64,000 nt of DNA from a virus: positions 17,075-81,074 of the IMG/VR virus record IMGVR_UViG_3300049740_002954; one strand, written 5' to 3'. The translations under genes and the position numbers were made by a program. This document shows positions 1 to 64,000 of this stretch, piece by piece; positions within the stretch are counted from its first letter, which is position 1, and every line of letters starts with the position of its first letter. The notes under the pieces are model-generated. The model saw nothing but the letters and a program-made list of their open reading frames with translations, was not told the origin of the DNA and searched no databases.

Positions 1-287
1 CTAGCAGTTTCTTTTTGCTCTTCTGAAACTTCTGAATTTTGTTGTGCTTGTTGAGCTTCTTGAGCATTAACTATAATTTTCCTAATTTGATCGTCATCCA
101 TTTCTTCAACCTTGGTTTTAGCTTGCTCTAGAGCTTTCTTTTGAACCAATTCAATTACGTTGTTTAGCGGCACTTGCATTAGTGCTTCTCCAAGCGTAGC
201 ATTGGAGATGAAATTATTCGCTAGCGTTACAGATATTTGTTCTCTTTCTTGAGAAAGGTTTTGCGCGTCGTCTTGTGTATTTGCCAT
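1..287 (-). CDS. Hypothetical protein, C-terminus beyond the window
   Basis: The reading frame starts at the ATG complementary to 285-287 and stays open to the left edge, so only about 95 residues are visible. The protein starts MANTQDDAQNLSQEREQ, and the visible part is acidic, Gln- and Ala-rich and predicted largely helical, with a Gln/Glu-rich coiled-coil-like stretch at its visible end. No catalytic motif is seen. It lies 43 nt downstream of the small membrane-protein gene at 331-525 on the same strand, so the two are probably co-transcribed away from the tail-type genes that begin at 580. I do not recognise the family. It resembles small soluble phage accessory or virion proteins only in composition. 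Confidence 0.7.
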   Translation of the reverse strand, partial: MANTQDDAQNLSQEREQISVTLANNFISNATLGEALMQVPLNNVIELVQKKALEQAKTKVEEMDDDQIRKIIVNAQEAQQAQQNSEVSEEQKETA

Positions 288-330
288 ATTATTAATAATA
301 AGTTAAATTGTTATTTTTTAAATTTTAATT

Positions 331-525
331 TTAATTTTGTTGATATAGTGGATTTTGATTTGTTGATTGTGTTCTGATATTATACAGATTATGGAATATA
401 ACTTGTTGTTGTAATGTGCGGATTTCCTCGTGTTGATTTTGTATTAATTTATTTTGGTCCCACATAAACCACATCATATAAAATATTAGCAACAAAATAC
501 TTATAATACTTAAATGATCATTCAT
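331..525 (-). CDS. Small single-pass membrane protein
   Basis: This 64-residue protein has an N-terminal hydrophobic segment (about residues 6-21, rich in Ile, Leu, Phe, Met and Trp), followed by a polar Gln-rich tail predicted to be helical. That layout fits a short inner-membrane anchor with a cytoplasmic or periplasmic tail. No lipobox or signal-peptidase site is seen. It is divergent from the gene at 580 and upstream of the partial gene at 1-287. No Shine-Dalgarno sequence precedes the ATG, only AT-rich sequence resembling a -10 element. The function is unknown. A lysis accessory or a virion-embedded peptide are both possible, and it could be a chance ORF. Confidence 0.5.
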   Translation of the reverse strand: MNDHLSIISILLLIFYMMWFMWDQNKLIQNQHEEIRTLQQQVIFHNLYNIRTQSTNQNPLYQQN

Positions 526-564
526 TAATATATAATAGTGTAAAGTAGTTTAGTTTCTAAAAAT

Positions 565-573
565 GTGTATAAA
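565..573 (+). promoter_or_regulatory. GTGTAT late-type promoter for the gene at 580
   Basis: GTGTAT occupies 565-570 and extends to TATAAA at 568-573, ending 6 nt before the ATG. No TTGACA-like -35 is seen upstream. It belongs to a recurring motif that precedes several virion-type genes in this window. Confidence 0.55.
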
Positions 574-579
574 AATTAA

Positions 580-2136
580 ATGCATTGGAATAATACAAAT
601 ATAACTGAGATTGTAACTCCATACGGAATAGATACTTGGTTAAATGGTACTTATGAGACTGGAGCTTTTTTTAATGTTTCTGCTACTTTAGATGATCCTT
701 TGCAGGGTTATGTTGTTGCGAAAATGGTCAAAAGCGGTAGTCTAAAATCCGGGGGTCATGGTGAAACACTGACCAGTGCAAAATATCCAGCAAGTGGAGA
801 TGAAAGGGCTAGAGCAATTGGTTGGAAAAATTTATTTCCCAAAAATGGAAAGTTTCTAGGAGCTGAGCAAAACTGTTTCTGGGAAATATTATATATCAAA
901 CGACCAGGGCAAAGTGGTCATTTCAATGAAAATATTCAATCTTTTACAGAGCCAGGTAAAAGAATATCTGGGTGTGTGTTATGTTTAGTTCCTATTGCAT
1001 GGGAGAATAGTGATAGTTATACTACAACAAATTCAAACTCATGTTTTTTAGGTATGGCTCCTGGAGAAATTATACCTGAATATTATAGATCAAAAGATAA
1101 TGAAAATTTTTTAGAGATAGAGGTGGGGGACGTTTTATCCGCGCAAAAGATACATAGACTATCTTGTCCTCGCGGTTGCTTCGGGAGTTTTGAACAATCT
1201 TTAGGTACATTGCATTTATGCTTTTACGGAAAAGATTCAAGTGTTCCAGAACAAGTATTATCTGATGATTTGGATTTTGATGGAATAAAAATAACAGATC
1301 TTCCGGAGATAGACAGCATCAATGACAATCATAAATTTTTAGTACATTATACTAACAGCAATTCTTTAATTCCTGAAAGCATAAATCATATATTTTCACC
1401 AAATCTAAAAACAGTATTTTTCAACAAATCTATAAAAATTACTTCACCACCTTACAGTTTATCAAAAGTATCAGGTTCTTTTCTAGGCGTGAATTGGTAC
1501 TGGATTTGGAATTCGCGGTCCAATGAGTGGATTAGAATAAATGGAAGCGTTAATAGTTTAGAGTGGTTTTATATTGACACAATTGAACAAAAAATAAATA
1601 AATCTATCAGTGGAGTTGATGATTCAAAAATACAAGGTTACATAATTTCTGTAAAAACAAGACTGCTTGATAATACTTATCAAATAGATTCAAAAGGTAA
1701 TCCAATTGATGTTATCGATACAAACAAAAAAATTAGTAAGTCTCATAGTTACAATGCTTCAGAGGCTATATCTGCATTTATAATTCACGATAATAAGTCT
1801 AGCGAGACCCGGCGGGATGGTTATGACTGGTACGATCTTCAAGGCTCTGACTCTAGAATGTATGACGAAAATATACCTTTTACGAAAAAAATATGTTTCG
1901 CTAAATTTGGAAAAAATACGACCCCCGTAACTTTTCGCGATAGGGTTTTAAATAAAAATAATGTTAACAAAGAGGGGGATATGGATTTTACCTGCGGTTC
2001 GGAGCAATTTATGTTGGGTTCCGCAGGAGACACAACCACAACATTAGCTATAGCTTTCACGCGAGATTACAGTGTGCCAGCTAAAAGAAGATTTATATTA
2101 GATATTTGTTGTGATGGATATATAATTGAAAAATAA
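580..2136 (+). CDS. Probable tail/fibre-associated virion protein
   Basis: This 518-residue protein has no membrane segment or enzymatic motif and is rich in Ser, Asn, Asp and aromatic residues, as expected for beta-rich phage tail or receptor-binding proteins. Around residues 220-250 a segment of the type GIKITDLPEIDSIND resembles the short linker often seen in phage fibre proteins ('ITDLP...'). It is the first of three head-to-tail genes: its TAA overlaps the next ATG by one base (TAATG at 2134-2138). It is preceded by a GTGTAT motif like those upstream of the protease-scaffold and portal genes, which supports late expression. The exact virion role is not determined; neck appendage, fibre or baseplate are all possible. 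Confidence 0.55.
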   Translation: MHWNNTNITEIVTPYGIDTWLNGTYETGAFFNVSATLDDPLQGYVVAKMVKSGSLKSGGHGETLTSAKYPASGDERARAIGWKNLFPKNGKFLGAEQNCFWEILYIKRPGQSGHFNENIQSFTEPGKRISGCVLCLVPIAWENSDSYTTTNSNSCFLGMAPGEIIPEYYRSKDNENFLEIEVGDVLSAQKIHRLSCPRGCFGSFEQSLGTLHLCFYGKDSSVPEQVLSDDLDFDGIKITDLPEIDSINDNHKFLVHYTNSNSLIPESINHIFSPNLKTVFFNKSIKITSPPYSLSKVSGSFLGVNWYWIWNSRSNEWIRINGSVNSLEWFYIDTIEQKINKSISGVDDSKIQGYIISVKTRLLDNTYQIDSKGNPIDVIDTNKKISKSHSYNASEAISAFIIHDNKSSETRRDGYDWYDLQGSDSRMYDENIPFTKKICFAKFGKNTTPVTFRDRVLNKNNVNKEGDMDFTCGSEQFMLGSAGDTTTTLAIAFTRDYSVPAKRRFILDICCDGYIIEK

Positions 2137-2717
2137 TGAGTGCAAGAAATAAAAATTTAAAAGACGTACAAGTGGTTACTGCAGACATGCTTAATTTTGA
2201 AACAGATTATGTTTTGTGCTTCAATGAAGAGACTGGCCAACAAAATAAAATTTCTTTGAGTAATTTAACGCAGCAAATGAATTCTAGTTTTGTAGTTTTC
2301 CCCCAGCAATCTAAGTTAGCAGAACAAGCTTTCGGGTCCTCTAATCATTCATACCCTATTACTATTGATTTAAGTAGTTCGCGGTTAGATTCTAGTATTA
2401 GCAGCGTAAAAAATATATCTTCTGCAAATCTTCATTTCATCTTTTTCGCGGAGACCCAGGATGCTAAAAATATATATTTTAATTTTTCATATTATACAAA
2501 TTCCAGCAGAAATGATAATTACAGAACAGTTGTTAACATGATTCAAACAACAAGAAATTATAAGACAGTTAATGGGGATCCAATATTTATTCGAGAGGGT
2601 AGAGAATTTAACATTCCTGTTGTTAATAATAAAATTTATTTGAGTTGCAGCAGTAATGTTGTTGGAGCCAAGGTTGAAATTGGCATGAATTGTTTATTTA
2701 CAGGATTTACTGATTAA
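2136..2717 (+). CDS. Probable tail/fibre-associated protein
   Basis: A 193-residue protein beginning MSARNKNLKDVQVVTADML. The N-terminal part (residues 8-45, including DYVLCFNEETGQQNKISLS) resembles the short 'T...D.ll.y..e.g..kis...' modules in phage tail proteins. The remainder is Ser/Asn-rich and probably beta-structured. No catalytic residues are recognised. It overlaps the upstream gene by one base (TAATG) and is followed after two bases by the gene at 2720, so the three are translationally linked. The family is not recognised, and a virion-accessory role is inferred from context only. Confidence 0.5.
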   Translation: MSARNKNLKDVQVVTADMLNFETDYVLCFNEETGQQNKISLSNLTQQMNSSFVVFPQQSKLAEQAFGSSNHSYPITIDLSSSRLDSSISSVKNISSANLHFIFFAETQDAKNIYFNFSYYTNSSRNDNYRTVVNMIQTTRNYKTVNGDPIFIREGREFNIPVVNNKIYLSCSSNVVGAKVEIGMNCLFTGFTD

Positions 2718-2719
2718 TT

Positions 2720-3427
2720 ATGAGTGAGAAGATAAAATTAACTGACATTTCAGATCAAACCTCAAAATATCGAGGTAAATTACAGTCTTTGAGAGATAAG
2801 AATCCAAATGACACGAAAAGTTTGATAGTTGAGTCTGAGCAGTATGGAACATGCTTGGTATCTGAAGATAATTTTAGGCAGTTCTTTGGGGGAAATTCGA
2901 CAAACTTTCATATACAATATCCTATGTATTCAAAGGGTGCACGAGAAGTCTCTGAAGGCATTATCCTGAGTCAAGAACAAACAATCAAAGATATTAAATT
3001 TAATTCAAACGAATTTAAAAGATTTACGGATCTAAAAAAATTCTTAAAAGAAAAATCAACCAGCGCTGTAAACTCTCTATCTACCTTCAGAGAGCATAGA
3101 ATTGACTTGACTTCTTACGGCGCAACCAATTTCACTAAAGCAGGAGTTTTTAATTTCACAGCTGGATACAAACAAGCATACACTGCAGACTTGAAGCTTA
3201 CTGCTCCCGAACAATCTCCCAAAAATTTAACCAATATGGAGCTATATTTTGATGTAAGGTGGTATGAGAACGGAGAAGAAAGAAATAATCAATACATTTA
3301 TAGTGGAAGCCAAAGATTTCATAGCTGGGAAAATGGTAGATTCACGCTACCAATAAGCGACCGAGCGTTAAGAATATCTCTCGCTTCTAGATTGGGTGTT
3401 ACAATTCGGCTCGAAGGCTTTTATTGA
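2720..3427 (+). CDS. Probable tail/fibre-associated protein
   Basis: A 235-residue protein, third of the putative tail cluster. The N-terminal ~60 residues contain a charged segment and a phrase of the type SLIVESEQYGTCLVSEDNFRQF, parallel to the N-terminal modules of the two upstream genes. The C-terminal ~110 residues alternate polar and aromatic residues and look beta-rich. Its 3' end overlaps the convergent small gene at 3399-3614 by 29 bases. No enzymatic motif is visible. Related but non-identical N-terminal modules in three consecutive genes suggest a set of accessory structural proteins sharing an attachment surface. This is inference. Confidence 0.5.
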   Translation: MSEKIKLTDISDQTSKYRGKLQSLRDKNPNDTKSLIVESEQYGTCLVSEDNFRQFFGGNSTNFHIQYPMYSKGAREVSEGIILSQEQTIKDIKFNSNEFKRFTDLKKFLKEKSTSAVNSLSTFREHRIDLTSYGATNFTKAGVFNFTAGYKQAYTADLKLTAPEQSPKNLTNMELYFDVRWYENGEERNNQYIYSGSQRFHSWENGRFTLPISDRALRISLASRLGVTIRLEGFY

Positions 3428-3614
3428 TTTTAGAAGTTTTAATTCTTTCAATTTCTTCAGGTAAGATTTCAATAATTTTATCTACATCATCTTCCAACAT
3501 AAGTTCTGCTGGCGTTGAACCGTCAAGTCTTTCGTTTTCAGTTTTTAACCATTTAGTTGATTGATATGAATTTAAATTTTTGCTAAGTATTTCTAAGATT
3601 GATTTCTGGGACAT
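3399..3614 (-). CDS. DUF2384-like (MbcA/ParS/Xre antitoxin-type) small protein
   Basis: A 71-residue protein whose centre (W22 to about L51: WLKTENERLDGSTPAELML, then DDVDKIIEIL) follows the pattern of the toxin-binding C-terminal domain of Xre/MbcA/ParS antitoxins (W-L-x-T-x-N-x-x-L-x-G-x-T-P-x-E-L-L). It lacks the usual N-terminal HTH, and no RES-domain toxin lies beside it. It is the only minus-strand gene among plus-strand genes here and overlaps the end of 2720-3427. A TATAAT lies at 3621-3626 on its strand, ending 6 nt before the ATG, so it probably has its own leaderless transcript. It might neutralise a host RES-type toxin or titrate an antitoxin; that is inference. Confidence 0.6.
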   Translation of the reverse strand: MSQKSILEILSKNLNSYQSTKWLKTENERLDGSTPAELMLEDDVDKIIEILPEEIERIKTSKINKSLRAEL

Positions 3615-3654
3615 ATAAATATTATATGTGGTTAAATGGTTTTTTATAGATTTT

Positions 3655-3663
3655 GTGTATAAT
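3655..3663 (+). promoter_or_regulatory. GTGTATAAT late-type promoter for the membrane-protein trio
   Basis: GTGTAT is at 3655-3660, and TATAAT at 3658-3663 ends 5 nt before the ATG at 3669. There is no recognisable -35 element. On the other strand, TATAAT at 3621-3626 serves the gene ending at 3614, so this 54-nt gap is a divergent promoter region. Confidence 0.6.
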
Positions 3664-3668
3664 ATATT

Positions 3669-4103
3669 ATGGGACCGGTATTGAATACAATTATTGGAGC
3701 AGGAATAAAACTTGTCTGCAACTTAATTAACGCTTGGCTAGAACAAAAAAGACAAGATCAACTTGCCCTTGCTGCAAGAGACGAAAAAATGCTCGAAGCT
3801 TTAATCAAAAGCCAAGAAAAGAATGCGAGTGACGACTTTGTAAAAGTTACTCGCAGAATCTTATTTATGTCTATTACTTTTACTATGTGCTTTTTAATGA
3901 TATACTACGCATTTAATCCTCACATAGAATATAATATAATTGTGCCAAAGGGAGATCACGCAAAATGGGGATTTTTTGGATGGATATTTGGAGGAAAAGA
4001 CTGGGATATGGTAAAAATGACAGGGGGGCTTATGCTTGCCTCTTTTATGGATCTTTGTTTCATGGTAATAGGTTTTTATGCAATCCCCAGTAAGAGAAGA
4101 TGA
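3669..4103 (+). CDS. Holin-like two-helix membrane protein
   Basis: A 144-residue protein with a charged, helical N-terminal half (residues ~1-60) and two hydrophobic segments at about residues 65-85 and 112-138, separated by a loop with Gly, Trp and Phe. The C-terminal tail is basic (SKRR). It overlaps the following lipoprotein gene by 4 nt (ATGA at 4100-4103), as is common in lysis cassettes. No endolysin is recognised beside it, so the assignment rests on topology, size and the neighbouring spanin-like gene. An alternative is a virion-associated or host-membrane-remodelling protein. Confidence 0.5.
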   Translation: MGPVLNTIIGAGIKLVCNLINAWLEQKRQDQLALAARDEKMLEALIKSQEKNASDDFVKVTRRILFMSITFTMCFLMIYYAFNPHIEYNIIVPKGDHAKWGFFGWIFGGKDWDMVKMTGGLMLASFMDLCFMVIGFYAIPSKRR

Positions 4104-4321
4104 TTAAATTATTACTTATATTAGCGCTTTTATTATCTTCTTGTTCTACAAAATTAATTCGTACAAATCAACAAATTGAGGCAAAAAATTTAAAACCTCA
4201 AAATCCAGTTCCAGAAGACATTGTATTGGGTGTATATAATTATACAGATCCAGCAATATATTGCGGTTCGATTATATTGTTTATTTTTGTATTATGTTAT
4301 TTGATTAAAAAAAGATTATGA
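4100..4321 (+). CDS. Unimolecular-spanin-like lipoprotein
   Basis: A 73-residue protein with an N-terminal hydrophobic stretch ending in the lipobox LLSSC (cleavage before Cys15), about 35 polar residues, and a C-terminal membrane helix (about residues 52-69) ending in KKRL. An outer-membrane lipid anchor plus an inner-membrane C-terminal helix is the defining layout of u-spanins such as T1 gp11, which fuse the two membranes in the last lysis step. At about 58 mature residues it is much shorter than gp11, so it would need an extended linker to bridge the periplasm. It is translationally coupled both to the holin-like gene before it and to the gene at 4318 after it. Confidence 0.6.
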   Translation: MIKLLLILALLLSSCSTKLIRTNQQIEAKNLKPQNPVPEDIVLGVYNYTDPAIYCGSIILFIFVLCYLIKKRL

Positions 4322-4908
4322 ATTTAAGTTTAGAAATAGTTGGAGTAATAAGCGGCGTAGTTTCTGCGTTAACTGCATTATTTAGTATGTGGATAAAGGT
4401 AAAGATTGATGAACGAAAAAGTAAAAGATTGATTTATGAACCCAGCCTGCATCAAAACGTGCTAACTGCCCTAGATTTCATAAAAGAAAAAACTGGAGCA
4501 GATAGAACATATATAATGGAGTTTCACAACGGAGAGCATTATTTTTCAGGAAAAAGTCAGCAAAAAATTAGCTGCACATATGAATCTGTAAATGAAGGTA
4601 TAAGTTCAGAGGCAAACTCTTTACAAAATATTAGGATATCTAATTACCATTCTTTAATTTCAAAAATATCAAAAGGCGAAACATTTGAATTTCAAGATAT
4701 ATCTTTAATGAGGGATAGCATTTGCTTTAAACAGACGCTAGAAGCGAAGGGAGTTAAGAGTATATTTGCCCGACCTATTTCGACTTTAAACGGCAGAATC
4801 ATCGGTATGCTTTTATTAGAATTTGTCAAAGAAGAGAGGAAGTGGGGGCAATCTTCAGAAAACTTTATTAGAAAACAAGCAAAAATATTAAGTGGCTATT
4901 TGATATAA
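4318..4908 (+). CDS. Membrane-anchored GAF-like domain protein
   Basis: A 196-residue protein with one N-terminal membrane helix (about residues 7-27, VVSALTALFSMWIKV) and a soluble domain (about 45-196). The soluble part has the feel of a GAF fold: a helix (ALDFIKEKTGAD), a strand with an RTYIMEFHNG motif, and a C-terminal ARPISTLNGRIIGMLLLEF strand pair. GAF domains bind small ligands or mediate signalling; no ligand can be named here. It overlaps the spanin-like gene by 4 nt (ATGA), placing it in the same transcript. It may modulate lysis timing or sense membrane state; both are inference. Confidence 0.5.
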   Translation: MNLSLEIVGVISGVVSALTALFSMWIKVKIDERKSKRLIYEPSLHQNVLTALDFIKEKTGADRTYIMEFHNGEHYFSGKSQQKISCTYESVNEGISSEANSLQNIRISNYHSLISKISKGETFEFQDISLMRDSICFKQTLEAKGVKSIFARPISTLNGRIIGMLLLEFVKEERKWGQSSENFIRKQAKILSGYLI

Positions 4909-4927
4909 TTTTTTTTTATATTATAAT
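4900..4927 (+). promoter_or_regulatory. Sigma-70 promoter for the zinc-ribbon/sigma-factor operon
   Basis: TTGATA at 4900-4905, a 16-nt spacer, and a perfect TATAAT at 4922-4927, which ends 5 nt before the ATG at 4933. The geometry predicts transcription starting at or next to the start codon. Confidence 0.65.
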
Positions 4928-4932
4928 AAGTC

Positions 4933-5259
4933 ATGGCATTTACCTACTGTCCGCACTGCGGTTTTAAAAACTTATACTCTATCCATCAGCCAAAATTTTG
5001 TGGTAGCTGTGGAGAGTCGATTGGCTCAAAAACTAATAAAACGTTAAACAAAAGATTTGCATTGTCAAGCCAAAAATCTAAAGCGAAAAACATAAGCATC
5101 GATGATCCAGATGGATCAGATGTTTATGAGGTTCCGAATATATCAAAATTATCTTATTCTATTACTCACGACTCCAACAAGATGGACTTAAAAGACTTGA
5201 TTCCGTTAGAAGAATTGGATGAATATGATCAAAAAGAGTTAAATCAACAAGAAAAATAA
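4933..5259 (+). CDS. Zinc-ribbon protein
   Basis: A 108-residue protein with an N-terminal zinc ribbon: C6-x2-C9 and C23-x2-C26 (YCPHCGFKN and FCGSCGES). The rest is Lys/Ser-rich and then acidic (…LIPLEELDEYDQKEL), and probably disordered. It is the first gene of the operon that continues into the sigma factor (stop codon one base before the next GTG) and the packaging genes. Zinc-ribbon proteins of this size in phages often act on nucleic acid or transcription complexes, and the position suggests a partner of the sigma factor. No function can be assigned. Confidence 0.7.
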   Translation: MAFTYCPHCGFKNLYSIHQPKFCGSCGESIGSKTNKTLNKRFALSSQKSKAKNISIDDPDGSDVYEVPNISKLSYSITHDSNKMDLKDLIPLEELDEYDQKELNQQEK

Positions 5260-5260
5260 A

Positions 5261-5998
5261 GTGCCAGAAGAAGAGGGAAAGCAATTTTCATATTCAGACA
5301 AAGCTAAAGACATTGACGAGGAAATTGGGAAGCGGAGGAACAAATGGTTTCTTGATTCTCTTGCTTGGTTTAGCTTTGACGATGTCGAACAAATCATTAG
5401 GGCTCATATATTTAAAAAGTGGCATCAATGGGATCAAAGGAGACCTTTAAAGCCTTGGATTAATAAGATTATTACAAATCAAATGAAAAATATTTTGCGA
5501 AACAATTATAGCAATTTTGTGAGACCATGCTTGAATTGCCCATTTAATCAGTCGGGACCGTCTCAAGACGGGCATTCTCTTTGCGGCTTTACTAAAACTG
5601 GATTACAAGATTCATCTTGCCCGCTGTACGCAAAGTGGGAAAAAACAAAGAAGTCTGCCTATCAAATTAAAATGCCTGTAGCTCTTGAGAATCACTCTCA
5701 TGAAGTTTTCTGTATGCAAGATAAATTCCTTGATATAGATCTTGCTCGAGACAAAATAAATAAAATGATGGAGAAAGAGTTGTCTAAGAAACAATTTATG
5801 GTATATGATTTATTATTTATTCAGCATAAAGATGAAGAGTATGTCGCTAAACAAATGGGATATAAAACATCTGAGCAGGGACGAAAAGCTGGATACAAAC
5901 AGATAAAAAACCTAAAAAAAATCTTTAAGCAAAAAGCTCAAGAAATCATACAGAAAGAAGATATTCTTCCTGAAAATTCACCTATAAAATGGACCTAA
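5261..5998 (+). CDS. Phage RNA polymerase sigma factor with Cys-cluster insert
   Basis: A 245-residue protein with a GTG start, one base after the preceding stop. Residues ~25-85 match sigma region 2: a DDVEQIIRAHIFKKW helix, WDQRRPLKPWINKII, and NQMKNILRNNY. Residues ~171-222 match region 4 (KKQFMVYDLLF…YKTSEQGRKAGYKQIKNLKK). Between them lies a cysteine cluster (C90, C93, C108, C120) that probably binds zinc, a feature I recall from a family of sigma-like proteins in large phages. It would redirect host RNA polymerase to phage promoters. It is transcribed from a sigma-70 promoter at 4900-4927, while many virion genes carry a GTGTAT motif lacking a -35, so it is the likely late sigma factor. 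Confidence 0.75.
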   Translation: MPEEEGKQFSYSDKAKDIDEEIGKRRNKWFLDSLAWFSFDDVEQIIRAHIFKKWHQWDQRRPLKPWINKIITNQMKNILRNNYSNFVRPCLNCPFNQSGPSQDGHSLCGFTKTGLQDSSCPLYAKWEKTKKSAYQIKMPVALENHSHEVFCMQDKFLDIDLARDKINKMMEKELSKKQFMVYDLLFIQHKDEEYVAKQMGYKTSEQGRKAGYKQIKNLKKIFKQKAQEIIQKEDILPENSPIKWT

Positions 5999-7041
5999 AT
6001 CAAGAGCAAAAAGATATAATCTTAGAAAACTGTAAAAAAACAACAGACCTTTCTGAGTTAACTAGAATGGCGTTTCCTGATTGCGAAAAAATTGATGGAA
6101 GAAGCAAGCAGGGAAGAGCGGTTAGAGAATTCTTATCTACCAACCAAATACAATATGAGACAAGACACCTTGACCCTAAAGAAAGTATCATTTTATCCCA
6201 AGAGCAAAAAGAGTTTATAAATAATTCTATCGACCAAGGTATGGACTGTTTGCAAATTGCTTCAGTATTATTTCCTTCTGTAAGAGTAACTAAAAATTCT
6301 CAAGAATATACATGTGTTTATAATTATGTCGAAAAAAGTGAAAACTTATCTCCCCCCATATCAGAGGATAGTGTTAATAAAAAATATTCTACCCCCAAAG
6401 CGGCTAGCAAAATTATAAAAAAAATAAACGACTCTTGCCAAAAAGACATAGAGGAATCTAAACTTAATGTTTCTGAGAGAAAAAGTATTGAATCTCTTGG
6501 AGCTTTTTTGGCCTCACCAAGATTTATTCAAGTAATAAACACCTACGACAGTTCAGAGGATAGGGAGTTATTTGAAGCAGAATTTATTAGAGCCACTTGG
6601 GATAAGCCAGATCTAACTAGCGATGAAATAAATCTATATATCAATGTGTGCATGGACTATATTCATCTAAAAAATATACAGAATGCAATCAATAAACTTA
6701 ATAGAATGTTTGATGAAGCAGAAGATCAACAGGATTTGACTGTAAGATTAGCGGAGCTCTTAAAAACAAAAAGCGAAGAATACAATCAGTGCGAAAAAAG
6801 AATGGAATCTCTGATCCAAAAACTTCAGGGGGACCGATCAAAAAGAATTTCTAATCACCAAAGGCAAAATGCAAACATCCTGGCTCTTGTTCAGTTATTT
6901 CAAGAGGAAGAAGAAAGAAAAGTCATGGTAAAAATTGCTCAACTGCAAAAACAGGCCGCCAAAAAAGAAGCTGACAATATAGAATCTATGCCAGATTGGA
7001 AGGCTAGGGTATTAGGTGTGTCAAAAGAAGATGTTCTATAA
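5989..7041 (+). CDS. HTH/coiled-coil protein upstream of the packaging genes
   Basis: A 350-residue protein overlapping the sigma gene by 10 nt. The N-terminal ~115 residues hold two similar helical modules (LTRMAFPDCEKIDGRS… and IASVLFPSVRVTKNS…), each starting from QEQK and looking like an HTH-type DNA-binding unit. Residues ~150-350 are helical and charged, with coiled-coil segments near 235-330. There is no enzymatic motif. Position between a sigma factor and the terminase large subunit, together with DNA-binding-like repeats, makes a terminase small subunit or transcription regulator plausible. This remains inference because no family was recognised. Confidence 0.6.
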   Translation: MDLNQEQKDIILENCKKTTDLSELTRMAFPDCEKIDGRSKQGRAVREFLSTNQIQYETRHLDPKESIILSQEQKEFINNSIDQGMDCLQIASVLFPSVRVTKNSQEYTCVYNYVEKSENLSPPISEDSVNKKYSTPKAASKIIKKINDSCQKDIEESKLNVSERKSIESLGAFLASPRFIQVINTYDSSEDRELFEAEFIRATWDKPDLTSDEINLYINVCMDYIHLKNIQNAINKLNRMFDEAEDQQDLTVRLAELLKTKSEEYNQCEKRMESLIQKLQGDRSKRISNHQRQNANILALVQLFQEEEERKVMVKIAQLQKQAAKKEADNIESMPDWKARVLGVSKEDVL

Positions 7042-7393
7042 TTATAAAATTAAAAAAATTGAAAGAGTTATAGATGGCGACACTTTTGACGCATTTATTG
7101 ACTTAGGCTTTAACACCTTGGTTAAAAAAAGAATAAGAATTTATGGAATTAATTGTCCCGAATGCAGAACTAGAAACAAAAAAGAAAAAGAGAAGGGGTT
7201 GCTCGCCAAAAAATTCTTACAGCAAATTTTTGAAAGTTTTGAAAATTCTATATCTATTAATTCAAAGGGTATAGGAAAGTATGGTAGAGTATTAGCTGAA
7301 GTTAAAATAGATCAAATCAGAGAGGAAAAAGATGTTGCTGAATTTATGATAAGCAATGGTCATGCCAAAGAATATTATGGAGGAAAAAAATGA
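7031..7393 (+). CDS. Thermonuclease (SNase-like) family nuclease
   Basis: A nuclease of the staphylococcal nuclease (SNase/TNase) family, about 120 residues. Visible motifs are RVIDGDTFDA (Ca-binding Asp), RIRIYGINCPE (the RxRLxGIDxPE core with catalytic Arg) and GKYGRVLAEV (second Arg region). It would hydrolyse DNA or RNA to 3'-phosphates and has no signal peptide, so it acts in the cytoplasm, for example in host DNA degradation or packaging. I chose the ATG at 7031 because it starts directly before the conserved core. An in-frame GTG at 7016 would add five residues. It overlaps both neighbouring genes. Confidence 0.85.
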   Translation: MFYNYKIKKIERVIDGDTFDAFIDLGFNTLVKKRIRIYGINCPECRTRNKKEKEKGLLAKKFLQQIFESFENSISINSKGIGKYGRVLAEVKIDQIREEKDVAEFMISNGHAKEYYGGKK

Positions 7394-8307
7394 ATACCTG
7401 CCAAGAATGCTCCAAAGAGTTTTCGTCGGAAAGAGCTTTGCATGCCCACATAAAAGTTCACGGATTAACCTTGGCAGAATATTATACAAGGCATTTTCCA
7501 AGATTTAGCTTGTATACTGGAGAGCCTCTTGCGTTTAAAAATAAATCAGATTATTTTAGTAAAGATTTTGCTAATTATAACGAATTTAAATCTTGGATAG
7601 AAAGAGAAAGTGATTCTATTGTTAAGCCTTATATATTGCAAATGCTAAAAAAAAGAATAGAGTTGAAAGAATTAAATTTTGCACCCCCTCATGTAGAGTT
7701 AATAATTCAAGAAATGGCTACAGCTGAAATGTATAAGAAATATTTTGGTTCGTATAGTAACGCTTGTAGCGAAATAGAGTGCGAACCGATGTTCCCTAAC
7801 GCTCTACCTCCTGAGTGGCATGATTTAGACGCGCAAGATATTGAAATTTTTGTAGATACTAGAGAGCAACAGCCGCTAGAGTTTAAAAATTCTTCCAATT
7901 TAAAACTAGAATTTGGAGACTATGCTGTCGGCGGCGAACACTACGACTATACTTTTGTAGATAGAAAGGGAGAACAAGACTTTAAATCTACATTGAGTAA
8001 AAATAATCTCGAAAGATTCAGAGAGGAACTTAAGAAGACTAAAGAATTTGATAGTTATATGTTTGTAGTTACAGAAAGCAACTTAGATACTATATATAAA
8101 AATAATAAATGGTCAAAACATAGATCTAATTTAAAATACATATATCACAATATGAGAGTTTTAAATCATGAATTCGCTGGGCATTGTCAATTTATTTTTT
8201 CAGGGAGCAGAGAAAAGAGTCAGGAGATAATCCCGAAAATCTTGATGATGGGAAAAAAAATATGGAAGACAGACCTTCAATATTATATTGACAAAAATTT
8301 AATATAA
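7390..8307 (+). CDS. C2H2 zinc-finger/ERCC4-type nuclease
   Basis: A 305-residue protein. Residues 4-24 form a classical C2H2 finger (C4-x2-C7, H18…H24: CQECSKEFSSERALHAHIKVH). Residues ~150-270 form an ERCC4 (XPF/MUS81-type) nuclease domain: IFVDTREQQPLEF, FGDYAVGG, FVDRKGEQDFKSTLS and LERFREELKK. The usual (V)ERKx3D signature reads VDRKGEQD, with Asp replacing the first Glu. ERCC4 nucleases cut branched or flap DNA. The gene overlaps the terminase start (ATG at 8307) and the nuclease before it, so a role in resolving branched DNA before packaging is likely. A eukaryote-like finger on a phage nuclease is unusual. Confidence 0.8.
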   Translation: MNTCQECSKEFSSERALHAHIKVHGLTLAEYYTRHFPRFSLYTGEPLAFKNKSDYFSKDFANYNEFKSWIERESDSIVKPYILQMLKKRIELKELNFAPPHVELIIQEMATAEMYKKYFGSYSNACSEIECEPMFPNALPPEWHDLDAQDIEIFVDTREQQPLEFKNSSNLKLEFGDYAVGGEHYDYTFVDRKGEQDFKSTLSKNNLERFREELKKTKEFDSYMFVVTESNLDTIYKNNKWSKHRSNLKYIYHNMRVLNHEFAGHCQFIFSGSREKSQEIIPKILMMGKKIWKTDLQYYIDKNLI

Positions 8308-10178
8308 TGACTTGGGAAACAGGAAATCAATTATCAAGAAAAGAAGAGGCGGACTTAAATGAGCAAATTCTTTCTATGGAGGGATTTATAGAAGAACGCG
8401 AAGCAAAGGTTCTTTTGTATAAATTTTTGAGAGAAAATATTACTTTTACTGCCGATTTGATTAGCGGTGTTAAGCTTTTTCCTTTTCAACACATGGCGAT
8501 TAAAGCAATGTTTAGTACGGATTACTTTATGGGAGTTTGGAGTCGGGGAATGAGTAAGTCATTTACCACCGCAATATATGCATATCTAGATGCTATACTT
8601 AATCAAGGCGTAGAAATTGGTATACTCTCCAAGTCTTTTCGACAAGCAAAAATGATATTTAAAAAAATAGAGGATATTGCGTCTAAGCCTGGAGCCCATT
8701 TTTTATCTCAATGCATTACTCATAAATCTAAAAGCAATGATGAATGGCTGCTCGAAATAGGTAGTAGTAGAATTAGAGCTTTACCTTTAGGCGATGGAGA
8801 AAAACTGCGCGGTTTTCGATTTCATAGAATTATTATTGACGAGTTTGCTTTGATGCCCGAAAGAATTTATAACGAGGTTATTATACCCTTCTTGAGTGTT
8901 GTAGAAAACCCCACTCAACGAGAAGAGCTTTACAATCTTGAAACAGAGATTATAAAAAAAGGAGAGATGAAAGAGGACGAGCGACATATTTGGCCAAACA
9001 ATAAACTAATTGCCTTATCTTCTGCAAGTTATAAGTTTGAATATATGTATAAAGCCTATGAGCAGTTTGAGGAATTAATTAATATCGGTAGTAATAAGCA
9101 GTCAGATGCGCATAGAACTATTATGCAATTCAGTTACGATTGCGCACCCAAACAGCTTTACGATCAAAACTTGATTAACCAAGCAAAATCTACAATGAGC
9201 CAAAGTCAGTTTGATCGAGAGTTTGGATCTATATTTACAGATGATAGTAGTGGATATTTTAAGACATCTAAAATGGCAGCCTGCACTCTAAAAGATGGAG
9301 AGGCCCCAAATATAGAAGTGTGTGGAGAGGTTGGCGCTAAGTATATCTTAGCTTTTGACCCGAGTTGGGCAGAAAGTGAAAGTAGCGATGACTTTGCTAT
9401 GATGGTATTGAAATTGGATGACGAAAAAAAGATAGGAACGGTTGTTCATAGCTATGCTCTATCTGGAGCTAATTTAAAACAACATATATTTTATTTTTAT
9501 TATTTATTAACTCATTTTAATATTGTTTCTATTGTTGGCGATTATAATGGGGGAGTGCAATTTATTAATGCATGTAATGAAAGTAGTTTATTTAAAAAGA
9601 AAAAAATTAATATTGGATGTTTAAATACTAATTTTGATGATTTAGAACATTATCAAGATAAGCTAAAAGAAGGAAAAAAAGAATATAATTTAGAAACTAG
9701 AAATATTTGCTATTTAAGAAAGCCTACTAGCCAATGGATTCGACTCGCAAACGAATTATTGCAAGCAAATTTTGATCACAAAAGAATTCATTTCGCATCA
9801 AGAGCTATTAATGATGCATATAACGAACAAAGGAATAAAAAAATTCCAATACAAGATCTGCAATTTTTAAGAACATCTCAAAGTTTAGATAAGCAAACTA
9901 ATGCTGCAAAAATGATTGATTTTGTGGAGCATCAATTTGACATGATAAACTTAATTAAATCACAATGCGCGCTTATTCAAATAACAACTTCATCTGGAGG
10001 CACTCAAACTTTCGACTTGCCTTCAAACCTTAGAAGACAGACTGGGCCAGAAAAGGCTAGGAAAGACTCTTATTCTGCGCTTGTCTTAGGAAATTGGATG
10101 GTGAAATTATATTACGATATGACAAATACTAAAATCGAAAAAGTTAATTATACTTTTACTCCCATGTTTATAAAGTAA
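8307..10178 (+). CDS. terL: Terminase large subunit
   Basis: A 623-residue packaging motor. The ATPase domain shows an atypical Walker A (SRGMSKSF, residues 79-86, a common terminase variant), a Q-motif-like FPFQHMAIKAMF upstream, and Walker B with catalytic Glu (IIIDEF, 175-180). A C-motif region (LIALSSASYKFEYMY) follows. The nuclease half begins at about residue 345 (ILAFDPSWAES, first metal-binding Asp), with SIVGDYNGG supplying the second acidic site. It powers DNA translocation into the prohead and cuts the concatemer. It is placed between the nuclease genes and the head-assembly genes, overlaps the ERCC4 gene by one base, and is full length for the family. Confidence 0.95.
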   Translation: MTWETGNQLSRKEEADLNEQILSMEGFIEEREAKVLLYKFLRENITFTADLISGVKLFPFQHMAIKAMFSTDYFMGVWSRGMSKSFTTAIYAYLDAILNQGVEIGILSKSFRQAKMIFKKIEDIASKPGAHFLSQCITHKSKSNDEWLLEIGSSRIRALPLGDGEKLRGFRFHRIIIDEFALMPERIYNEVIIPFLSVVENPTQREELYNLETEIIKKGEMKEDERHIWPNNKLIALSSASYKFEYMYKAYEQFEELINIGSNKQSDAHRTIMQFSYDCAPKQLYDQNLINQAKSTMSQSQFDREFGSIFTDDSSGYFKTSKMAACTLKDGEAPNIEVCGEVGAKYILAFDPSWAESESSDDFAMMVLKLDDEKKIGTVVHSYALSGANLKQHIFYFYYLLTHFNIVSIVGDYNGGVQFINACNESSLFKKKKINIGCLNTNFDDLEHYQDKLKEGKKEYNLETRNICYLRKPTSQWIRLANELLQANFDHKRIHFASRAINDAYNEQRNKKIPIQDLQFLRTSQSLDKQTNAAKMIDFVEHQFDMINLIKSQCALIQITTSSGGTQTFDLPSNLRRQTGPEKARKDSYSALVLGNWMVKLYYDMTNTKIEKVNYTFTPMFIK

Positions 10179-10187
10179 GTGTATTTC
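10179..10187 (+). promoter_or_regulatory. GTGTAT late-type promoter for the head genes
   Basis: GTGTAT at 10179-10184 overlaps the terminase stop region, and the -10-like TATTTC ends 6 nt before the ATG at 10194. No -35 element is seen. Confidence 0.5.
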
Positions 10188-10193
10188 ACATAA

Positions 10194-11792
10194 ATGGATC
10201 AAGAATTTAAATATACCACCACTTTTGAGAATACAGTTTTTGCTTCGAGCGATATAGAAAACTCTAATATAAGCAAAGCCTCTCTTGAAGCTTTAAAGCC
10301 ATTAATCCCTAAAGATATTAATCTTGATAAAAATATTGATATTATTGGTGTTGCTTTTAATGCTGCAGTTGTTAATAAATTTAATAAAAATGGAGATGGC
10401 ATAGATAGCGAAGCTGCAGTAGCTGTAAAAGATTATTTCGTTCACAAGCCAACAAATATAGAGCATGACAGGGAAAAGATTGTTGGGCATATTGTTTCTG
10501 CGGGGTTTTCAAAATATGGTGGAGATTCTGAGCTAATGAATGAAGAATCTGCTTTAATAGAAGATGGGGCTTATAATATAGCATTGGCTGCAGTTGTCTA
10601 TCGAACAGCTAGCAAGGAATTTGCTGATTTAGTTCTAAACTCTACAGATCCAGAGAGCGACTTTTTTCAAACCGTTTCAGCAAGCTGGGAAGTAGGTTTT
10701 AATGATTATGTAATTTCTGTAGGTGGGGATGATTTAAATGATTGCACGATAATATCAAACCAAGAAGAAATTAAAGCTTACTCGCCTTACCTTAAAGCTT
10801 TGGGTGGAAAGGGCTACTTAAGCGATGGAAGAAAAGTTAATAGATTAATAGTTGGGGATATATACCCACTTGGCATTGGTTTTACTTCAAACCCTGCGGC
10901 AGATGTAAAAGGATTGGTGGCAGAAGATAATAAACCACAAGAAAAACAAACCTCTAGGAATCAACCAATTAGCCAATTAATCACAAAAACTGAAAAAACT
11001 TCCCATTCCAATAAACAAAATGTAATAAACAAAGAACTTAATAATATTATTATGGACAAAGATACAATCATAAATGAATTCCGAGCAGCTTTAGATGAAA
11101 AGCTTGGCAAGCAAGATTTCTCTGAGGAAAGTGTCGCAAGCATTTCTAAAGTGTTTATCGAAGCTATCCGAGAGAAAGGCGAACAGTATGTCGCCGATCT
11201 TGAAAAAGCTAAAGCTGAAAAAGAAGAAGCTGTTCAGGCTCAAAGCTCTCTTCAAGAAAAAGTGACTCAAGTAGAAAGTGAACTTGAAGTAGCCCAACAA
11301 AAGCTTAGCGCTTTAGAAGAAGAAAATGCTGCTAGAGACGCACAAATCAGATTTAATAATCGCATGGATGTTATTAATGACGCATACGAACTTGATGAAG
11401 AAGACTCTAAAATCGTAGCGACTGAATTAAATGATCTTGACGAAAGCGATGAAAGTTTCGCAGAGTTTCAAGAAAAACTATCAAAAATTTGGAAGCATAA
11501 AAACAAAGAGTTTATCGCTACAGAGCAAAAAGCTTTCGAAGATAGAGTGTCTCAAGAAGTAGAAAAGAGGATTTCTGAAACCTCGTCCGCTTCAACAGAA
11601 GAAGTTTCAGACCAAGCGTCTGAAGAAGCGTCAGAAGAAACAACTGAAGAATCAGAAGTTGAGGAAGTTCTCGACTCTCTTGAAGTTGAAGACGCTGCAA
11701 TCGTAAACAATAATGAAAGTTCGTCTGATGGTGAGTCGCTTCGCGACCGCTTCGCAAAAACTTTTAAAGAATCAGTTAAAATTTCATACTAA
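10194..11792 (+). CDS. Prohead protease fused to scaffold
   Basis: A 532-residue protein. Residues ~1-235 look like a T4 gp21/U9-type prohead protease, with the His motif NIEHDREKIVGHI (about residue 95) and the Ser motif FFQTVSASWEVGF (about 165). After a Gln/Ser linker (240-285), residues ~290-470 form a charged coiled coil typical of scaffolds, ending in an acidic Glu/Ser-rich tail. An in-frame ATG at 11052 (residue 287) lies exactly at the start of the coiled-coil part, so a nested scaffold product, as in the lambda C/Nu3 arrangement, is possible. The protein would shape the prohead and then cleave itself and the capsid proteins. Confidence 0.8.
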   Translation: MDQEFKYTTTFENTVFASSDIENSNISKASLEALKPLIPKDINLDKNIDIIGVAFNAAVVNKFNKNGDGIDSEAAVAVKDYFVHKPTNIEHDREKIVGHIVSAGFSKYGGDSELMNEESALIEDGAYNIALAAVVYRTASKEFADLVLNSTDPESDFFQTVSASWEVGFNDYVISVGGDDLNDCTIISNQEEIKAYSPYLKALGGKGYLSDGRKVNRLIVGDIYPLGIGFTSNPAADVKGLVAEDNKPQEKQTSRNQPISQLITKTEKTSHSNKQNVINKELNNIIMDKDTIINEFRAALDEKLGKQDFSEESVASISKVFIEAIREKGEQYVADLEKAKAEKEEAVQAQSSLQEKVTQVESELEVAQQKLSALEEENAARDAQIRFNNRMDVINDAYELDEEDSKIVATELNDLDESDESFAEFQEKLSKIWKHKNKEFIATEQKAFEDRVSQEVEKRISETSSASTEEVSDQASEEASEETTEESEVEEVLDSLEVEDAAIVNNNESSSDGESLRDRFAKTFKESVKISY

Positions 11793-11804
11793 ATATATAA
11801 AATT

Positions 11805-12425
11805 ATGGCAAAAAGAATACTACCATACCGAGACTACAGTGAACACGACGTCGTAAACTTGTTCGCACTTGAAGTTGGAAGCGCAGACTCTCTCTATGAT
11901 TGGGTCGAAGCTAGCAGCGGAAAGTGGGACGCAGGAGTTGTTGTTTCTGTAAGCGCGGGAGCTCTACCTGGTGAGGTTTCCGAATTGCGTGCATCAACAC
12001 CAGATAATCTTCGTGATTATCTTGGCGCTAGCTTTGATGGCGTGCATATTGGATTCAATGGATACCCCGCTAACGGTATGACCGTTGCTCCTGCTTCTGC
12101 TGGCAGTCGAGGCCTTGGAATCACACTTCGTGAAACCTTGGCTTTTGATGAGAATGGAGAAAAACTTCTCTATTATAAACAAAAACTAGATGAAGCGCAA
12201 GCGGTTCTTCCTGGTCAAACAGTTCCTGTATTGACTCGCGGATTAGTTCTTCTTGGCGCTGGAGCTATTGACGGTTCTGTTTCAGTAGGTGACGATTTAG
12301 AAGTCGCTGCTGGAGGAAAACTTGCATCTCAAACCTCTGGGGCTACAGTTGGTTCTGTAGTCGCTATCGGAGAAGAAAGCGATGACTCCTCTGCAAAGAA
12401 ATATCTCTGCAAAGTTAGCTTCTAA
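11805..12425 (+). CDS. Probable capsid decoration/stabilisation protein
   Basis: A 206-residue protein directly upstream of the major capsid gene and downstream of the protease-scaffold. It is Gly-, Ala-, Val- and Ser-rich with beta-type composition, especially in the C-terminal half (LVLLGAGAIDGSVSVGDDLEVAAGG…TVGSVVAIG). That pattern resembles the beta-tulip or SH3-like folds of capsid cement proteins. Its codon use and GC content are visibly higher than in most neighbours, matching the major capsid gene and suggesting very high expression. It is assigned from position and composition, and no specific family was recognised. Confidence 0.7.
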   Translation: MAKRILPYRDYSEHDVVNLFALEVGSADSLYDWVEASSGKWDAGVVVSVSAGALPGEVSELRASTPDNLRDYLGASFDGVHIGFNGYPANGMTVAPASAGSRGLGITLRETLAFDENGEKLLYYKQKLDEAQAVLPGQTVPVLTRGLVLLGAGAIDGSVSVGDDLEVAAGGKLASQTSGATVGSVVAIGEESDDSSAKKYLCKVSF

Positions 12426-12443
12426 GAAAGGAATTAAAGAATA

Positions 12444-13571
12444 ATGAAAATTACTTTAGAAAGAACACCCGAGCAAGCCGAGCTTATTAAAGCTATGGCT
12501 TCTAAAAATCGTGATGTCGCTTATGAAGCTCAAACTGCATTAGCCGAATTTATTGGCCCAGTTTTGGCAGAAGTTGTTAATACAGCTCCTACTGTAAGCA
12601 ATATGTTTTCAAGTCTTCAATTTAATAGCGATGAAAGTCCAAGCATTCCTTTGGATCTTTATCACGATATTACTGACGAAGATTACATTCAAGTTTGGAG
12701 TCAATCAGTTCCTGGCGGACTTCCTACAAATCAAGTCGCCCCTTCACAAAGCGAGCTTAAGTTCACAACTTATACTCTTGACAGTGCATTGAGCTTCGAT
12801 AAGCGTTACGCTTCTCGCTCAAGACTTGACGTTGTTAGTAAAACATTCACGCGTATGGCACAAGAAATTCTTCTTAAGCAAGAAAAAACTTCTGCCAGCA
12901 TGATTATGACTGCATTAGCCAAAGCAAGCTCAAACGGAGAACAGCATGTTATTCGTTCGGCTCAAAAAGGAGGCTTTTTGCTCTCAGATCTTAATAAATT
13001 ATTTACTAAGGCCAAAAGAATTAATACTTCTTGGACAGGTGGAACTCCTGCTGATCGCCGCGGACGCGGTATCACAGATCTTCTTGTTTCCCCTGAAATC
13101 GTAGAAGAAATTCGTGGATTAGCTTATAATCCAATTAATACCAAAGGTGATAATACAGATATTCCTGGAACCGATAGTATGCGCGATGCAGTATTTAGCA
13201 GCGCTGGAATTCCAGAATTTTATGGCGTATCCATTCAAGAATATAATGAAATGGGTAATGGTCAAAAATGGAATACTATATTTGACACAGCTGCAGGTAC
13301 AACAACCTATGACGACAATTATGCTGCTACTGGTGGAGGAGACCGTGCATTTGACGGTTCCGCTGGAAAAGAGCAAATTCTTGTAGGTGTTGATTTAAGT
13401 CGTGAATCTATGATTCGTGCAGTAGCTACAGACTCAGAATCCGGAGACGAATTCTCTCTAGTAGCCGACGATCAATTCGTAACACGCCAATCTAAAGTTG
13501 GTTATTACGGTTCTCTTGAGGAGGGTCGTATGATCATCGACGATCGTGTTTTACTTGGTCTTATCGTTTAA
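12444..13571 (+). CDS. Major capsid protein
   Basis: A 375-residue protein with layout typical of HK97-fold capsid proteins: an N-terminal helical arm, then the segment ELKFTTYTLDSALSFDKRY resembling the E-loop/P-domain transition, and later LLVSPEIVEEIRGL and GVSIQEYNEM. The C-terminal part is beta-rich (VADDQFVTRQSKVGYYGSLEEG). It follows the protease-scaffold and decoration-like genes, is followed by a strong terminator, and shows codon use of a highly expressed gene. An AGGA-containing purine tract precedes its ATG. The fold is inferred; position makes it the only plausible major capsid gene here. Confidence 0.88.
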   Translation: MKITLERTPEQAELIKAMASKNRDVAYEAQTALAEFIGPVLAEVVNTAPTVSNMFSSLQFNSDESPSIPLDLYHDITDEDYIQVWSQSVPGGLPTNQVAPSQSELKFTTYTLDSALSFDKRYASRSRLDVVSKTFTRMAQEILLKQEKTSASMIMTALAKASSNGEQHVIRSAQKGGFLLSDLNKLFTKAKRINTSWTGGTPADRRGRGITDLLVSPEIVEEIRGLAYNPINTKGDNTDIPGTDSMRDAVFSSAGIPEFYGVSIQEYNEMGNGQKWNTIFDTAAGTTTYDDNYAATGGGDRAFDGSAGKEQILVGVDLSRESMIRAVATDSESGDEFSLVADDQFVTRQSKVGYYGSLEEGRMIIDDRVLLGLIV

Positions 13572-13601
13572 TTTTACAATAAAATTAACGTTTTATAAAA
13601 G

Positions 13602-13631
13602 TCCACCCTGGGTAACTAGGGTGGATTTTTT
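13602..13631 (+). terminator. Rho-independent terminator after the major capsid gene
   Basis: A perfect 8-bp stem (TCCACCCT at 13602-13609 with AGGGTGGA at 13618-13625), an 8-nt loop, and a run of six T. It ends the head transcript. Confidence 0.9.
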
Positions 13632-13664
13632 ATTTTAATTATTTATAATAATATTATTAATTAT

Positions 13665-13673
13665 GTGTATAAC
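13665..13673 (+). promoter_or_regulatory. GTGTAT late-type promoter before the head-completion genes
   Basis: GTGTATAAC at 13665-13673 follows the capsid terminator. It lies 28 nt from the ATG at 13693, twice the usual distance, so this transcript would have a short leader of about 12-13 nt. A second AT-rich -10-like TATAAA lies at 13685-13690. Confidence 0.45.
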
Positions 13674-13692
13674 TACATTAAAGATATAAATT

Positions 13693-14100
13693 ATGGCAAG
13701 AAAAAAAACAAAAAATAATCAAACGAGCTCAAGCTCATTTAATAAGGTTAAGTTAGAAGATTTAGAACAAACCAATGGCAAGAGTTATGAAGATCAAGTC
13801 GCTCAAGCTCGAGAGTTAGAGGAAGTGCTTGGTATCCCTAAAATTAATCCTTTTAAAACAAATGATAAAAGAGTTTTTCAGGAAATGCTTCAAGACATGA
13901 ATTTAACTGACCTTCAGACATTCGCGGTAAAAGTTGGCGTTTTTCCTTCTGGAAATAAAACCGTTCTTAGGAATAAAATTAAAAAGGCTTTTGATTCCAG
14001 TTTATACGGAAAAGGGAGTGTTCAGGTTATGGGAGAACCTCTTAAGCTGGATCCAAATAACCCTAAACATAAAGAGGTTCTTGATTATCTAGGAGGATAA
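13693..14100 (+). CDS. SAP-like domain head protein
   Basis: A 135-residue basic protein. Residues ~73-103 (MNLTDLQTFAVKVGVFPSGNKTVLRNKIKKAF) follow the SAP/LEM helix-hairpin pattern that binds nucleic acid. The first 20 residues are Lys/Ser-rich and probably disordered. It is the first gene of a three-gene set after the capsid terminator, a position usually held by head-completion or connector proteins. The last codons contain the strong Shine-Dalgarno AGGAGG (14091-14096) for the next gene. DNA binding at the head vertex is inferred. Confidence 0.6.
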   Translation: MARKKTKNNQTSSSSFNKVKLEDLEQTNGKSYEDQVAQARELEEVLGIPKINPFKTNDKRVFQEMLQDMNLTDLQTFAVKVGVFPSGNKTVLRNKIKKAFDSSLYGKGSVQVMGEPLKLDPNNPKHKEVLDYLGG

Positions 14101-14101
14101 T

Positions 14102-14620
14102 GTGTCTGATATTTACCCAAATTCCTCTATAGGAAAACTAGCTCTAGAAATTTATGATCACGAGCTTGGTTTTGAGGCTACAGGACAAGCTAAAGTTAAT
14201 GAAATTAATATAATATCAGGCTGGCTAGAGGGACATTTGGGAGAACTAAACAATTTAATATATACTCACTTTAGCGGATCAAGCCCTGAGAGCTTCAATC
14301 TTGAAGAGCAGGCAATACTCAAGGAAATGTATATCTGTGAATATAATAGAAAATCCAACAGAAGGGTTTTAAGAGGTATAGATGGCTCTAGTGGAGAGTC
14401 AGATTTTCAGGTAATTAGAGAGGGTGATTCGATGATTCAGAAGTCAAATAAAAACATTACTGCAAAAATATATCATGATGCATATCTACAATCTCATAAG
14501 CGAGTTCAAGATATGGTCTCATCTTATAATTACTATGGAGCTAAACCTACACAAATAAACTCTGACCAAGTTGCTTTCACTGGAGACAGTTCAAATATAA
14601 GCAATTACTACTATAGATAA
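14102..14620 (+). CDS. Probable head-tail connector/completion protein
   Basis: A 172-residue, mainly helical protein that starts at GTG, five bases after a perfect AGGAGG. This is one of few clear Shine-Dalgarno sites in the window. Residues ~1-60 (GKLALEIYDHELGFEATGQAKV…LEGHLGELNNLIY) and ~65-90 have the helical pattern of neck/connector proteins that plug the portal. It sits between two putative head genes. The length and helix content fit gp6/gp15-type head completion proteins, but no signature residue is decisive. Confidence 0.55.
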   Translation: MSDIYPNSSIGKLALEIYDHELGFEATGQAKVNEINIISGWLEGHLGELNNLIYTHFSGSSPESFNLEEQAILKEMYICEYNRKSNRRVLRGIDGSSGESDFQVIREGDSMIQKSNKNITAKIYHDAYLQSHKRVQDMVSSYNYYGAKPTQINSDQVAFTGDSSNISNYYYR

Positions 14621-14621
14621 T

Positions 14622-15128
14622 ATGAAAGAAAAATCTCAATCAAATTCACAAGACTTAAACAAAATATGTAAATCTGAACTTTTTCATATATGGAAAAAAG
14701 CCAGACTGCTCTACGATTCCGTTAGCGAAGATACTAAAATGGAAGATTGGGTAAGGAAAAATATTACTAAGGCCTATGATTTAATAGATCAATCCTTAAG
14801 ATATTCTGAGTATGAAAAAATATTTCCGAAACAAGACGAACAGAACTCTGAAGAAGAAACAAATAATTTTTTATCTAACGAAGATAAAAGATACCCCACT
14901 CCAGTCTCTGCAGAAACTGGAGACCAATTTATTACTAGGTGCATTTTGGATGCAAATATGAAAAAAAGATATCCTGTTCAGGGAGATAGGTTTTCTGCAT
15001 GCATGTCAATTTATCACGAAAACAATCAAGGAGAGAAGCCTCATGGTAATCCAGGTGAAAAATTTAAAGATCCAATGCTAAAGCAAGAGGATGAGCTTGA
15101 TAACCCTATTAAACCTTTACTTCCGTAA
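14622..15128 (+). CDS. Head-associated protein with small Cys-containing phage module
   Basis: A 168-residue protein. The N-terminal ~70 residues are helical; residues ~90-135 (RYPTPVSAETGDQFITRCILDANMKKRYPVQGDRFSACMSIY) match a small module often found in or near phage portal and prohead proteases: YP.P…E….F..RC……..Y…..R.A.C..I. Its function is unknown. The gene is convergent with the ClpC-like gene and overlaps its 3' end by 20 bases; no terminator hairpin is visible at that junction. It probably belongs to the head transcript starting near 13665. Confidence 0.6.
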   Translation: MKEKSQSNSQDLNKICKSELFHIWKKARLLYDSVSEDTKMEDWVRKNITKAYDLIDQSLRYSEYEKIFPKQDEQNSEEETNNFLSNEDKRYPTPVSAETGDQFITRCILDANMKKRYPVQGDRFSACMSIYHENNQGEKPHGNPGEKFKDPMLKQEDELDNPIKPLLP

Positions 15129-17583
15129 TATCGTATTTAAGGGCGTCTCTAGATACTTTAAATTTAATTAGGCTTCCAGCTATTATTGATTCGTCTAAAA
15201 TCAGACTAGATAAAACATTTTCTATGTTTTTCTGAATAATTCTTTTAATTGGTCTTGCCCCCATCTTTTCTTTAATCGCGAGAGAAGCGATATACTTGTA
15301 TACGCTAGGAGTATATTCCATCTCTATGTTTTTGATTGAGAGCTTTTCTGCAACCATATTTAATTCTAATTTAGCAATTTTTTCTATAGAAGATTGTTCA
15401 AATTCTTCAAAAACTATAATTTCAGTCAATCTATTTAGAAACTCTGGCTTAAAAAATGTTTTTAGTTCTGACTTTAATTTATCTTTATCAAGACCTGAAG
15501 TCTTAGCATTATCTTGAAATCCAATAAATGGTTTTGCTGCTTTTTCTGAGCCTATATTGCCAGTAAGAATAATCACTGTATTATTGAAATAAATTTTTCT
15601 TCCAGTATTGTCTGACACAAAGCCTTCTTCTAAAATTTGAAGTAGCACATTAATTACATCTGGATGAGCTTTTTCAACTTCATCAAAAAGAACTACGCTA
15701 TAAGGATTTTTTCTGACTTTTTCAGTCAATTCTCCACCCTCTTCATAGCCTACATATCCAGGCGATGCACCAATAAGCCTAGAGGCGGATATTTTTTCTG
15801 AAAATTCGCTCATATCTAATTGTATTAAAGCGTTTTTACTTCCATATATAAATTCTGCGATACATTTTGCCGTATAGGTTTTTCCTAGTCCCGAAGCCCC
15901 AACCATTAAAAAACTACCAACAGGCTTTGAAGAATCTTCTAGGCCAGAGCGAGATCTGAGTATGCATTCTGAAATTTCAGAAATTGCTTGATCTTGCCCA
16001 ATTATTTTTTTGTTAAGGTTTTTAAATAAATTTACTAATTTTTTACTGTCTCCTTTTGAAATTTCTTTTACGGGCACTCCTGTTCTAGAAGACACAACTT
16101 CATATATATCTTTAGTGCGTACTTTAATTTTATTTTTTATCGCTTTCGCGGCCCACTTCGAAATAATTCTGTCATACTTTTCAAGCAAATCCATTTGCTC
16201 TTCTGCAACCTGAAGTTTAGAGGCGCCAATAGCTTTTAGGTTTTGCTCTTTTTCTGCAAGCTTTTCTAGCTTTTCTTCAATTTCTATTGCAGATTGAGGT
16301 CTTTTAATATTTTTAATTTTTACCTTAGAGCCTGTTTGATCTAAAATATCAATTGCTTTATCTGGAAAATGTTTATCTCTGATATATTTCTCTGACAGAT
16401 CTACTATTAGTCTCAAAACGCTGTCCCCGTAGTATATCGAGTGAAAATTTTCATATTTTTCTTTTACTCCTTTTAGAATTTGAAAGGTTTCTTCTTTTGA
16501 AGGTTCTTTAATTTTTATTGCTTGAAACCTTCTGTCCATCGCGCCGTCTTTTAATATAGATTTTTTATACTCTACTTCTGTAGTAGCCCCAATGCATTTT
16601 ATTTCTCCTCTAGCTAAAGCGGGCTTAAGGAGGTTTGCTGCATCCATGCTTCCTTCGGCACTACCAGCACCCATAAGAGTATGGATTTCATCTATAAAAA
16701 GAATAATGTCAGGGTTTTTTTTGATTTCGTCTATAATTGACTTTAATCTTTCTTCAAACTGCCCACGATATTTAGTTCCAGCAATGAGTAAACCAAGATC
16801 AAGGGAGTATACGATTTTATTCAGTAAGAAATCAGGGCATGCTCCTGTTACAATTTTGTTAGCCAAGCCTTCTACCACAGCAGTTTTTCCAACTCCAGGG
16901 TTGCCGAGAAGCATTGGATTGCTTTTAGTTCTTCTGCAAAGAATTTCACAAGCTTGATCTATTTCATGTTCTTTACCTATAATTTTATCAATTTTTTTGT
17001 TGATTGCCAGTACGTTCAAATTTGTTGCATATTTATCCAAAGTTGAAGATTTGCTAGCGGTTTCTTTTTTGACTTGCTCAGATTTGGCCTTAATAGCTTC
17101 ATCTTTGCTTGGTATAGTTTTTGATAAATGCAGATATTCTCTGACTTCAGTTATAATATCCTCTTCTTGAATACCTATTTTTCTGAAAAAAGATGGCACA
17201 TCAGACTCTTCATACTTCATTAAGGATAGTAATATATGTTCAACGCCAATATACTCATGACCTAATTTTTCGCTAATTGAGCATGCAACTTTAAGCACTA
17301 AAGTAAAGTGTTCATCATAATCTGGTAGAGAATATTCAATAAAGAAGTCTTCTTCGCTTTGATCTAAAACCAAGGACTCTTCAACAAATTCTTTCAAGTA
17401 AGATTGCTCCACTCCTAGCAAAAATAATATTTCAGTTAGTATGCCTGCATTTAAATTCAACATTCCGTAAAATAGGTGATTTAGACTAACCTTCGGGCTT
17501 TTGAATTTTATTGCGACTTTTTTTGCTTCGTTAATAGCTTGTTGAGCTCTCGGCGTAAAATTAGGTTTTGGGGTCATCTTCAT
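15109..17583 (-). CDS. ClpC/ClpA-like AAA+ unfoldase
   Basis: An 824-residue Hsp100 protein with full ClpC layout: an N-domain (~7-150), AAA-1 with Walker A GNPGVGKT (227-234) and Walker B FIDEIH (296-301), a short middle segment (~425-475), and AAA-2 with Walker A VGASGLGKT (561-569) and VLFDEVEKAH. A ClpP-docking-type tripeptide IGF lies at 687-689, so it could feed the host ClpP. No ClpP gene occurs in this window. It could unfold host regulators or virion intermediates. A GTGTAT motif lies at 17588-17593 on this strand; the second Met (17577) would fit the usual spacing better than the first. It follows the polymerase gene by 16 nt. Confidence 0.92.
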   Translation of the reverse strand: MKMTPKPNFTPRAQQAINEAKKVAIKFKSPKVSLNHLFYGMLNLNAGILTEILFLLGVEQSYLKEFVEESLVLDQSEEDFFIEYSLPDYDEHFTLVLKVACSISEKLGHEYIGVEHILLSLMKYEESDVPSFFRKIGIQEEDIITEVREYLHLSKTIPSKDEAIKAKSEQVKKETASKSSTLDKYATNLNVLAINKKIDKIIGKEHEIDQACEILCRRTKSNPMLLGNPGVGKTAVVEGLANKIVTGACPDFLLNKIVYSLDLGLLIAGTKYRGQFEERLKSIIDEIKKNPDIILFIDEIHTLMGAGSAEGSMDAANLLKPALARGEIKCIGATTEVEYKKSILKDGAMDRRFQAIKIKEPSKEETFQILKGVKEKYENFHSIYYGDSVLRLIVDLSEKYIRDKHFPDKAIDILDQTGSKVKIKNIKRPQSAIEIEEKLEKLAEKEQNLKAIGASKLQVAEEQMDLLEKYDRIISKWAAKAIKNKIKVRTKDIYEVVSSRTGVPVKEISKGDSKKLVNLFKNLNKKIIGQDQAISEISECILRSRSGLEDSSKPVGSFLMVGASGLGKTYTAKCIAEFIYGSKNALIQLDMSEFSEKISASRLIGASPGYVGYEEGGELTEKVRKNPYSVVLFDEVEKAHPDVINVLLQILEEGFVSDNTGRKIYFNNTVIILTGNIGSEKAAKPFIGFQDNAKTSGLDKDKLKSELKTFFKPEFLNRLTEIIVFEEFEQSSIEKIAKLELNMVAEKLSIKNIEMEYTPSVYKYIASLAIKEKMGARPIKRIIQKNIENVLSSLILDESIIAGSLIKFKVSRDALKYDITEVKV

Positions 17584-17587
17584 TATA

Positions 17588-17593
17588 ATACAC
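17588..17593 (-). promoter_or_regulatory. GTGTAT motif before the unfoldase gene
   Basis: GTGTAT on the minus strand (ATACAC at 17588-17593), 10 nt from the first ATG and 16 nt from the second. The spacing is less regular than at other sites. Confidence 0.35.
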
Positions 17594-17599
17594 TCTAAA

Positions 17600-20158
17600 T
17601 TATTTAACTTCAGACATTTTCATGTATATCTTTTCGTCCATTATATTGATTGAGTCGAGAAAAACTATATCTTCGGCTTTTCTGCCATATGCAACAATTA
17701 TATTTTTTTTGCACGGTGTTTTATGCTTCGATTCAAAATATCTATCGTAAAAATTGCCTCTACGAGAGTTCAATAACATTGCGTCATATCTTCCATGTTC
17801 ATCAGAGATAGATAGCTTCATGTATTTATTTCCATTGCGAGAAGTTCTTTTTATGCAGTCGTCCACGACCCCAATAAATTTACCTTTTTCATCTGCATCC
17901 ATAATAGATAGATCTCTAGAATCTTTTAATGCTTGATATGAGTCTATGAAGCAGGCTTTAAGGGAAGAGCTATGGCTGTATCCAAGGAGTTCTGTTTCGA
18001 AATACCAGTTTGCAAAATTTTGATATTGTTTGTTTTTATCATAAATTTCTTTGTAGATATCATACTTTTTCTTAAAGGTTTTGAATCTAGACTCTTTCAT
18101 TAAAGGTTTGCCATCATCACCCACCAAGTCTCCTTTTTTCGCATCAGCAATACAATTTAATAACTTATATTCATATTTTTCACCTAAAAGTATAAAATTT
18201 CTTTTTTCTCTATCGGTAAGGAGATTGAAAGCTTGAGCTTCTAAAACCATTAGTGATCTATTTGAGCCTTTACTCTCCAATGCTCCCGCTTGAATCAAAG
18301 CGCTCAAAACACCAATATTAAGTCCAGCTTGCTTTGCTGCGAGGAAAATATCGTACTTTGTTGGAGTTTCGCTTGAACGAAAATCTCTTAAAGACTGTAG
18401 AGACTTTTCACTAACACCTTTAATGCTGTTTAGGCCGAATCTGATGTTTTTTCCTTCGATAGAAAAATCCATACCTGATTTAGCTAAATCAGGAGAAAGA
18501 AGCTTTATTCCAAAATTAGATAATTCCTTGCACACTTTTGAAATTTCTTCTTGAGGAGACGGTTCGTACTTAGTCATTTTTAATAGCGACATAAAAAACT
18601 GCTGTGGGTAATTAAATTTTAAATAAGCTGTCCAGGCGGATAATGTTGCATATGCAAGAGAGTGAGATTTATTAAAAGAATAATTTGCGCTATCCTCCGC
18701 AACGCTCCATAAAATATGTGATATTTCTCTTGGTAAATTGTTTTGTTCAACTTTATCTTCGATTTTCTTTTTCCAGGCTGGCATTTGATCTACTTTTTTC
18801 TTTCCAACTATTCTCCTGAGCTGTTCCGCTTCATCGAGAGTAAAGCCGACTTTAACTGCCATTTGCATCAATTGCTCTTGGTAAAGAGGAATTCCTCCTG
18901 TATAATCCAATACATCACTAAAAAATTCATGGATAACTTGCGCCTCTTCTGTTTCTGAGTAGGTTGCATAATTATCTAAAAACTCTAACGCACCTGGTCT
19001 TCCGATAGCTACCACTGCGCTCAGTTGCTCTAGGTCTTTTGGCTTGATTTTTTTGCAAACTCTATAGTTTGTATCTGATTCAAGCTGAAAAAGTCCATGG
19101 GGAGTTTTTAAAGATTGAAGTGGCTTGTATATATCTAGGTCGTTCAAATCTACAGATGAAATGTCTACGTCAATGCTATTGCAAACATCATAAATGACGC
19201 TCAAAGTTCTAAGTCCTAAAATATCAAACTTAACCATAAGTTCTGCAACCCAATTCATATCGTAACCTGTAACTAAAGCTCCATCATTAGACTTTTGAAT
19301 GGGACAGATATCTTTAATTTTCTGAGAAGAAATAGCAATTCCACTAGGGTGAACGCCCGTGTTTTTGTTTAAGCCTTCTAATTTTAAGGCCACTTCAAAA
19401 ACTTCAGGATTATTTGCTGTCCAGTCAGCGAATTTTTCACTTTCTTTTATGGCTGAAGAGATTGGCATAACTACTCCAAATTTCTTTGGAATTGTGTCGC
19501 TAACTTCGTTTACTTCTTGCTCGGAAAATTCACCTACAATCTTACCGCATTCTTTAATGCAAAGTTTACCGCTTAAAGTATTGAGGGTCAGAATTTTAGC
19601 TGTTCTAGATGGATGTTTTTTTTCGATATATTCAATGACTTCAACTCTTCTTTCATACGCTATATCATTATCTACATCCGCTAAAAGACTCCCATCTAGA
19701 TAAGTCGTGCCATTTTTTTCTATTTTCCTAGCTCTGCTTTTAGAGACAAAGCGCTCAAAAAATAAACTATATTTTACGGGATCTACATTTGTAACTCCGA
19801 TAAGATATAAGACTAAAGATCCTGCAGCAGATCCTCTACCTGGGCCCGTTGGAATGTCATTTTCATGGCAATAGTTTAATATATCCCAATTAAGTAATAT
19901 GTAATCTATAAACCCTAATTCGTCTAAGATTTTTAATTCTGATTTTGCTCGATCAAAATATTCCTTTTTGTTTTCAAATTTATCTATTCCTCTGTCATAG
20001 ACTCCTTTGTGGCATAATTTACGAAGAAAATCAAAATTAGATATATCTTCTGACGCTTCAAGTATTTCATAGTATTTTTTTTCGATTTTAATTTCTGGCA
20101 GCTTCACCCCTGGAGGCGCACAGTCTTCATAGTTTGTAAATTGTTCTGTAAAATTCAT
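17600..20158 (-). CDS. dnaE: DNA polymerase III alpha subunit lacking the PHP domain
   Basis: An 852-residue C-family replicative polymerase from the ATG at 20158, whose A is shared with the stop of the exonuclease gene (TAATG). An in-frame ATG 18 nt upstream exists. The palm shows PGRGSAAGS (105-113), catalytic Asp pair D161-x-D163 (LADVDND) and third Asp D312 (VKFDILGLRT). Fingers, HhH-like region (RPGALEFLDNY… and ESKGSNRS) and an OB-fold near the C-terminus (KGKFIGVVDDCIKRTSRNGNKY) follow. The N-terminal PHP domain present in normal DnaE is absent here and encoded as a separate protein at 21302-22060. This is the phage replicase; a beta-clamp motif was not identified. Confidence 0.92.
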   Translation of the reverse strand: MNFTEQFTNYEDCAPPGVKLPEIKIEKKYYEILEASEDISNFDFLRKLCHKGVYDRGIDKFENKKEYFDRAKSELKILDELGFIDYILLNWDILNYCHENDIPTGPGRGSAAGSLVLYLIGVTNVDPVKYSLFFERFVSKSRARKIEKNGTTYLDGSLLADVDNDIAYERRVEVIEYIEKKHPSRTAKILTLNTLSGKLCIKECGKIVGEFSEQEVNEVSDTIPKKFGVVMPISSAIKESEKFADWTANNPEVFEVALKLEGLNKNTGVHPSGIAISSQKIKDICPIQKSNDGALVTGYDMNWVAELMVKFDILGLRTLSVIYDVCNSIDVDISSVDLNDLDIYKPLQSLKTPHGLFQLESDTNYRVCKKIKPKDLEQLSAVVAIGRPGALEFLDNYATYSETEEAQVIHEFFSDVLDYTGGIPLYQEQLMQMAVKVGFTLDEAEQLRRIVGKKKVDQMPAWKKKIEDKVEQNNLPREISHILWSVAEDSANYSFNKSHSLAYATLSAWTAYLKFNYPQQFFMSLLKMTKYEPSPQEEISKVCKELSNFGIKLLSPDLAKSGMDFSIEGKNIRFGLNSIKGVSEKSLQSLRDFRSSETPTKYDIFLAAKQAGLNIGVLSALIQAGALESKGSNRSLMVLEAQAFNLLTDREKRNFILLGEKYEYKLLNCIADAKKGDLVGDDGKPLMKESRFKTFKKKYDIYKEIYDKNKQYQNFANWYFETELLGYSHSSSLKACFIDSYQALKDSRDLSIMDADEKGKFIGVVDDCIKRTSRNGNKYMKLSISDEHGRYDAMLLNSRRGNFYDRYFESKHKTPCKKNIIVAYGRKAEDIVFLDSINIMDEKIYMKMSEVK

Positions 20159-20802
20159 TATACTTCTATTTCCCATATCATTTTTTTAAATACTTCGTAG
20201 TTAACTCTAATGTCATATAAAGCATCATGCAATTTTTTCTCGTCAAAGTCAACATCAAAATCTTTACAGCATTGCTTTAAATTGCAGCTTAAGCCCCTCT
20301 CGATCAAATGGTTAAGTCGATATTGCCATGCTAAGAAATTATCATCTTTATCTAACTTAATTCTCTTTTTAAGCGCTTTTGCTAAACAAAGAGTATCCAC
20401 AAGGTTTTTTGTATAACTAAAATCAGATTTTGCATTTGAATCTATAAGTTTTCGATGTAGGTTATGCATATAAACATCAAAGCCAAGTAAGTTATGCCCA
20501 ACCTTAAGGTAAGAGTCGTCATAAAGGTATTTCTCGAAGTGCTCTAGCGCAGCTTTGGGGCAAGAAGCTTTTTTCTTATATTTTGCTTCGGTAAACCCAG
20601 TAATCTTTGCTGCGTCAGGAGATACATTTAGTTCGTCCCATTTTAACCAATAATCTTTTTGTTCAATAATTTCATTATTTTCTATAACAAGAAATGCTAA
20701 CTGCCATGGTTTATTATTTGATACAAGATTTAAATTACATGTTTCATAATCAAACAGTAAATACTTTTTATTTTTTTGAAATCTAAGTAGTGATTCTTTC
20801 AT
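20158..20802 (-). CDS. DnaQ-like 3'-5' exonuclease (polymerase proofreader)
   Basis: A 214-residue DEDD exonuclease of the RNase T/DnaQ family. Motifs are LLFDYETC (ExoI, D and E), VGHNLLGFDVYMHN (ExoII) and HDALYDIRVNYEVF (ExoIII, with the catalytic His and Asp of the DEDDh type). It starts at an ATGA overlap with the SET gene and its stop overlaps the polymerase start by one base, so the proofreader and polymerase are translationally coupled. It would excise mismatches during phage replication. A cysteine-containing stretch (ERGLSCNLKQCCKDF) is not a recognised motif. Confidence 0.9.
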   Translation of the reverse strand: MKESLLRFQKNKKYLLFDYETCNLNLVSNNKPWQLAFLVIENNEIIEQKDYWLKWDELNVSPDAAKITGFTEAKYKKKASCPKAALEHFEKYLYDDSYLKVGHNLLGFDVYMHNLHRKLIDSNAKSDFSYTKNLVDTLCLAKALKKRIKLDKDDNFLAWQYRLNHLIERGLSCNLKQCCKDFDVDFDEKKLHDALYDIRVNYEVFKKMIWEIEV

Positions 20803-21305
20803 TTTAAGTCTTTTCTTTTGTTATTGCCATAGTTTATAAACAACTCCTTACCTTTTTTAATAGATTGATTGGTAGTATATTTAAAAACGAAATCATTGTA
20901 ATCCAATTCGAAGTCCACATTGGCTTCGTTCGAATGGTTGTAGATCATACCATAACCCAAAACCACTGCGACTGAAAAAATACTCTCGAGATCTGAATAA
21001 CCCAAGTCTTTTATTTCTTCTTCAAGATCCTTTCTAAGATCTTCGTCGGGAATCATTGATTTCAATATAATTTGAAAATTAAGTCTTTCGTTTTCTTGGG
21101 GAGTAAGTTTTTCATTGTAAAACATAGAAAATACGTATCTGCCAAGCTCTTTGTCTTGAAGTCTTTTTGTTTTACCAGATATGATAAAGTGAGCCTCTTC
21201 AATCAATTCACCTTTCTTTAAGTCTTGCGACGCAAAAACTCCTCGGCCTCTTATTTTTGATTTTCCAATTTCTATTTTTGTTAAAGGTATTAAATCGTAT
21301 TTCAT
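20799..21305 (-). CDS. SET-domain protein lysine methyltransferase
   Basis: A 168-residue minimal SET domain: SKIRGRGVFASQDLKKGELI (N-SET, with the GxG SAM-binding turn), GYGMIYNHSNEANVDFE (the NHSxxxN pseudoknot that binds SAM), and TTNQSIKKGKELFINYG (C-SET with catalytic Tyr). I chose the ATG at 21305 because it makes a 4-nt ATGA overlap with the PHP gene. A longer frame to 21332 would overlap more. It would methylate lysines of a protein substrate. Its place inside the polymerase operon, between the two DnaE pieces, suggests a replication or nucleoid protein as target; this is inference. Confidence 0.85.
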   Translation of the reverse strand: MKYDLIPLTKIEIGKSKIRGRGVFASQDLKKGELIEEAHFIISGKTKRLQDKELGRYVFSMFYNEKLTPQENERLNFQIILKSMIPDEDLRKDLEEEIKDLGYSDLESIFSVAVVLGYGMIYNHSNEANVDFELDYNDFVFKYTTNQSIKKGKELFINYGNNKRKDLK

Positions 21306-22060
21306 TGTTGTTCTTTCCAGCTCTCGAAGCAAAATTCATTACTACCGAAATGATCTAGGTTTGGTTTTGATAGGGTTTTGTTTCCAAATGTTCTACCTGT
21401 TATACATTTGTATGTTTGTAGCGCCTTTACATCTTTTTTGTTTTTATAATATATACTCTTTGTTTTTTCTGTTTTTAATTTATTCAAACCAGCATATTGT
21501 TCAACTTTTTTAGAGACAAAGTCATCGAATGGCAAAGAATTATCTTCTATAAATAAAGTTGGCTTACAAAAGTCTAAGTCTGGAGTACAGTTTGAGAATT
21601 TAATTAAATTATTAAATATAAAAGAATCATAAAATGGTATAGCCATACATAAATCTTTATTCTTCCAATATTTTTTTAATGTTTTTTTATCTACGCAATT
21701 AAAGTTCTTCGTGAAAGCATCGCTATATATGTTGTTTAGCAGCTTGCATCCGTTAGAATTTTTTACAAAGATAATAATCTTGTGAGAAGATTGCTGCTTT
21801 TCTTCTTTTGGGTTTATGGATGCATCTTCTTTCATATTGATTCTGAGGCCGAAAATTAATTGTATGCCAAGCGCATCCGCCTGCTTTTTTGCTTGAAGAA
21901 AACCTGAAAGAGAGTCTTCCACAAGAATAACTTTTTTTAGATTATTTTCTGATGCAATTGCAAAAACGCTGTCTGATTTGCCTTCTTTGTGTGTAATTGG
22001 ATCATCAAGCGTTAATATGCTTTTGCCTATAGAAAAGTGGCTTTTAAATAAAGGTAACAT
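21302..22060 (-). CDS. Detached PHP domain of DNA polymerase III alpha
   Basis: A 252-residue protein matching the N-terminal domain of DnaE: a HFSIGKSILTL start, KKVILVEDSLSGFLQAKKQADALGIQLIFGLRI (the 'LTD..n..G..ef...a...gi..i.G' block), KIIIFVKNSNGCKLL, and a C-terminal YKCITGRTFGNKTL…FCFESWKE that corresponds to the end of the PHP domain. The paired histidines of active PHP domains are not evident (SHFSIGK instead of HxH), so metal-dependent activity is probably lost. It is the first gene of the polymerase operon under a sigma-70 promoter at 22067-22095. It probably reassembles with the polymerase at 17600-20158. Confidence 0.75.
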   Translation of the reverse strand: MLPLFKSHFSIGKSILTLDDPITHKEGKSDSVFAIASENNLKKVILVEDSLSGFLQAKKQADALGIQLIFGLRINMKEDASINPKEEKQQSSHKIIIFVKNSNGCKLLNNIYSDAFTKNFNCVDKKTLKKYWKNKDLCMAIPFYDSFIFNNLIKFSNCTPDLDFCKPTLFIEDNSLPFDDFVSKKVEQYAGLNKLKTEKTKSIYYKNKKDVKALQTYKCITGRTFGNKTLSKPNLDHFGSNEFCFESWKEQQ

Positions 22061-22066
22061 GCCTCT

Positions 22067-22095
22067 ATTCTATAACAAAAAAAGTTAAATGTCAA
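22067..22095 (-). promoter_or_regulatory. Sigma-70 promoter of the polymerase operon
   Basis: On the minus strand, TTGACA (22095-22090), a 17-nt spacer, and TAGAAT (22072-22067), with 6 nt to the ATG at 22060. The predicted start site falls on or beside the start codon. Confidence 0.8.
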
Positions 22096-22129
22096 GGTCT
22101 AAAAAGTTATTAACACACGGTATTTCACA

Positions 22130-22158
22130 TTGACATCTACAGCTAAAAATGTTAATAT
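22130..22158 (+). promoter_or_regulatory. Sigma-70 promoter of nrdA
   Basis: TTGACA (22130-22135), a 17-nt spacer, TAATAT (22153-22158), then 12 nt to the ATG. It is back-to-back with the polymerase-operon promoter, with 34 nt between the two -35 boxes. Confidence 0.8.
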
Positions 22159-22170
22159 TTTAAACATCAT

Positions 22171-24588
22171 ATGGATATAAAAGTAAAAAAACGAAACGGA
22201 CGACTTCAAAAGTTTATAGTAGAAAAAATTAATGCAAATGTAGAGCGCGCATGTGAGGATGTATCAGATGTGTCAGTCAGCGAGATTGTATTAGACGCGC
22301 AGTTGCAATTATACGATAAAATTACCACAAAAGAAATTGACACAGCTTTAATATTGAGCGCTAGAGAGAAAATAGAAAAGGAGCCCAATTACAGTTACGC
22401 AGCCGCGAGGTTATTGTTGAATACGGTATATAAGGAAGTCTTTAAAGAGGGGGTCGACTCTGACATTTTCCGACTGCAATATAGGAAAAGTTTCGTTCAG
22501 GGTATAAAAAAGTTAGTTAAAAGCGAAAAACTTAATAGCAGAATGCTTGAGTATGATTTAAGTAAATTGTCAGAAGCCATTAGAATCCGAAGAGATCTTT
22601 CTTTTAAATACTTAGGGATACAAATTCTTGCTGATAGATATTTCATTAGGGAAGAAGGGAAAATAATGGAGGCCCCTCAGTCTTTTTGGATGAGGGTGGC
22701 TATGGGCTTAGCTCTCAACGAAGAGAATAAAGAAGAGTGGGCCATTAAATATTATGACATGTTTAGCCAGTTTCTTTATACCTCTTCAACTCCCACATTA
22801 TTTAACAGTGGCAGTGTGAGATCTCAGTTAAGCTCTTGCTATTTAAATACCTTTGATGATAGTATTGATGGAATTTTTGACGGAGCTTGGCAAGAAGCTC
22901 GAAAAAGCAAATATGCAGGCGGCCTTGGTTTAGATGTAACTCCTTTTAGGTCAACTGGTTCGCATATAAAAGGTACAAATGGAGTATCTAGCGGCTTGGT
23001 TCCTTGGCTTAAAATATACAATGATCTTTTAGTTGCTGTAAATCAAGGAGGAAAACGCCCGGGTGCTGGATGCGCTTATTTGGAACCTTGGCATTTAGAC
23101 TTTGAAGATTTCTTGAACCTAAGAAGAAATACTGGAGATGATAGATTAAGATGCCATGATATGAATACTGCCTCTTGGCTACCTGATGAATTTATGCGCA
23201 GGGTTCAAAATGAAGATGTTTGGTACTTTTTTGATCCAAAAGAGTCTGGGCTGCATAATTTGTTTGGGGCGGAGTTTGACAAAAAATATAATGAGCTTTG
23301 CGACAAAGCTGAAGAGGGTTTAGTAAAAAATTATAGAATAACCACAGCAAAAAACCTTTGGAAAAAAATGCTCAAGGTATTATTTGAAACTTCTCATCCA
23401 TGGAACACTTTCAAAGATCCATGTAATATTAGATATACGAATCAACACGAGGGCGTGGTTCATAGTAGTAATTTATGCACAGAGATAACCCTTCATACAA
23501 AGTCTTCTACGTACAAAAAGGGCGAAAAGACAAGTATTGGAGAAACAGCTGTTTGTAATCTTGGCTCAGTAAATTTACTAAATCATTTAAATGATGATAA
23601 TACTCTAGATTATGATAAATTAAAAAATACAATACATACTGCTATTAGAGCTTTAGATAGTGTTGTAGATCTTAACTTTTATCCAACTAAAGAAGCAGAG
23701 AATAGCAATTTAAAACATCGCCCTATTGGTTTGGGTATGATGGCATTACATGATATTTGTCACAGAATGAATATTAATATTGATAGCGATGAAGCTGTAC
23801 AATTTAATGATAAATTGTTTGAGTTTTATTCGTATCACGCTATTTATGCAAGCTCTTTATTGGCCAAAGAAAAGGGTCGATATGAAACTTTCGAGGGTTC
23901 ATTGTGGAGTCAAGACAAGCTCCCAATTGATTCCTATGCAGACCTAATGAAATACAAGGGCAATCAGTTTAAGGCTAAGACTACTCTTGATTGGGGTGTC
24001 GTTAGAGAAAGTATCTCACAAAATGGTATGCGCAATAGTAATGTTATGGCTATTGCTCCCACAGCTACTATTGGTTATATCAACGGCGTAGAGCAAAGTA
24101 TAGAGCCCAATTTTTCTGTATTATTTGTATACGAAAATAAGAGCGGTAATTTCTTTATTACTAATCAACATTTTATTAATGACATGAAGTCTGCCGGACT
24201 GTGGAATGGTGAGGTGGCTAAACTTATAAAAAGTGTTGATGGAGACCTTTCATTATTAAATGGCGATATTCCATCTGAATTAAAAGAAAAATATAAAACG
24301 GCTTTTGATCGTGATATGTTTAAATTAATCGAATGCAATGCAGTTCGTCAGAAATGGATTGATCAAGCGGTGAGTTTTAATCTATATAATAAATCTACTT
24401 CATTGAAGTATTTAAATGATGTTTATATGTCTTGTTGGGAGGCAGGTTTAAAAACCACATATTATCTCCGCAATAGAGCGGCCTCCAAGGTAGAGAAGTC
24501 TCACGCAGAAGAAACTAAAAAAGAAGAGCCTTCTGCTTGTAGTATTGAAGCTATGAAAAATGGAGGTGCTTGTGAGAGTTGTCAATGA
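22171..24588 (+). CDS. nrdA: Ribonucleotide reductase class I alpha subunit
   Basis: An 805-residue class I NrdA that reduces NDPs to dNDPs. The N-terminal ~95 residues form an ATP-cone (KKRNGRLQKFIVEKI), giving allosteric activity control. The catalytic barrel shows the redox Cys in SSCYLNTF, the thiyl-site context NLCTEI, and CNLGSVNL, with the glycine-rich AGGLGLDVTPFRS loop. The C-terminus ends in ACESCQ, the Cys pair that is re-reduced by thioredoxin or glutaredoxin. It is full length and has its own promoter. The stop codon overlaps the next gene by 4 nt. It pairs with the class Ic beta subunit at 26187. Confidence 0.96.
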   Translation: MDIKVKKRNGRLQKFIVEKINANVERACEDVSDVSVSEIVLDAQLQLYDKITTKEIDTALILSAREKIEKEPNYSYAAARLLLNTVYKEVFKEGVDSDIFRLQYRKSFVQGIKKLVKSEKLNSRMLEYDLSKLSEAIRIRRDLSFKYLGIQILADRYFIREEGKIMEAPQSFWMRVAMGLALNEENKEEWAIKYYDMFSQFLYTSSTPTLFNSGSVRSQLSSCYLNTFDDSIDGIFDGAWQEARKSKYAGGLGLDVTPFRSTGSHIKGTNGVSSGLVPWLKIYNDLLVAVNQGGKRPGAGCAYLEPWHLDFEDFLNLRRNTGDDRLRCHDMNTASWLPDEFMRRVQNEDVWYFFDPKESGLHNLFGAEFDKKYNELCDKAEEGLVKNYRITTAKNLWKKMLKVLFETSHPWNTFKDPCNIRYTNQHEGVVHSSNLCTEITLHTKSSTYKKGEKTSIGETAVCNLGSVNLLNHLNDDNTLDYDKLKNTIHTAIRALDSVVDLNFYPTKEAENSNLKHRPIGLGMMALHDICHRMNINIDSDEAVQFNDKLFEFYSYHAIYASSLLAKEKGRYETFEGSLWSQDKLPIDSYADLMKYKGNQFKAKTTLDWGVVRESISQNGMRNSNVMAIAPTATIGYINGVEQSIEPNFSVLFVYENKSGNFFITNQHFINDMKSAGLWNGEVAKLIKSVDGDLSLLNGDIPSELKEKYKTAFDRDMFKLIECNAVRQKWIDQAVSFNLYNKSTSLKYLNDVYMSCWEAGLKTTYYLRNRAASKVEKSHAEETKKEEPSACSIEAMKNGGACESCQ

Positions 24589-24857
24589 CGAATCGACATA
24601 AACATCTTAAGGCTTTTAAAGAAGCGATACTTAGATCTAAAATAATAAAAAAAGATCTTTTGAGAATAAATAATAAAATAGGAAATTTAAATTACGCAAA
24701 ACATAGGAATTGCGCGGAGTCAGCCTACGTATCAACTCTTGAAGAAATTATTAATCAAGGAAAAAAATATTTAAGTTTAAACCCCGAGTCTGACGAATCA
24801 ATTAGAGTCGCTATAGATATCGATAAATACTATACAGAGCTAACAAACATGCGATAA
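24585..24857 (+). CDS. Small helical protein between nrdA and the protease
   Basis: A 90-residue basic helical protein beginning at the ATG that overlaps the nrdA stop (ATGA, 24585-24588). A TTG six bases upstream is a less likely start. The sequence ([18 protein letters not shown]…) contains no recognised motif, and a shorter acidic segment follows. Coupling to nrdA suggests a role near nucleotide metabolism, for example a redox or assembly partner, but it lacks a CxxC motif and so is not a glutaredoxin. The function is unknown. Confidence 0.6.
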
Positions 24858-24860
24858 TTA

Positions 24861-24869
24861 GTGTATATT
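24861..24869 (+). promoter_or_regulatory. GTGTAT late-type promoter for the subtilase
   Basis: GTGTAT at 24861-24866; the -10-like TATATT ends 5 nt before the ATG at 24875. It lacks a -35 element and sits between two sigma-70-controlled nrd genes. Confidence 0.6.
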
Positions 24870-24874
24870 ATTGC

Positions 24875-26149
24875 ATGAATGATAAAGATTATGTTCTTCC
24901 AGACATCGAAGTTGAAAAAGTATATTCTGCGTTTGGCGAGATAGAAGGTTGGGGCCCAAAGCAATTAAATTTATCTAAAATTTGGGAAAAATACACAGGA
25001 AATGGAATTACTATTGGGGTAATTGATACAGGGTTGCCTGTGCATAGAGATATTAACGATAACGCTTTGCCTGGAGAAAGTTTTGTTGATGGGGAAGAAA
25101 TAGAAGATCTTCACGGGCATCAAACTCACTGCGTAGGGATTATATCTGCAAAAGATAATGATGAGGGTATGATTGGTGTCGCTCCAAAAGCAAAATGTTT
25201 ATGCATAAAAGGGCTAAGCAATTCGGGCAGAGGTAGTTCTGCTGGAATCGCAAAAGCGCTTGAATATTGTTTAGATAAAAATGTTGACTTGGTTAGCATG
25301 TCTCTAGGTAGTCCTTTTCCATCTACTCAAACACATGAAGTTATTAAAAAATTATATGCAAAAAATATTCCTGTAATTTGTGCCGCAGGAAACTCTGGTA
25401 ACGCAGGGGTAAATTATCCGGCCGCCTTCAAAGAATGTATAGCTGTGGCAGCGTACGATCAATTTCAAAACATTGCTTATTTTTCTTCAAAAGGTGGAGA
25501 GGTTGATGTAGCTGCCCCTGGGGTAAAAGTATATAGCACGTATTTAAATAACGCATATGCTTCAATGAATGGAACTTCTATGGCCTGCCCTTTCGTTGCT
25601 GGTGTCGTAGCGCTTTTAATTTCTAAACTCAGAGCAGAAGGAAAAGATTATACTGTTGAGTCGATTAGAAAAATATTAATTGAAACTGCAGACGACAAGG
25701 GGGAAGAAGGGAAAGATAATTCTTGGGGTTATGGAATAATTGATCCCGATTCAATTTTACTTAACACTCCAGATTTAAAGCCAGAACCTGAGCCAGAGCC
25801 AGAACCTGAGCCAGAACCTGAGCCAGAACCTGAGCCAGAACCTGAGCCTGAGCCAGAACCTGAGCCTGAACCTGAGCCAGAACCTGAGCCAGAACCTGAG
25901 CCAGAACCTGAGCCAGAACCTGAGCCAGAACCTGAGCCAGAGCCTGAGCCAGAGCCTGAGCCAGAACCTGAGCCAGAGCCTGAGCCTGGACCTAAGCCCA
26001 AAAAAAATAAAAAAATTATTATACCGATTATAATTGGTATATCTTTAGCTATTATAGCTGGAGTTATATTCCTAAATGATAATGAAGAGGTTCCCGAAAT
26101 AGATTGGGATCAAAAATTTCTTGACGAAAAAAATAGTAATCTAAATTAA
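24875..26149 (+). CDS. Membrane-anchored subtilisin-like protease with Pro-Glu spacer
   Basis: A 424-residue S8 family serine protease. The triad is intact: D51 (GVIDTGLP), H82 (HGHQTHC) and S235 (NGTSMACPF), with oxyanion Asn N173 (AAGNSG). The domain spans ~35-290. It has no signal peptide or recognisable propeptide. A Pro-Glu dipeptide tract (residues 303-371) leads to a Lys-rich turn and one hydrophobic helix (~380-397, [19 protein letters not shown]), followed by a short acidic tail. The domain is therefore probably tethered by a rigid spacer to the inner membrane or virion. It has its own GTGTAT promoter between nrdA and nrdB. The substrate is unknown. Confidence 0.88.
25781..25987 (+). 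repeat. Pro-Glu dipeptide tract (34.5 units)
   Basis: Sixty-nine consecutive codons alternate Pro and Glu inside the subtilase. Codons vary between CCA/CCT and GAA/GAG, so the protein pattern is kept while the DNA repeat is imperfect. Pro-Glu tracts form stiff extended rods like those of TonB-type proteins. Confidence 0.95.
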
Positions 26150-26151
26150 AA

Positions 26152-26180
26152 TTGACATCGTTGTATTAATTTGGTATTAT
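26152..26180 (+). promoter_or_regulatory. Sigma-70 promoter of nrdB
   Basis: TTGACA (26152-26157), a 17-nt spacer, TATTAT (26175-26180), and only 6 nt to the ATG at 26187. This predicts a leaderless message. Confidence 0.85.
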
Positions 26181-26186
26181 TATTAG

Positions 26187-27200
26187 ATGGAAACTAAAAC
26201 AGGAGAACTATTAACAGAAAATATTGCTGGAGTAAATAGAATTTTACCTCACAAGCATAAATATGCGTGGGATTTATTTCTTAAAAGCTGCGCGAATAAC
26301 TGGATGCCTACTGAAATCAGTATGCAAAATGATATTAAACAGTGGAAAAACAATGAAATCACAGAAGATGAAAAACTACTCGTTAAACGCTGCCTTGGAT
26401 TTTTTGCAGGATCTGAGTCTTTGGTTGGCAACAACCTTCTTCTTTCGGCTTTTAGATTTATTACTGATGCTGAGTGTCGTCAGTACATACTTCGTCAAGC
26501 TTTTGAAGAAAGTCTTCACAATCTCACGGTAGTATATGTCTGCGATAGCCTCGATCTTAATATAGAAGAGGTTTTTGCTGCATATGAAACAATTCCAAGT
26601 ATTAAGGCTAAAGATGATTTTTTAATGGAAATTACAAATGATATCAGTAGACAAGATTTCAATCCTCATACGACCGAGGGAAAGCAAGAAATTTTAAGAA
26701 ACTTTTTAACTTATTGGATTGTATGCGAAGGCACTTTTTTCTTTAGTGGATTCGCAATGCTGTTAGCGTTAGGAAGACAAAATAAATTACAAGGAATTTC
26801 TGATCAAATTAAGTATACCTTGAGAGATGAAAGCTCTCATATTGCTTTTGGAACTTACTTAATTAATACTTTAATAGATCAAAACCCAGAAATTTGGACC
26901 GAAGAAATTCAAAACGAATTTGTAGAGCATATGAAAAAAGCCGTTGAGTTAGAAATTGCTTATGCTCATGACGTACTTCCAACAGGAATTCTTGGTCTAA
27001 ATGCAGATATGTTTGTTGATTATATGTATTATATTGGAAATCGAAGATTAGAAGCTATAGGTTTAAAATATCGTTTTCCAAGTGATAAAAACCCTTTTCC
27101 TTGGCTAAGTGAGGTTGTGGATGTTCAAGCTATGGGCAATTTCTTTGAACGTAGAGTTAGAGAGTATCAACAAAGCGGCGCTTTAGAAGACGATTTTTAA
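26187..27200 (+). CDS. nrdB: Ribonucleotide reductase beta subunit, class Ic type
   Basis: A 337-residue ferritin-like R2 protein. Metal ligands are E77 (GFFAGSESLVGNN), E108 and H111 (EESLHNLT), E181 (VCEGTFFF), E215 and H218 (LRDESSHIAFG). The position of the radical tyrosine, four residues after H111, is Val115. The first ligand is Glu rather than Asp. Both traits mark the class Ic group typified by Chlamydia trachomatis, where a Mn/Fe cofactor replaces the tyrosyl radical; ligand spacing agrees with that protein (constant offset of 12 by my recall). It supplies the oxidising equivalent to NrdA. It has its own leaderless-type promoter and ends before a bidirectional terminator. Confidence 0.93.
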   Translation: METKTGELLTENIAGVNRILPHKHKYAWDLFLKSCANNWMPTEISMQNDIKQWKNNEITEDEKLLVKRCLGFFAGSESLVGNNLLLSAFRFITDAECRQYILRQAFEESLHNLTVVYVCDSLDLNIEEVFAAYETIPSIKAKDDFLMEITNDISRQDFNPHTTEGKQEILRNFLTYWIVCEGTFFFSGFAMLLALGRQNKLQGISDQIKYTLRDESSHIAFGTYLINTLIDQNPEIWTEEIQNEFVEHMKKAVELEIAYAHDVLPTGILGLNADMFVDYMYYIGNRRLEAIGLKYRFPSDKNPFPWLSEVVDVQAMGNFFERRVREYQQSGALEDDF

Positions 27201-27223
27201 TTTACAAAACTCCAAAAGAAACC

Positions 27224-27254
27224 AAAAAAAAGCCCCCAAATGGGGGCTTTTTTT
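27224..27254. terminator. Bidirectional terminator between nrdB and the DUF1501 gene
   Basis: AGCCCCCA (27231-27238) pairs with TGGGGGCT (27241-27248), flanked by A7 and T7 that extend the stem or act as the U-tract in either direction. It ends the nrdB and the DUF1501 transcripts, and overlaps the DUF1501 stop codon. Confidence 0.92.
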
Positions 27255-28536
27255 ATCCTAGAATATCTAGTAGAGGATCGCCTTTATGGGCGATTGTGAA
27301 TGGTCTTCCCGAAGGAGAGTATTGATAATCATTTAAAGGTAATCCTAAAGTATGTGCAATTGTTGCATTTAAATCCTCTGGCTTGATTGGTTTGCCTTCT
27401 ACTGGCGACCTTCCTGTTTTATCGGTTTCTCCATAAGTTATTCCTCCTTTAACTCCTCCTCCAGCAAGAAAAGCTGTAAAGCAATAGGGCCAATGGTCTC
27501 TTCCATCTCTACCATTAATGTTTGGAGTCCTTCCAAATTCAGAGGTTAAAACGACTAAAGTTTCTGAGAGAAGACCTCTTCTGCTTAAATCAAAAAGTAA
27601 TCCACTTAAGGCTTGGTCTATATCTGCACAGTTTGCTGCAACTCTTTCAAAGTTGTTGTCATGAGTGTCCCAACCCCCTCTAGTAACCTCAACATACCTA
27701 ACGCCATTTTCAACCAGTCTCCTGGCCAATAAGCAACCTTTTCCAAAATTAGTTTGTCCATAAAGATTGCTAGTGGATTCTGACTCCTTGGTAATATCAA
27801 ATGCATTGAGATCATTGCTGTTCATGAGCTTAATTGCGTCTTTATATAAATCCGTATAAGCTCTTACTTGTTTTTGCGGAAAATCGGTGGCAAAATTTTG
27901 ATTTAATTCTTCCGCAATAGATATTCTGCTTTGGAAATGCTCGTGGTCTAAATACGATGCCATTTTGCTGTTTGCCAGTCCCGCGTTAGGATTATTAATT
28001 GGTAAAGCTCCATATTTAGATTCAAGAAATCCTGCTCCACCTCCACCTCCACCAATTTTAATATTAGTTGGTATAGTTCTATTGATTGGGCCCGCAAGCT
28101 TTGAGACCCAACTGCCAAATGTTGGATGCACAATGGTACCTCTTTTAAGGTAGCTTGTATGCATAAGATAGCTTGCTTGTTCGTGCGCTCCTTGGCTAGT
28201 ATTCATGGTTTTAATGATTGCTCCATGATGCATAAGTTGCGCAGTTTTCGGAAGGTTTTCTGACAAGATCACTCCGTCAGCACTAGTTGGGATAGATTTT
28301 GTTGGGCCTTGAATGTCTGGCGCATCAGGCTTTGGTCCAAAAGTATCAAGGTGAGACATGGCTCCTGCCATATTCAGATATATAACGTGTCTAGCTGTTG
28401 GTATGCGAGACGCAGTCTCAAACGCGCTAACGCTGTTATGTATATACGCTCCGGCCATCGGCATTAAGCCGACCCCAAAGCACGCTTTTGCGGCATGCGC
28501 AATAAATTCCCTTCTTCCTAATTCGTCTATTTTCAT
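27253..28536 (-). CDS. DUF1501 secreted protein (alkaline-phosphatase/sulfatase-like fold)
   Basis: A 427-residue DUF1501 protein. It starts with a twin-arginine-type leader (RREFIAHAAKACFG, residues 8-21, then a hydrophobic stretch), so it is probably exported folded. Core motifs are MAGAMSHLDTFGPKPDAP, TSQGAHEQASYLMHT, TRGGWDTHDNNFERV, SEFGRTPNINGRDGRDHWP and FLAGGGVKGG, with the His/Asp-rich metal-site-like pattern of the alkaline phosphatase superfamily. The family is abundant in Planctomycetes and Verrucomicrobia, where it is usually next to a PSD1-domain gene, exactly as here. Its biochemical role is not established. It is intact and full length, and shares the AT-rich codon use of its surroundings, so it looks like an adapted host-derived gene. 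Confidence 0.88.
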   Translation of the reverse strand: MKIDELGRREFIAHAAKACFGVGLMPMAGAYIHNSVSAFETASRIPTARHVIYLNMAGAMSHLDTFGPKPDAPDIQGPTKSIPTSADGVILSENLPKTAQLMHHGAIIKTMNTSQGAHEQASYLMHTSYLKRGTIVHPTFGSWVSKLAGPINRTIPTNIKIGGGGGGAGFLESKYGALPINNPNAGLANSKMASYLDHEHFQSRISIAEELNQNFATDFPQKQVRAYTDLYKDAIKLMNSNDLNAFDITKESESTSNLYGQTNFGKGCLLARRLVENGVRYVEVTRGGWDTHDNNFERVAANCADIDQALSGLLFDLSRRGLLSETLVVLTSEFGRTPNINGRDGRDHWPYCFTAFLAGGGVKGGITYGETDKTGRSPVEGKPIKPEDLNATIAHTLGLPLNDYQYSPSGRPFTIAHKGDPLLDILG

Positions 28537-28557
28537 AATTTTATTTGGTTTTAGTTT

Positions 28558-30828
28558 TTATTTTATAAATATAAATTCGTGAGTATTTATTAAAGTCCAG
28601 ATTATTTCTTTATATACCTCTTTTTTATCTTTTAATGACGATTTAAATAATGATATTTCTTTTGCGGATGGATTTCTATTTAGTATACATTTAAATCCAA
28701 CTTTAATTTTGTCGTCCAAAGATTGTTGAGATTCTATAGCTTTTATAACTTCAAAGTTTTTATTTCTTAATAATCTTGTTTCTACAAAGCCGTTGAGTAA
28801 ATTAAGTACCTGTGTTGCAGACGCGCTTTTGTTTGAATTTTCGATCTGCTCCCTGTCTGAACCACCAAACTCACGAATAAGGTGTCCTACGGGCGCAGGA
28901 GAGGGTAATTCAGAAGCTCTTACAGAATTCCGGTCTTTTACAAAGTTTTGCTTATAGTCATCTTTCTTTGCTTGTTGTTGAGATTTGAATTTATCAACAC
29001 AAGATTCGCAGCAAAACGCAACTGTCTCTCCGTTTTCATTTAGAGCTAGCAGAGTTGGATCAACAGCTCTTCCAGGTTTGATTGGACAATCTATGTTAAT
29101 TGGATCTGTAAATTTTGGCTTATTTGCGATTTTTGGCCTTTCTGTTTTATTGATTTTGGCCATAAGATCTTGAAATAATTCTTCGCCAGTCATTGCTGAG
29201 AAGTTTTGAAAGTCTTCATAGCCTTTTGTGTTTTGCTGAAGTTTTCTAGAATCTATATCGTTAAATGTTAAATTTACCAACGAATCCCAAACTTGTTCGC
29301 CGCTCATTCTTTCAAGCATTGGTCCTTGATAAAAATATGGAATAGCATTATGAGATTGTTTTTCAGTATTTGGACCTGCAACAATCCACTTTACATCTAC
29401 AGGCATAGACTGATCTTTATTGTCTCTTGGGATAACATCTCTTATTACAGATTCACGCTGAAAAGTTTTTGTATTATATAACACTCTTAAGAATTCTTTT
29501 AGGTCATAATCTAAGGCTACCATAACTTTTTCTAAATGCAACTGAAGTTTTGGGTCTGTAGCCAATGTATCGTCAAACATATTATCGATTGGCTCAATTA
29601 GAGCTAATCCAAAAGCTTCCTTCCATAACCTATTTACAACAACAGCTGTAAATCTAGGATTGGAATCTGTTGCGAGCCAATTTGCATATATTTCCCTCGA
29701 GCCAGCTTGAGGAGCTTTTGTCTTAATATCAATTTCTTTTCCAAAAATTGTTTTTCCAGATAATGTTTCGCTTGGCTTTGCGTTGTCGTATTGATAGTCA
29801 TTTGGTAAATTAATTTTTCCTGAACCCAGACTATCTAAGCCTGTTTGAAGAATGTCTTGAATGTTCCTAGATTCATTTCTTAGTTGTCTAGATTTTTGCG
29901 CCTCACCTGATTGCTCGAGTTTTCTTTGTTCTGTGTTGACCAATCTGTTAAACTGACCTAAATTATCAACACCTCTTCTTCTTAAATTTGTTGAGCCGCT
30001 TGTAAATGCGGCCATTTCATAAAATTGTTTTTGTGTCCAGCGATCAAATGGATGATCGTGGCACTGGGCGCATTCAAGACTGGTTCCAAGAAAAATGCGA
30101 ACTGTATTAGCCATATTGTCTAAGGGCATGTTTACATCTCGCGCAAAATAACTAACTCCTTCATTACCCCTTTCCCATAAAGCTCCAGATGAAGAAAGCA
30201 TTTCTCTTACCCAAACATCATATGGTCTATTGTTTGATATAAATTCTTTTACATAATTTTTATATGGTATACCTGATACTCTATTATTTAATCTATCTTT
30301 TATTCTTAATATATCAGCCCAAAAGTTAAACCAATGACTTGCATACCCTTCGCTACCTAATAGTTGATCTATTAATTTTGATCTTTTGTTTTTGTCTTTA
30401 CTATTTAAAAAGGTGTCTACTTCCGTTAATGACGGAGTTCTTCCGATAACCTTTAAATAAGATCTGCGTAAAAAAGTAGAATCATCAACTTCTTTATTTG
30501 GTCTAAGATTATATGATCTTAATTTTGTTTCAATTAAACTGTCAATATATCTTGCGTGCGTATTTAGATCATTATCTGATAGCGGTTTTTTCAATTTAGG
30601 TAAAGCTTCATGGCTAGGCGGAAAATTGTTTTTGATATAAGCTTGATTATCTTCTGTCAAGGAATCTATTGCTATTCTGAATAATTGCAAGTCACTTGCT
30701 CTTTTTATTAATGCGTGAGTGGCATTCGCTTCAAGAATATCTCCTTTTAAGTCTTTTCCGTTATTGAAATATAACGTATCTCCAAAACAATAAAAAGATG
30801 AGATTAATAATAAAAGTAGTTTTTTCAT
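28558..30828 (-). CDS. PSCyt2/PSD1 (DUF1549-DUF1553) secreted protein
   Basis: A 756-residue protein with a signal peptide (residues 1-16, KKLLLLLISSFYCFG). An N-terminal ~60-residue segment (LYFNNGKDLKGDILEANATHALIKR) resembles an SHD1-like beta module. DUF1549/PSCyt2 spans ~85-300, with a c-type haem-like CAQCH at 253-257 inside the family signature CAQCHDHPFDRWTQ. DUF1553/PSD1 follows at ~385-750, interrupted near 580-625 by a YHS/TRASH-like Cys module (CPIKPGRAVDP…VAFCCESC). These domains are hallmarks of Planctomycetes/Verrucomicrobia secretomes. It lies 21 nt upstream of the DUF1501 gene on the same transcript, behind a sigma-70 promoter. The function is unknown. Confidence 0.88.
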   Translation of the reverse strand: MKKLLLLLISSFYCFGDTLYFNNGKDLKGDILEANATHALIKRASDLQLFRIAIDSLTEDNQAYIKNNFPPSHEALPKLKKPLSDNDLNTHARYIDSLIETKLRSYNLRPNKEVDDSTFLRRSYLKVIGRTPSLTEVDTFLNSKDKNKRSKLIDQLLGSEGYASHWFNFWADILRIKDRLNNRVSGIPYKNYVKEFISNNRPYDVWVREMLSSSGALWERGNEGVSYFARDVNMPLDNMANTVRIFLGTSLECAQCHDHPFDRWTQKQFYEMAAFTSGSTNLRRRGVDNLGQFNRLVNTEQRKLEQSGEAQKSRQLRNESRNIQDILQTGLDSLGSGKINLPNDYQYDNAKPSETLSGKTIFGKEIDIKTKAPQAGSREIYANWLATDSNPRFTAVVVNRLWKEAFGLALIEPIDNMFDDTLATDPKLQLHLEKVMVALDYDLKEFLRVLYNTKTFQRESVIRDVIPRDNKDQSMPVDVKWIVAGPNTEKQSHNAIPYFYQGPMLERMSGEQVWDSLVNLTFNDIDSRKLQQNTKGYEDFQNFSAMTGEELFQDLMAKINKTERPKIANKPKFTDPINIDCPIKPGRAVDPTLLALNENGETVAFCCESCVDKFKSQQQAKKDDYKQNFVKDRNSVRASELPSPAPVGHLIREFGGSDREQIENSNKSASATQVLNLLNGFVETRLLRNKNFEVIKAIESQQSLDDKIKVGFKCILNRNPSAKEISLFKSSLKDKKEVYKEIIWTLINTHEFIFIK

Positions 30829-30834
30829 ATCATA

Positions 30835-30862
30835 TTATTACACTATTTTGATTGCTTGTCAA
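30835..30862 (-). promoter_or_regulatory. Sigma-70 promoter of the PSD1/DUF1501 pair
   Basis: On the minus strand, TTGACA (30862-30857), a 16-nt spacer, TAATAA (30840-30835), and 6 nt to the ATG at 30828. This is the same geometry as the phage's own nrdB and dnaB promoters. Confidence 0.7.
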
Positions 30863-30884
30863 GAAATTTTCATATTAATTAAGT

Positions 30885-30910
30885 AAAAAAGCCACCCATT
30901 TCTGGGTGGC
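30885..30910 (-). terminator. Rho-independent terminator after the 76-residue membrane protein
   Basis: GCCACCCA (30891-30898) pairs with TGGGTGGC (30903-30910), followed on the minus strand by six T. It separates the beta-barrel/membrane-protein unit from the PSD1 gene. Confidence 0.92.
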
Positions 30911-30942
30911 TGCATGAACATTAATTAGATAATTAAAGTCTG

Positions 30943-31173
30943 TTAGTCCTTTTGCTTAAAAAGGGCAACGATAAGAAGTAATGTGATTACTCCTGCGAGC
31001 GAAGCTCCGTCTCCAACGAAACCTGTGACTACCTCTTGAAGGTTGCCAATGACGTTAATAGGTGCTCCTTCGCCAAACACAACTTGTGCGACGACGAGCA
31101 ATCCGATAATAGAAAGCAGAACACTTGTAACTCCTCCTGCGTAACTTTTGATTGTATCTATTGTATTTTTCAT
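30943..31173 (-). CDS. Small two-helix membrane protein
   Basis: A 76-residue protein with two hydrophobic helices (about residues 14-33, GGVTSVLLSIIGLLVVAQVVF, and 55-72, DGASLAGVITLLLIVALF), a Gly-rich loop between them and a KQKD tail. The size and hairpin topology are like small phage holins, VirB2/TrbC-type subunits, or filamentous-phage coat proteins. None is proven. It lies 7 nt downstream of the outer-membrane beta-barrel gene and ends at a strong terminator, so the two form a bicistronic envelope unit. A role in envelope modification or superinfection exclusion is possible. Confidence 0.65.
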   Translation of the reverse strand: MKNTIDTIKSYAGGVTSVLLSIIGLLVVAQVVFGEGAPINVIGNLQEVVTGFVGDGASLAGVITLLLIVALFKQKD

Positions 31174-31180
31174 AGTAAAA

Positions 31181-31828
31181 TTAGAAAGAGAATGTTAGTC
31201 CAGCAGAAATAACATCTGCACTATCAATAGAATCAGAGTCTACTCTATCGTAAGAGAGGTTTCCCGATACAGTTTCGGATAATGATTTTGATAGTTCTAC
31301 CCCAATTCTGTGGTAGTCATTATCTTCAACGCCATATCTATCTGCATTTCCAAGGGCGCCAGAAAGCTCAAGATTAGCAAAAGAAAGATCAAAACTATGT
31401 GAAACTCCTAGTTCTAATACATAATTATCTTCACTAGTATCTCTTTGCACTAGAAAAGATGGATTTAAAATAGAATTAAGACTTAATTCTAAAACCGCAT
31501 CAAGCTGACTTGCTCCACTGACGATTTCTTCATGCTCAAGGCCTACGTAGGCATTGAGTAGATCTCCAAGACTGCTTGACACTCCTCCGGAAAAAGTATA
31601 AATACTTTGCCCATCAGACAATTCATCTACAGCAGAAGCAGAGCCTTCAACGGAAAGCGCTCCTACATCTTGACTATAAGACACAGAAGCTGAGAGATGT
31701 TCGTCTGCTAGAATAGATCCTTTCGAGAAAGAATCTGTTCCATATCCTAGGGATACGGATCCAGCATGAACCGCGTTAATAAGTAGTGCTGCTGCAATAG
31801 CAGTAACTGTTAGTATTTTAGTTTTCAT
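31181..31828 (-). CDS. Outer-membrane beta-barrel protein
   Basis: A 215-residue protein with a signal peptide (MKTKILTVTAIAAALLINAVHAG, cleavage after AHA-like VHA near residue 22). The mature part alternates hydrophobic and polar residues in strands separated by acidic loops, and the last residues (ISAGLTFSF) end in Phe, as required for BAM recognition. I chose the ATG at 31828 rather than the in-frame ATG 24 nt upstream because it gives a normal leader. It would insert into the host outer membrane; a receptor-masking or nutrient-porin role during infection is inferred. It is transcribed from a strong sigma-70 promoter (31843-31871). Confidence 0.75.
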   Translation of the reverse strand: MKTKILTVTAIAAALLINAVHAGSVSLGYGTDSFSKGSILADEHLSASVSYSQDVGALSVEGSASAVDELSDGQSIYTFSGGVSSSLGDLLNAYVGLEHEEIVSGASQLDAVLELSLNSILNPSFLVQRDTSEDNYVLELGVSHSFDLSFANLELSGALGNADRYGVEDNDYHRIGVELSKSLSETVSGNLSYDRVDSDSIDSADVISAGLTFSF

Positions 31829-31842
31829 AATTAAAACGATTA

Positions 31843-31871
31843 ATGATAACACATAAATCCATTAATGTCAA
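31843..31871 (-). promoter_or_regulatory. Sigma-70 promoter of the beta-barrel gene
   Basis: On the minus strand, TTGACA (31871-31866), a 17-nt spacer, and TATCAT (31848-31843). The gap to the ATG at 31828 is 14 nt, so this transcript has a short leader, unlike most others here. Confidence 0.75.
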
Positions 31872-32293
31872 GTAATTTTTATTCTTGTCGAATTTTTATT
31901 CTTTTTTCTTGGTATTGTTATACTAAGGATTCCATTATCTGAATTGGCAGATATATTTTTTGCATCTAAATCATCGCTCAATTTAAAGGTATTTTTGAAT
32001 CCATCTAAAAATATCTGTTGCTGAATATATTCTCCTTCGACAGAATCTTCTTTGGGGGCGTCGTAGCTAACAGATAATTGATTGTTTTTATAATTAATAT
32101 TAATTTCTTCTTTCGGTACTCCTGGTACTTGAAGTTGAATAAGTATTTCGTTTTCTTTAGATAGAATGTTTGATTGCACTGGATATTCATTTAATGAATG
32201 CGAGTACAATAGATCATCTAGTAAGGAATCTATTTTGAATGAGGCATAAGGGTTTTTATTGTTTGTTTTTGTGTTTTTAAAAAAATAAGACAT
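31868..32293 (-). CDS. Hsp20/alpha-crystallin small heat-shock protein
   Basis: A 141-residue small chaperone. The alpha-crystallin domain spans ~40-135: NEILIQLQVPGVPKEEININYKN, then NQLSVSY, FKNTFKLSDDLDAKNISA and the conserved GILSITIPRKK (G-x-L near the C-terminus), followed by an IKI-like C-terminal motif. It holds unfolding proteins and works with host chaperones; similar genes occur in marine cyanophages, where they are presumed to help virion protein folding. Its stop lies within the -35 region of the beta-barrel promoter. There is no obvious regulatory element apart from AT-rich sequence. Confidence 0.9.
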   Translation of the reverse strand: MSYFFKNTKTNNKNPYASFKIDSLLDDLLYSHSLNEYPVQSNILSKENEILIQLQVPGVPKEEININYKNNQLSVSYDAPKEDSVEGEYIQQQIFLDGFKNTFKLSDDLDAKNISANSDNGILSITIPRKKNKNSTRIKIT

Positions 32294-32350
32294 AATTATA
32301 ATTGTTAAGGGTTAATTTTGTATTGTACTGTATTGCATCTGTCATGCCAA

Positions 32351-32914
32351 TTATTTTTTAAATAAAAATGGACGCCACTCATCCCTCTCTCTTTGAAAGG
32401 GGTGGAAGAAAGGATAAGGGTTTGAGGGCTTTAGTTCTTCACCTTTATAGTTTTTATAAGGATATATTGTTGACTTTTTAGAATTGCAAGGCTGGCATGT
32501 AAGAGTGACATTATGACTCTCTTTTGTCCCACCTTTGCTTTTTGGGTATATATGTTCGATTGTCATTTGTTTAATATCGTACTTTTCTCCACATATTTGA
32601 CATCGTTTGTTATATCTTTTGTATAGATATCTTAAATTTGGTTTATCTGAAGTCTGATAAACCCATTTTGCAGAAGTTAATAAAATTGTGGGGACAGGAT
32701 AAATTTGATTAGAAGAAGTCATAAATGGTTGATTTTCATAATAGGTTGCTCTTTGAGGGTTGATCCATTCTTCCCACGTTAAAGGTTCTCCAGAAAAAGA
32801 TAAAGCTTTAACAGACATAACTTTTGAATTTTTTGATCCACAGGAAATTAATTTCCTAACTCCTTCTCTAGCACTAGTAATATTAACTGGAGTCCAAAAA
32901 TGAGATAATATCAA
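32351..32914 (-). CDS. HNH endonuclease
   Basis: A protein of about 187 residues with a C-terminal HNH domain: CQICGEKYD (first Cys pair), MTIEHIYPKSKGGTKESHNV (the H and N of the signature) and LTCQPCNSKK (second Cys pair). It would nick or cut DNA. No ATG fits; the longest certain frame uses TTG at 32914. The frame remains open to a TAG near 32967 just upstream, so the true start could be another non-ATG codon as far as about 32960. It follows the small fibre-like gene. It may be a free-standing homing endonuclease or a packaging-associated nuclease. Confidence 0.82.
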   Translation of the reverse strand: MILSHFWTPVNITSAREGVRKLISCGSKNSKVMSVKALSFSGEPLTWEEWINPQRATYYENQPFMTSSNQIYPVPTILLTSAKWVYQTSDKPNLRYLYKRYNKRCQICGEKYDIKQMTIEHIYPKSKGGTKESHNVTLTCQPCNSKKSTIYPYKNYKGEELKPSNPYPFFHPFQRERDEWRPFLFKK

Positions 32915-32963
32915 GACAAGTCTGTCTTTAGCGCTACAGAGGAATGGATTTTCATTACTAATT

Positions 32964-33200
32964 TTAACCTAAACTAATTTTTAAAAACCCATTTTCGTCA
33001 TGCCATAAAACTCCAGAAACTGCAGGGTCTTGTTGTGGTAAATCTAAAAATTGTATCTGTGCGCTTCCACTAAGTCCGGGGTAAGCGCATAAAGCTTGTC
33101 CGCTATTAATATACATTTCACCCTCTTTTGAAGAAAGAGTTACTGGGTTTTCTTGGTCTGAAATAAGTTTTACTTTTGGTATATGAACTATATTGTTCAT
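32964..33200 (-). CDS. Small virion protein with fibre-type C-terminus
   Basis: A 78-residue protein. The C-terminal phrase LPQQDPAVSGVLWHDENGFLKIS follows the pattern L-P..DPAVAG.LWNDNGTLKVS found at the ends of many phage head-fibre and tail proteins. The preceding residues (SSKEGEMYINSGQALCAYPGLSGSAQIQF) look beta-rich. It overlaps the preceding basic protein gene by 4 nt (ATGA). It is probably a structural surface peptide; the motif is known by recurrence, not by a defined function. Confidence 0.6.
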   Translation of the reverse strand: MNNIVHIPKVKLISDQENPVTLSSKEGEMYINSGQALCAYPGLSGSAQIQFLDLPQQDPAVSGVLWHDENGFLKISLG

Positions 33201-34351
33201 TTTTCATGAGTATAGCCCATTTTTTTCATCTTGAGATGCTCTTCAAAAGTATTCGCTTTGTAACCTTTTCCTGTTTTTGGATCATACATCATGTGGGGTT
33301 TGAAGTTTTTCTTATCATCTTCTTCTGCAGACTTCGCTTTTTCCCAAGCTTTTTTTTGAGGGCGATCTTTATCTCCAGGTTTCGCAGGTTTATAGTTTTT
33401 ACCCATGCGTTTTTTCTTTTTTCGAATATTTTCCCAAAGGCCGGCTTCTGTTTCGTCTTCTGAGTTTGCGTTTTTTTCACCTTCATCTTCTTCTCCTTTG
33501 GTCATTTTGGTGACGCTTTTTTTACTCCACATTTTACAGCTCCAATAGCGAGCTTTTGTTTTGGGCCCTGGGTTTGCGCAATTATGACGAGCTCTAAAAT
33601 TTTTGCGACGACTTGGATCATCGCGCTTAATTTCCATATTTGGGTCCCCAAAATTAACTTTGACAACATTCCCCTTTTCATTTTTAACATAAACAGAAAA
33701 CTTTTTAGGTCCACCTGGCGTCCGAAATGGCTTGTTTAACTTTTTACCTTTATTTGCTTCAGCTGCCCAGCTTTCTTCATCGATATATTCTTCAAAGCCA
33801 AGCTCATCTACATCAATAAATATAGTACTCCACATTTCTTCCGTAAAATCTGGATCTTCTTGAAGTTGGTGGTTGTGTATATCCAGTTTCGCTTGAATTA
33901 AATCTTCTTCTGAAAAGAAATTTTCTTCTCTTACCCCATCATCAATGAGTACATTTGCAGAGGCTTTAGCGATATCTTGATCAGCTTTTCTGTAGGAATC
34001 TTTAACTTTTCCGCCTCTAACCATTTTTAAGAAAGTGTTAACTCTTGCCATTGCCCATTGCCCCCTACTTTTACCAGGTCTATGACTTGATGAAAAAGCT
34101 CCCGCTCCTCTCCTATATACTTTTTTAAGCTGGGATAATGTTACTTTTTTCTTGCTTTTTAAATTGTGCTCTTTAACTTTAGACTTTAAAGATTCTAAAA
34201 CTTTATCGGAAAATGTTATTTTTCCTCCATCTTCTCCTGCACTACCTGGCTTGTTTTTGCTCGAGCCCTTGCGTTTTTCTGATTTTTTTGCGGGGGTTTG
34301 CGCTGAACTTTTTGGTCCCGGACGTTTAGCTGATTTAGATTCGTTTTCCAT
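33197..34351 (-). CDS. Basic capsid-associated protein with DUF5824-like and RxRH modules
   Basis: A 384-residue, strongly basic protein. Residues 1-45 are Lys/Ser/Pro-rich and disordered. Residues ~62-115 (KKKVTLSQLKKVYRRGAGA, then SSHRPGKSRGQWAMARVNTFL) resemble a DUF5824-type module from phages and giant viruses. Residues ~215-280 (KFSVYVKNEKGNVVKVNFGD, then MEIKRDDPSRRKNFRARHNC, ending YWSCKMW) match a module common in T4-like cyanophage head proteins. The tail is Lys-rich. The charge suggests contact with packaged DNA. It is cotranscribed with the sugar genes, downstream of gmd by two bases. Confidence 0.65.
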   Translation of the reverse strand: MENESKSAKRPGPKSSAQTPAKKSEKRKGSSKNKPGSAGEDGGKITFSDKVLESLKSKVKEHNLKSKKKVTLSQLKKVYRRGAGAFSSSHRPGKSRGQWAMARVNTFLKMVRGGKVKDSYRKADQDIAKASANVLIDDGVREENFFSEEDLIQAKLDIHNHQLQEDPDFTEEMWSTIFIDVDELGFEEYIDEESWAAEANKGKKLNKPFRTPGGPKKFSVYVKNEKGNVVKVNFGDPNMEIKRDDPSRRKNFRARHNCANPGPKTKARYWSCKMWSKKSVTKMTKGEEDEGEKNANSEDETEAGLWENIRKKKKRMGKNYKPAKPGDKDRPQKKAWEKAKSAEEDDKKNFKPHMMYDPKTGKGYKANTFEEHLKMKKMGYTHEK

Positions 34352-34353
34352 AA

Positions 34354-35391
34354 TTATTTGTTACACAATAAATTGTAATCATGTTCATACATTTTTTGTA
34401 TTAATTTGTTAAATTTTGTTTTTCTTTTCCACCCTAATTCGTTTTCAGCTAAACTTGGATCTCCGCATAATTCGTGAACTTCTGCTGGGCGATAGAATTT
34501 TGGGTTAACTTGGAATAGTATTTCTTTATTATCTGTGAAATATTTTTCTTCTTCATTTTTTCCTGATTTAAAGTATTTAATCCCCGCGCAACTTAGAGCG
34601 CCTTCCAAAAATTCTCTTACAGTGTGCATTTTGCCGCTTCCAAGAACATAATTTTTTGGATAATCTTGATTAAGCATTAACCAAACTCCCTCCATAAAAT
34701 CTTCTGCGTCACTCCAGTCCCTCTTTGCTTCGATATTTCCCAGCGAGAGAGGTGTGATTTTATGATTACTTTCTATTTGAGTTTTTATCTTTGCTATCGC
34801 GTGCGTTATTTTTCTGGTAACAAAATCTAGTCCCCTCCTTGTTCCCTCGTGATTAAACAGCCAACCTTGTATGGCGTATAAGCCATAAGATTCTCTATAA
34901 ACTCTTACAATATGCCTTGCGGCGCATTTTGCTGCGCCATAAGGAGATTGTGGTAATAAAGGGTGGGTTTCATTTTGAGGAGAAAAAACTACATCACCAA
35001 ACTCTTCACTGCTACCGGCATTATAAAATCTACAGTGGGGAGAAAATCTTCTAATTGATTCTAATATATGTAGCACTGCGCTAGAGTCTGTTTCCCATGT
35101 TTGTATAGGGTAATTCCAGCTGCCTGCGACAAAAGATTGTGCGGCGAAGTTTATAAAAAAATCTGGTTGTAAATTAATGGTTATATCACGAATACTATGA
35201 GCGTCATTTAGATCCATGTCTATTAATTCAAATCTAGGTTCATCTTCTAGATGTAAAATATTTTCATGGTTTTTTACGCTTAATCTTCTCGCTGTGCCGT
35301 ATATTTTATAATTCGTGTTTTGCAGGAGGTAGTCCACCATATGACTTCCATCTTGCCCAGTTACTCCTGTAACTATAACTTTTTTTGTCAT
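34354..35391 (-). CDS. gmd: GDP-mannose 4,6-dehydratase
   Basis: A 345-residue extended SDR. The Rossmann motif is TGVTGQDGSH (8-17), with the Gmd-specific QDGS; the active site shows AGSSEEFG (126-132) and YGAAK (151-155). NHEGTRRGLDFVTRKI and GNIEAKRDWSDAEDFMEG are Gmd family signatures. It converts GDP-mannose to GDP-4-keto-6-deoxymannose, the precursor of GDP-fucose, GDP-rhamnose and GDP-perosamine. No GDP-fucose synthase (Fcl) is seen in this window, so the second step must come from the host or another part of the phage. The adjacent GT11 fucosyltransferase makes fucose the likeliest end product. Confidence 0.95.
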   Translation of the reverse strand: MTKKVIVTGVTGQDGSHMVDYLLQNTNYKIYGTARRLSVKNHENILHLEDEPRFELIDMDLNDAHSIRDITINLQPDFFINFAAQSFVAGSWNYPIQTWETDSSAVLHILESIRRFSPHCRFYNAGSSEEFGDVVFSPQNETHPLLPQSPYGAAKCAARHIVRVYRESYGLYAIQGWLFNHEGTRRGLDFVTRKITHAIAKIKTQIESNHKITPLSLGNIEAKRDWSDAEDFMEGVWLMLNQDYPKNYVLGSGKMHTVREFLEGALSCAGIKYFKSGKNEEEKYFTDNKEILFQVNPKFYRPAEVHELCGDPSLAENELGWKRKTKFNKLIQKMYEHDYNLLCNK

Positions 35392-35392
35392 T

Positions 35393-36106
35393 TTAAAATT
35401 TAAAGCCTACATTTATTTTTTCTTCTATTGCATCTTCTACAGAAAGCTTTCCAAAGCTATCTTCATCATGCTCATTGTTTGGTTTGCAGATTTGATTCTC
35501 GTGCCTTCTATATGAAAATAATGGTTCATTGATGATTTTAAATTTATAACCGCTTGTGATGGCCTGCTTCCAAAGAAGCAAATCTTCTTCGGGTATATCA
35601 TTTATCCCGTACCTATTGAAAGGGTTTTGCCAAAAATTTTTACTATAAGCGACTCCTGGGTGGCCGATTACATTATGGTCGATCATTAAATTTCCAAAAA
35701 TACTTCCATAGCCAGACATGTTTCTATACGCCGTAATTTCGCTTTCTTCGTTTACCTCAAAAAAATCTGAAGATACAATGTCGTAACCTTTTTTTAGTAC
35801 TTTTAATTGCTCTTGCACTCTGGATCTTTCATAAAAATCATCAATATTTGTATTGAATACGTAATCACAGCCATCTTCAAAAGCTTGGTCTATAATAAAA
35901 TTCATGGCTTCTGCATGATTTTTTAGTTTTTTATTAAAAAACGTCGATCCTTCCACAAACTTATGAGAGTCTGATCCGTAATTGATTTCGTAAAAATTTA
36001 ATTCATTGTAGGTTTGATGCTTTATTGAGTTTACGCATTGGTCGATCCATTTCCTGCTACATATTTTTGTTGCGTTTTTGTGAAAAAATACTACTCCTAT
36101 TTTCAT
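35393..36106 (-). CDS. Family 2-type glycosyltransferase
   Basis: A 237-residue GT-A enzyme. The start MKIGVVFFHKN and the metal-binding motif NTNIDDFYERSRV (DxD-like NIDD) are typical of GT2 with short form. YGINDIPEEDLLLWKQAITSGYKFKIINEPLFSYRRHENQ forms the C-terminal catalytic region with the ED pair and the 'YR.H..q' ending common in GT2. I chose the ATG at 36106, whose first base is shared with the stop of the fucosyltransferase gene (TAATG), over an ATG 15 nt upstream. Donor and acceptor cannot be read from sequence. Confidence 0.85.
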   Translation of the reverse strand: MKIGVVFFHKNATKICSRKWIDQCVNSIKHQTYNELNFYEINYGSDSHKFVEGSTFFNKKLKNHAEAMNFIIDQAFEDGCDYVFNTNIDDFYERSRVQEQLKVLKKGYDIVSSDFFEVNEESEITAYRNMSGYGSIFGNLMIDHNVIGHPGVAYSKNFWQNPFNRYGINDIPEEDLLLWKQAITSGYKFKIINEPLFSYRRHENQICKPNNEHDEDSFGKLSVEDAIEEKINVGFKF

Positions 36107-36876
36107 TATATTTGTTTCCATTGTTTAAGTTTTATGTCAGAGTCATTTGTTTGGTCTCCGAACCATTTTTTTGGGCACACTACTTTTTTATTTTTGTTTT
36201 GATTTAGCCATGCGCCCCACCAGCTAAAGCTACTATTTGCTATGATATTATCCTCGCACAGACTCATGTATTTGAGATCTTGTATGTTTGTGTTATTTTC
36301 CATAAATATAGATTTTTTAAAATGTAAATTTTGCTTGCACCAGTTTATGTCGTCTGAGAATATAAATATATTACCTTTGGGCTGAATTATATCAAGTGCT
36401 TTATTATAGTAATCAATCGATTGAACTGGGTGAACATGTTGAGCTTTTAAATAGTCGTCGCGACGAACATGAATTGAGCAAGAGTTTTTAAAATCAAAAT
36501 TTTTTGTTTCGGGCCAAAAAAATGAATTTATTATTTCGTTTTTTGAATCAGAAAAATATTTTTCGCTTTGCCAGTATCCGTCAAGGATATAGTTTTCTTG
36601 CGGGTTGAGCTTTAATTTTTTAAATTTAAAATCATCAATTATTGTGTGAAAATTTTGTGAGCCTAGGCTTTTAATTAATTTATTATCTGCAACTTTTGCT
36701 TTTGTGGATAAAATGTCATTTAATAGGTAATGCCTTTGTGTGGTTTTGATATAATTAAAGTTTTGATCAAAAAAAGACAGATCAAAAAAGACTTCGTGTT
36801 GCTTAGATAGATTTTTACCACAAGCCCACTGAAAGAGTTGATTGCATAGACCTCCTTGTATTTTAAGTAAAATCAT
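36106..36876 (-). CDS. GT11 alpha-1,2-fucosyltransferase-like enzyme
   Basis: A 256-residue GT11 protein. Start LLKIQGGLCNQLFQWACGKNL (the GGLGNQLFQ motif), the GDP-fucose binding motif HVRRDDY (136-142, canonical HxRRxDY), FSDDINWCKQNL and the C-terminal ANSSFSWWGAWLN are the family blocks. GT11 enzymes transfer fucose alpha-1,2 to galactose, producing Fuc-alpha-1,2-Gal, the H-type determinant. It overlaps the sulfotransferase gene by 14 nt and the GT2 gene by one base. With Gmd in the same operon it forms a fucosylation unit. It is full length for bacterial GT11. Confidence 0.9.
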   Translation of the reverse strand: MILLKIQGGLCNQLFQWACGKNLSKQHEVFFDLSFFDQNFNYIKTTQRHYLLNDILSTKAKVADNKLIKSLGSQNFHTIIDDFKFKKLKLNPQENYILDGYWQSEKYFSDSKNEIINSFFWPETKNFDFKNSCSIHVRRDDYLKAQHVHPVQSIDYYNKALDIIQPKGNIFIFSDDINWCKQNLHFKKSIFMENNTNIQDLKYMSLCEDNIIANSSFSWWGAWLNQNKNKKVVCPKKWFGDQTNDSDIKLKQWKQI

Positions 36877-37486
36877 TTATTTTTCTGTAATTAAAAATTT
36901 TAAAATCTTTACTGTAAATTTCATTTATTATATCTATAGATTTGGGGCTGAGTGCGTGCGTTTTTTTTGGAGAATTCATTTGATGGGGTAGTTCTTGGGT
37001 GATTCCATATTTGATTTGGAATTTTTTAAAATCTTCATGCAACTTTTCGAATCTAATTATCATATATTCCGGTTCATAATAAAGGTGTTGTGGGGAAAGA
37101 TGGCAGCCATCAAGTATAGGTTCGCACTCAAAAAACTTCGGCAGCTTAGAAACAAAGTCTTCGAATGATTCAATGCGAGGTCGATAGGTGCCGCAAGCAT
37201 TAAAAAAATGCTTTATTTTTCCGCAGGAAGTTCCGAAATTATATACAGAAATTAATCTATCATAAGGGTTTCTAATAAACGACACTTTTTCGTAGCTTTC
37301 AAAGTTAGGTATGTTTTCCCTCATGAATTTTACAGTTGCGTGTTGAGCCCATATTCTATCTTTGCGACCAAAGAAAAAATGCGGGTTAAATGCATGAGAA
37401 GAGGTATCATAAAACAGTGATTCTACTGATGTTCCGGCGGTTTTCCCTGGATGAAGTAAGATTATTTTTTTATCCTTAATTATCAT
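36863..37486 (-). CDS. Carbohydrate sulfotransferase
   Basis: A 207-residue Sulfotransfer_2-type enzyme. The PAPS 5'-phosphosulfate loop is HPGKTAGTS (12-20), and the 3'-phosphate motif is FIRNPYDRLISVYNF (70-84). The fold and length match small Golgi-type heparan/HNK-1 sulfotransferases and their bacterial relatives. It would transfer sulfate from PAPS to a sugar hydroxyl. It lies between the SAM-dependent methyltransferase-like gene and the GT11 fucosyltransferase, so the sulfated sugar is probably in the same glycan. PAPS would come from the host. The acceptor is unknown. Confidence 0.88.
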   Translation of the reverse strand: MIIKDKKIILLHPGKTAGTSVESLFYDTSSHAFNPHFFFGRKDRIWAQHATVKFMRENIPNFESYEKVSFIRNPYDRLISVYNFGTSCGKIKHFFNACGTYRPRIESFEDFVSKLPKFFECEPILDGCHLSPQHLYYEPEYMIIRFEKLHEDFKKFQIKYGITQELPHQMNSPKKTHALSPKSIDIINEIYSKDFKIFNYRKINDFT

Positions 37487-37492
37487 CTGAGG

Positions 37493-38017
37493 TTAAATTT
37501 CATAAGCCACCAAAATATCATTAGGAGCATGCCCATCTTCATAAGTGAGTTCATATTGAGCGTTTATTTCGTAAAGCTTCTTAAAAATATCATCTTTAAA
37601 GAATCCATGTTTTTCGTTAGGCTTTTCCCAGCATCTCATGTCATCTATAATAATGGTGTGATTTTTTATTTGATGGTTTTTTATTACATCTAGTTCTTGT
37701 ATTAAAGGCGCCCAAAAATCCCCTATACCTGTATCTCCACAGGAATAATGTCCATCTAGCCAGAAAGTAGATTTGCAATTTATAGATTTTAATATATCAG
37801 GCAAAACTTTATAGGAATCTCCGAATATTACTTCTACATTTTTATGATTTTGAAATCTTTGACAGCATAAAGAATAATATTTCGGGGATATCTCTATGGA
37901 TATTATTTTGCTAAATCCATATTCAAGCGCTGCAAAAATTCCATCTCCGGTATAAGACCCCGTCTCAATAAATACTTCATTTACGTGGTTTTTAAAAACG
38001 TTTCTTTTGTCCTTCAT
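37493..38017 (-). CDS. SAM-dependent methyltransferase-like protein
   Basis: A 174-residue class I methyltransferase-like protein. VFIETGSYTGDGIFAALEYG is motif I (E-T-G-x-Y-x-G-x-G), IISIEISPKYY is motif II with acidic ribose-binding Glu, VEVIFGDSYKVLPDIL is motif III, and STFWLDGHYSCGDT plus HTIIIDDMRCWEKP complete the core. Such proteins in sugar clusters often methylate sugar hydroxyls, but the DGH…DD pattern also resembles non-methyltransferase relatives. Spaced 5-6 nt from both neighbours, between the sulfotransferase and the GT6 enzyme, it is probably a tailoring enzyme of the same glycan. Confidence 0.7.
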   Translation of the reverse strand: MKDKRNVFKNHVNEVFIETGSYTGDGIFAALEYGFSKIISIEISPKYYSLCCQRFQNHKNVEVIFGDSYKVLPDILKSINCKSTFWLDGHYSCGDTGIGDFWAPLIQELDVIKNHQIKNHTIIIDDMRCWEKPNEKHGFFKDDIFKKLYEINAQYELTYEDGHAPNDILVAYEI

Positions 38018-38022
38018 AATTT

Positions 38023-38715
38023 TTATTTTCTTATTTCATTATGATCTTTGTCCAAGGCTAAAAGCCTGGGGGTAAAAGGGGGTTTTAAGCTTTCTCCATA
38101 ACAATAACCTGGATCTAATATTCTTGTTGGAGGATTATCAATAAAATATCTATTCATGTGGGATTCGTCGTGCCAAACAGCTATTATATTTTTATTTATG
38201 TCTTTATTAATGTTGTTTGATAGGGTTTCTGACATTTTGATGTACTCTGTAGATTTTCCGCCATTAAACCCTCCTGCAAAATACTGCATATCCTCAAACT
38301 CAAAAACGCATGCTAATGAATTTGGGTCGGTCTCTGGCGTGCCTCGAGTTCCGCAATATCCTGGGTGCTGAGTTGCAACTCTATCGCTTAATATTTCGGG
38401 CCCAACAATATCACAAAATTTCATATCTGCATCGCAGTAAAACAAATAATCATAGTTTAATAACTTTTCTTTTTTTGATTGAAAAATTTGATACCTGCCT
38501 AGCGTCATCCATGGCCAAGGTTTATGATTGACCCTAATAATATTGATTTTTCGATCGGACTTGAGCGTTAGGTCATGATGATCTGTGAATAGAATATATT
38601 CTACATTAAATTTTGTGAGAAAAAATTTATCTGCGCTTTCTATTAGTTGAGTTGCAAAGTCAATATATTTATTTGTTGCAATAATTAGAAGAGCTATTGA
38701 TTTACTAGCATCCAT
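38023..38715 (-). CDS. GT6 (ABO histo-blood-group type) glycosyltransferase
   Basis: A 230-residue family 6 enzyme. Diagnostic segments are KYIDFATQLIESADKFF, EYILFTDHHD, MTLGRYQIF, LFYCDADMKF with DxD at 95-97, VGPEILSDRVATQHPGY, YFAGGFNGG and AVWHDESHMNRYF (180-192, the WHDESH(L/M)N block of human A/B transferases), then PTRILDPGYCYGE. GT6 enzymes add GalNAc or Gal alpha-1,3 to a galactose, in vertebrates and E. coli O86 to Fuc-alpha-1,2-Gal. The DxD is retained, whereas most bacterial GT6 carry NxN, as far as I recall. The GT11 gene nearby could make its acceptor. Confidence 0.9.
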   Translation of the reverse strand: MDASKSIALLIIATNKYIDFATQLIESADKFFLTKFNVEYILFTDHHDLTLKSDRKINIIRVNHKPWPWMTLGRYQIFQSKKEKLLNYDYLFYCDADMKFCDIVGPEILSDRVATQHPGYCGTRGTPETDPNSLACVFEFEDMQYFAGGFNGGKSTEYIKMSETLSNNINKDINKNIIAVWHDESHMNRYFIDNPPTRILDPGYCYGESLKPPFTPRLLALDKDHNEIRK

Positions 38716-39355
38716 ATTTAACCATTCTTCCTTCTATATCACTGTAATCTTCGGCTTGGATTCCGCATCTTTTAAGTAAATACCATTTATTTTGCAGCGT
38801 CTGAAACCGCTTCCAGGTTTGATCAATTGCGTAATCCAAGGGGTCGCCTCCTAATTGAAGTTTATTAATAGAGTTTTGTATGTGAGGTTGAATCGTATCG
38901 CAAAAATCAATTTTAATTAAGTAAGCAGAGGTTGTTTGCACTTTGTTAGAAAAAAGAATTATTTCCGAGTCGTCTAAAGGTTTAGCTTTTACAACATCAC
39001 CGACCGAATCGTTGTAGGAGAGTTGGCATATATTAAAATCTGAAAAATGAGCATAAAGATATTCCAGTCTTTTGTAGAAACTAGATGAAGATATAATCGG
39101 TATAAAATCATCTTCCATAATTAAAACTGTTGAATATTTTTTTAATTTACAAATTCTATAGATGTCTAAGTGAGATTGAGCGCAACCAATAGCTCTTAAG
39201 CCTGCGCTATCAAAATCAGAGGTATCTACGGCGTTAAATCTCGTAACCATAGATCGTTCAATGTTTAGAAAAGGTATAACATTTTCGATAAAATGTCTAT
39301 TCCTGTCTTTTCTCTTTTCTAAATTAATATAAAAGCAATGATCGAAATATTTCAT
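38705..39355 (-). CDS. GT25-family glycosyltransferase
   Basis: A 216-residue GT25 (LgtB/LpsA-like) enzyme. CFYINLEKRKDRNRHF is the N-terminal signature; RAIGCAQSHLDIYRICK is the G(C/A)xxSHxxxxr block; VLIMEDDFIPI holds the acidic metal-binding motif. The second half has QTTSAYLIKIDFCDTIQPH and GDPLDYAIDQTWKRF (D-x-x-L). Family members add galactose or other hexoses to lipooligosaccharide or glycoproteins. It overlaps the GT6 gene by 11 nt and the GT31-like gene by 4 nt. If it transfers beta-galactose it would build the acceptor for GT11 and GT6; that linkage is inference. Confidence 0.85.
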   Translation of the reverse strand: MKYFDHCFYINLEKRKDRNRHFIENVIPFLNIERSMVTRFNAVDTSDFDSAGLRAIGCAQSHLDIYRICKLKKYSTVLIMEDDFIPIISSSSFYKRLEYLYAHFSDFNICQLSYNDSVGDVVKAKPLDDSEIILFSNKVQTTSAYLIKIDFCDTIQPHIQNSINKLQLGGDPLDYAIDQTWKRFQTLQNKWYLLKRCGIQAEDYSDIEGRMVKYGC

Positions 39356-40005
39356 ATTAAAGCACTAGCTACCGCCATATCTTCGCATCCTCCCATAAGG
39401 TTTTTAAAATCCAGAAAAAGATTTTTTTGCTTTAAGATTTTATCAATTGACTTTTTTCCAAGACAATAACATCCTCCCGCCCAGTAATTCATTGGCCATT
39501 TGTTGGCGCCGAGCTTAGATAACAAGCTCTCTGGCATTACCGAAAGTTTTTTGCTATTAGCCCAGCTTTTAAATTGTTTGACAGTATTTCCCATAATTGG
39601 AGTTAGTCCATTGTATTCTCCTATAACTCCAGTATTATAATATTTATGTATAAAGTATTCAAAAGAAAAAAGATGGCTGGTTTTATTGTGTCTATTTTCG
39701 ATAATGTTAGAGTCAATTTTTAAAAGATAATCAAAATCAAAAAGCTCCCTGCAGGCTTCAAGCATTTTGTAAGTTTTCATGCATAAGTTATTATAAGATT
39801 CTTGCGTATTTAGTTTTAGGCAATTACCTTGTAATATGTATTTTTTATTTATTAACGGGTCTGCAAATATATTTAATATTCTATTATTAGAATTGATTGA
39901 AACATCTTTATACCAGTTTGTGTCTTTTAATTTATTTAATGAATCAATATCTTTTTCGCAGGTATATATGCAAATTAATATTTTATTTGTGGATAAAGTA
40001 GACAT
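39352..40005 (-). CDS. GT31-like glycosyltransferase
   Basis: A 217-residue protein with the layout of GT31 (beta-1,3-Gal/GlcNAc transferases): NKILICIYTCEKD, YLLKIDSNII in place of the usual KxDDDxF motif, NYWAGGCYCLGKKSIDKIL (the yp.y.sG.gYvlS region) and GGCEDMAVASALI (the EDV..G block). The metal motif is altered (D-S-N), so activity needs testing. I chose the ATG at 40005; the frame extends 51 nt upstream with another ATG. It overlaps the next upstream gene by 23 nt and the GT25 gene by 4 nt. Confidence 0.6.
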   Translation of the reverse strand: MSTLSTNKILICIYTCEKDIDSLNKLKDTNWYKDVSINSNNRILNIFADPLINKKYILQGNCLKLNTQESYNNLCMKTYKMLEACRELFDFDYLLKIDSNIIENRHNKTSHLFSFEYFIHKYYNTGVIGEYNGLTPIMGNTVKQFKSWANSKKLSVMPESLLSKLGANKWPMNYWAGGCYCLGKKSIDKILKQKNLFLDFKNLMGGCEDMAVASALI

Positions 40006-40762
40006 CTTTTCTGTCGTTTTGATATTTTTTAAATTCGCTGCATACCGGTTCTCCAATAATAAAATTATAATCCCTTAACAAATATCGAAATGCATATTGT
40101 CCGCAAAACATGTCTGCAGTATCAAACTCTGGGCTACCTATACTTTTTCTGAAAGAATTATATATTTCTAGGAAATTTAAAACTTTATTGCGTTTACCCC
40201 CAACAACCCCCATGTTTATGAGATCTAGATTATTTTGATTCAGCAAGAACCAAACTTTATCATTTAGTTCGAAGTGATTATGAAAAGACATATATGGGAA
40301 GTCGCATAACTTAATAGAATCTTTGCATAGGAAAAGATCTATATCTTTATAGTCTTCAATTAATTTTGAGGGGTTTTGTACAACTTTTACGTCTGAGCAA
40401 TCTGTTAGAAATACATTTTCGTATGAAGTGTTATTTTCAAGATATTCTTCATAGCACATCCATCGGTAGTCTAAGTTTGACCAATTGGATCGCTTTACTT
40501 TTACAAAATTAATTTGATCAGTAGAATATTCATTTATAAAATCTTTAGATAGCTGATCGTAAAAGATTACCCCTTTGCTACTCGACCTTAAAATTGAATG
40601 GTACCATGTTTTTATATAATCAAAACTATTTTGATCAACAAAGCCGTTTTCGTTCCTCCCAATAACATGTAAGTCCTGTTCGGAGTTTGGGTGCTTTTTG
40701 GAGCTAAAGTAAGATGTTAATACTAGTGTTTCCACAATAACATTTCTGCCATTTTCTCGCAC
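39983..40762 (-). CDS. Probable glycosyltransferase (unassigned GT-A family)
   Basis: A protein of about 250-259 residues. VETLVLTSYFSSKKHPN begins a GT-like strand; VFLTDCSDVKVVQNPSKLIEDY holds a DxSD acidic site, followed by DLFLCKD; LINMGVVGGKRNKVLNFLEIYNS and DTADMFCGQYAFRYLL resemble the acceptor and C-terminal parts of GT-A enzymes. The ATG at 40762 overlaps the Nudix gene by 40 nt; a GTG at 40735 would reduce this to 13 nt and starts at the conserved strand. It sits at the upstream end of the sugar cassette. The family was not recognised with certainty. Confidence 0.6.
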   Translation of the reverse strand: MRENGRNVIVETLVLTSYFSSKKHPNSEQDLHVIGRNENGFVDQNSFDYIKTWYHSILRSSSKGVIFYDQLSKDFINEYSTDQINFVKVKRSNWSNLDYRWMCYEEYLENNTSYENVFLTDCSDVKVVQNPSKLIEDYKDIDLFLCKDSIKLCDFPYMSFHNHFELNDKVWFLLNQNNLDLINMGVVGGKRNKVLNFLEIYNSFRKSIGSPEFDTADMFCGQYAFRYLLRDYNFIIGEPVCSEFKKYQNDRKDVYFIHK

Positions 40763-41115
40763 ATTGGTAGGGGCAAGCAGTTTTTTTCAATTTTAAAATA
40801 CCCCCACTCAGTATGCTCAAAAGCATCTTTCGCCTCTGGTTCTGGAAAGAGCAAGTCTTGCATATCTATTTTAAAGGCGTAAAAATTAGAACTTTGATTA
40901 ATCGAAAATTCACCAAGAAAATCAAGAGGTTGACTTAATGCTAGATTTGTCTCTTCATAAACCTCTCTGATCGCTGCTTTCTCAGCCGATTCTCCCCTCT
41001 CTATAATTCCGCAAGGAATACTCCAAAAGCCTTGAAAAGTTTCAAGTTTATAAGATCTTTTTCCCAGTAAACCCATGTTTCCAAACTTAATTAAAACTCC
41101 AGCAGCATGCTTCAT
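40723..41115 (-). CDS. Nudix hydrolase
   Basis: A 130-residue Nudix protein. The Nudix box GIIERGESAEKAAIREVYEE fits G-x5-E-x7-R-E-U-x-E-E, followed by TNLAL. It hydrolyses X-linked nucleoside diphosphates. Candidates are oxidised dNTPs, NADH-like cofactors, or nucleotide sugars. The junction position, one base after the RecB-like nuclease and before the sugar genes, allows either a replication role (pool sanitising) or sugar-nucleotide turnover. GDP-mannose-hydrolase-specific features were not identified. Confidence 0.92.
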   Translation of the reverse strand: MKHAAGVLIKFGNMGLLGKRSYKLETFQGFWSIPCGIIERGESAEKAAIREVYEETNLALSQPLDFLGEFSINQSSNFYAFKIDMQDLLFPEPEAKDAFEHTEWGYFKIEKNCLPLPMCEKMAEMLLWKH

Positions 41116-41116
41116 G

Positions 41117-42193
41117 TTAATTTAAAAAATCATCAATTTTTTCGCGAGTATTCCAGTGTGGGCAGCCTTCATAGTCTAACTTAATTATCTCATCACCTTC
41201 TTCAGGTTCAAGTTCGTGTTTGCAGTCAATAAAAGCGGTTTTTTTAATATTTCCTTCTGAATCTTTTAATGCGTAATACTCCATAGGTTTTCTATATGGA
41301 CAAATAAATGCTTTAATGGGTTGGCCATTTTTATCTAAAACGGGTTGACCTTTTGAAACCTTGTACCCATCTTTTCCGCAAGCAAGAGGCCCTCCAAAGG
41401 TTCCGTCTTTGGGGAAATCTTGTTTTGCTGCAAAATTACTTTTAGCCGAATTTTCATCAAAATTATCTAAATAATTTTGAAACTGCGTTAATTGGTACTC
41501 AAAACCCTCCAACTCTTCGGGTGTAATTTTATCCATTCGCAAATAGCCTTTTCCGTAGTTGCCCAGTAAATCTTTATCTAAATCAAATCTTAGAAACAAA
41601 AATTCACTCTGCGGGCTAGTTTCAGGCATCAAGTGTTTAACTGCTAATGAGTATATTAAATTTTGCAAATTATCGGTTATTTCTTTTCCCTTAAAAACAG
41701 ATTTACTACTTTTGAAATCTCTAATAATTACAGAGTTATCCTTGTATACAAAAAGTTTATCTATGTATCCTCTGATTGCATACCTTATGCCTTGTTCTTT
41801 TTTTTCTATTTCTAAATCAAAAAATTGCTCTGATTCTGACTTGATTGGTTTTTCTTCGCTATCACCAAAAAAATCGCACCTCAGTCCGTTTACGATCATC
41901 TCGTCAATCAACTCAAGGTTTTCGGAATCATTAACCGAAAGCTCTTCAGCTTCTTTTTTGACTTGAGCTGAAACAATTTCTGTATTCCATATTGTCCCCT
42001 CCTTGATTATTTTATTAAACTCTCTTTTATGCTTTGTTCCTAGTAATTCAAATACATTGTGACAAATAGTTCCTCTGCTTGAGCCGTCGTTTCCTGAATC
42101 GGGCAGTTTTAGTTTGTAGTTGCACCAATATGTCCAGCTGCAAGTTTGCGCAGTTTTTATTCTGCTTGCAGACAACTTTGTCATTTCATTCAT
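41117..42193 (-). CDS. RecB/Cas4-like PD-(D/E)XK nuclease
   Basis: A 358-residue PDDEXK_1-type nuclease. KLSASRIKTAQTCSWTYWC is the N-terminal block with a Cys; RGTICHNVFELL holds the motif-I His; RYAIRGYIDKLFVYKDNSVIIRDFKSSK contains D…DxK-type catalytic residues. Several C-terminal cysteines (CGKDGY, CPYRK, CKHEL, CPHW) may chelate an Fe-S cluster as in Cas4/AddB, which also use one N-terminal and three C-terminal Cys. It would resect or process DNA ends in replication or recombination. It overlaps the primase gene by 8 nt. No CRISPR array or cas1 is present, so Cas4 function in adaptation is unlikely. Confidence 0.85.
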   Translation of the reverse strand: MNEMTKLSASRIKTAQTCSWTYWCNYKLKLPDSGNDGSSRGTICHNVFELLGTKHKREFNKIIKEGTIWNTEIVSAQVKKEAEELSVNDSENLELIDEMIVNGLRCDFFGDSEEKPIKSESEQFFDLEIEKKEQGIRYAIRGYIDKLFVYKDNSVIIRDFKSSKSVFKGKEITDNLQNLIYSLAVKHLMPETSPQSEFLFLRFDLDKDLLGNYGKGYLRMDKITPEELEGFEYQLTQFQNYLDNFDENSAKSNFAAKQDFPKDGTFGGPLACGKDGYKVSKGQPVLDKNGQPIKAFICPYRKPMEYYALKDSEGNIKKTAFIDCKHELEPEEGDEIIKLDYEGCPHWNTREKIDDFLN

Positions 42194-43226
42194 TGGTTAT
42201 AAGTTTTCTATTTTTTAATAAATTTTTGGGCAACGATTTATGTATCTGATTTATTTTTTCTAATATAAAAGTTCTTTGCTTTTGTTTGTTGGTAGATGAT
42301 AATTTATTCTGCCATGTTTTAAAGTCTTCCGCGGACATTTCTCCGAAATCTTTTTTTATTGGCAGGCATATAGAAATTTGATCTGGACTATAAAAATTTA
42401 GTAATTTTAAATAATTTTTGATGCTTGCATTGAGGCCTCTGTTTTCGGGAGAATTTAAATCATTATTTAACGAAAGCACTATCTCGTCAACGTTTAGCGA
42501 AAGTGGCAAGCAGACAAGCTTAGAAGATATATCTAAACCAAAAGTAACTAAAACGTTATTGAATCCATTTTGGTTTAAGTTGAGCATATCTCCTATACTC
42601 TCTACAAAAATGATTGTTTTTGTTTCCGCTATAGATTTAAAAACTTCTTGGTTTGAATAAAGAGGGTAAACCCAGTCTTTTTTTCTTCCTATATGTTTCC
42701 ACTTTGGGCGCCCGCCTATGCTGGTCATATCTCTGCCTGAAAAACCATGGATTTGTTTGTGTTCGTTGTGAATAGGGAAAACGAATCTTTTATTTAATTT
42801 ACCTGCAGTTGCGAAACCTCCTTTTAGTGAAACTAAAATTTCTTTAGAGATACCTTTGTCAGTGTAAAATTTGTAGTGGGGTAAAAGTTTTGATAGATCT
42901 TCTTCTTTATATATTTCTTCCATTTCTATTTTCTCCTGATTGTACGATTGTCTTACATAGCAGTCTCCAGTATGCTCTTCAGATATATAACCTTTTAAGA
43001 TTTTTGGGTCATTGGTTCCTAATGTAATTTCTATTAATCTTTTAAATGGGGAAAATTTATTATTCTCAACATGATCTTTCCAGACGCCTGAATCTTTATA
43101 GATTTGAATTGCTGTTCTATTGTCCCCATTTCTAAAAATAGCATTAGTCTGCCAATAAGATCCTCTATCGGATAGTTTATAACCTAGACTAATTAATGAT
43201 TCTTTGATTTTTTCTTGTGAGATCAT
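42186..43226 (-). CDS. DnaG-like primase (Toprim) without zinc-finger cysteines
   Basis: A 346-residue primase-type protein. The N-terminal ~70 residues (GYKLSDRGSYWQTNAIFRNGDNRTAIQIYKDSGVWKDHV) have the shape of the CHC2 zinc-binding region, but the cysteines are missing. The RNA polymerase core includes LLPHYKFYTDKGISKEIL, RFVFPIHNEHKQIHGFSGR and the Toprim motif IIFVESIGDMLNL with VLSLNNDLNSPEN as the DxD-equivalent. It lays primers for the replicase. It overlaps dnaB (ATGA) and the nuclease gene. The loss of the zinc ligands suggests template recognition by another route or partner. Confidence 0.85.
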   Translation of the reverse strand: MISQEKIKESLISLGYKLSDRGSYWQTNAIFRNGDNRTAIQIYKDSGVWKDHVENNKFSPFKRLIEITLGTNDPKILKGYISEEHTGDCYVRQSYNQEKIEMEEIYKEEDLSKLLPHYKFYTDKGISKEILVSLKGGFATAGKLNKRFVFPIHNEHKQIHGFSGRDMTSIGGRPKWKHIGRKKDWVYPLYSNQEVFKSIAETKTIIFVESIGDMLNLNQNGFNNVLVTFGLDISSKLVCLPLSLNVDEIVLSLNNDLNSPENRGLNASIKNYLKLLNFYSPDQISICLPIKKDFGEMSAEDFKTWQNKLSSTNKQKQRTFILEKINQIHKSLPKNLLKNRKLITNE

Positions 43227-44737
43227 ATATTTGGAACTTCATCTAAAAAACTTTCTACAGCTTCAACTCCCTCAGAGTCAATATGATCTACTAGATCTTG
43301 CAGGTCACCTCTTTCTTCTAGGCTGAAATTTTCCATATGAAGATTGATATAGTTTTTTCTTTTTGATCCATCTGGCATTTCAACTGGCTGCAATGCCCTG
43401 TGAACGTCTTTACCTAGCCATCTATATTTTAGGCATATAAGTTTGTGGGTTCCAAAACCCTCTGGTTCAGACTGTATTTCGTCCATTGTTTTTTGCCGCA
43501 AAAGAAATAAGTGCGAGCAGAATTGGGTGATTTGGTCTGACAGAGACACAATACTCTCATCATCTACTATGTTTTCTGAGTTCCTGTTATTTGTAATTCC
43601 TAAACGATTACTTTGAACACTTGTGAGCATAGCAACACATGGATTATCGTTGAAGCATAGTTCTTTTTGAATAAGCTGTTTGAATTTATCAACCATTCTA
43701 CCCACCGTTTCCCAGCTACTTGCTCCATTCTGTCTTTCGTATGTAGTTTTTATATAATCAAAACTAAAGATCATCTTATTTCCTCGTCCAATTTCTGAGA
43801 AATAAAACCTTCGAATTATATTTAACATGCTATCAATACTATGGCCTGCAACATTGTAATAGTAGAATTTTAAATTTTTAATTTTGTTCCAGGTTGACCT
43901 TACGCTTTGAACAACTTCTTCTCCTGCCTGACGCCATCTCCCTGTCTCTAGGAGGTGCATTGGGACTCTTGATATGGCCGAGCATTGTCTGATTATTAAT
44001 TCTTCTTTGCTCATCTCTCCATTATCAAAATGAAGGACAGGAACGTTATCGTTTTGACTTGAGACTTTAGTGCAAAAATCCATACAAAATTGTGTTTTCC
44101 CAACTCCAGCTCTGGCAACAACTACTGTAATGTTTCCAGGTCTTAATAGTGACCCATAAAGCTCGTTAACTCTTTGATGTGGGCCCATGAGACCAAATTC
44201 ATCTATAGGGTTATTCCCTCTTTCTTCTATAAAGTCTTCCATTTCTTCAAATAGATTTTTCGGCATATCTGACCCAATCTCATATAAGTTAATTTTTGAG
44301 TTATGAATTTTATCCGCTTCAGAAACTATGTTGTCGAAAGAAGCGCTTGATGGCATGCTTTTCATAGTTTTCGCAACCTCTAACGAGCTATTGTGAATCT
44401 CTCTTCTTACTGTTAGTTTTTTAAGTTCTTTTGCAGATTTTATAACTCCGTCTTGAGATATCTGTCTTAGTGATAAAGCCTTAATATAATCAGATATATT
44501 TATATTATCTTCAAACGATATGTTTAATGATTTTACTTCTTGAGCCAATAACACTTCATCAAGCGACTCTTTTTTCTCTAAAGACTGGCGTAGTACGCAA
44601 AAAATTGTTTTATTTACGCTAGAGTTTTCACTAAAAAAATCATCTTCATTAATAAAAGATGCGATTAACGGATAAGCGTCTGGATGCTTAATTAAGCCTG
44701 CTAGCAGGTGCTGTTCTATTTCGTATGAGAATACCAT
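43223..44737 (-). CDS. dnaB: DnaB-like replicative helicase
   Basis: A 504-residue RecA-fold helicase. The N-terminal domain (EQHLLAGLIKHPDAYPLI…) resembles DnaB_N. Walker A is ARAGVGKT (208-215), Walker B is MIFSFDYIKT, and motif H4-like LTSVQSNRLG with R-finger-type KYRWLGKDVHRAL follow. It unwinds DNA at the fork and pairs with the primase in the following overlapping gene. It is the first gene of a minus-strand run that extends through the sugar genes. A sigma-70 promoter (44744-44772) overlaps an inverted repeat. Confidence 0.93.
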   Translation of the reverse strand: MVFSYEIEQHLLAGLIKHPDAYPLIASFINEDDFFSENSSVNKTIFCVLRQSLEKKESLDEVLLAQEVKSLNISFEDNINISDYIKALSLRQISQDGVIKSAKELKKLTVRREIHNSSLEVAKTMKSMPSSASFDNIVSEADKIHNSKINLYEIGSDMPKNLFEEMEDFIEERGNNPIDEFGLMGPHQRVNELYGSLLRPGNITVVVARAGVGKTQFCMDFCTKVSSQNDNVPVLHFDNGEMSKEELIIRQCSAISRVPMHLLETGRWRQAGEEVVQSVRSTWNKIKNLKFYYYNVAGHSIDSMLNIIRRFYFSEIGRGNKMIFSFDYIKTTYERQNGASSWETVGRMVDKFKQLIQKELCFNDNPCVAMLTSVQSNRLGITNNRNSENIVDDESIVSLSDQITQFCSHLFLLRQKTMDEIQSEPEGFGTHKLICLKYRWLGKDVHRALQPVEMPDGSKRKNYINLHMENFSLEERGDLQDLVDHIDSEGVEAVESFLDEVPNI

Positions 44738-44750
44738 AGCAACATGGTAT
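44731..44750. promoter_or_regulatory. Inverted repeat over the dnaB -10 and start codon
   Basis: ATACCAT (44731-44737) and ATGGTAT (44744-44750) form a perfect 7-bp palindrome with a 6-nt centre. It covers the -10 hexamer and the ATG, so it could be an operator; if the transcript begins at the ATG the repeat would not be in the RNA. Confidence 0.45.
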
Positions 44751-44772
44751 CAAAAAAGCCTGTTTATGTCAA
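44744..44772 (-). promoter_or_regulatory. Sigma-70 promoter of the dnaB/sugar operon
   Basis: On the minus strand, TTGACA (44772-44767), a 17-nt spacer, TACCAT (44749-44744), and 6 nt to the ATG at 44737. Confidence 0.8.
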
Positions 44773-45044
44773 GAAGTTTCTTCGTCTCCAGGATCTTTTG
44801 GGAAATTTAATTCTATTTCTTGTGCAGAAAGTTGTTCAATGTATTGCTGCATCGCCTGCCTTAAGCCAAGCTCTACAATAGATGATCCTGTTTTTGTTAT
44901 TATCGAAGGAGTGCCTTGTTGGTTTACGTAGGCTAATATAAAACCGCTATCTCCTCCGTTAGATCCGGAGAATTCAAATAATTGAGATAATATACTTTGC
45001 GGTATTTCGAATTCACTTAGATTATCGGGATCAATATTACTCAT
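44769..45044 (-). CDS. Small acidic hypothetical protein
   Basis: A 91-residue acidic protein (MSNIDPDNLSEFEIPQS…). A central segment (GGDSGFILAYVNQQGTPSIITKTGSSIVELGLRQAMQQYIEQLS) suggests two strands and a helix. There are no catalytic motifs. Its stop codon lies inside the -35 region of the dnaB promoter. Upstream, a GTGTAA-containing AT-rich stretch precedes the ATG at 16 nt, a weaker version of the late motif, so it may have its own transcript in addition to the recA operon. The function is unknown. Confidence 0.6.
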   Translation of the reverse strand: MSNIDPDNLSEFEIPQSILSQLFEFSGSNGGDSGFILAYVNQQGTPSIITKTGSSIVELGLRQAMQQYIEQLSAQEIELNFPKDPGDEETS

Positions 45045-45063
45045 ATAATATTATTTACACTAA

Positions 45064-45474
45064 TTATAGCGTAACTCCAAAATTTTTAAATAGTTTTTCT
45101 TCTAAAATATCACCGTCATATATTTCTACTAACTCAATATCATTCAATTCGCAAAATTTTAATTTATCGTTATCTCTCTTTAATTGATTAATGTAATTGA
45201 TTTTATTTTTGCCGTGAAAAAAAGGTACATATTTTGTGTGCTGTTTGCCTTGAACTTCTACCGCTATTTTTTTATTTGCGTTATAAAAATCTAAAGAAAG
45301 CTTGGTTCCTGCAACCGGAAACTCTTCAAACACTATATGGTTTTGCCAGTATCTTTTTAAGAATTGTTTTGCTTCAAATTGAATTTTACTTCTGCTTGGT
45401 GCGTCCCAATCTATTAAATAATTTTTAGCTTTTTTTACTGTTCTTTTTGCTCCGAATAAAGTTTTAAATCGCAT
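45064..45474 (-). CDS. Vsr/DUF559-like PD-(D/E)XK endonuclease
   Basis: A 136-residue small nuclease. Residues ~55-125 contain KLSLDFYNANKKIAVEVQGKQHTKY, in which D…E-V-Q-G-K gives the PD-(D/E)XK core (D, E, K), followed by YINQLKRDNDKLKFCELNDIELVEI, the strand-helix pattern of DUF559/Vsr-type proteins that bind a DNA end or nick mismatches. It overlaps recA by 11 nt, and is probably part of phage recombination or repair. The substrate specificity cannot be read. Confidence 0.8.
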   Translation of the reverse strand: MRFKTLFGAKRTVKKAKNYLIDWDAPSRSKIQFEAKQFLKRYWQNHIVFEEFPVAGTKLSLDFYNANKKIAVEVQGKQHTKYVPFFHGKNKINYINQLKRDNDKLKFCELNDIELVEIYDGDILEEKLFKNFGVTL

Positions 45475-46570
45475 TAGTTAAATCTTTAAAATCTTTATAC
45501 AAGAAAGAGCTAACATCTTCATTTTCTTCAAGAAAATCTATTAATCTTTGTTCTCCTTGGAATTTATCATTTATAGTAAATTTTTTATCTGAGAGCTCTT
45601 GAATTAAAGATTCTGAAATTGAAATCCATGCACCTTTTTTTTCAATAAGCTTAAAAAGATATAACATGTCTAAAATTTCTCTGGCTCTCCATACAGACTT
45701 GCCATCTTTTTGTCCATATTTAATTGGATACCTAACAGAAGACCCTGTTTTTTCATTTACGCTTTTTCTGAATTTTATTTTACAATAATGACCTATCGGT
45801 TCACCTTTGTCTTCTAGCTTTGAGGCGGTGGGGTTCTTAAATATTAAATCTGCATTATATCTTTCTTCGAATTCAAGAATAAAATTGGCGTAGTGTTTTA
45901 TTGCGTTTCCGCCTGCCTGCTTAACTTTTGGGCCTCCTCTTGAGGCATATGGATTTGTGGCAACCTCTACTCTGACCTGGCTCGTTAGGATCATGGTGTG
46001 ACCCATTTTTGTAATTGGAAGCACCATTTTTTTTAAAAATACTGATGTAATTAAGGCTCCACCTGCAACTTGCTCTGATTCTGCGAAAGGTTTGTCTATA
46101 TCGTTAACTCTGCATAAAGCATCAACGCTATCAATAATAAACATGTATTTTCTTTTGTCTTCGTTGTTAAAAACTAATTCTCTTATTAATTCAAAAACTT
46201 TTTCAAAAACATTGCAATCGAATACAAAAAACTTATCGGAGCTTGTATCTATCCCCGATCTTTCAACCATTTCTGCACTAAACCTACCTTCGCTTTTTAT
46301 ATAAATCACCATGCCATCTTTAGAAAACATGTCTTGGAAGTTCTTTGCAAAAGCCATAGCGCAACTAGTTTTTCCTCCTTCGTTAATTCCTGTAAATCTA
46401 TGAGCGCCGCTTGGGAGGCCTCCGCCTAGCGCTATATCTAAGTTTAGGCTCCCGCTTGGAATTTTATAATCTTCTGCATTATAGAAATTGTAATGGTACT
46501 TTTGATTATCTTTGTCTGATAAAAATTTAGCTATTTGTTCGGTTGTGTTTATTTCTTTTGTTTTACTCAT
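45464..46570 (-). CDS. recA: RecA-family recombinase (UvsX-like)
   Basis: A 368-residue recombinase. Walker A is GINEGGKT (61-68); IPSGSLNLDIALGGGLPSG is the conserved approach; Walker B is YMFIIDSVDAL; MILTSQVRVEV matches the L1/L2-proximal region, followed by GGPKVKQAGGNAIKHYANFILEF. It is longer and more diverged than bacterial RecA, in the manner of UvsX. It drives strand exchange for phage recombination-dependent replication and repair. It is coupled to the upstream 115-residue protein gene (8-nt overlap) and the downstream nuclease gene. Confidence 0.93.
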   Translation of the reverse strand: MSKTKEINTTEQIAKFLSDKDNQKYHYNFYNAEDYKIPSGSLNLDIALGGGLPSGAHRFTGINEGGKTSCAMAFAKNFQDMFSKDGMVIYIKSEGRFSAEMVERSGIDTSSDKFFVFDCNVFEKVFELIRELVFNNEDKRKYMFIIDSVDALCRVNDIDKPFAESEQVAGGALITSVFLKKMVLPITKMGHTMILTSQVRVEVATNPYASRGGPKVKQAGGNAIKHYANFILEFEERYNADLIFKNPTASKLEDKGEPIGHYCKIKFRKSVNEKTGSSVRYPIKYGQKDGKSVWRAREILDMLYLFKLIEKKGAWISISESLIQELSDKKFTINDKFQGEQRLIDFLEENEDVSSFLYKDFKDLTNAI

Positions 46571-46910
46571 CTAAGAATTGTCTTAATGTTTTGTTTGTTT
46601 TATTTATCACAAAATCTTCTCCTGTCTTATTTGACAGTATGATATCTTTTTTTTGAGGAATTTTATAGTTAAACTCTTTATATTTTTTTCTAAGCTTTTT
46701 GAGTCCCTTTTCTGTTTTATAAAACAGAAGCGAATTAACTTTATGAAGCCTAACCTTTTGCCAGAAAGTCATGTTGGGAAACTTATCAAGAAGATAATTT
46801 AATATTTTCATTTCTCTGGACCAAAAAGACCTGAGATTTTTATCTTTCTTGTCTAGATTTGGGTCTGCGACCAGTTTCTTTATAAAAGTTCTTTTGTTTA
46901 TTTTCTGCAC
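46563..46910 (-). CDS. Basic hypothetical protein, first gene of the recA operon
   Basis: A 115-residue, Lys-rich helical protein that starts at GTG 46910. The GTG is supported by a strong promoter placed 7 nt upstream, which would make the message leaderless at exactly this codon. No motif is recognised (QKINKRTFIKKLVADPNL… LKKLRKKYKEFNYKI). The charge suggests nucleic-acid binding. Overlapping recA by 8 nt, it may be a recombination mediator or loader, by analogy with UvsY position; there is no sequence support for that. Confidence 0.65.
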   Translation of the reverse strand: MQKINKRTFIKKLVADPNLDKKDKNLRSFWSREMKILNYLLDKFPNMTFWQKVRLHKVNSLLFYKTEKGLKKLRKKYKEFNYKIPQKKDIILSNKTGEDFVINKTNKTLRQFLDE

Positions 46911-46917
46911 AAAAGAC

Positions 46918-46946
46918 AGTATATATTATATCTATCGAGATGTCAA
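46918..46946 (-). promoter_or_regulatory. Sigma-70 promoter of the recA operon
   Basis: On the minus strand, TTGACA (46946-46941), a 17-nt spacer, TATACT (46923-46918), and 7 nt to the GTG start at 46910. Confidence 0.85.
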
Positions 46947-49048
46947 GGTAAAAATTTGTAAATTGGTCTTTGCTTTTTTAGTTCTCTGTTGTCTATTGCT
47001 GGGTTATAGAATTGTTTTATTTTTAAATCAAAAAGCTCACAAAAATAGTCTTGATTTACCGCCTTGCTTGAAAGATCAATCTCTGTTGCAATTTTAAGCA
47101 TGTTTTTAATTTGATCTTGAGAAAAATCTTCTTCTTTTGTGAAGTGGTGGGTACCTGTATGTTGAGAAGGGATTTTAAGGGTGAAAAATTCTCCTTCTTG
47201 GTATTTTGATATTAGCGATTCTAATTGAGATAGCTTGCTGGACTTTTCTTCAATAAGGTGATTTTTTTGATCAATAAGCTGAGAAATTTTATCTTTAAGC
47301 TCTTCAATTTTATTATCGTTATCGATCGATTTAAGTCGCTTATTTTCTTCTGTTATTTGTTCTATTTCTTTTTTTGCTTGATATATTTCGTTTGTTAATC
47401 CTGCGTTTTTATTTTTTATGTATTCAATTTCTTTTTCTCGGTCTGCGCTTGTGTTTGACTGTTCATTTTTTAGACTTGAATTCTCTTGTTCTAGAGTTGA
47501 TATTTTATTTTTTATTTCAAGTATATGATTTTTATAATTATCGATGACCGTCTTTACTTGCTTTATGTCATTCTTTTGATTTTCGTGTTTAGAAAAAACT
47601 TCTTTAATTTCTTTTGCGCAAGCTTTTAAGTTTTTTTCTTTATTGATAATTTCGTTTTTTGATTGAGTAATTGATTCTAATTCTTGTTTAAGTTTTTCTC
47701 TTCTTCTTTTTAATTCTTTGATATCTGTTATGATTGGTCCGTTATTTTCTAGTAAAATTTTATTTTTTTCAGCTTGAATTTTATATTCTCTAGATTTCTC
47801 TTGATAGGAATCTATCTGCTCTTTGTATTTTTCGATTTGATCTTCTTTGATTTTTAAAATCTCTTCCTCTTGCTCTAAGTCTTTTTGTCTTGAAAGCAAA
47901 ATATTTTCTCGGTTGCTTAATGTTTTTTCTTCTATTTTTAACTTTGAGGTTTTTTCGATAATTTCTCTTTCGCTAATTGTTGATTGAGGGAAATATCTTA
48001 AAAGACTTATATGTGCAGCAAGAACAAGTAAAACAGCCAGGGGGTCAAAAACAAAAATTAATATAATTATTACTATTCTTACTGCTTTACCCATATCGAA
48101 CTCTACCCCTGTAAAGTCTGATATTAATTCTGCTACATATTTTACTGGTCCGACCTCCGCTTCTAACTGTCTTGATCCATCGTCGTAGTTGAATTTTTCT
48201 TTCTCTAGCTCATCAATCCTGTTTAGTGCTTGGCTTATTTTTTCATTATATTCTTCTATTTTGTTTTTTACTGCATCTGGTTTATCAAAACCAATTGATT
48301 GGTACTCTTGTATTCTTTTTCTGATACTTGATATAAGTTCAGATGTTTCGTTTCTGTATTTCGATATGCGTGATTCAATCTCTGATTTTTTGGAAGATAG
48401 CTCAGCTCTTTCTTGTGATTGTTCTAGTGTAATTTTTTCAATATCTTTTGTTTTATTGGAGAAAAGTCCTCCAGGCTTGTTTTTAACTTCATTTAAATCT
48501 TTATTTAATTCATCTATTCTTGACTGAATGGGCGCGAGCATTTTACCATCTAGATCTATATCTTTTTCTAATTGAGAGTTTAGTTGATCTATTTTTTGTT
48601 GTTCTAACTTAATATTTTCTTGACTCTTGTCGCTAAGGTTTTGATTGCTATCTTCTGTTTGTAATATAAGTTCTTTTTGTCTTAAGATAAATTGGTTCTC
48701 CCTTTCTATTTTTTTCTCAACCTGCTCCACAAGGGCTGTATTTTTTTCTGCATTATTTTGGTGTTCTATATGAGATTTAGAAAGGAAACCAAAAATCCCC
48801 ATGCTTGTTATGCCCATAAGTATTAATATTGCCGAAAATAGATATATCTTAATCATTCTTGGCGCGCCGTGCCAATTATTGTGCAGCCACACTGCTGCAA
48901 TAATTTTGCCTATTTCTAGGGCAGAACCCATGCAGATTACCGCAGCTATAGAGCCTGGGAAAATTGTAGCTAGCCCGATTATACTAAAGTATGCAGCGAT
49001 ACAGGAAATACTTAAAGCCGAAATTAAAGTTGATATAGCGAAGATCAT
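46943..49048 (-). CDS. Large membrane protein with long coiled coil
   Basis: A 701-residue protein. It has three N-terminal membrane helices (about residues 1-25, 29-53 and 65-88), a charged coiled coil (~95-310), a fourth helix pair (~325-352, AVRIVIIILIFVFDPLAVLLVLAA), and a second long coiled coil (~355-610). The C-terminal domain has a FFTLKIPSQHTGTHHFTKEED start and may be globular. Both coiled coils are on the cytoplasmic side if the helices are arranged as hairpins. Large membrane coiled-coil proteins occur in marine T4-like phages, but the function is unknown. It is 15 nt downstream of a small gene at 49064. Confidence 0.8.
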   Translation of the reverse strand: MIFAISTLISALSISCIAAYFSIIGLATIFPGSIAAVICMGSALEIGKIIAAVWLHNNWHGAPRMIKIYLFSAILILMGITSMGIFGFLSKSHIEHQNNAEKNTALVEQVEKKIERENQFILRQKELILQTEDSNQNLSDKSQENIKLEQQKIDQLNSQLEKDIDLDGKMLAPIQSRIDELNKDLNEVKNKPGGLFSNKTKDIEKITLEQSQERAELSSKKSEIESRISKYRNETSELISSIRKRIQEYQSIGFDKPDAVKNKIEEYNEKISQALNRIDELEKEKFNYDDGSRQLEAEVGPVKYVAELISDFTGVEFDMGKAVRIVIIILIFVFDPLAVLLVLAAHISLLRYFPQSTISEREIIEKTSKLKIEEKTLSNRENILLSRQKDLEQEEEILKIKEDQIEKYKEQIDSYQEKSREYKIQAEKNKILLENNGPIITDIKELKRRREKLKQELESITQSKNEIINKEKNLKACAKEIKEVFSKHENQKNDIKQVKTVIDNYKNHILEIKNKISTLEQENSSLKNEQSNTSADREKEIEYIKNKNAGLTNEIYQAKKEIEQITEENKRLKSIDNDNKIEELKDKISQLIDQKNHLIEEKSSKLSQLESLISKYQEGEFFTLKIPSQHTGTHHFTKEEDFSQDQIKNMLKIATEIDLSSKAVNQDYFCELFDLKIKQFYNPAIDNRELKKQRPIYKFLP

Positions 49049-49063
49049 ATTATAAATTTGTTA

Positions 49064-49243
49064 TTATGTTTGAAGTTCTATTTTTGACATTTTGACTGTT
49101 ATGACTTTTCCGTTATCTAGTTCAATTAAAGCGAATATAGCTCCATCATCTGCACCGCCAATTTCTTCATACTGTCTAATAACAATACCTTCTGACTTGC
49201 CGTCTCGAGTAAAAACTGTACATTTTTTTCGTTTTTTTTGCAT
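49064..49243 (-). CDS. Small basic/beta protein (59 residues)
   Basis: An ATG at 49243 opens a 59-codon frame ending with TAA at 49064-49066. The protein (start MQKKRKKCTVFTRDGKS, end KMSKIELQT) is a compact mix of basic N-terminus and beta-like segments (GIVIRQYEEIGG, AIFALIELDNGKVITV). A GTGTAT motif lies 14 nt before the ATG on this strand, the same geometry as at other phage genes, supporting it as real. It is followed by the large membrane protein after 15 nt. The plus-strand frame over the same region has no such support. The function is unknown; the beta pattern suggests an SH3- or OB-like small domain. Confidence 0.65.
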   Translation of the reverse strand: MQKKRKKCTVFTRDGKSEGIVIRQYEEIGGADDGAIFALIELDNGKVITVKMSKIELQT

Positions 49244-49248
49244 GAGTA

Positions 49249-49257
49249 TAAATACAC
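49249..49257 (-). promoter_or_regulatory. GTGTAT late-type promoter of the 59-residue gene
   Basis: On the minus strand GTGTAT (49257-49252) and TATTTA (49254-49249), with 5 nt to the ATG at 49243. It is divergent from the portal promoter. Confidence 0.6.
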
Positions 49258-49334
49258 TCGTTGGGATATTTTTTTTAAAAAAATAAAAGTTAAAAGTTAA
49301 CTTTGGACTTTTATTAGACTTTGGCTTAACTTTT

Positions 49335-49343
49335 GTGTATCAT
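49335..49343 (+). promoter_or_regulatory. GTGTAT late-type promoter of the portal gene
   Basis: GTGTAT at 49335-49340; the -10-like TATCAT ends 5 nt before the ATG at 49349. No -35 element is visible in the 40 nt upstream. Confidence 0.6.
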
Positions 49344-49348
49344 AAGAA

Positions 49349-51325
49349 ATGAGTAAAAGAAAGTACAGGAAACGCTCTGACTACTGGAAGAAATTTGATA
49401 AAAGTCCAAAAGAGACTTTGGATCAACTTTCTGACAGCTTTATAGTCGGTCCGTCTTCGACAGGGGAGCCATTTTATTCTGAGTCAATAGCTTCCTATTC
49501 AAGAACTGAAAACAATATAGAAAGTTCTGTGTCGAGGCGCAATACAGCGCATAAATCTAATAAAAAAAATAGATTTTCTAACATATCTGGCGGTATGCTG
49601 CCATATGTTTACGGCAGAGACGGAGTGAATGTACGAGATGCGATCGAGCTTTGCCAAAAAGCTTACGCAAATATAGCTGTGTTTAGAAATGCAATAGATG
49701 TAATGTCTGAATTTGCAAATTCTAAAATTTTCCTTGAAGGCGGGACTCAGAAGTCAAGGGATTTTGTATATAAATGGTTTGAGAAAATAAATTTATGGAA
49801 CCTTAAAGATCAATATTTTAGAGAATACTATAGAAGTGGAAATATCTTTATGTATAGGGTTGATGGAAAATTTTCAACAAATGATTTCGAAAAAATGGGG
49901 AAAATATACGGATCAGAGCTTTCTTTAAAACCTGCTCATTTACCGGTGAAATATATTATGCTTAACCCTTTTGATATAGTTGTTAATAAAGGATCTTCAT
50001 TTGAGACGGGTTTGTATGAGAAGATACTTTCTGAATACGATATAGAAAGATTAAAAAATCCTAAGACAGAATACGATATTCAGGTTTTAGAGGCCTTAGA
50101 TGAGGAAACAAAAAACAAAATCGCCTCTGGTAAATATAATTCTGATGGAATTAGGATAAAGCTAGATCCAGGGCATTTGGTATATTCTTTTTATAAAAAA
50201 CAAGATTACGAGCCTTTTGCTGTTCCTTTTGGTTACCCCGTTTTAGATGATATTAATTTTAAATTAGAACTTAAAAAAATAGATCAAGCTATATGTAGAA
50301 CTATAGAGAATGTTATTCTTTTAATCACCATGGGTAATGAGCCTGATAAGGGAGGCATAAATCCAAGAAACATGGAGGCTATGCAGAATTTATTTAAAAA
50401 CGAAAGCGTTGGTAGAGTTTTGGTGAGCGACTATACTACTGAGGCTAAGTTTATTATACCAGATATTGCAAAAGTTGTTGGCCCAAATAAATATGAAGTA
50501 ATTAATAATGACATAAAAGAAGGGCTTCAGAATGTTATTGTCGGTGATGAAAGGTATAGCAATACTCAAGTGAAGGCCAAAATATTTTTAGAAAGACTTG
50601 AGGAATCTAGAAATGCTTTTGTATACGATTTCTTACAGCCTCAGGTTAAAATGATTTGCAAAAATTTAGGGTTCAGGAAATATCCAGAGGTAAAATTTGA
50701 ACAAGTTGACATCAAGGATGAAGTGCAACTTCAAAGAGTTGTTACAAGACTTATGGAATTAGGGATTATAACTCCGGAGCAAGGGGTTAATGTTCTTGAG
50801 ACGGGCTGCTATCCAAAGTCAGACGAACTTAAAAACGCTCAACAAATATATCTAAAAGAAAGAGAAGAGGGTTTATATAATCCTTTAGTAGGGGGAGCCC
50901 CTGTAAATAGCCAAACTAACCAAAACTCTAAAGAAAGGAGGGATGTAAAAAAAGAGACTGGCAGGCCTACGGGCACATCAGAGATACCGCAAGAATCAAA
51001 ATCAGAGGTATTTTCTAGAGATAATATTAAGGAAATAATTTACTCTTCCGAAAAGTTAAGCGAATCAGCTTATTCTCTTGCTAGAAAGAGATTTAAAAAG
51101 AAGCGTTTAAATAAAGCAGAAAAAGATATGTTAGATAATTTATGCGAGACTATAATATTAAGTTCTGAGCGTGAAACTTGGGATTTGAATCTTGATAAAT
51201 GTCTAGAGAATTGTTCTGTTATAGATAACCTCAACGTTTTGAAGGATATAGAAAATATATCTAACGAGTTTAATCTCGACTTATATTCTTCTTCATTACT
51301 TTATCATAGCGCTAAGGAGGTTTAA
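49349..51325 (+). CDS. Portal protein
   Basis: A 658-residue portal. The N-terminal ~80 residues are basic and Ser-rich. The core begins near residue 85 (LPYVYGRDGVNVRDAIELCQKAYANIAVFRNAIDVMSEFANSK), a portal-type 'n..v…ai..ia..i…' helix, then wing and crown segments with PAHLPVKYIMLNPFDIVV, LDPGHLVYSFYKK and PFGYPVLDDI. The stem-like QAICRTIENVILLITMG and clip regions follow. The C-terminal ~150 residues are helical and charged. The portal forms the dodecameric DNA gate. It lies ~38 kb from the terminase, so the virion genes are dispersed. It has a late-type promoter. Confidence 0.85.
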   Translation: MSKRKYRKRSDYWKKFDKSPKETLDQLSDSFIVGPSSTGEPFYSESIASYSRTENNIESSVSRRNTAHKSNKKNRFSNISGGMLPYVYGRDGVNVRDAIELCQKAYANIAVFRNAIDVMSEFANSKIFLEGGTQKSRDFVYKWFEKINLWNLKDQYFREYYRSGNIFMYRVDGKFSTNDFEKMGKIYGSELSLKPAHLPVKYIMLNPFDIVVNKGSSFETGLYEKILSEYDIERLKNPKTEYDIQVLEALDEETKNKIASGKYNSDGIRIKLDPGHLVYSFYKKQDYEPFAVPFGYPVLDDINFKLELKKIDQAICRTIENVILLITMGNEPDKGGINPRNMEAMQNLFKNESVGRVLVSDYTTEAKFIIPDIAKVVGPNKYEVINNDIKEGLQNVIVGDERYSNTQVKAKIFLERLEESRNAFVYDFLQPQVKMICKNLGFRKYPEVKFEQVDIKDEVQLQRVVTRLMELGIITPEQGVNVLETGCYPKSDELKNAQQIYLKEREEGLYNPLVGGAPVNSQTNQNSKERRDVKKETGRPTGTSEIPQESKSEVFSRDNIKEIIYSSEKLSESAYSLARKRFKKKRLNKAEKDMLDNLCETIILSSERETWDLNLDKCLENCSVIDNLNVLKDIENISNEFNLDLYSSSLLYHSAKEV

Positions 51326-51327
51326 TA

Positions 51328-51816
51328 ATGGGAGCTTTCGAGAGTTTTGTTAATGCTAACCTAGGGATAAGAAAACCCTTAATCATTGATTCTGGGGCAC
51401 CCACTGAAAGCTCTAAGGCTGCAGGGGTAATAGGTTCTCATTACATAGATACTGACACCAACTTTCTATATGAAAAAACAGGAGAAAACAATCAGCAGGA
51501 TTGGGTTTTTCTTAGGAAGCTTGGTGAGGTTGTTAGTCAAGACTCTCAAGATCCAACCAGACCATTTTCTGCATCTTTTCTAATTCCAACTGGCGTTTCT
51601 AACGTCAAATTAAATTACAAAGATTTAGGCAATGATTTGGAGTATGAATACCCTCCTCAAGTTATCGTAAGCATGAGGACTGAAGAGCAGTCAGAATATT
51701 TTTACGCCTATTCATCTCATAATGTAACAGACAAGGATTTTCAAATTTCCTTTTCAGATGATATTGTTGAGACCGGAAATTATATGGAAATATTAATAAA
51801 TAAGCGCCCTGTATAG
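51328..51816 (+). CDS. Probable head/neck-associated protein
   Basis: A 162-residue protein directly after the portal gene, with a strong Shine-Dalgarno sequence (AAGGAGG, 51314-51320) and 2 nt from the portal stop. Residues ~20-65 (GAPTESSKAAGVIGSHYIDTDTNFLYEKTGE… DWVFLRKLG) resemble the short 'G..y.d..t..lY.k…W…l' segment of phage fibre or collagen-like proteins. The C-terminal ~90 residues alternate beta-type residues. It is probably a virion surface or connector protein. Confidence 0.6.
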   Translation: MGAFESFVNANLGIRKPLIIDSGAPTESSKAAGVIGSHYIDTDTNFLYEKTGENNQQDWVFLRKLGEVVSQDSQDPTRPFSASFLIPTGVSNVKLNYKDLGNDLEYEYPPQVIVSMRTEEQSEYFYAYSSHNVTDKDFQISFSDDIVETGNYMEILINKRPV

Positions 51817-51826
51817 TGAGCGTTAC

Positions 51827-51835
51827 GTGTATTTT
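51827..51835 (+). promoter_or_regulatory. GTGTAT late-type promoter for the second sugar cassette
   Basis: GTGTAT at 51827-51832 with TATTTT ending 5 nt before the ATG at 51841. It drives the plus-strand glycosyltransferase genes. Confidence 0.6.
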
Positions 51836-51840
51836 ATACT

Positions 51841-52920
51841 ATGAAGATAATTTTGACCGCGTCATTTGAAAATGGAATTTTTTGTAATGGTTTGCAGCAG
51901 AATATAGTTTTTTTGGCTCAACTGCTCAACGATATTGGCCACGAACCAATTATTTGCTTACCTCATGATATAGATAAGTGTATAGATGCTCCAAAGGATA
52001 TTTTACTAATAGAGGGTAAGGAAATAATTAATTATTCTAAAAATGTAGATTTAATATTAAACACTGCCTGGATGATAGAAGAAAAAGTAATTAAAGCTAT
52101 TAAAAAAGTCAATAGCTCATTCAGGAATATACATATATTATATGGCAACTCTCTTTTGGCTGATGTTGAGAGGTGTTCTTGGGATGACCATATTGCTGTT
52201 TGCAACAAAAACGTAGATGAAGTTTGGATCTCTCCCCACTATAAGTTTTCTTTTGAATATTTTAAAACTTACTATCAAACAGATAAGATAAAAACTTTAC
52301 CATATATATGGTCTCCTTATTTTGTAGATCTTCATGAAGATATATGGAATAAAGCTGATAAAACATGTTTTTATTCTCCGGGTAAAGATATGAGTATAGG
52401 TATACTTGAGCCAAACTTAAACATTACTAAACATTGCTTACCATCAATTATGTCAGTAGAGTGCCTCCACAATAATTTTCCCGAAGTAAATTTTAAAAAA
52501 GTTGTTGCGTATTGCTCTAAAAAACTGATGGATAAAAAATATTTTAAAAGCCTTATGTGGAATTTAAATATAACAAAAAACTTAAAAATTGAATTTGCAG
52601 GAAGAAAAATGGTGTCAGGAATATTTTCCCATGAATGTAATTTATTTTTGTCTCACCAATTATTGAATGCGCTTAATTATACTTATATGGAAGCGTTATA
52701 TTTTAATATGCCTTTAGTTCATAATTCTGAGATTATTAAGGGTGCAGGATATTTCTATTCTGATTACAATGTTATTGAGGCTGCAAGAATGATCAAGAAA
52801 GCTAGTGAGGTTCATGATTCTAATCTAGATAGTTATCGACAAAAAAGCCAATCTATATTAAATAAATATAGCCCTAATAACCCTGAGGTAATTAACGAAT
52901 ATAGAAAGTTGTTGTCATGA
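51841..52920 (+). CDS. DUF2827 glycosyltransferase-like protein
   Basis: A 359-residue GT-B-like DUF2827 protein. Blocks are FENGIFCNGLQQNIVFLAQLLNDIGHEP (N-terminal 'iW.NG..QN..fLa.ll'), VDEVWISPHYKFSF, GILEPNLNITKHCLPSIMSVE (the 'iFEPNis..K…pm…E' block) and LSHQLLNALNYTYMEALYFNMPLVHNS with YSPNNPEVINEYRKLL. It is the first gene of the second sugar cassette and 25-35% similar by eye to the next gene. DUF2827 proteins are presumed glycosyltransferases; donor and acceptor are unknown. Confidence 0.85.
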   Translation: MKIILTASFENGIFCNGLQQNIVFLAQLLNDIGHEPIICLPHDIDKCIDAPKDILLIEGKEIINYSKNVDLILNTAWMIEEKVIKAIKKVNSSFRNIHILYGNSLLADVERCSWDDHIAVCNKNVDEVWISPHYKFSFEYFKTYYQTDKIKTLPYIWSPYFVDLHEDIWNKADKTCFYSPGKDMSIGILEPNLNITKHCLPSIMSVECLHNNFPEVNFKKVVAYCSKKLMDKKYFKSLMWNLNITKNLKIEFAGRKMVSGIFSHECNLFLSHQLLNALNYTYMEALYFNMPLVHNSEIIKGAGYFYSDYNVIEAARMIKKASEVHDSNLDSYRQKSQSILNKYSPNNPEVINEYRKLLS

Positions 52921-54011
52921 AGATAGGAATTACGATTGATATGTCTTTAGGTTTTTGGGCTAACGGTATGCAGCAGAATATAGTATTCTTGTATTCTCTT
53001 TTGAATGCAATGGGCAATGATTGTTATTATATAACTTTCAAAAAGCCGAAATATATATTAAATAAAAGCCACAAAGGTATGATGTTGTCAGATGTTATTG
53101 ATGATAAAAAAGAAGTGTTTGATGTTATTTTTTGCGCAGGGTTTGACTTAATACCTGAAATGTATGAAGAATTGAAAAAAAGAAATCCTAAATTAAAAAT
53201 TATACTTATACATTTTGGTAACAAATTAATGGATGACATTCATTATTCCGTGTGCGCTGGCAATACAAAAAGAGTACCTTTAGAAAAACCTGCAATGCTT
53301 GATGAAATATGGATGGCTAATCATCATTCTTTCTCCAAAGAATACATTAAGGCTTATTATAATCATGAAAACGTAAAGATCATGCCTTACATTTGGGATC
53401 CATTTTTTTTGCAAGATAGAATCCAGCATATGCAGAAAAAGAGCTTGAACCCTTTTTTTTGTAAAGAGGATAAATTTAGCGTTTGTATATTCGAGCCAAA
53501 TATATCTCATATTAAAAATTCTATCGTACCAATAATGGCTTGCGAAAGATTTCTTCAGTTGTTCGAAGACAAGATGGAGTCAATAAATGTATTTTGTGCC
53601 GAAAAATTGAGGGATAATGAATACTTTAAAAAATATATCAAAAGATTAAGTTTGTTTGCTAGCAGAGATTTTATATATTTTAATAATAGGTGGTCTTCTT
53701 TAGATGCAATGAGTAAGTTTGGTAAATTCATTATTAGTCATCAGATTGACAATGAAATGAATTATGCTCAATTAGAGGCTTTATATTTAGGTAATCCAAT
53801 TATTCATAATTCTAAAGAGTTATGTGATGTAGGGTATTATTATAAAAATCACGATGTTTCAATGGCTGCAAAGCAAATGTACTGCGCTTTCAAAAATCAT
53901 ACTCAAGTATTTGAGGAATATAAAAATGAATCAAGAGCGTTTCTTCAGAGATACAGTCCTTATAGCCAAAATAATATTTCTCAATACAAAAAAATGTTAG
54001 AGTGTGAATAA
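52917..54011 (+). CDS. DUF2827 glycosyltransferase-like protein, tandem paralogue
   Basis: A 364-residue DUF2827 protein starting by ATGA overlap with the previous gene. The same blocks are present: FWANGMQQNIVFLYSLLNAMG, LDEIWMANHHSFSKEY, CIFEPNISHIKNSIVPIMACE, ISHQIDNEMNYAQLEALYLGNPIIHNS and YSPYSQNNISQYKKML. Conservation of the block order with the upstream gene indicates tandem duplication followed by strong divergence, probably to different acceptors or donors. It overlaps the next gene by 8 nt. Confidence 0.85.
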   Translation: MKIGITIDMSLGFWANGMQQNIVFLYSLLNAMGNDCYYITFKKPKYILNKSHKGMMLSDVIDDKKEVFDVIFCAGFDLIPEMYEELKKRNPKLKIILIHFGNKLMDDIHYSVCAGNTKRVPLEKPAMLDEIWMANHHSFSKEYIKAYYNHENVKIMPYIWDPFFLQDRIQHMQKKSLNPFFCKEDKFSVCIFEPNISHIKNSIVPIMACERFLQLFEDKMESINVFCAEKLRDNEYFKKYIKRLSLFASRDFIYFNNRWSSLDAMSKFGKFIISHQIDNEMNYAQLEALYLGNPIIHNSKELCDVGYYYKNHDVSMAAKQMYCAFKNHTQVFEEYKNESRAFLQRYSPYSQNNISQYKKMLECE

Positions 54012-54696
54012 GTATAAAATTTTTCAAAGTTATTACAATAAAAATCAATTAAGCTCTTTAGAAAAGAATTGCATTCCATTTTTTAATAAAAAAGCAAGCC
54101 CTTTACTGGAAAGTCAGATATTGGTTGATATTCTAAAAAATGGTTATCACGAACATTCAGAATGGTGCGGCTTGATATCTTGGAAATACAGCAAGAAGGT
54201 TCAAAGTAGTGGATTTAGGTCTTTAGATAAGATAATTAATATGGCAGATAAATTTGATGTTGTTGCTCCTAGGTTCGAGAGTTATCTTTTTTATCCAAAA
54301 ATAGCAAAAGAGCATTACTTATTAAATATCCATATGGATATTAAAGAGCCTTTATTGAGAATAATATATGAATTGCAAAAAAAGAATCTACTAAAAAATA
54401 AAATACCATGTTTAACCTCAAAGCAGAATAATATTTATTGTAATTATTGGATCGCTAAAAAGAATTTTTTTGAAAGTTTTGTGGAGAAATGCCTAATCCC
54501 TTCTATAGAAATAATTAAAAATAATTCTATCGTAGGCGATTTATGTCTATCTGATGCTAATTATGGCAGAAAGCCTCCAGCTTCTTTTACGGAGCAAACT
54601 GGTTTTGATTATTACCCTCTCGCTCCATTTGTTTTAGAAAGAATGATAAATGTATATATATCATCCGAAGCTGCAAAGGTTTTGTATATTTTATAA
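54004..54696 (+). CDS. Hypothetical protein of the sugar cassette
   Basis: A 230-residue protein with a GTG start overlapping the previous stop by 8 nt. The N-terminus (NKYKIFQSYYNKNQLSSLEKNCIPFFNKKAS) and an internal NYWIAKKNFFESFVEKCLIPSIEII segment recall nucleotide-sugar-binding proteins found beside phage glycosyltransferases, and EHSEWCGLISWKYSKK is another recurrent phrase. No DxD can be assigned. A sugar-related role is inferred from position between DUF2827 genes and the large fusion enzyme. Confidence 0.55.
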   Translation: MNKYKIFQSYYNKNQLSSLEKNCIPFFNKKASPLLESQILVDILKNGYHEHSEWCGLISWKYSKKVQSSGFRSLDKIINMADKFDVVAPRFESYLFYPKIAKEHYLLNIHMDIKEPLLRIIYELQKKNLLKNKIPCLTSKQNNIYCNYWIAKKNFFESFVEKCLIPSIEIIKNNSIVGDLCLSDANYGRKPPASFTEQTGFDYYPLAPFVLERMINVYISSEAAKVLYIL

Positions 54697-54717
54697 AAAA
54701 TTTTTATAATATATGTA

Positions 54718-57546
54718 ATGAAAAGTATAGCATACTACCTCCCTCAGTTTCATACAATACCTGAAAACGATAAATGGTGGGGTGAGGGTTTTACAGAATG
54801 GAGCAACGTTAGAACGGCAGAGGCAATGTATGAAGGTCATTATCAACCCAAAGAACCTTTGGATTATTATGATTTGTCTGAAATAAACGTGATGAAAAAG
54901 CAGGTTCGTCTTGCAAAAAAATATGGCCTTTACGGTTTCTGCTTCCACTACTATTGGTTTCAAGAGAAAAGGCTTTTAGAAAAACCGATAAATAATTTTT
55001 TAAAAAATAAAAGCTCCGATTTAGATTTTCCTTTTATGCTGTGCTGGGCTAATGAGAACTGGACAAGGAGATGGGATGGAAAAGAAAATGAAGTGTTAAT
55101 ATCTCAAAAACATAGTGAGGAAGATTACTGGAAGGTTGCAGAAGATATATTTAAATATATAGATGACGATAGGTATATAAAAATAAATAATAAGCCATTA
55201 TTGATAATTTATAGACCTGAAATTATGACAAAATTTAATTATTTTGCAAAAGTATTGAGATTAAAGGCTTTTGAACGTGGGCTTGAAGGCATTGAGATAT
55301 TGTCAACTAATTCATTTGGATTTAAAAACAGAGACGGTTTTGATATAGATGGTATTGTTGAGTTCCCGCCTCATTTTCCTTCTGGAGATTTTGTAAAAAA
55401 ATCAACAGATATTAATACTAGAAGTGATTTTAATGGTTTAATTTACGATTATAAGCATTGCGTCAAGAAAAGTATAACCTATTATAATGAAAAACAGATG
55501 ACTCCAAAAAGTATAGATTATTATCCGTGCTCTTTTCCTTCTTGGGATAATACCGCTAGAAGAGGACTGGATTCTCATATTTGCGCAAACACTTCAAAAA
55601 AACTTTTTAAGAAATGGTTGAGGGGCTGTTGTGATTTTTCAAAACAATACAACCCTAAGGAAAAAGATTTTATATTTATTAACGCATGGAACGAATGGGC
55701 AGAAGGGGCAATTCTTGAGCCAGATAAAAAAAACGGACTGTCTTCGCTGAAGGCTCTGAATTCTGTAATGAAAGAATATGGTAATTTCGACGTACAGGCA
55801 GATGCAATTAATCCTTTAATGAAGCATCAACTTCATGAGGAAAATAATAATCCTGAAATTAATAATAAAATAAATCTGCATTATTGGCCAGGCATGGGGG
55901 GAAAGAAAAATTTCGGAGACGAAATGAGTTCTTACATAATGAAAAAACTACTCCCCTTTAAGGAGTTTTCTTATAATATTAATCCTAAGGAGTGCAAAGT
56001 AAATCTAATAGCCTTAGGCTCGTACATTCAAATGGCTGAAGATGATTATTATATTTTTGGTTCTGGAGTAAGGACAGAGGGCGATAGATCTAAGTACAAA
56101 AAACTAAACGTCATAAGTGTTAGGGGGCCAAAAAGCAGGGATTTTCTTATATCAAAAGGGGTAGCTTGTCCAGAATTGTATGGCGACCCAGGATTATTCA
56201 TATCTAGATATTATCATCCAACTATTGATTTTGGTTTAAAAGGAAAAATAGGTATAGTTCCCCATATAACAGATAAAACAAATTACAATAAAAATAACTC
56301 TGATAAATTTCATATAATTGATCCATGTCAGCACTGGATGAAGGTCATTGATCAAATTTGTTCATGCGAATCTATTGTTTCTTCTTCTCTTCATGGCCTT
56401 ATTTGCGCGGATGCATATAACATGCCTAACGTTTGGATGGAATATAAATTACTAGATGAAGGTGATTTTAAGTTTATCGATTATTTTTTAAGCCAAGGAA
56501 GGGAAATTAAGAAAATATCTTCCCTAGAAGATATAAGTAATGATGTTTTTTATCAAGGAGGAAATAATATAAATTTAGATAAATTATCAGAGGCTTTATA
56601 TTCTTCTAGCCTGAATAAGAAAAACAATAAAGAAGCGGTTAATGTATCTTTAATTAATCCTACTGCAATAACTCGCGATAACAAACAATACACTTTATAC
56701 CGTGGTGAAAAATATTTAAAAGGCAAACCTCCACCCATCGGGTTTAATAGAAGCGAGCTTAGTTACTGGCTTGAGTGTGACGGAGTAAAAAAGCAGTGCG
56801 TTTTTGATTTTGGAGAATATTCATACAAAACTATAAAAAGAATAGATATAGAAAAAAAATCAAACAAGTCTATTATTGAAGACTTAAGGTTTATAGAATC
56901 TTCTATAAAGCAAACGAAAAACGGATTAACTTGCTTAGCGACATGCACATTATTGCCGCATGTGAGAATTTACCACGGAACGAAAAATAAAAATGGAGAA
57001 TTCGACAAAAGCAAAGGCATTGGTCTTGCATATACTTTTAAAATGGCTTATTGCGAAGTTAATTTAACCCATGGCGCTATAAAATACAAAGGTATTATCA
57101 GTCCTGAGTCTCAAATAAAAAACGAAAAAAACTGGACATCGTTTATTCATAATAATAACTTTTTTGTGATATACTCAATATCGCCACTTGTTTACTCAAA
57201 AGCTAGCTCTCTTGAAGAAATAAAATTTAATAAAAACAATCTCCCAGACAAACTAGATTTTCACTGCTCAACAAATCCAATTAATATTGGGGTTGACAAA
57301 TTTGCAATGCTTTGTCATACAAGAAACCAAAGTAAGGATTTTTGCTATAACTATCAGTTGGTAACATTTAATATACTTAACGGGGAAATTATTAATATGA
57401 ATAAGTACGATGTTAACGTCGATCCTAAATTATACTGCTCATCGATTATTCTAGATAATAATAAAATTAAAGTTTTAGCTGGAAAAGAGGACTTAGACAA
57501 TTCTAGTTTTTATATTAATATTCCTGAAACAAAAACTTGTATTTAA
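54718..57546 (+). CDS. Three-domain WbsX/pyruvyltransferase/beta-propeller glycan enzyme
   Basis: A 942-residue fusion. Residues 1-~360 match WbsX/GH99-like proteins (IAYYLPQFHTIPENDKWWG, GFTEWSNV, FHYYWFQEKRLLEKP, CWANENWTRRWDG, INAWNEWAEGA). Residues ~385-635 match polysaccharide pyruvyltransferases (NFGDEMSSYIMKKLL, FGSGVRTEG, SVRGPKSRDFL, YGDPGLFISRYY, SSSLHGLICADAYNMPNV). Residues ~650-942 look like a five-bladed beta-propeller of the GH130/GT108 kind (EDLRFIE, KNWTSFIHNNNFFVIYSISPLVY). TATAAT at 54705-54710 ends 7 nt before the ATG. Domain functions are inferred; pyruvylation of a surface glycan is the clearest. Confidence 0.8.
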   Translation: MKSIAYYLPQFHTIPENDKWWGEGFTEWSNVRTAEAMYEGHYQPKEPLDYYDLSEINVMKKQVRLAKKYGLYGFCFHYYWFQEKRLLEKPINNFLKNKSSDLDFPFMLCWANENWTRRWDGKENEVLISQKHSEEDYWKVAEDIFKYIDDDRYIKINNKPLLIIYRPEIMTKFNYFAKVLRLKAFERGLEGIEILSTNSFGFKNRDGFDIDGIVEFPPHFPSGDFVKKSTDINTRSDFNGLIYDYKHCVKKSITYYNEKQMTPKSIDYYPCSFPSWDNTARRGLDSHICANTSKKLFKKWLRGCCDFSKQYNPKEKDFIFINAWNEWAEGAILEPDKKNGLSSLKALNSVMKEYGNFDVQADAINPLMKHQLHEENNNPEINNKINLHYWPGMGGKKNFGDEMSSYIMKKLLPFKEFSYNINPKECKVNLIALGSYIQMAEDDYYIFGSGVRTEGDRSKYKKLNVISVRGPKSRDFLISKGVACPELYGDPGLFISRYYHPTIDFGLKGKIGIVPHITDKTNYNKNNSDKFHIIDPCQHWMKVIDQICSCESIVSSSLHGLICADAYNMPNVWMEYKLLDEGDFKFIDYFLSQGREIKKISSLEDISNDVFYQGGNNINLDKLSEALYSSSLNKKNNKEAVNVSLINPTAITRDNKQYTLYRGEKYLKGKPPPIGFNRSELSYWLECDGVKKQCVFDFGEYSYKTIKRIDIEKKSNKSIIEDLRFIESSIKQTKNGLTCLATCTLLPHVRIYHGTKNKNGEFDKSKGIGLAYTFKMAYCEVNLTHGAIKYKGIISPESQIKNEKNWTSFIHNNNFFVIYSISPLVYSKASSLEEIKFNKNNLPDKLDFHCSTNPINIGVDKFAMLCHTRNQSKDFCYNYQLVTFNILNGEIINMNKYDVNVDPKLYCSSIILDNNKIKVLAGKEDLDNSSFYINIPETKTCI

Positions 57547-57549
57547 AAA

Positions 57550-58206
57550 ATGAATCATATATCCGTTATCATACCCACTGTATGGAAGGCTAATAGAGAG
57601 TTGATAAGAAGCTTATTTAAACTTCAAAGAGATGACTTTATTGAGGAAATTATAATAATAGATAACGACCCGAGTAAAACTCCTAATTTTATAAAAAAAT
57701 TTGATAAGGTAAAAGTGTTTCCTCAAGAAAATAATTTATTTTTTAACAAAAGCGTTAATCTTGGTGTTGAGCTTAGCAAGAATGATGTGTGTTGCATATT
57801 GAATGATGATGTAGTATGTGATGCAGCTCTTTTTTCTTTTGTGTGCGCTAATTACAGTTACATGATAGGTTCTTTATTTTTTGATCCAAGATTTGTTAAT
57901 CAAGAAACTTCCGAAGATATATTTATATATCAAGTAAATGAGTGGCCAGGCCATGGTTGCGCAATGGTTTTTTTTGTTAAAAAGCAGTATTTTTGTGAAA
58001 TCCCAAATGATATTATTCATCATTTTGGAGACAGTTATATATTTAATATGAATAAAATTATGGGGTTAGGAAATTATATTGTTTCAGGCGCGGGAATGTC
58101 TACTCCCGGTAGCGCTAGTGAAGATAATTTTATTAAGAAAATAATAAAAAAAGACTGGGAAGAGGGTTGGCCTAAGGTTAATGAAATTCTGGAAATTAAG
58201 CTATGA
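57550..58206 (+). CDS. GT2-family glycosyltransferase
   Basis: A 218-residue short GT2. HISVIIPTVWKANRELIRSL opens the fold, IIIIDNDPSKTP contains the NDP-binding acidic site, FFNKSVNLGVELSKNDVCCILNDDVV holds the metal-binding DD, and HHFGDSYIF with GAGMSTPGSASEDN forms the C-terminal catalytic part. A closely similar GT2 domain occupies the C-terminus of the next gene (58203-60101), sharing 'IIPT.WK', 'NNLFFNKS/EALFLNES' and 'NDD/NDE', so the two are probable duplicates. It overlaps the next gene by 4 nt. Confidence 0.82.
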   Translation: MNHISVIIPTVWKANRELIRSLFKLQRDDFIEEIIIIDNDPSKTPNFIKKFDKVKVFPQENNLFFNKSVNLGVELSKNDVCCILNDDVVCDAALFSFVCANYSYMIGSLFFDPRFVNQETSEDIFIYQVNEWPGHGCAMVFFVKKQYFCEIPNDIIHHFGDSYIFNMNKIMGLGNYIVSGAGMSTPGSASEDNFIKKIIKKDWEEGWPKVNEILEIKL

Positions 58207-60101
58207 TAAGTAATAAGATTAATTCTATAAGAGGACAAGAGATACCAAAAAAAATTCACGTTTCTTGGAAAAATAAAGATATATTAAGCTATGATTACTC
58301 TATTATAAACCAGGGCTTAGGGAACTTGCAAAAATTAAATTCAGAGTGGGATTTAGTTGTTTATGATGATGAAGACATTAATAAATTATTGAGAGATTCT
58401 ATAGGCGAAGATAATTGGCAATTAATAAAGAATAAAAAAATTACAGAAAAAACTGATTTATGGAGGCTATTAAAGGTTTACAAGGAGGGTGGGCTTTACA
58501 TCGATATAGATAGGTATGTGGATATTCCTTTATCGGAAATCATAAAAAAAGATACATCAATGGTTTTGCCTACTTTTTTAGATATAGATTTTTCACAAGA
58601 CTTTATATTAACCTGTAAAAATAATCCCGTTTTGGGTGAGGCCATATTGAGTAATTTAGAGTTTAGGAAAAATAAAATGCCTCTTTTTGATACTGCTGTA
58701 GATTCATATATGCGTTCTGTTTCAAGAGTAATTAGTGGTAAAGCTTTACCTAGAGGAAACAATAATAAAGAATACTTTAAGCAAATAAGAAAGGATATAG
58801 AGGTTTGCAGTTTTATAGAAACGTATAGAGAGGAGGGTCCCGGGAATCATATTTTATTTAGAAACATAGATGGGGATTTTGATCAGGAAATTTTTGCAAG
58901 AGATAAAGCTGAGCTTTATAATAGTCAAGGGGTTAAAAATTGGAATATTAATACTGTAGGCCAACATAATTTATTAAAGAAGAATGTCAAAAAAAAGAAG
59001 ATTAATTTTATATGGCAGGAATTAAAGGGCGGAGAGACGTGCCTTGAGCGTGAGTGGATTAATACTTTGTTCCAGGATTTTACTATTAATAATATTTCAG
59101 ATGAAGATTACTCTTGTGTTTTAGATAATAGCGTGGTTATTTATAGCGACATGTTTAGTGCAAAAAAAGAAGATTATCCTGAATCATTACATAAAACGCA
59201 CGATTTTATAAAAAAGCGTCAGAGAGAATATTTTAAAAAGTTCAAGAAAATAAAGAATTGCTATCTTTTTCATGTAAGCGATGAGTATGGCCATGCAGAG
59301 GTTTCTCATTATAAGTATTTTAAGCATGTATTTAGAAATTATTACAGAAAAGATTGTGAGAGCGGAAACATTTCTTTTGTGCCTCTTGGGTCCAATATTA
59401 AGGGTGTTAATGAAAAAAAATATTCAAAAAAATCATTTTCTATAATCTTACCTACATGTTGGAAGTCGCCCAAAAATTTAGTTAAAACTTTATGTTTATT
59501 GGAAAGGGTTGAATGCATTGATGAAATCATCATCGTAAATAATAATTTTAATTCTACTCCAAAATGTATTAGTGAATTTAAAAAAGTGATAGTTTTAACT
59601 CCTGGCGAAGCCTTATTTTTGAATGAAAGTATAAACATGGCTGTCCCTCAGGCCAGGAATGAAAATATTGCCATATTAAATGATGAGTGTTTTATTGATG
59701 TGTCTGTATTTGATTATCTAGGAGGCGCAATGGAGGAGAATAGTTCTTTATTTTTTGTAAATGAAAATTGTATGAATTTTAAATCAGATGAAAACAATAA
59801 TTTTTACGAAAATTTTGTAAAAGAAAAAGGCGACAAAATTGTTGATAGTATTGCTACGTGCGGAAGAATATTATTTTGTGCGTTGAAAAAACATGACTTC
59901 GCCCCTATAAGCAAAAGTGTAAGACATAATTTTGGAGATGTTTCTCTTTTTAATAATTTTCAAACAAGTGGAGGTGAAGGCAGGGAATTGATGGGATTTG
60001 AGCTTACTGTTTTTGATTGTGGGGAGAGAAACAAGAGCGAAAGATTGCTTGATGCGAAACTTAATGATTGGCTTGTTTATAAAAACGCAAAAAAAAATTA
60101 A
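58203..60101 (+). CDS. GT32 / GT47-N-half / GT2 fused glycosyltransferase
   Basis: A 632-residue fusion. Residues ~12-260 are GT32 (PKKIHVSWKNKDI, WDLVVYDDEDINKLL, KTDLWRLLKVYKEGGLYIDID with DxD). Residues ~265-400 (INFIWQELKGGETCLEREW, CYLFHVSDEYGHAE, VFRNYY, ISFVPLGSNIKG) look like the N-terminal half of an exostosin-like GT47 enzyme that stops short of its donor-binding half. Residues ~405-632 are GT2 (FSIILPTCWKSPKNLV, FLNESINMA, LNDECFI). The missing GT47 half seems to lie at the start of 61600-62856. Three activities in one chain are implied. Confidence 0.78.
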   Translation: MISNKINSIRGQEIPKKIHVSWKNKDILSYDYSIINQGLGNLQKLNSEWDLVVYDDEDINKLLRDSIGEDNWQLIKNKKITEKTDLWRLLKVYKEGGLYIDIDRYVDIPLSEIIKKDTSMVLPTFLDIDFSQDFILTCKNNPVLGEAILSNLEFRKNKMPLFDTAVDSYMRSVSRVISGKALPRGNNNKEYFKQIRKDIEVCSFIETYREEGPGNHILFRNIDGDFDQEIFARDKAELYNSQGVKNWNINTVGQHNLLKKNVKKKKINFIWQELKGGETCLEREWINTLFQDFTINNISDEDYSCVLDNSVVIYSDMFSAKKEDYPESLHKTHDFIKKRQREYFKKFKKIKNCYLFHVSDEYGHAEVSHYKYFKHVFRNYYRKDCESGNISFVPLGSNIKGVNEKKYSKKSFSIILPTCWKSPKNLVKTLCLLERVECIDEIIIVNNNFNSTPKCISEFKKVIVLTPGEALFLNESINMAVPQARNENIAILNDECFIDVSVFDYLGGAMEENSSLFFVNENCMNFKSDENNNFYENFVKEKGDKIVDSIATCGRILFCALKKHDFAPISKSVRHNFGDVSLFNNFQTSGGEGRELMGFELTVFDCGERNKSERLLDAKLNDWLVYKNAKKN

Positions 60102-60105
60102 TAAA

Positions 60106-61593
60106 ATGATTATAAATACAAAAAACATAAAATATTATTTTTTAACAACTCAAAGCGATTCGGTTAGAGCAAATTATACCAGGCAGCTTCTTGAGGATTA
60201 TAATTTAGAGGAAGTTAATCCTTATGAATTGGGCGTGTCTGTTGCAAAATCCGGAAGTATCGGTCATGCAAGAATGATAGAAAGAGGCGTCAGAAATCAA
60301 AGCAGAAAAAGACGTTTTGAGCCCTTTGTGATTTTAGAAGATGATATAGAATTTTATAGAGACATGCCTGAAGAAATTGACATTCCTGATGACGCTGATC
60401 TACTTTATATTGGAGTTTCGGGATTAGGTATGATAGATGGTAATTTTGCTCAAGCTATAATAGCCAACGAAATTGATGAAAATACGCTAAGGGTTTTTAA
60501 CATGCTGAGCGGACACGCTATTGTTGTATGCAGTATGGTTGGCGCTTTACTCTATCAAAAATGTATGGTAGATAGTTACCATAAGGAAAGGATGTGGGAT
60601 GCATATGTTGCTGAGTCGCAACCTTGGCATAATATATATTGTTTAAAGTCCCCAATTTTTTATCAGGCATCTGAAAGAGGTGGGAAACAAGTATGCACTA
60701 AAACTTCAATAAGCTCATTTGCTAGCCCAAATATGTTGAGAGACGATTATATGAATGATTTTAAATCTGATGCAACATATAAAATTATTGAGGGGGCTGT
60801 GTGCGATTTAAGTTTCTTGAGTAAGTTAAAACCCATTCCGAAAAAAGTTCACATGTCCTGGAGGAATAAAGAATTTATTCATAGCCAAAACCCTTTGGTT
60901 TTGAATGGAGTAAGGAATTTAATAGACATGAATCCTGATTGGGAAGTAGAGGTTTCAATTGACGTCGAAGATGTTGAGCAGTACCTTTCTGATAATTTAG
61001 AAAAAAAAGATTATGATCTGTTGAGGTCTAGACCCATAGTAGAAAAAGTTGATGTTTGGCGATTGCTGAAAGTGTTTCTTGAGGGAGGTATGTACATGGA
61101 TATAGATCGACACTGCAATAAAAAGTTAAATAGTTTGATTGGAAAGGATGTAAAACAAATTTTACCTTTTCACAAGCCAAAAAATACCATAATTGATTGC
61201 TCTCAGGATATAATCTTGACTTCTGCAGAAAATCCTATCATTGGTTACGCTTTAGATTTAAATTTAAGAAGAAGGAGAAGTGGGTGGGTCGACATTATGA
61301 CTTTGGGTCCTATAAATTATTTTCATGCGATTACTAGATTTTTGCATGGATATTCGGTTAATCGCTATCCACCAAAAGAAGTTATTGATCAAATATTATT
61401 GAATATAGAAAATTCAATATATATTGATTATTTTATAGAGAAACCTCCATTTGAGACTTTAATATTTAAATATGACGAATCCACATTTAAGGCTGGTAAC
61501 GGAGAAGACAAAGAGGGTTTGTATAAAGAAAGTAATGTGCCTCATTGGTCTATTGATAATCCTATAATAAGAGCTAATAGAAAGTTTGATTAA
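60106..61593 (+). CDS. GT25-like / GT32 fused glycosyltransferase
   Basis: A 495-residue fusion, starting at ATG 60106 five bases after the previous stop; the frame is open 108 nt further upstream with an ATG inside the previous gene. Residues ~1-235 resemble GT25 (YYFLTTQSDSVRANYTRQLL, GSIGHARMIERGV, FVILEDDIEFY, MLSGHAIVVCS). Residues ~245-495 are GT32 (PKKVHMSWRNKEFI, KVDVWRLLKVFLEGGMYMDID with DxD, DCSQDIILTSAENPIIGYALD). The GT32 half is paralogous to the N-terminus of the previous gene. It probably adds two sugars in sequence; donors are unknown. Confidence 0.8.
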   Translation: MIINTKNIKYYFLTTQSDSVRANYTRQLLEDYNLEEVNPYELGVSVAKSGSIGHARMIERGVRNQSRKRRFEPFVILEDDIEFYRDMPEEIDIPDDADLLYIGVSGLGMIDGNFAQAIIANEIDENTLRVFNMLSGHAIVVCSMVGALLYQKCMVDSYHKERMWDAYVAESQPWHNIYCLKSPIFYQASERGGKQVCTKTSISSFASPNMLRDDYMNDFKSDATYKIIEGAVCDLSFLSKLKPIPKKVHMSWRNKEFIHSQNPLVLNGVRNLIDMNPDWEVEVSIDVEDVEQYLSDNLEKKDYDLLRSRPIVEKVDVWRLLKVFLEGGMYMDIDRHCNKKLNSLIGKDVKQILPFHKPKNTIIDCSQDIILTSAENPIIGYALDLNLRRRRSGWVDIMTLGPINYFHAITRFLHGYSVNRYPPKEVIDQILLNIENSIYIDYFIEKPPFETLIFKYDESTFKAGNGEDKEGLYKESNVPHWSIDNPIIRANRKFD

Positions 61594-61599
61594 TTTATT

Positions 61600-62856
61600 G
61601 TGAAAGAAAATAATAAATTCATTAACAAAAAGTATGTTTGGTGCTTTATGGGTCAGTTAGAGGATAGGCCAACTAGAAAGAAAATGATAAACGTCTTTGG
61701 GTCTTTAAGTAAAAATTGTTTCACTCATAGTAATAGTTCTTGGCGATCTAAGGATATGATTAATAAAGATAAATATTTAGATATTATAAAAGATAGTATT
61801 TTTGTTCCATGTCCCAGGGGTAATAAGTCTGTAGATAGTTTTAGATTTTTTGAAACTTTAGAGTCAGGCTCTATTCCTATCGTTGAGGAAGAAGATGGTT
61901 ATTGGGAAAAAATATTAGGGGAAAATCCTTTAATAAAAGTGCAGCCTGATTGGAGTAACTTGAGCGAAAAGATATCTGAACTTTTGAACAATGAAGAAAA
62001 ATTAATCGATTATTCTAGAGAGTTAAACGATTGGTGGGTCAACTACAAAAACGGTTTGGTAAATAAAGTGTCCAAAGTTGTTGAGGTTTCTTCTGACCAA
62101 AAAGAAGATGCCAAACGAAAGGAATTTGTTCGATTAAAGAAGGTGTGGTCAGAATTAAAAAACTTAAAGTCTTTAGAGTTTATATCTGATAAGTTGAAAT
62201 ACGATAAGCCTAGTCCTGATAAGTTTAGTAAATATAATGCAGGTAAAAAAATTGCATTTGTTATGCTTTATACTCCTGAGATATATGATTTTTCTGCATA
62301 CTCAGAAGAAAATATTAAAGATTATTGTTATTTAAATAATTATACATTATATGTATATAGGGATTCTCTAAATTCAAAGGCTAGTCCTAACTGGTCTAAA
62401 TCAACAGCTATATTAAATCATATAAGAGATCATGATTATATAGTGTGGATTGATGCAGATTGTGTTGTTTTGAATAAAGATAAAAAAATCGAAAAAATAA
62501 TAAGAAAAAGCAAGAAAAATGCAAAGATAATTGCTTGCGAAGATATTGGAAAGAATTCTTTATTTAATAGTGGAGTGGTAATCTTTAAAAATCATTCTTT
62601 TGTTATTAATATTATAAATTCATGGAATAAGTTTGATGGAGACAAGTCTCATTTGTATGCTAGCGGAGGAGATCAGGAAGTTTTAATAGATATTATTAAA
62701 AGTAATGATTTTAATGGGTTTAATACTGAAATTTTAGACATGAATGAATTTAATACAGATCCTAGAATGTTGAATGAAGATAGTTTTATTTTGCATTTTA
62801 TGGCATACCCACTCTTTTTAAAGAAGATATTTATCTATTATTGTTGTTCTCTTTAG
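61600..62856 (+). CDS. GT47-C-half / GT34-like fused glycosyltransferase
   Basis: A 418-residue protein with a GTG start. Residues ~10-160 (WCFMGQLEDRPTRKKMINVF, IIKDSIFVPCPRGNKSVDSF, RFFETLESGSIPIVEEEDG) are the C-terminal, donor-binding half of an exostosin-like GT47 enzyme, whose N-terminal half seems to be inside the gene at 58203. Residues ~215-418 resemble GT34/Mnn10-type enzymes: AFVMLYTPEIYDFSAYSEENIKDYCYLNNY, WSKSTAILNHIRDHDYIVWIDADCVVL (D-x-D) and LFNSGVVIFKN…GGDQEVLIDII. It is the last gene of the cassette. Confidence 0.78.
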   Translation: MKENNKFINKKYVWCFMGQLEDRPTRKKMINVFGSLSKNCFTHSNSSWRSKDMINKDKYLDIIKDSIFVPCPRGNKSVDSFRFFETLESGSIPIVEEEDGYWEKILGENPLIKVQPDWSNLSEKISELLNNEEKLIDYSRELNDWWVNYKNGLVNKVSKVVEVSSDQKEDAKRKEFVRLKKVWSELKNLKSLEFISDKLKYDKPSPDKFSKYNAGKKIAFVMLYTPEIYDFSAYSEENIKDYCYLNNYTLYVYRDSLNSKASPNWSKSTAILNHIRDHDYIVWIDADCVVLNKDKKIEKIIRKSKKNAKIIACEDIGKNSLFNSGVVIFKNHSFVINIINSWNKFDGDKSHLYASGGDQEVLIDIIKSNDFNGFNTEILDMNEFNTDPRMLNEDSFILHFMAYPLFLKKIFIYYCCSL

Positions 62857-62883
62857 TGGTAAAAAAACGTATATATATGTTGT

Positions 62884-64000
62884 ATGGCTAAAATATTCCG
62901 TACCCAAAAATTACAACTTAATGGAAACTTTGTTTCCCTTAGGTCGCCAAATGTCGATGAGCTCGAAATTTTAGACTCAAACGGCAGCGTGATATCTAGA
63001 CCTGTTTCTGACATTTCTAGTTTACACGCACAGCGCATTGTTGACGAAGCTGGAACAGATAGCGATGTTTCTAGTCTTGCAGCCTTACGACAAAGCGATG
63101 AAGATACTACAGATAGCGACGTTTCAAGTCTCGCTCAAATTGCTTCTGGCAATACAGCGAATCTTGATAGCGATATCTCTAGTCTTCAAGTTCAACGTCA
63201 AGGTGACGAAGATGGAACAGATAGCGATGTTTCTAGCCTCTACGCTTTAGTAGAAGCTGATGACGCAAGTCAAGACAGCGATATCTCAAGTCTTCAAGCC
63301 CAACGCACAGACGACGAAGCTGGAACAGATAGCGATATCTCCAGCCTTCAAGCTCAACGCGTAGCAGACGAAAATGGAACAGATAGTGACGTTTCAAGTC
63401 TCGCTCAAATTGCTTCTGGTAATACAGCGAATCTTGATAGCGATATCTCTAGTCTTCAAGTTCAACGTCAAGGTGACGAAGATGGAACAGATAGTGATAT
63501 CTCCAGCCTTCAAGCTCAACGCGTAGCAGACGAAGATATGACAGATAGCGATGTTTCTAGCCTCTACGCTTTAGTAGAAGCTGATGACGCAAGTCAAGAC
63601 AGCGATATCTCAAGTCTTCAAGCTCAACGCACAGACGACGAAGCTGGAACAGATAGCGATATCTCCAGTCTTCAAGCTCAACGCGTAGCAGACGAAAATG
63701 GAACAGATAGTGACGTTTCAAGTCTCGCTCAAATTGCTTCTGGTAATACAGCGAATCTTGATAGCGATATCTCTAGTCTTCAAGTTCAACGTCAAGGTGA
63801 CGAAGATGGAACAGATAGTGATATCTCCAGTCTTCAAGCTCAACGCGTAGCAGACGAAGATGGAACAGATAGTGATGTTTCTAGCCTCTACGCTTTAGTA
63901 GAAGCTGATGACGCAAGTCAAGACAGCGATATCTCAAGTCTTCAAGCTCAACGCACAGACGACGAAGCTGGAACAGATAGCGATATCTCCAGTCTTCAAG
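62884..64000 (+). CDS. Fibre protein of 18-residue repeats, 3' end beyond the window
   Basis: The ATG at 62884 opens a frame that continues to the last base. The first ~40 residues (MAKIFRTQKLQLNGNFVSLR…) form a small head with a SPNVDELEILDSNG segment, then at least 18 complete copies of an 18-residue unit beginning DSD(V/I)SSL follow. Units fall into variants (QVQRQGDEDGT, YALVEADDASQ, QAQRTDDEAGT, AQIASGNTANL) arranged in a fixed order of five or six. It is probably a trimeric coiled-coil stalk of a tail or head fibre. A TATATA lies 8 nt before the ATG. Total length is unknown. Confidence 0.8.
   Translation, partial: MAKIFRTQKLQLNGNFVSLRSPNVDELEILDSNGSVISRPVSDISSLHAQRIVDEAGTDSDVSSLAALRQSDEDTTDSDVSSLAQIASGNTANLDSDISSLQVQRQGDEDGTDSDVSSLYALVEADDASQDSDISSLQAQRTDDEAGTDSDISSLQAQRVADENGTDSDVSSLAQIASGNTANLDSDISSLQVQRQGDEDGTDSDISSLQAQRVADEDMTDSDVSSLYALVEADDASQDSDISSLQAQRTDDEAGTDSDISSLQAQRVADENGTDSDVSSLAQIASGNTANLDSDISSLQVQRQGDEDGTDSDISSLQAQRVADEDGTDSDVSSLYALVEADDASQDSDISSLQAQRTDDEAGTDSDISSLQ
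63010..64000 (+). repeat. 54-nt (18-residue) coding repeat with 270/324-nt higher order
   Basis: Units of 54 nt starting GATAGCGAT/GATAGTGAT. The 'GTCTCGCTC…' marker recurs with offsets of 270 nt (63121 to 63391) and 324 nt (63391 to 63715), i.e. five and six units. The 324-nt blocks differ at only a handful of bases by eye, implying recent duplication. Confidence 0.93.

Follow-up and report, generated by a model that had tools for sequence, protein, structure and literature searches.

In GT-B glycosyltransferases, two lobes enclose a cleft that forms the active site, and neither half should work alone. Alg13/Alg14 of eukaryotes and EpsE/EpsF of bacteria and archaea are GT-B enzymes divided at the interlobe boundary, so that separate proteins carry the acceptor and donor sides, for which one split event at the base of the clade and later re-fusions have been proposed (PMC8993221). 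In the viral enzyme A075L, the catalytic base is Asp73 in the N-domain, while Arg158, Arg208, and Glu211 in the C-domain bind the donor (PMC11571054). Here, we describe a locus in which the predicted lobes of one such enzyme are encoded by two genes. It lies in a 64,000-nucleotide stretch of viral DNA (hereafter, the window), which covers bases 17075 to 81074 of an 81,074-base virus record and ends where the record ends. Because it encodes a terminase large subunit, a ribonucleotide reductase, a Pol III alpha-type polymerase, a DnaB-like helicase, and a RecA-like protein, the window reads as an uncultivated tailed phage. It also encodes a subtilase-family protease with a low-complexity tail like the trypanosome PARP repeat (24875 to 26149, + strand) and, unexpectedly for a phage, a protein with PSCyt2 and PSD1 domains (28558 to 30828, − strand; PF07583 and PF07587). 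These two domains are typical of Planctomycetes and relatives, and the protein is perhaps a hint at the host.

A first-pass annotation had placed the halves of a GT47 enzyme on two fusion proteins separated by a further gene, and the three reading frames (58203 to 60101, 60106 to 61593, and 61600 to 62856) are as it described, with the N-half motifs FHVSDEY, FRNYY, and VPLG in mid-protein (about residues 356 to 396) and the C-half motifs at the beginning of the second fusion protein (Table 1). We searched all 481 stop-to-stop open reading frames of at least 40 aa in the window with a 293-position profile built from 23 uninterrupted relatives and zero split sequences. This contiguous-only profile matched just two of them (58200 to 60098 and 61594 to 62853), with positions 4 to 133 matching inside the first protein and positions 132 to 291 at the start of the second, so that the enzyme was tiled once by complementary matches with a two-position overlap. 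No match was obtained with 20 shuffled copies of all window reading frames. Profiles that include split sequences give E-values that are partly self-matches, and the contiguous-only profile is the clean one. Split relatives were partitioned in the same way (profile positions of about 2 to 134 and 113/135 to 292), and in uninterrupted viral and bacterial relatives positions 2 to 292 were matched within one reading frame. The proposal that these are halves of one enzyme, contiguous in relatives, was thus borne out, as a single profile, and not two different families, accounts for both. The seam between the halves is the linker between the GT-B lobes, and the additional modules are located precisely there.

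Table 1. Features of the split glycosyltransferase locus, in window coordinates.
Feature	Position	Strand	Basis
Stand-alone GT2 gene just upstream, homologue of the GT2 domain fused behind the N-lobe	57550..58206	+	Pfam Glycos_transf_2 4.3e-10; phmmer
632-aa fusion protein: GT32-like domain, exostosin/RXYLT1-like N-lobe, GT2-like domain	58203..60101	+	ORF; Pfam Gly_transf_sug 3.7e-7; contiguous-only profile; GT2 by homology to relatives' GT2 domains
GT32-like domain (Gly_transf_sug) of the 632-aa protein	58203..58988	+	Pfam and homology search
N-lobe (acceptor side) of the split GT-B enzyme	58995..59426	+	Profile 4-133 of 293, E 2.5e-16; strand/helix order as in the N-lobe of an uninterrupted relative
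SDE motif (Ser359-Asp360-Glu361); Asp360 aligns with A075L Asp73	59277..59285	+	Alignment and profile-to-PDB alignment; Asp73 role from PMC11571054
GT2-like domain directly behind the N-lobe, at the C-lobe's expected place	59421..60098	+	phmmer: E 2.7e-20 to the 57550 gene, 4e-28 to L033, 4e-27 to L011
Intervening gene: phrog_24091 N-terminal domain and GT32-like domain	60106..61593	+	Pfam, homology
418-aa fusion protein: exostosin/RXYLT1-like C-lobe, then GT34-like domain	61600..62856	+	Pfam RXYLT1_C 1.7e-12, Glyco_transf_34 1.9e-7
C-lobe (nucleotide-sugar donor side) of the split GT-B enzyme	61606..62082	+	Profile 132-291 of 293, E 4.7e-40
FRxxE motif (Arg82, Glu85), aligning with donor-binding Arg208 and Glu211 of A075L	61843..61854	+	Alignments; PMC11571054
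GT34-like domain core	62305..62541	+	Pfam PF05637, residues 236-314

The N-half of the window matched zero Pfam families. The C-half passed RXYLT1_C (PF24785; 47.6 bits against a cutoff of 27), a threshold that was also passed by split and near uninterrupted relatives and failed by three distant ones, and it fell below the gathering cutoff of Exostosin GT47 (PF03016; 30.1 bits against 33.4), which some split relatives passed (L006 with 35.3, L007 with 37.9, and L008 with 39.3 bits). Because the C-half is below the Exostosin_GT47 cutoff and the N-half lacks a Pfam match, "exostosin-like" appears a safer label than "GT47"; the earlier GT47 assignment holds as a likeness, and in the strict sense the enzyme may belong to GT47, GT114, or another family. 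Of the GT25-GT32 label given to the middle gene, the GT32 part was recovered (PF04488), and the N-terminal part of the gene had no match to Pfam GT25.

We modeled the uninterrupted 295-aa relative L021 with AlphaFold (pLDDT 89.6, pTM 0.87; linker at about residues 124 to 145) and found the two-lobe GT-B architecture in this model, whereas the window pair is GT-B by homology only. Foldseek returned 74 PDB matches to it at E ≤ 0.001, among the matches listed mostly GT-B glycosyltransferases, including EXT1/EXT2 and A075L (8asa, 3.3e-6). The N-half of the window was predicted with the strand and helix order of the L021 N-lobe and then ends (pLDDT of about 60 to 88 in the lobe), i.e., as a single lobe and not as a complete enzyme; the 58203 protein was folded from an alignment without GT2 rows, and its GT2 region was poorly predicted. 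In the PDB, the enzyme-family profile matched A075L (8q8i, 7.9e-8) and human EXT1 (2.7e-7). In the profile-to-PDB alignment, the SDE motif falls on Ser72-Asp73 of A075L, weakly (6.4 bits) and in register, and FRxxE falls on Arg208/Glu211. By alignment, the catalytic and donor-binding residue sets are kept in the window, one set per protein: SDE on the 58203 protein, and R82 and E85 on the 61600 protein together with R26, the counterpart of Arg158 as read from the alignment only. The predicted catalytic base would thus reside on one protein and the predicted donor-binding residues on the other. The uninterrupted L021 group carries SNE instead of SDE, and the Glu of this SNE may be its catalytic base.

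Relatives were found with alignment queries, as scanning viral contigs with the C-half sequence alone returned nothing. In an annotated phage collection, there was no close relative of either half (one weak N-half match and zero C-half matches), of the 58203 protein as a whole, or of the portal-like protein. The related viruses with an uninterrupted enzyme that the first-pass annotation had suggested looking for do exist: All relatives found outside the clade of the window, viral and bacterial, are uninterrupted, with viral and Chitinophaga sequences (L015–L021, L034–L044, L045, and L072–L131) belonging to the same family over both lobes, and more distant viral relatives likewise carry both lobes in one reading frame. 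The L015–L021/L045 group shares 26 to 42% identity per lobe with the window, and the linker in L015–L021 runs FIPLGVKSGFINKNEN..KEYEFAFIGQ. We had considered L034–L044 as "C-only" loci lacking an N-lobe, which was rejected upon finding a diverged N-lobe upstream in the same reading frame. One of these loci, L040 (283 to 3588; also L041 and L042), encodes an 1102-aa protein in which the entire enzyme occurs twice in tandem behind a Methyltransf_24 domain. Among 197 genomes of Chitinophaga's family, we found two full-length uninterrupted relatives (in a Chitinophaga genome and one more), four partial matches, and no split version.

Within the viral clade, by contrast with these uninterrupted relatives, the split was found in 16 of 16 records, always with the N-half before the C-half on one strand. 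The comparison loci are contigs from metagenomes and fragmentary, and about 13 of the 16 records are distinct (L008/L010, L013/L014, and L032/L033 being near-identical); in a group defined by the portal, all four records that show the locus are split. Six records (L004, L005, L008, L010, L013, and L014) have adjacent halves, where the N-half ends in FIPLGYKKGFK(S)-stop or similar and the start codon of the C-half overlaps that stop. The other ten carry cargo exactly at the seam, amounting to 0.6 to 2.2 kb of coding sequence: a gene of ~246 aa without an assigned family (L003 and L007), a GT2 fused to the C-half (L006 and L011), a GT34-like gene (L009 and L012), a sulfotransferase (L032 by Pfam and L033 by near-identity), a GT32 fused behind the N-half (L002), or, in the window, both a GT2 attached to the end of the N-half and an additional gene. 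The N-half is typically preceded by GT25 or GT32 modules, with GT32 in the case of the window, and the C-half protein typically terminates in a GT34 module. The fused extra domains thus vary among records, while the lobes are constant, with one N-half and one C-half in each of the eight records checked, one of which also has a second, distant C-like match.

The surrounding glycosyltransferase operon has a portal-like gene on one side and a fibre-like gene on the other, the latter encoding a repetitive protein (62884 to 64000, + strand) with repeats around DSDISSLQAQRVADENGTDSDVSSL that is cut by the end of the record. Upstream of the split enzyme lies an adjacent pair of DUF2827 genes (PF10933; 51841 to 54011, + strand), and by sequence L002 and L003 carry similar pairs in the corresponding position. 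The pair in the window is followed by a fusion of WbsX and pyruvyl-transferase domains (54718 to 57546, + strand), whose C-terminal region resembles, by eye, an internal segment of the C-half protein of L003 and of L007 and could on this visual impression be another module moving around the locus.

The split is the derived state, because all outgroups are uninterrupted, and the tree is compatible with a single fission origin (AU p 0.436). The order of the later events can be read from closely related pairs. L005 and L006 share about 98% DNA identity on both sides of the seam, and L006 carries a GT2 reading frame of ~720 nt exactly there; L004 and L007 are 96% and 90% identical on the two sides and differ by 1.7 kb at the seam. 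In L012, the sequence just before the C-half (11160 to 11185), ATGAAAGGATTTAAATTGTGAAAAAG, comprises the last codons and stop of an N-half together with the C-half start and is a remnant of the empty seam; a 19-nt near-copy lies across the insert, at 10352. A wider search for recurrent seam repeats stayed near chance outside the junctions. Adjacent, overlapping half-genes, near-identical pairs that differ by an insert, and the L012 vestige establish, on comparison of these loci, that fission came first and insertion later. The earlier suggestion that an insert had split the enzyme was accordingly rejected, given the adjacent half-genes in relatives and the vestige behind the L012 insert.

The two lobes do not share one history. 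N-half data reject the grouping of L004 with L012 (AU p 0.0005) that the C-half tree favors, and C-half data reject the L004–L007 group (p 0.005) that the N-half tree favors. These discordant trees show that the lobes were re-paired by recombination at a fine scale, which means that an exclusive, co-evolving pair is not required and, if the lobes do bind, implies a conserved interface. N and C distances correlate (r 0.855), as would also be expected from shared ancestry alone. In a simple pairwise count, dN/dS was mostly 0.08 to 0.3 for both halves, showing purifying selection on each.

What maintains the two lobes can be considered in the light of these data. The idea that the halves are remnants of a pseudogene, or a product of misassembly, is suggested by the split arrangement itself and by nothing else; the reading frames are open and conserved with dN/dS well under 1, and the same split recurs in independent contigs from many metagenomes with different inserts, which already refutes this idea and leaves it a negligible probability. 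It is highly improbable, too, that frameshifting, splicing, or an intein joins the halves into one chain in the cell. While the gene overlap of a few bases in six records could in principle permit fusion by a frameshift, the C frame is −1 in L004/L005 but +1 in L013/L014, simple joining is impossible across the intervening coding sequence elsewhere, window included, and no intein- or intron-like sequence was seen in inserts read by eye.

Nearly identical DNA flanking exactly bounded inserts, the 19-nt seam repeats around the L012 insert, and the discordant N and C histories are what one would see if the lobes were retained chiefly as anchors, providing homology for cassette exchange at the locus, but anchors need DNA identity rather than low dN/dS and conserved catalytic residues. 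We regard this as very unlikely to be the reason for lobe retention, although an anchor role may be true as a consequence. A further alternative is that the lobes no longer form one enzyme, with the N-lobe reused for binding or scaffolding and the C-lobe for binding nucleotide sugars, each aiding its fused glycosyltransferase domain. Each lobe is indeed fused to other glycosyltransferase domains, the lobes recombine independently, and Rossmann lobes can fold alone. Yet both are kept in the same order in every record of the clade, with one of each in those checked, the fused domains vary where the lobes do not, and retention of SDE on the N-lobe and FRxxE on the C-lobe makes little sense for scaffolds; we consider such separate reuse unlikely.

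We find it likely, instead, that the locus encodes a two-protein GT-B enzyme whose lobes pair in trans, akin to Alg13/Alg14, within a glycan-building phage operon. Trans assembly is the best reading because active-site residues are kept on both halves and both are under selection. In the sequence of events that we propose, a one-chain exostosin/RXYLT1-like GT-B enzyme was broken at its interlobe linker by a stop and a start, probably in the ancestor of the viral clade, and both lobes were retained in one operon as separate, tightly spaced genes. The new gene boundary then behaved like any boundary in a modular glycosyltransferase locus, where complete sugar-modifying genes were inserted and, in some genomes including the window, were fused to one lobe or the other. 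Fission, seam insertion, and cargo fusion are demonstrated by comparing the loci. Binding of the N-lobe, with the acceptor site and catalytic Asp, to the C-lobe, with the nucleotide-sugar site, would restore one active site, and the pairing would bring the attached GT32, GT2, and GT34 domains into one glycan-building complex, although fusion to bulky extra domains could hinder it. More tentatively, the glycan may decorate the virion or the host surface, because the operon lies between the portal-like and fibre-like genes. A broader and rather doubtful idea is that the split acts as an engine of glycan diversity, where recombination re-pairs half-enzymes that carry glycosyltransferase modules and the seam gains sugar-modifying genes, changing the multi-enzyme complexes.

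The informative states are still visible, i.e., the uninterrupted enzyme, half-genes that abut with their stop and start codons overlapping, a cargo-filled seam, and cargo fused to a lobe, and they form a natural series in which to study how an enzyme persists after being divided and whether the division exposes it to modular recombination. As no Pfam family matches the N-half, enzymes of this kind seem to escape annotation that relies on whole-domain profiles.

Among known enzymes, the chlorella virus PBCV-1 protein A075L, now in GT114 after an earlier listing under GT47, is likewise a viral GT-B enzyme and, with EXT1, the closest solved relative by sequence, with a fold match too; unlike the split enzyme, it is one uninterrupted chain from a eukaryotic virus, and the sequence identity between the two is low. 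RXYLT1 (TMEM5) resembles the window enzyme in that the C-half passes its Pfam family, and EXT1/EXT2 do so through the profile match to EXT1 and the fold matches to both, whereas all of these are one-chain animal enzymes and the window halves lack a match at the Exostosin_GT47 cutoff. The viral and Chitinophaga relatives differ from the window in having both lobes in one reading frame. Alg13/Alg14 and EpsE/EpsF share with the viral clade the placement of the lobes on separate polypeptides, seen here in every record, but they are cellular and GT1/GT28-like while the viral enzyme is exostosin/RXYLT1-like, and their pairing is demonstrated while that of the viral halves is proposed. We know of no cassette insertion at the Alg13/Alg14 or EpsE/EpsF split. 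The viral split is apparently an independent case of a two-protein GT-B enzyme, in another family.
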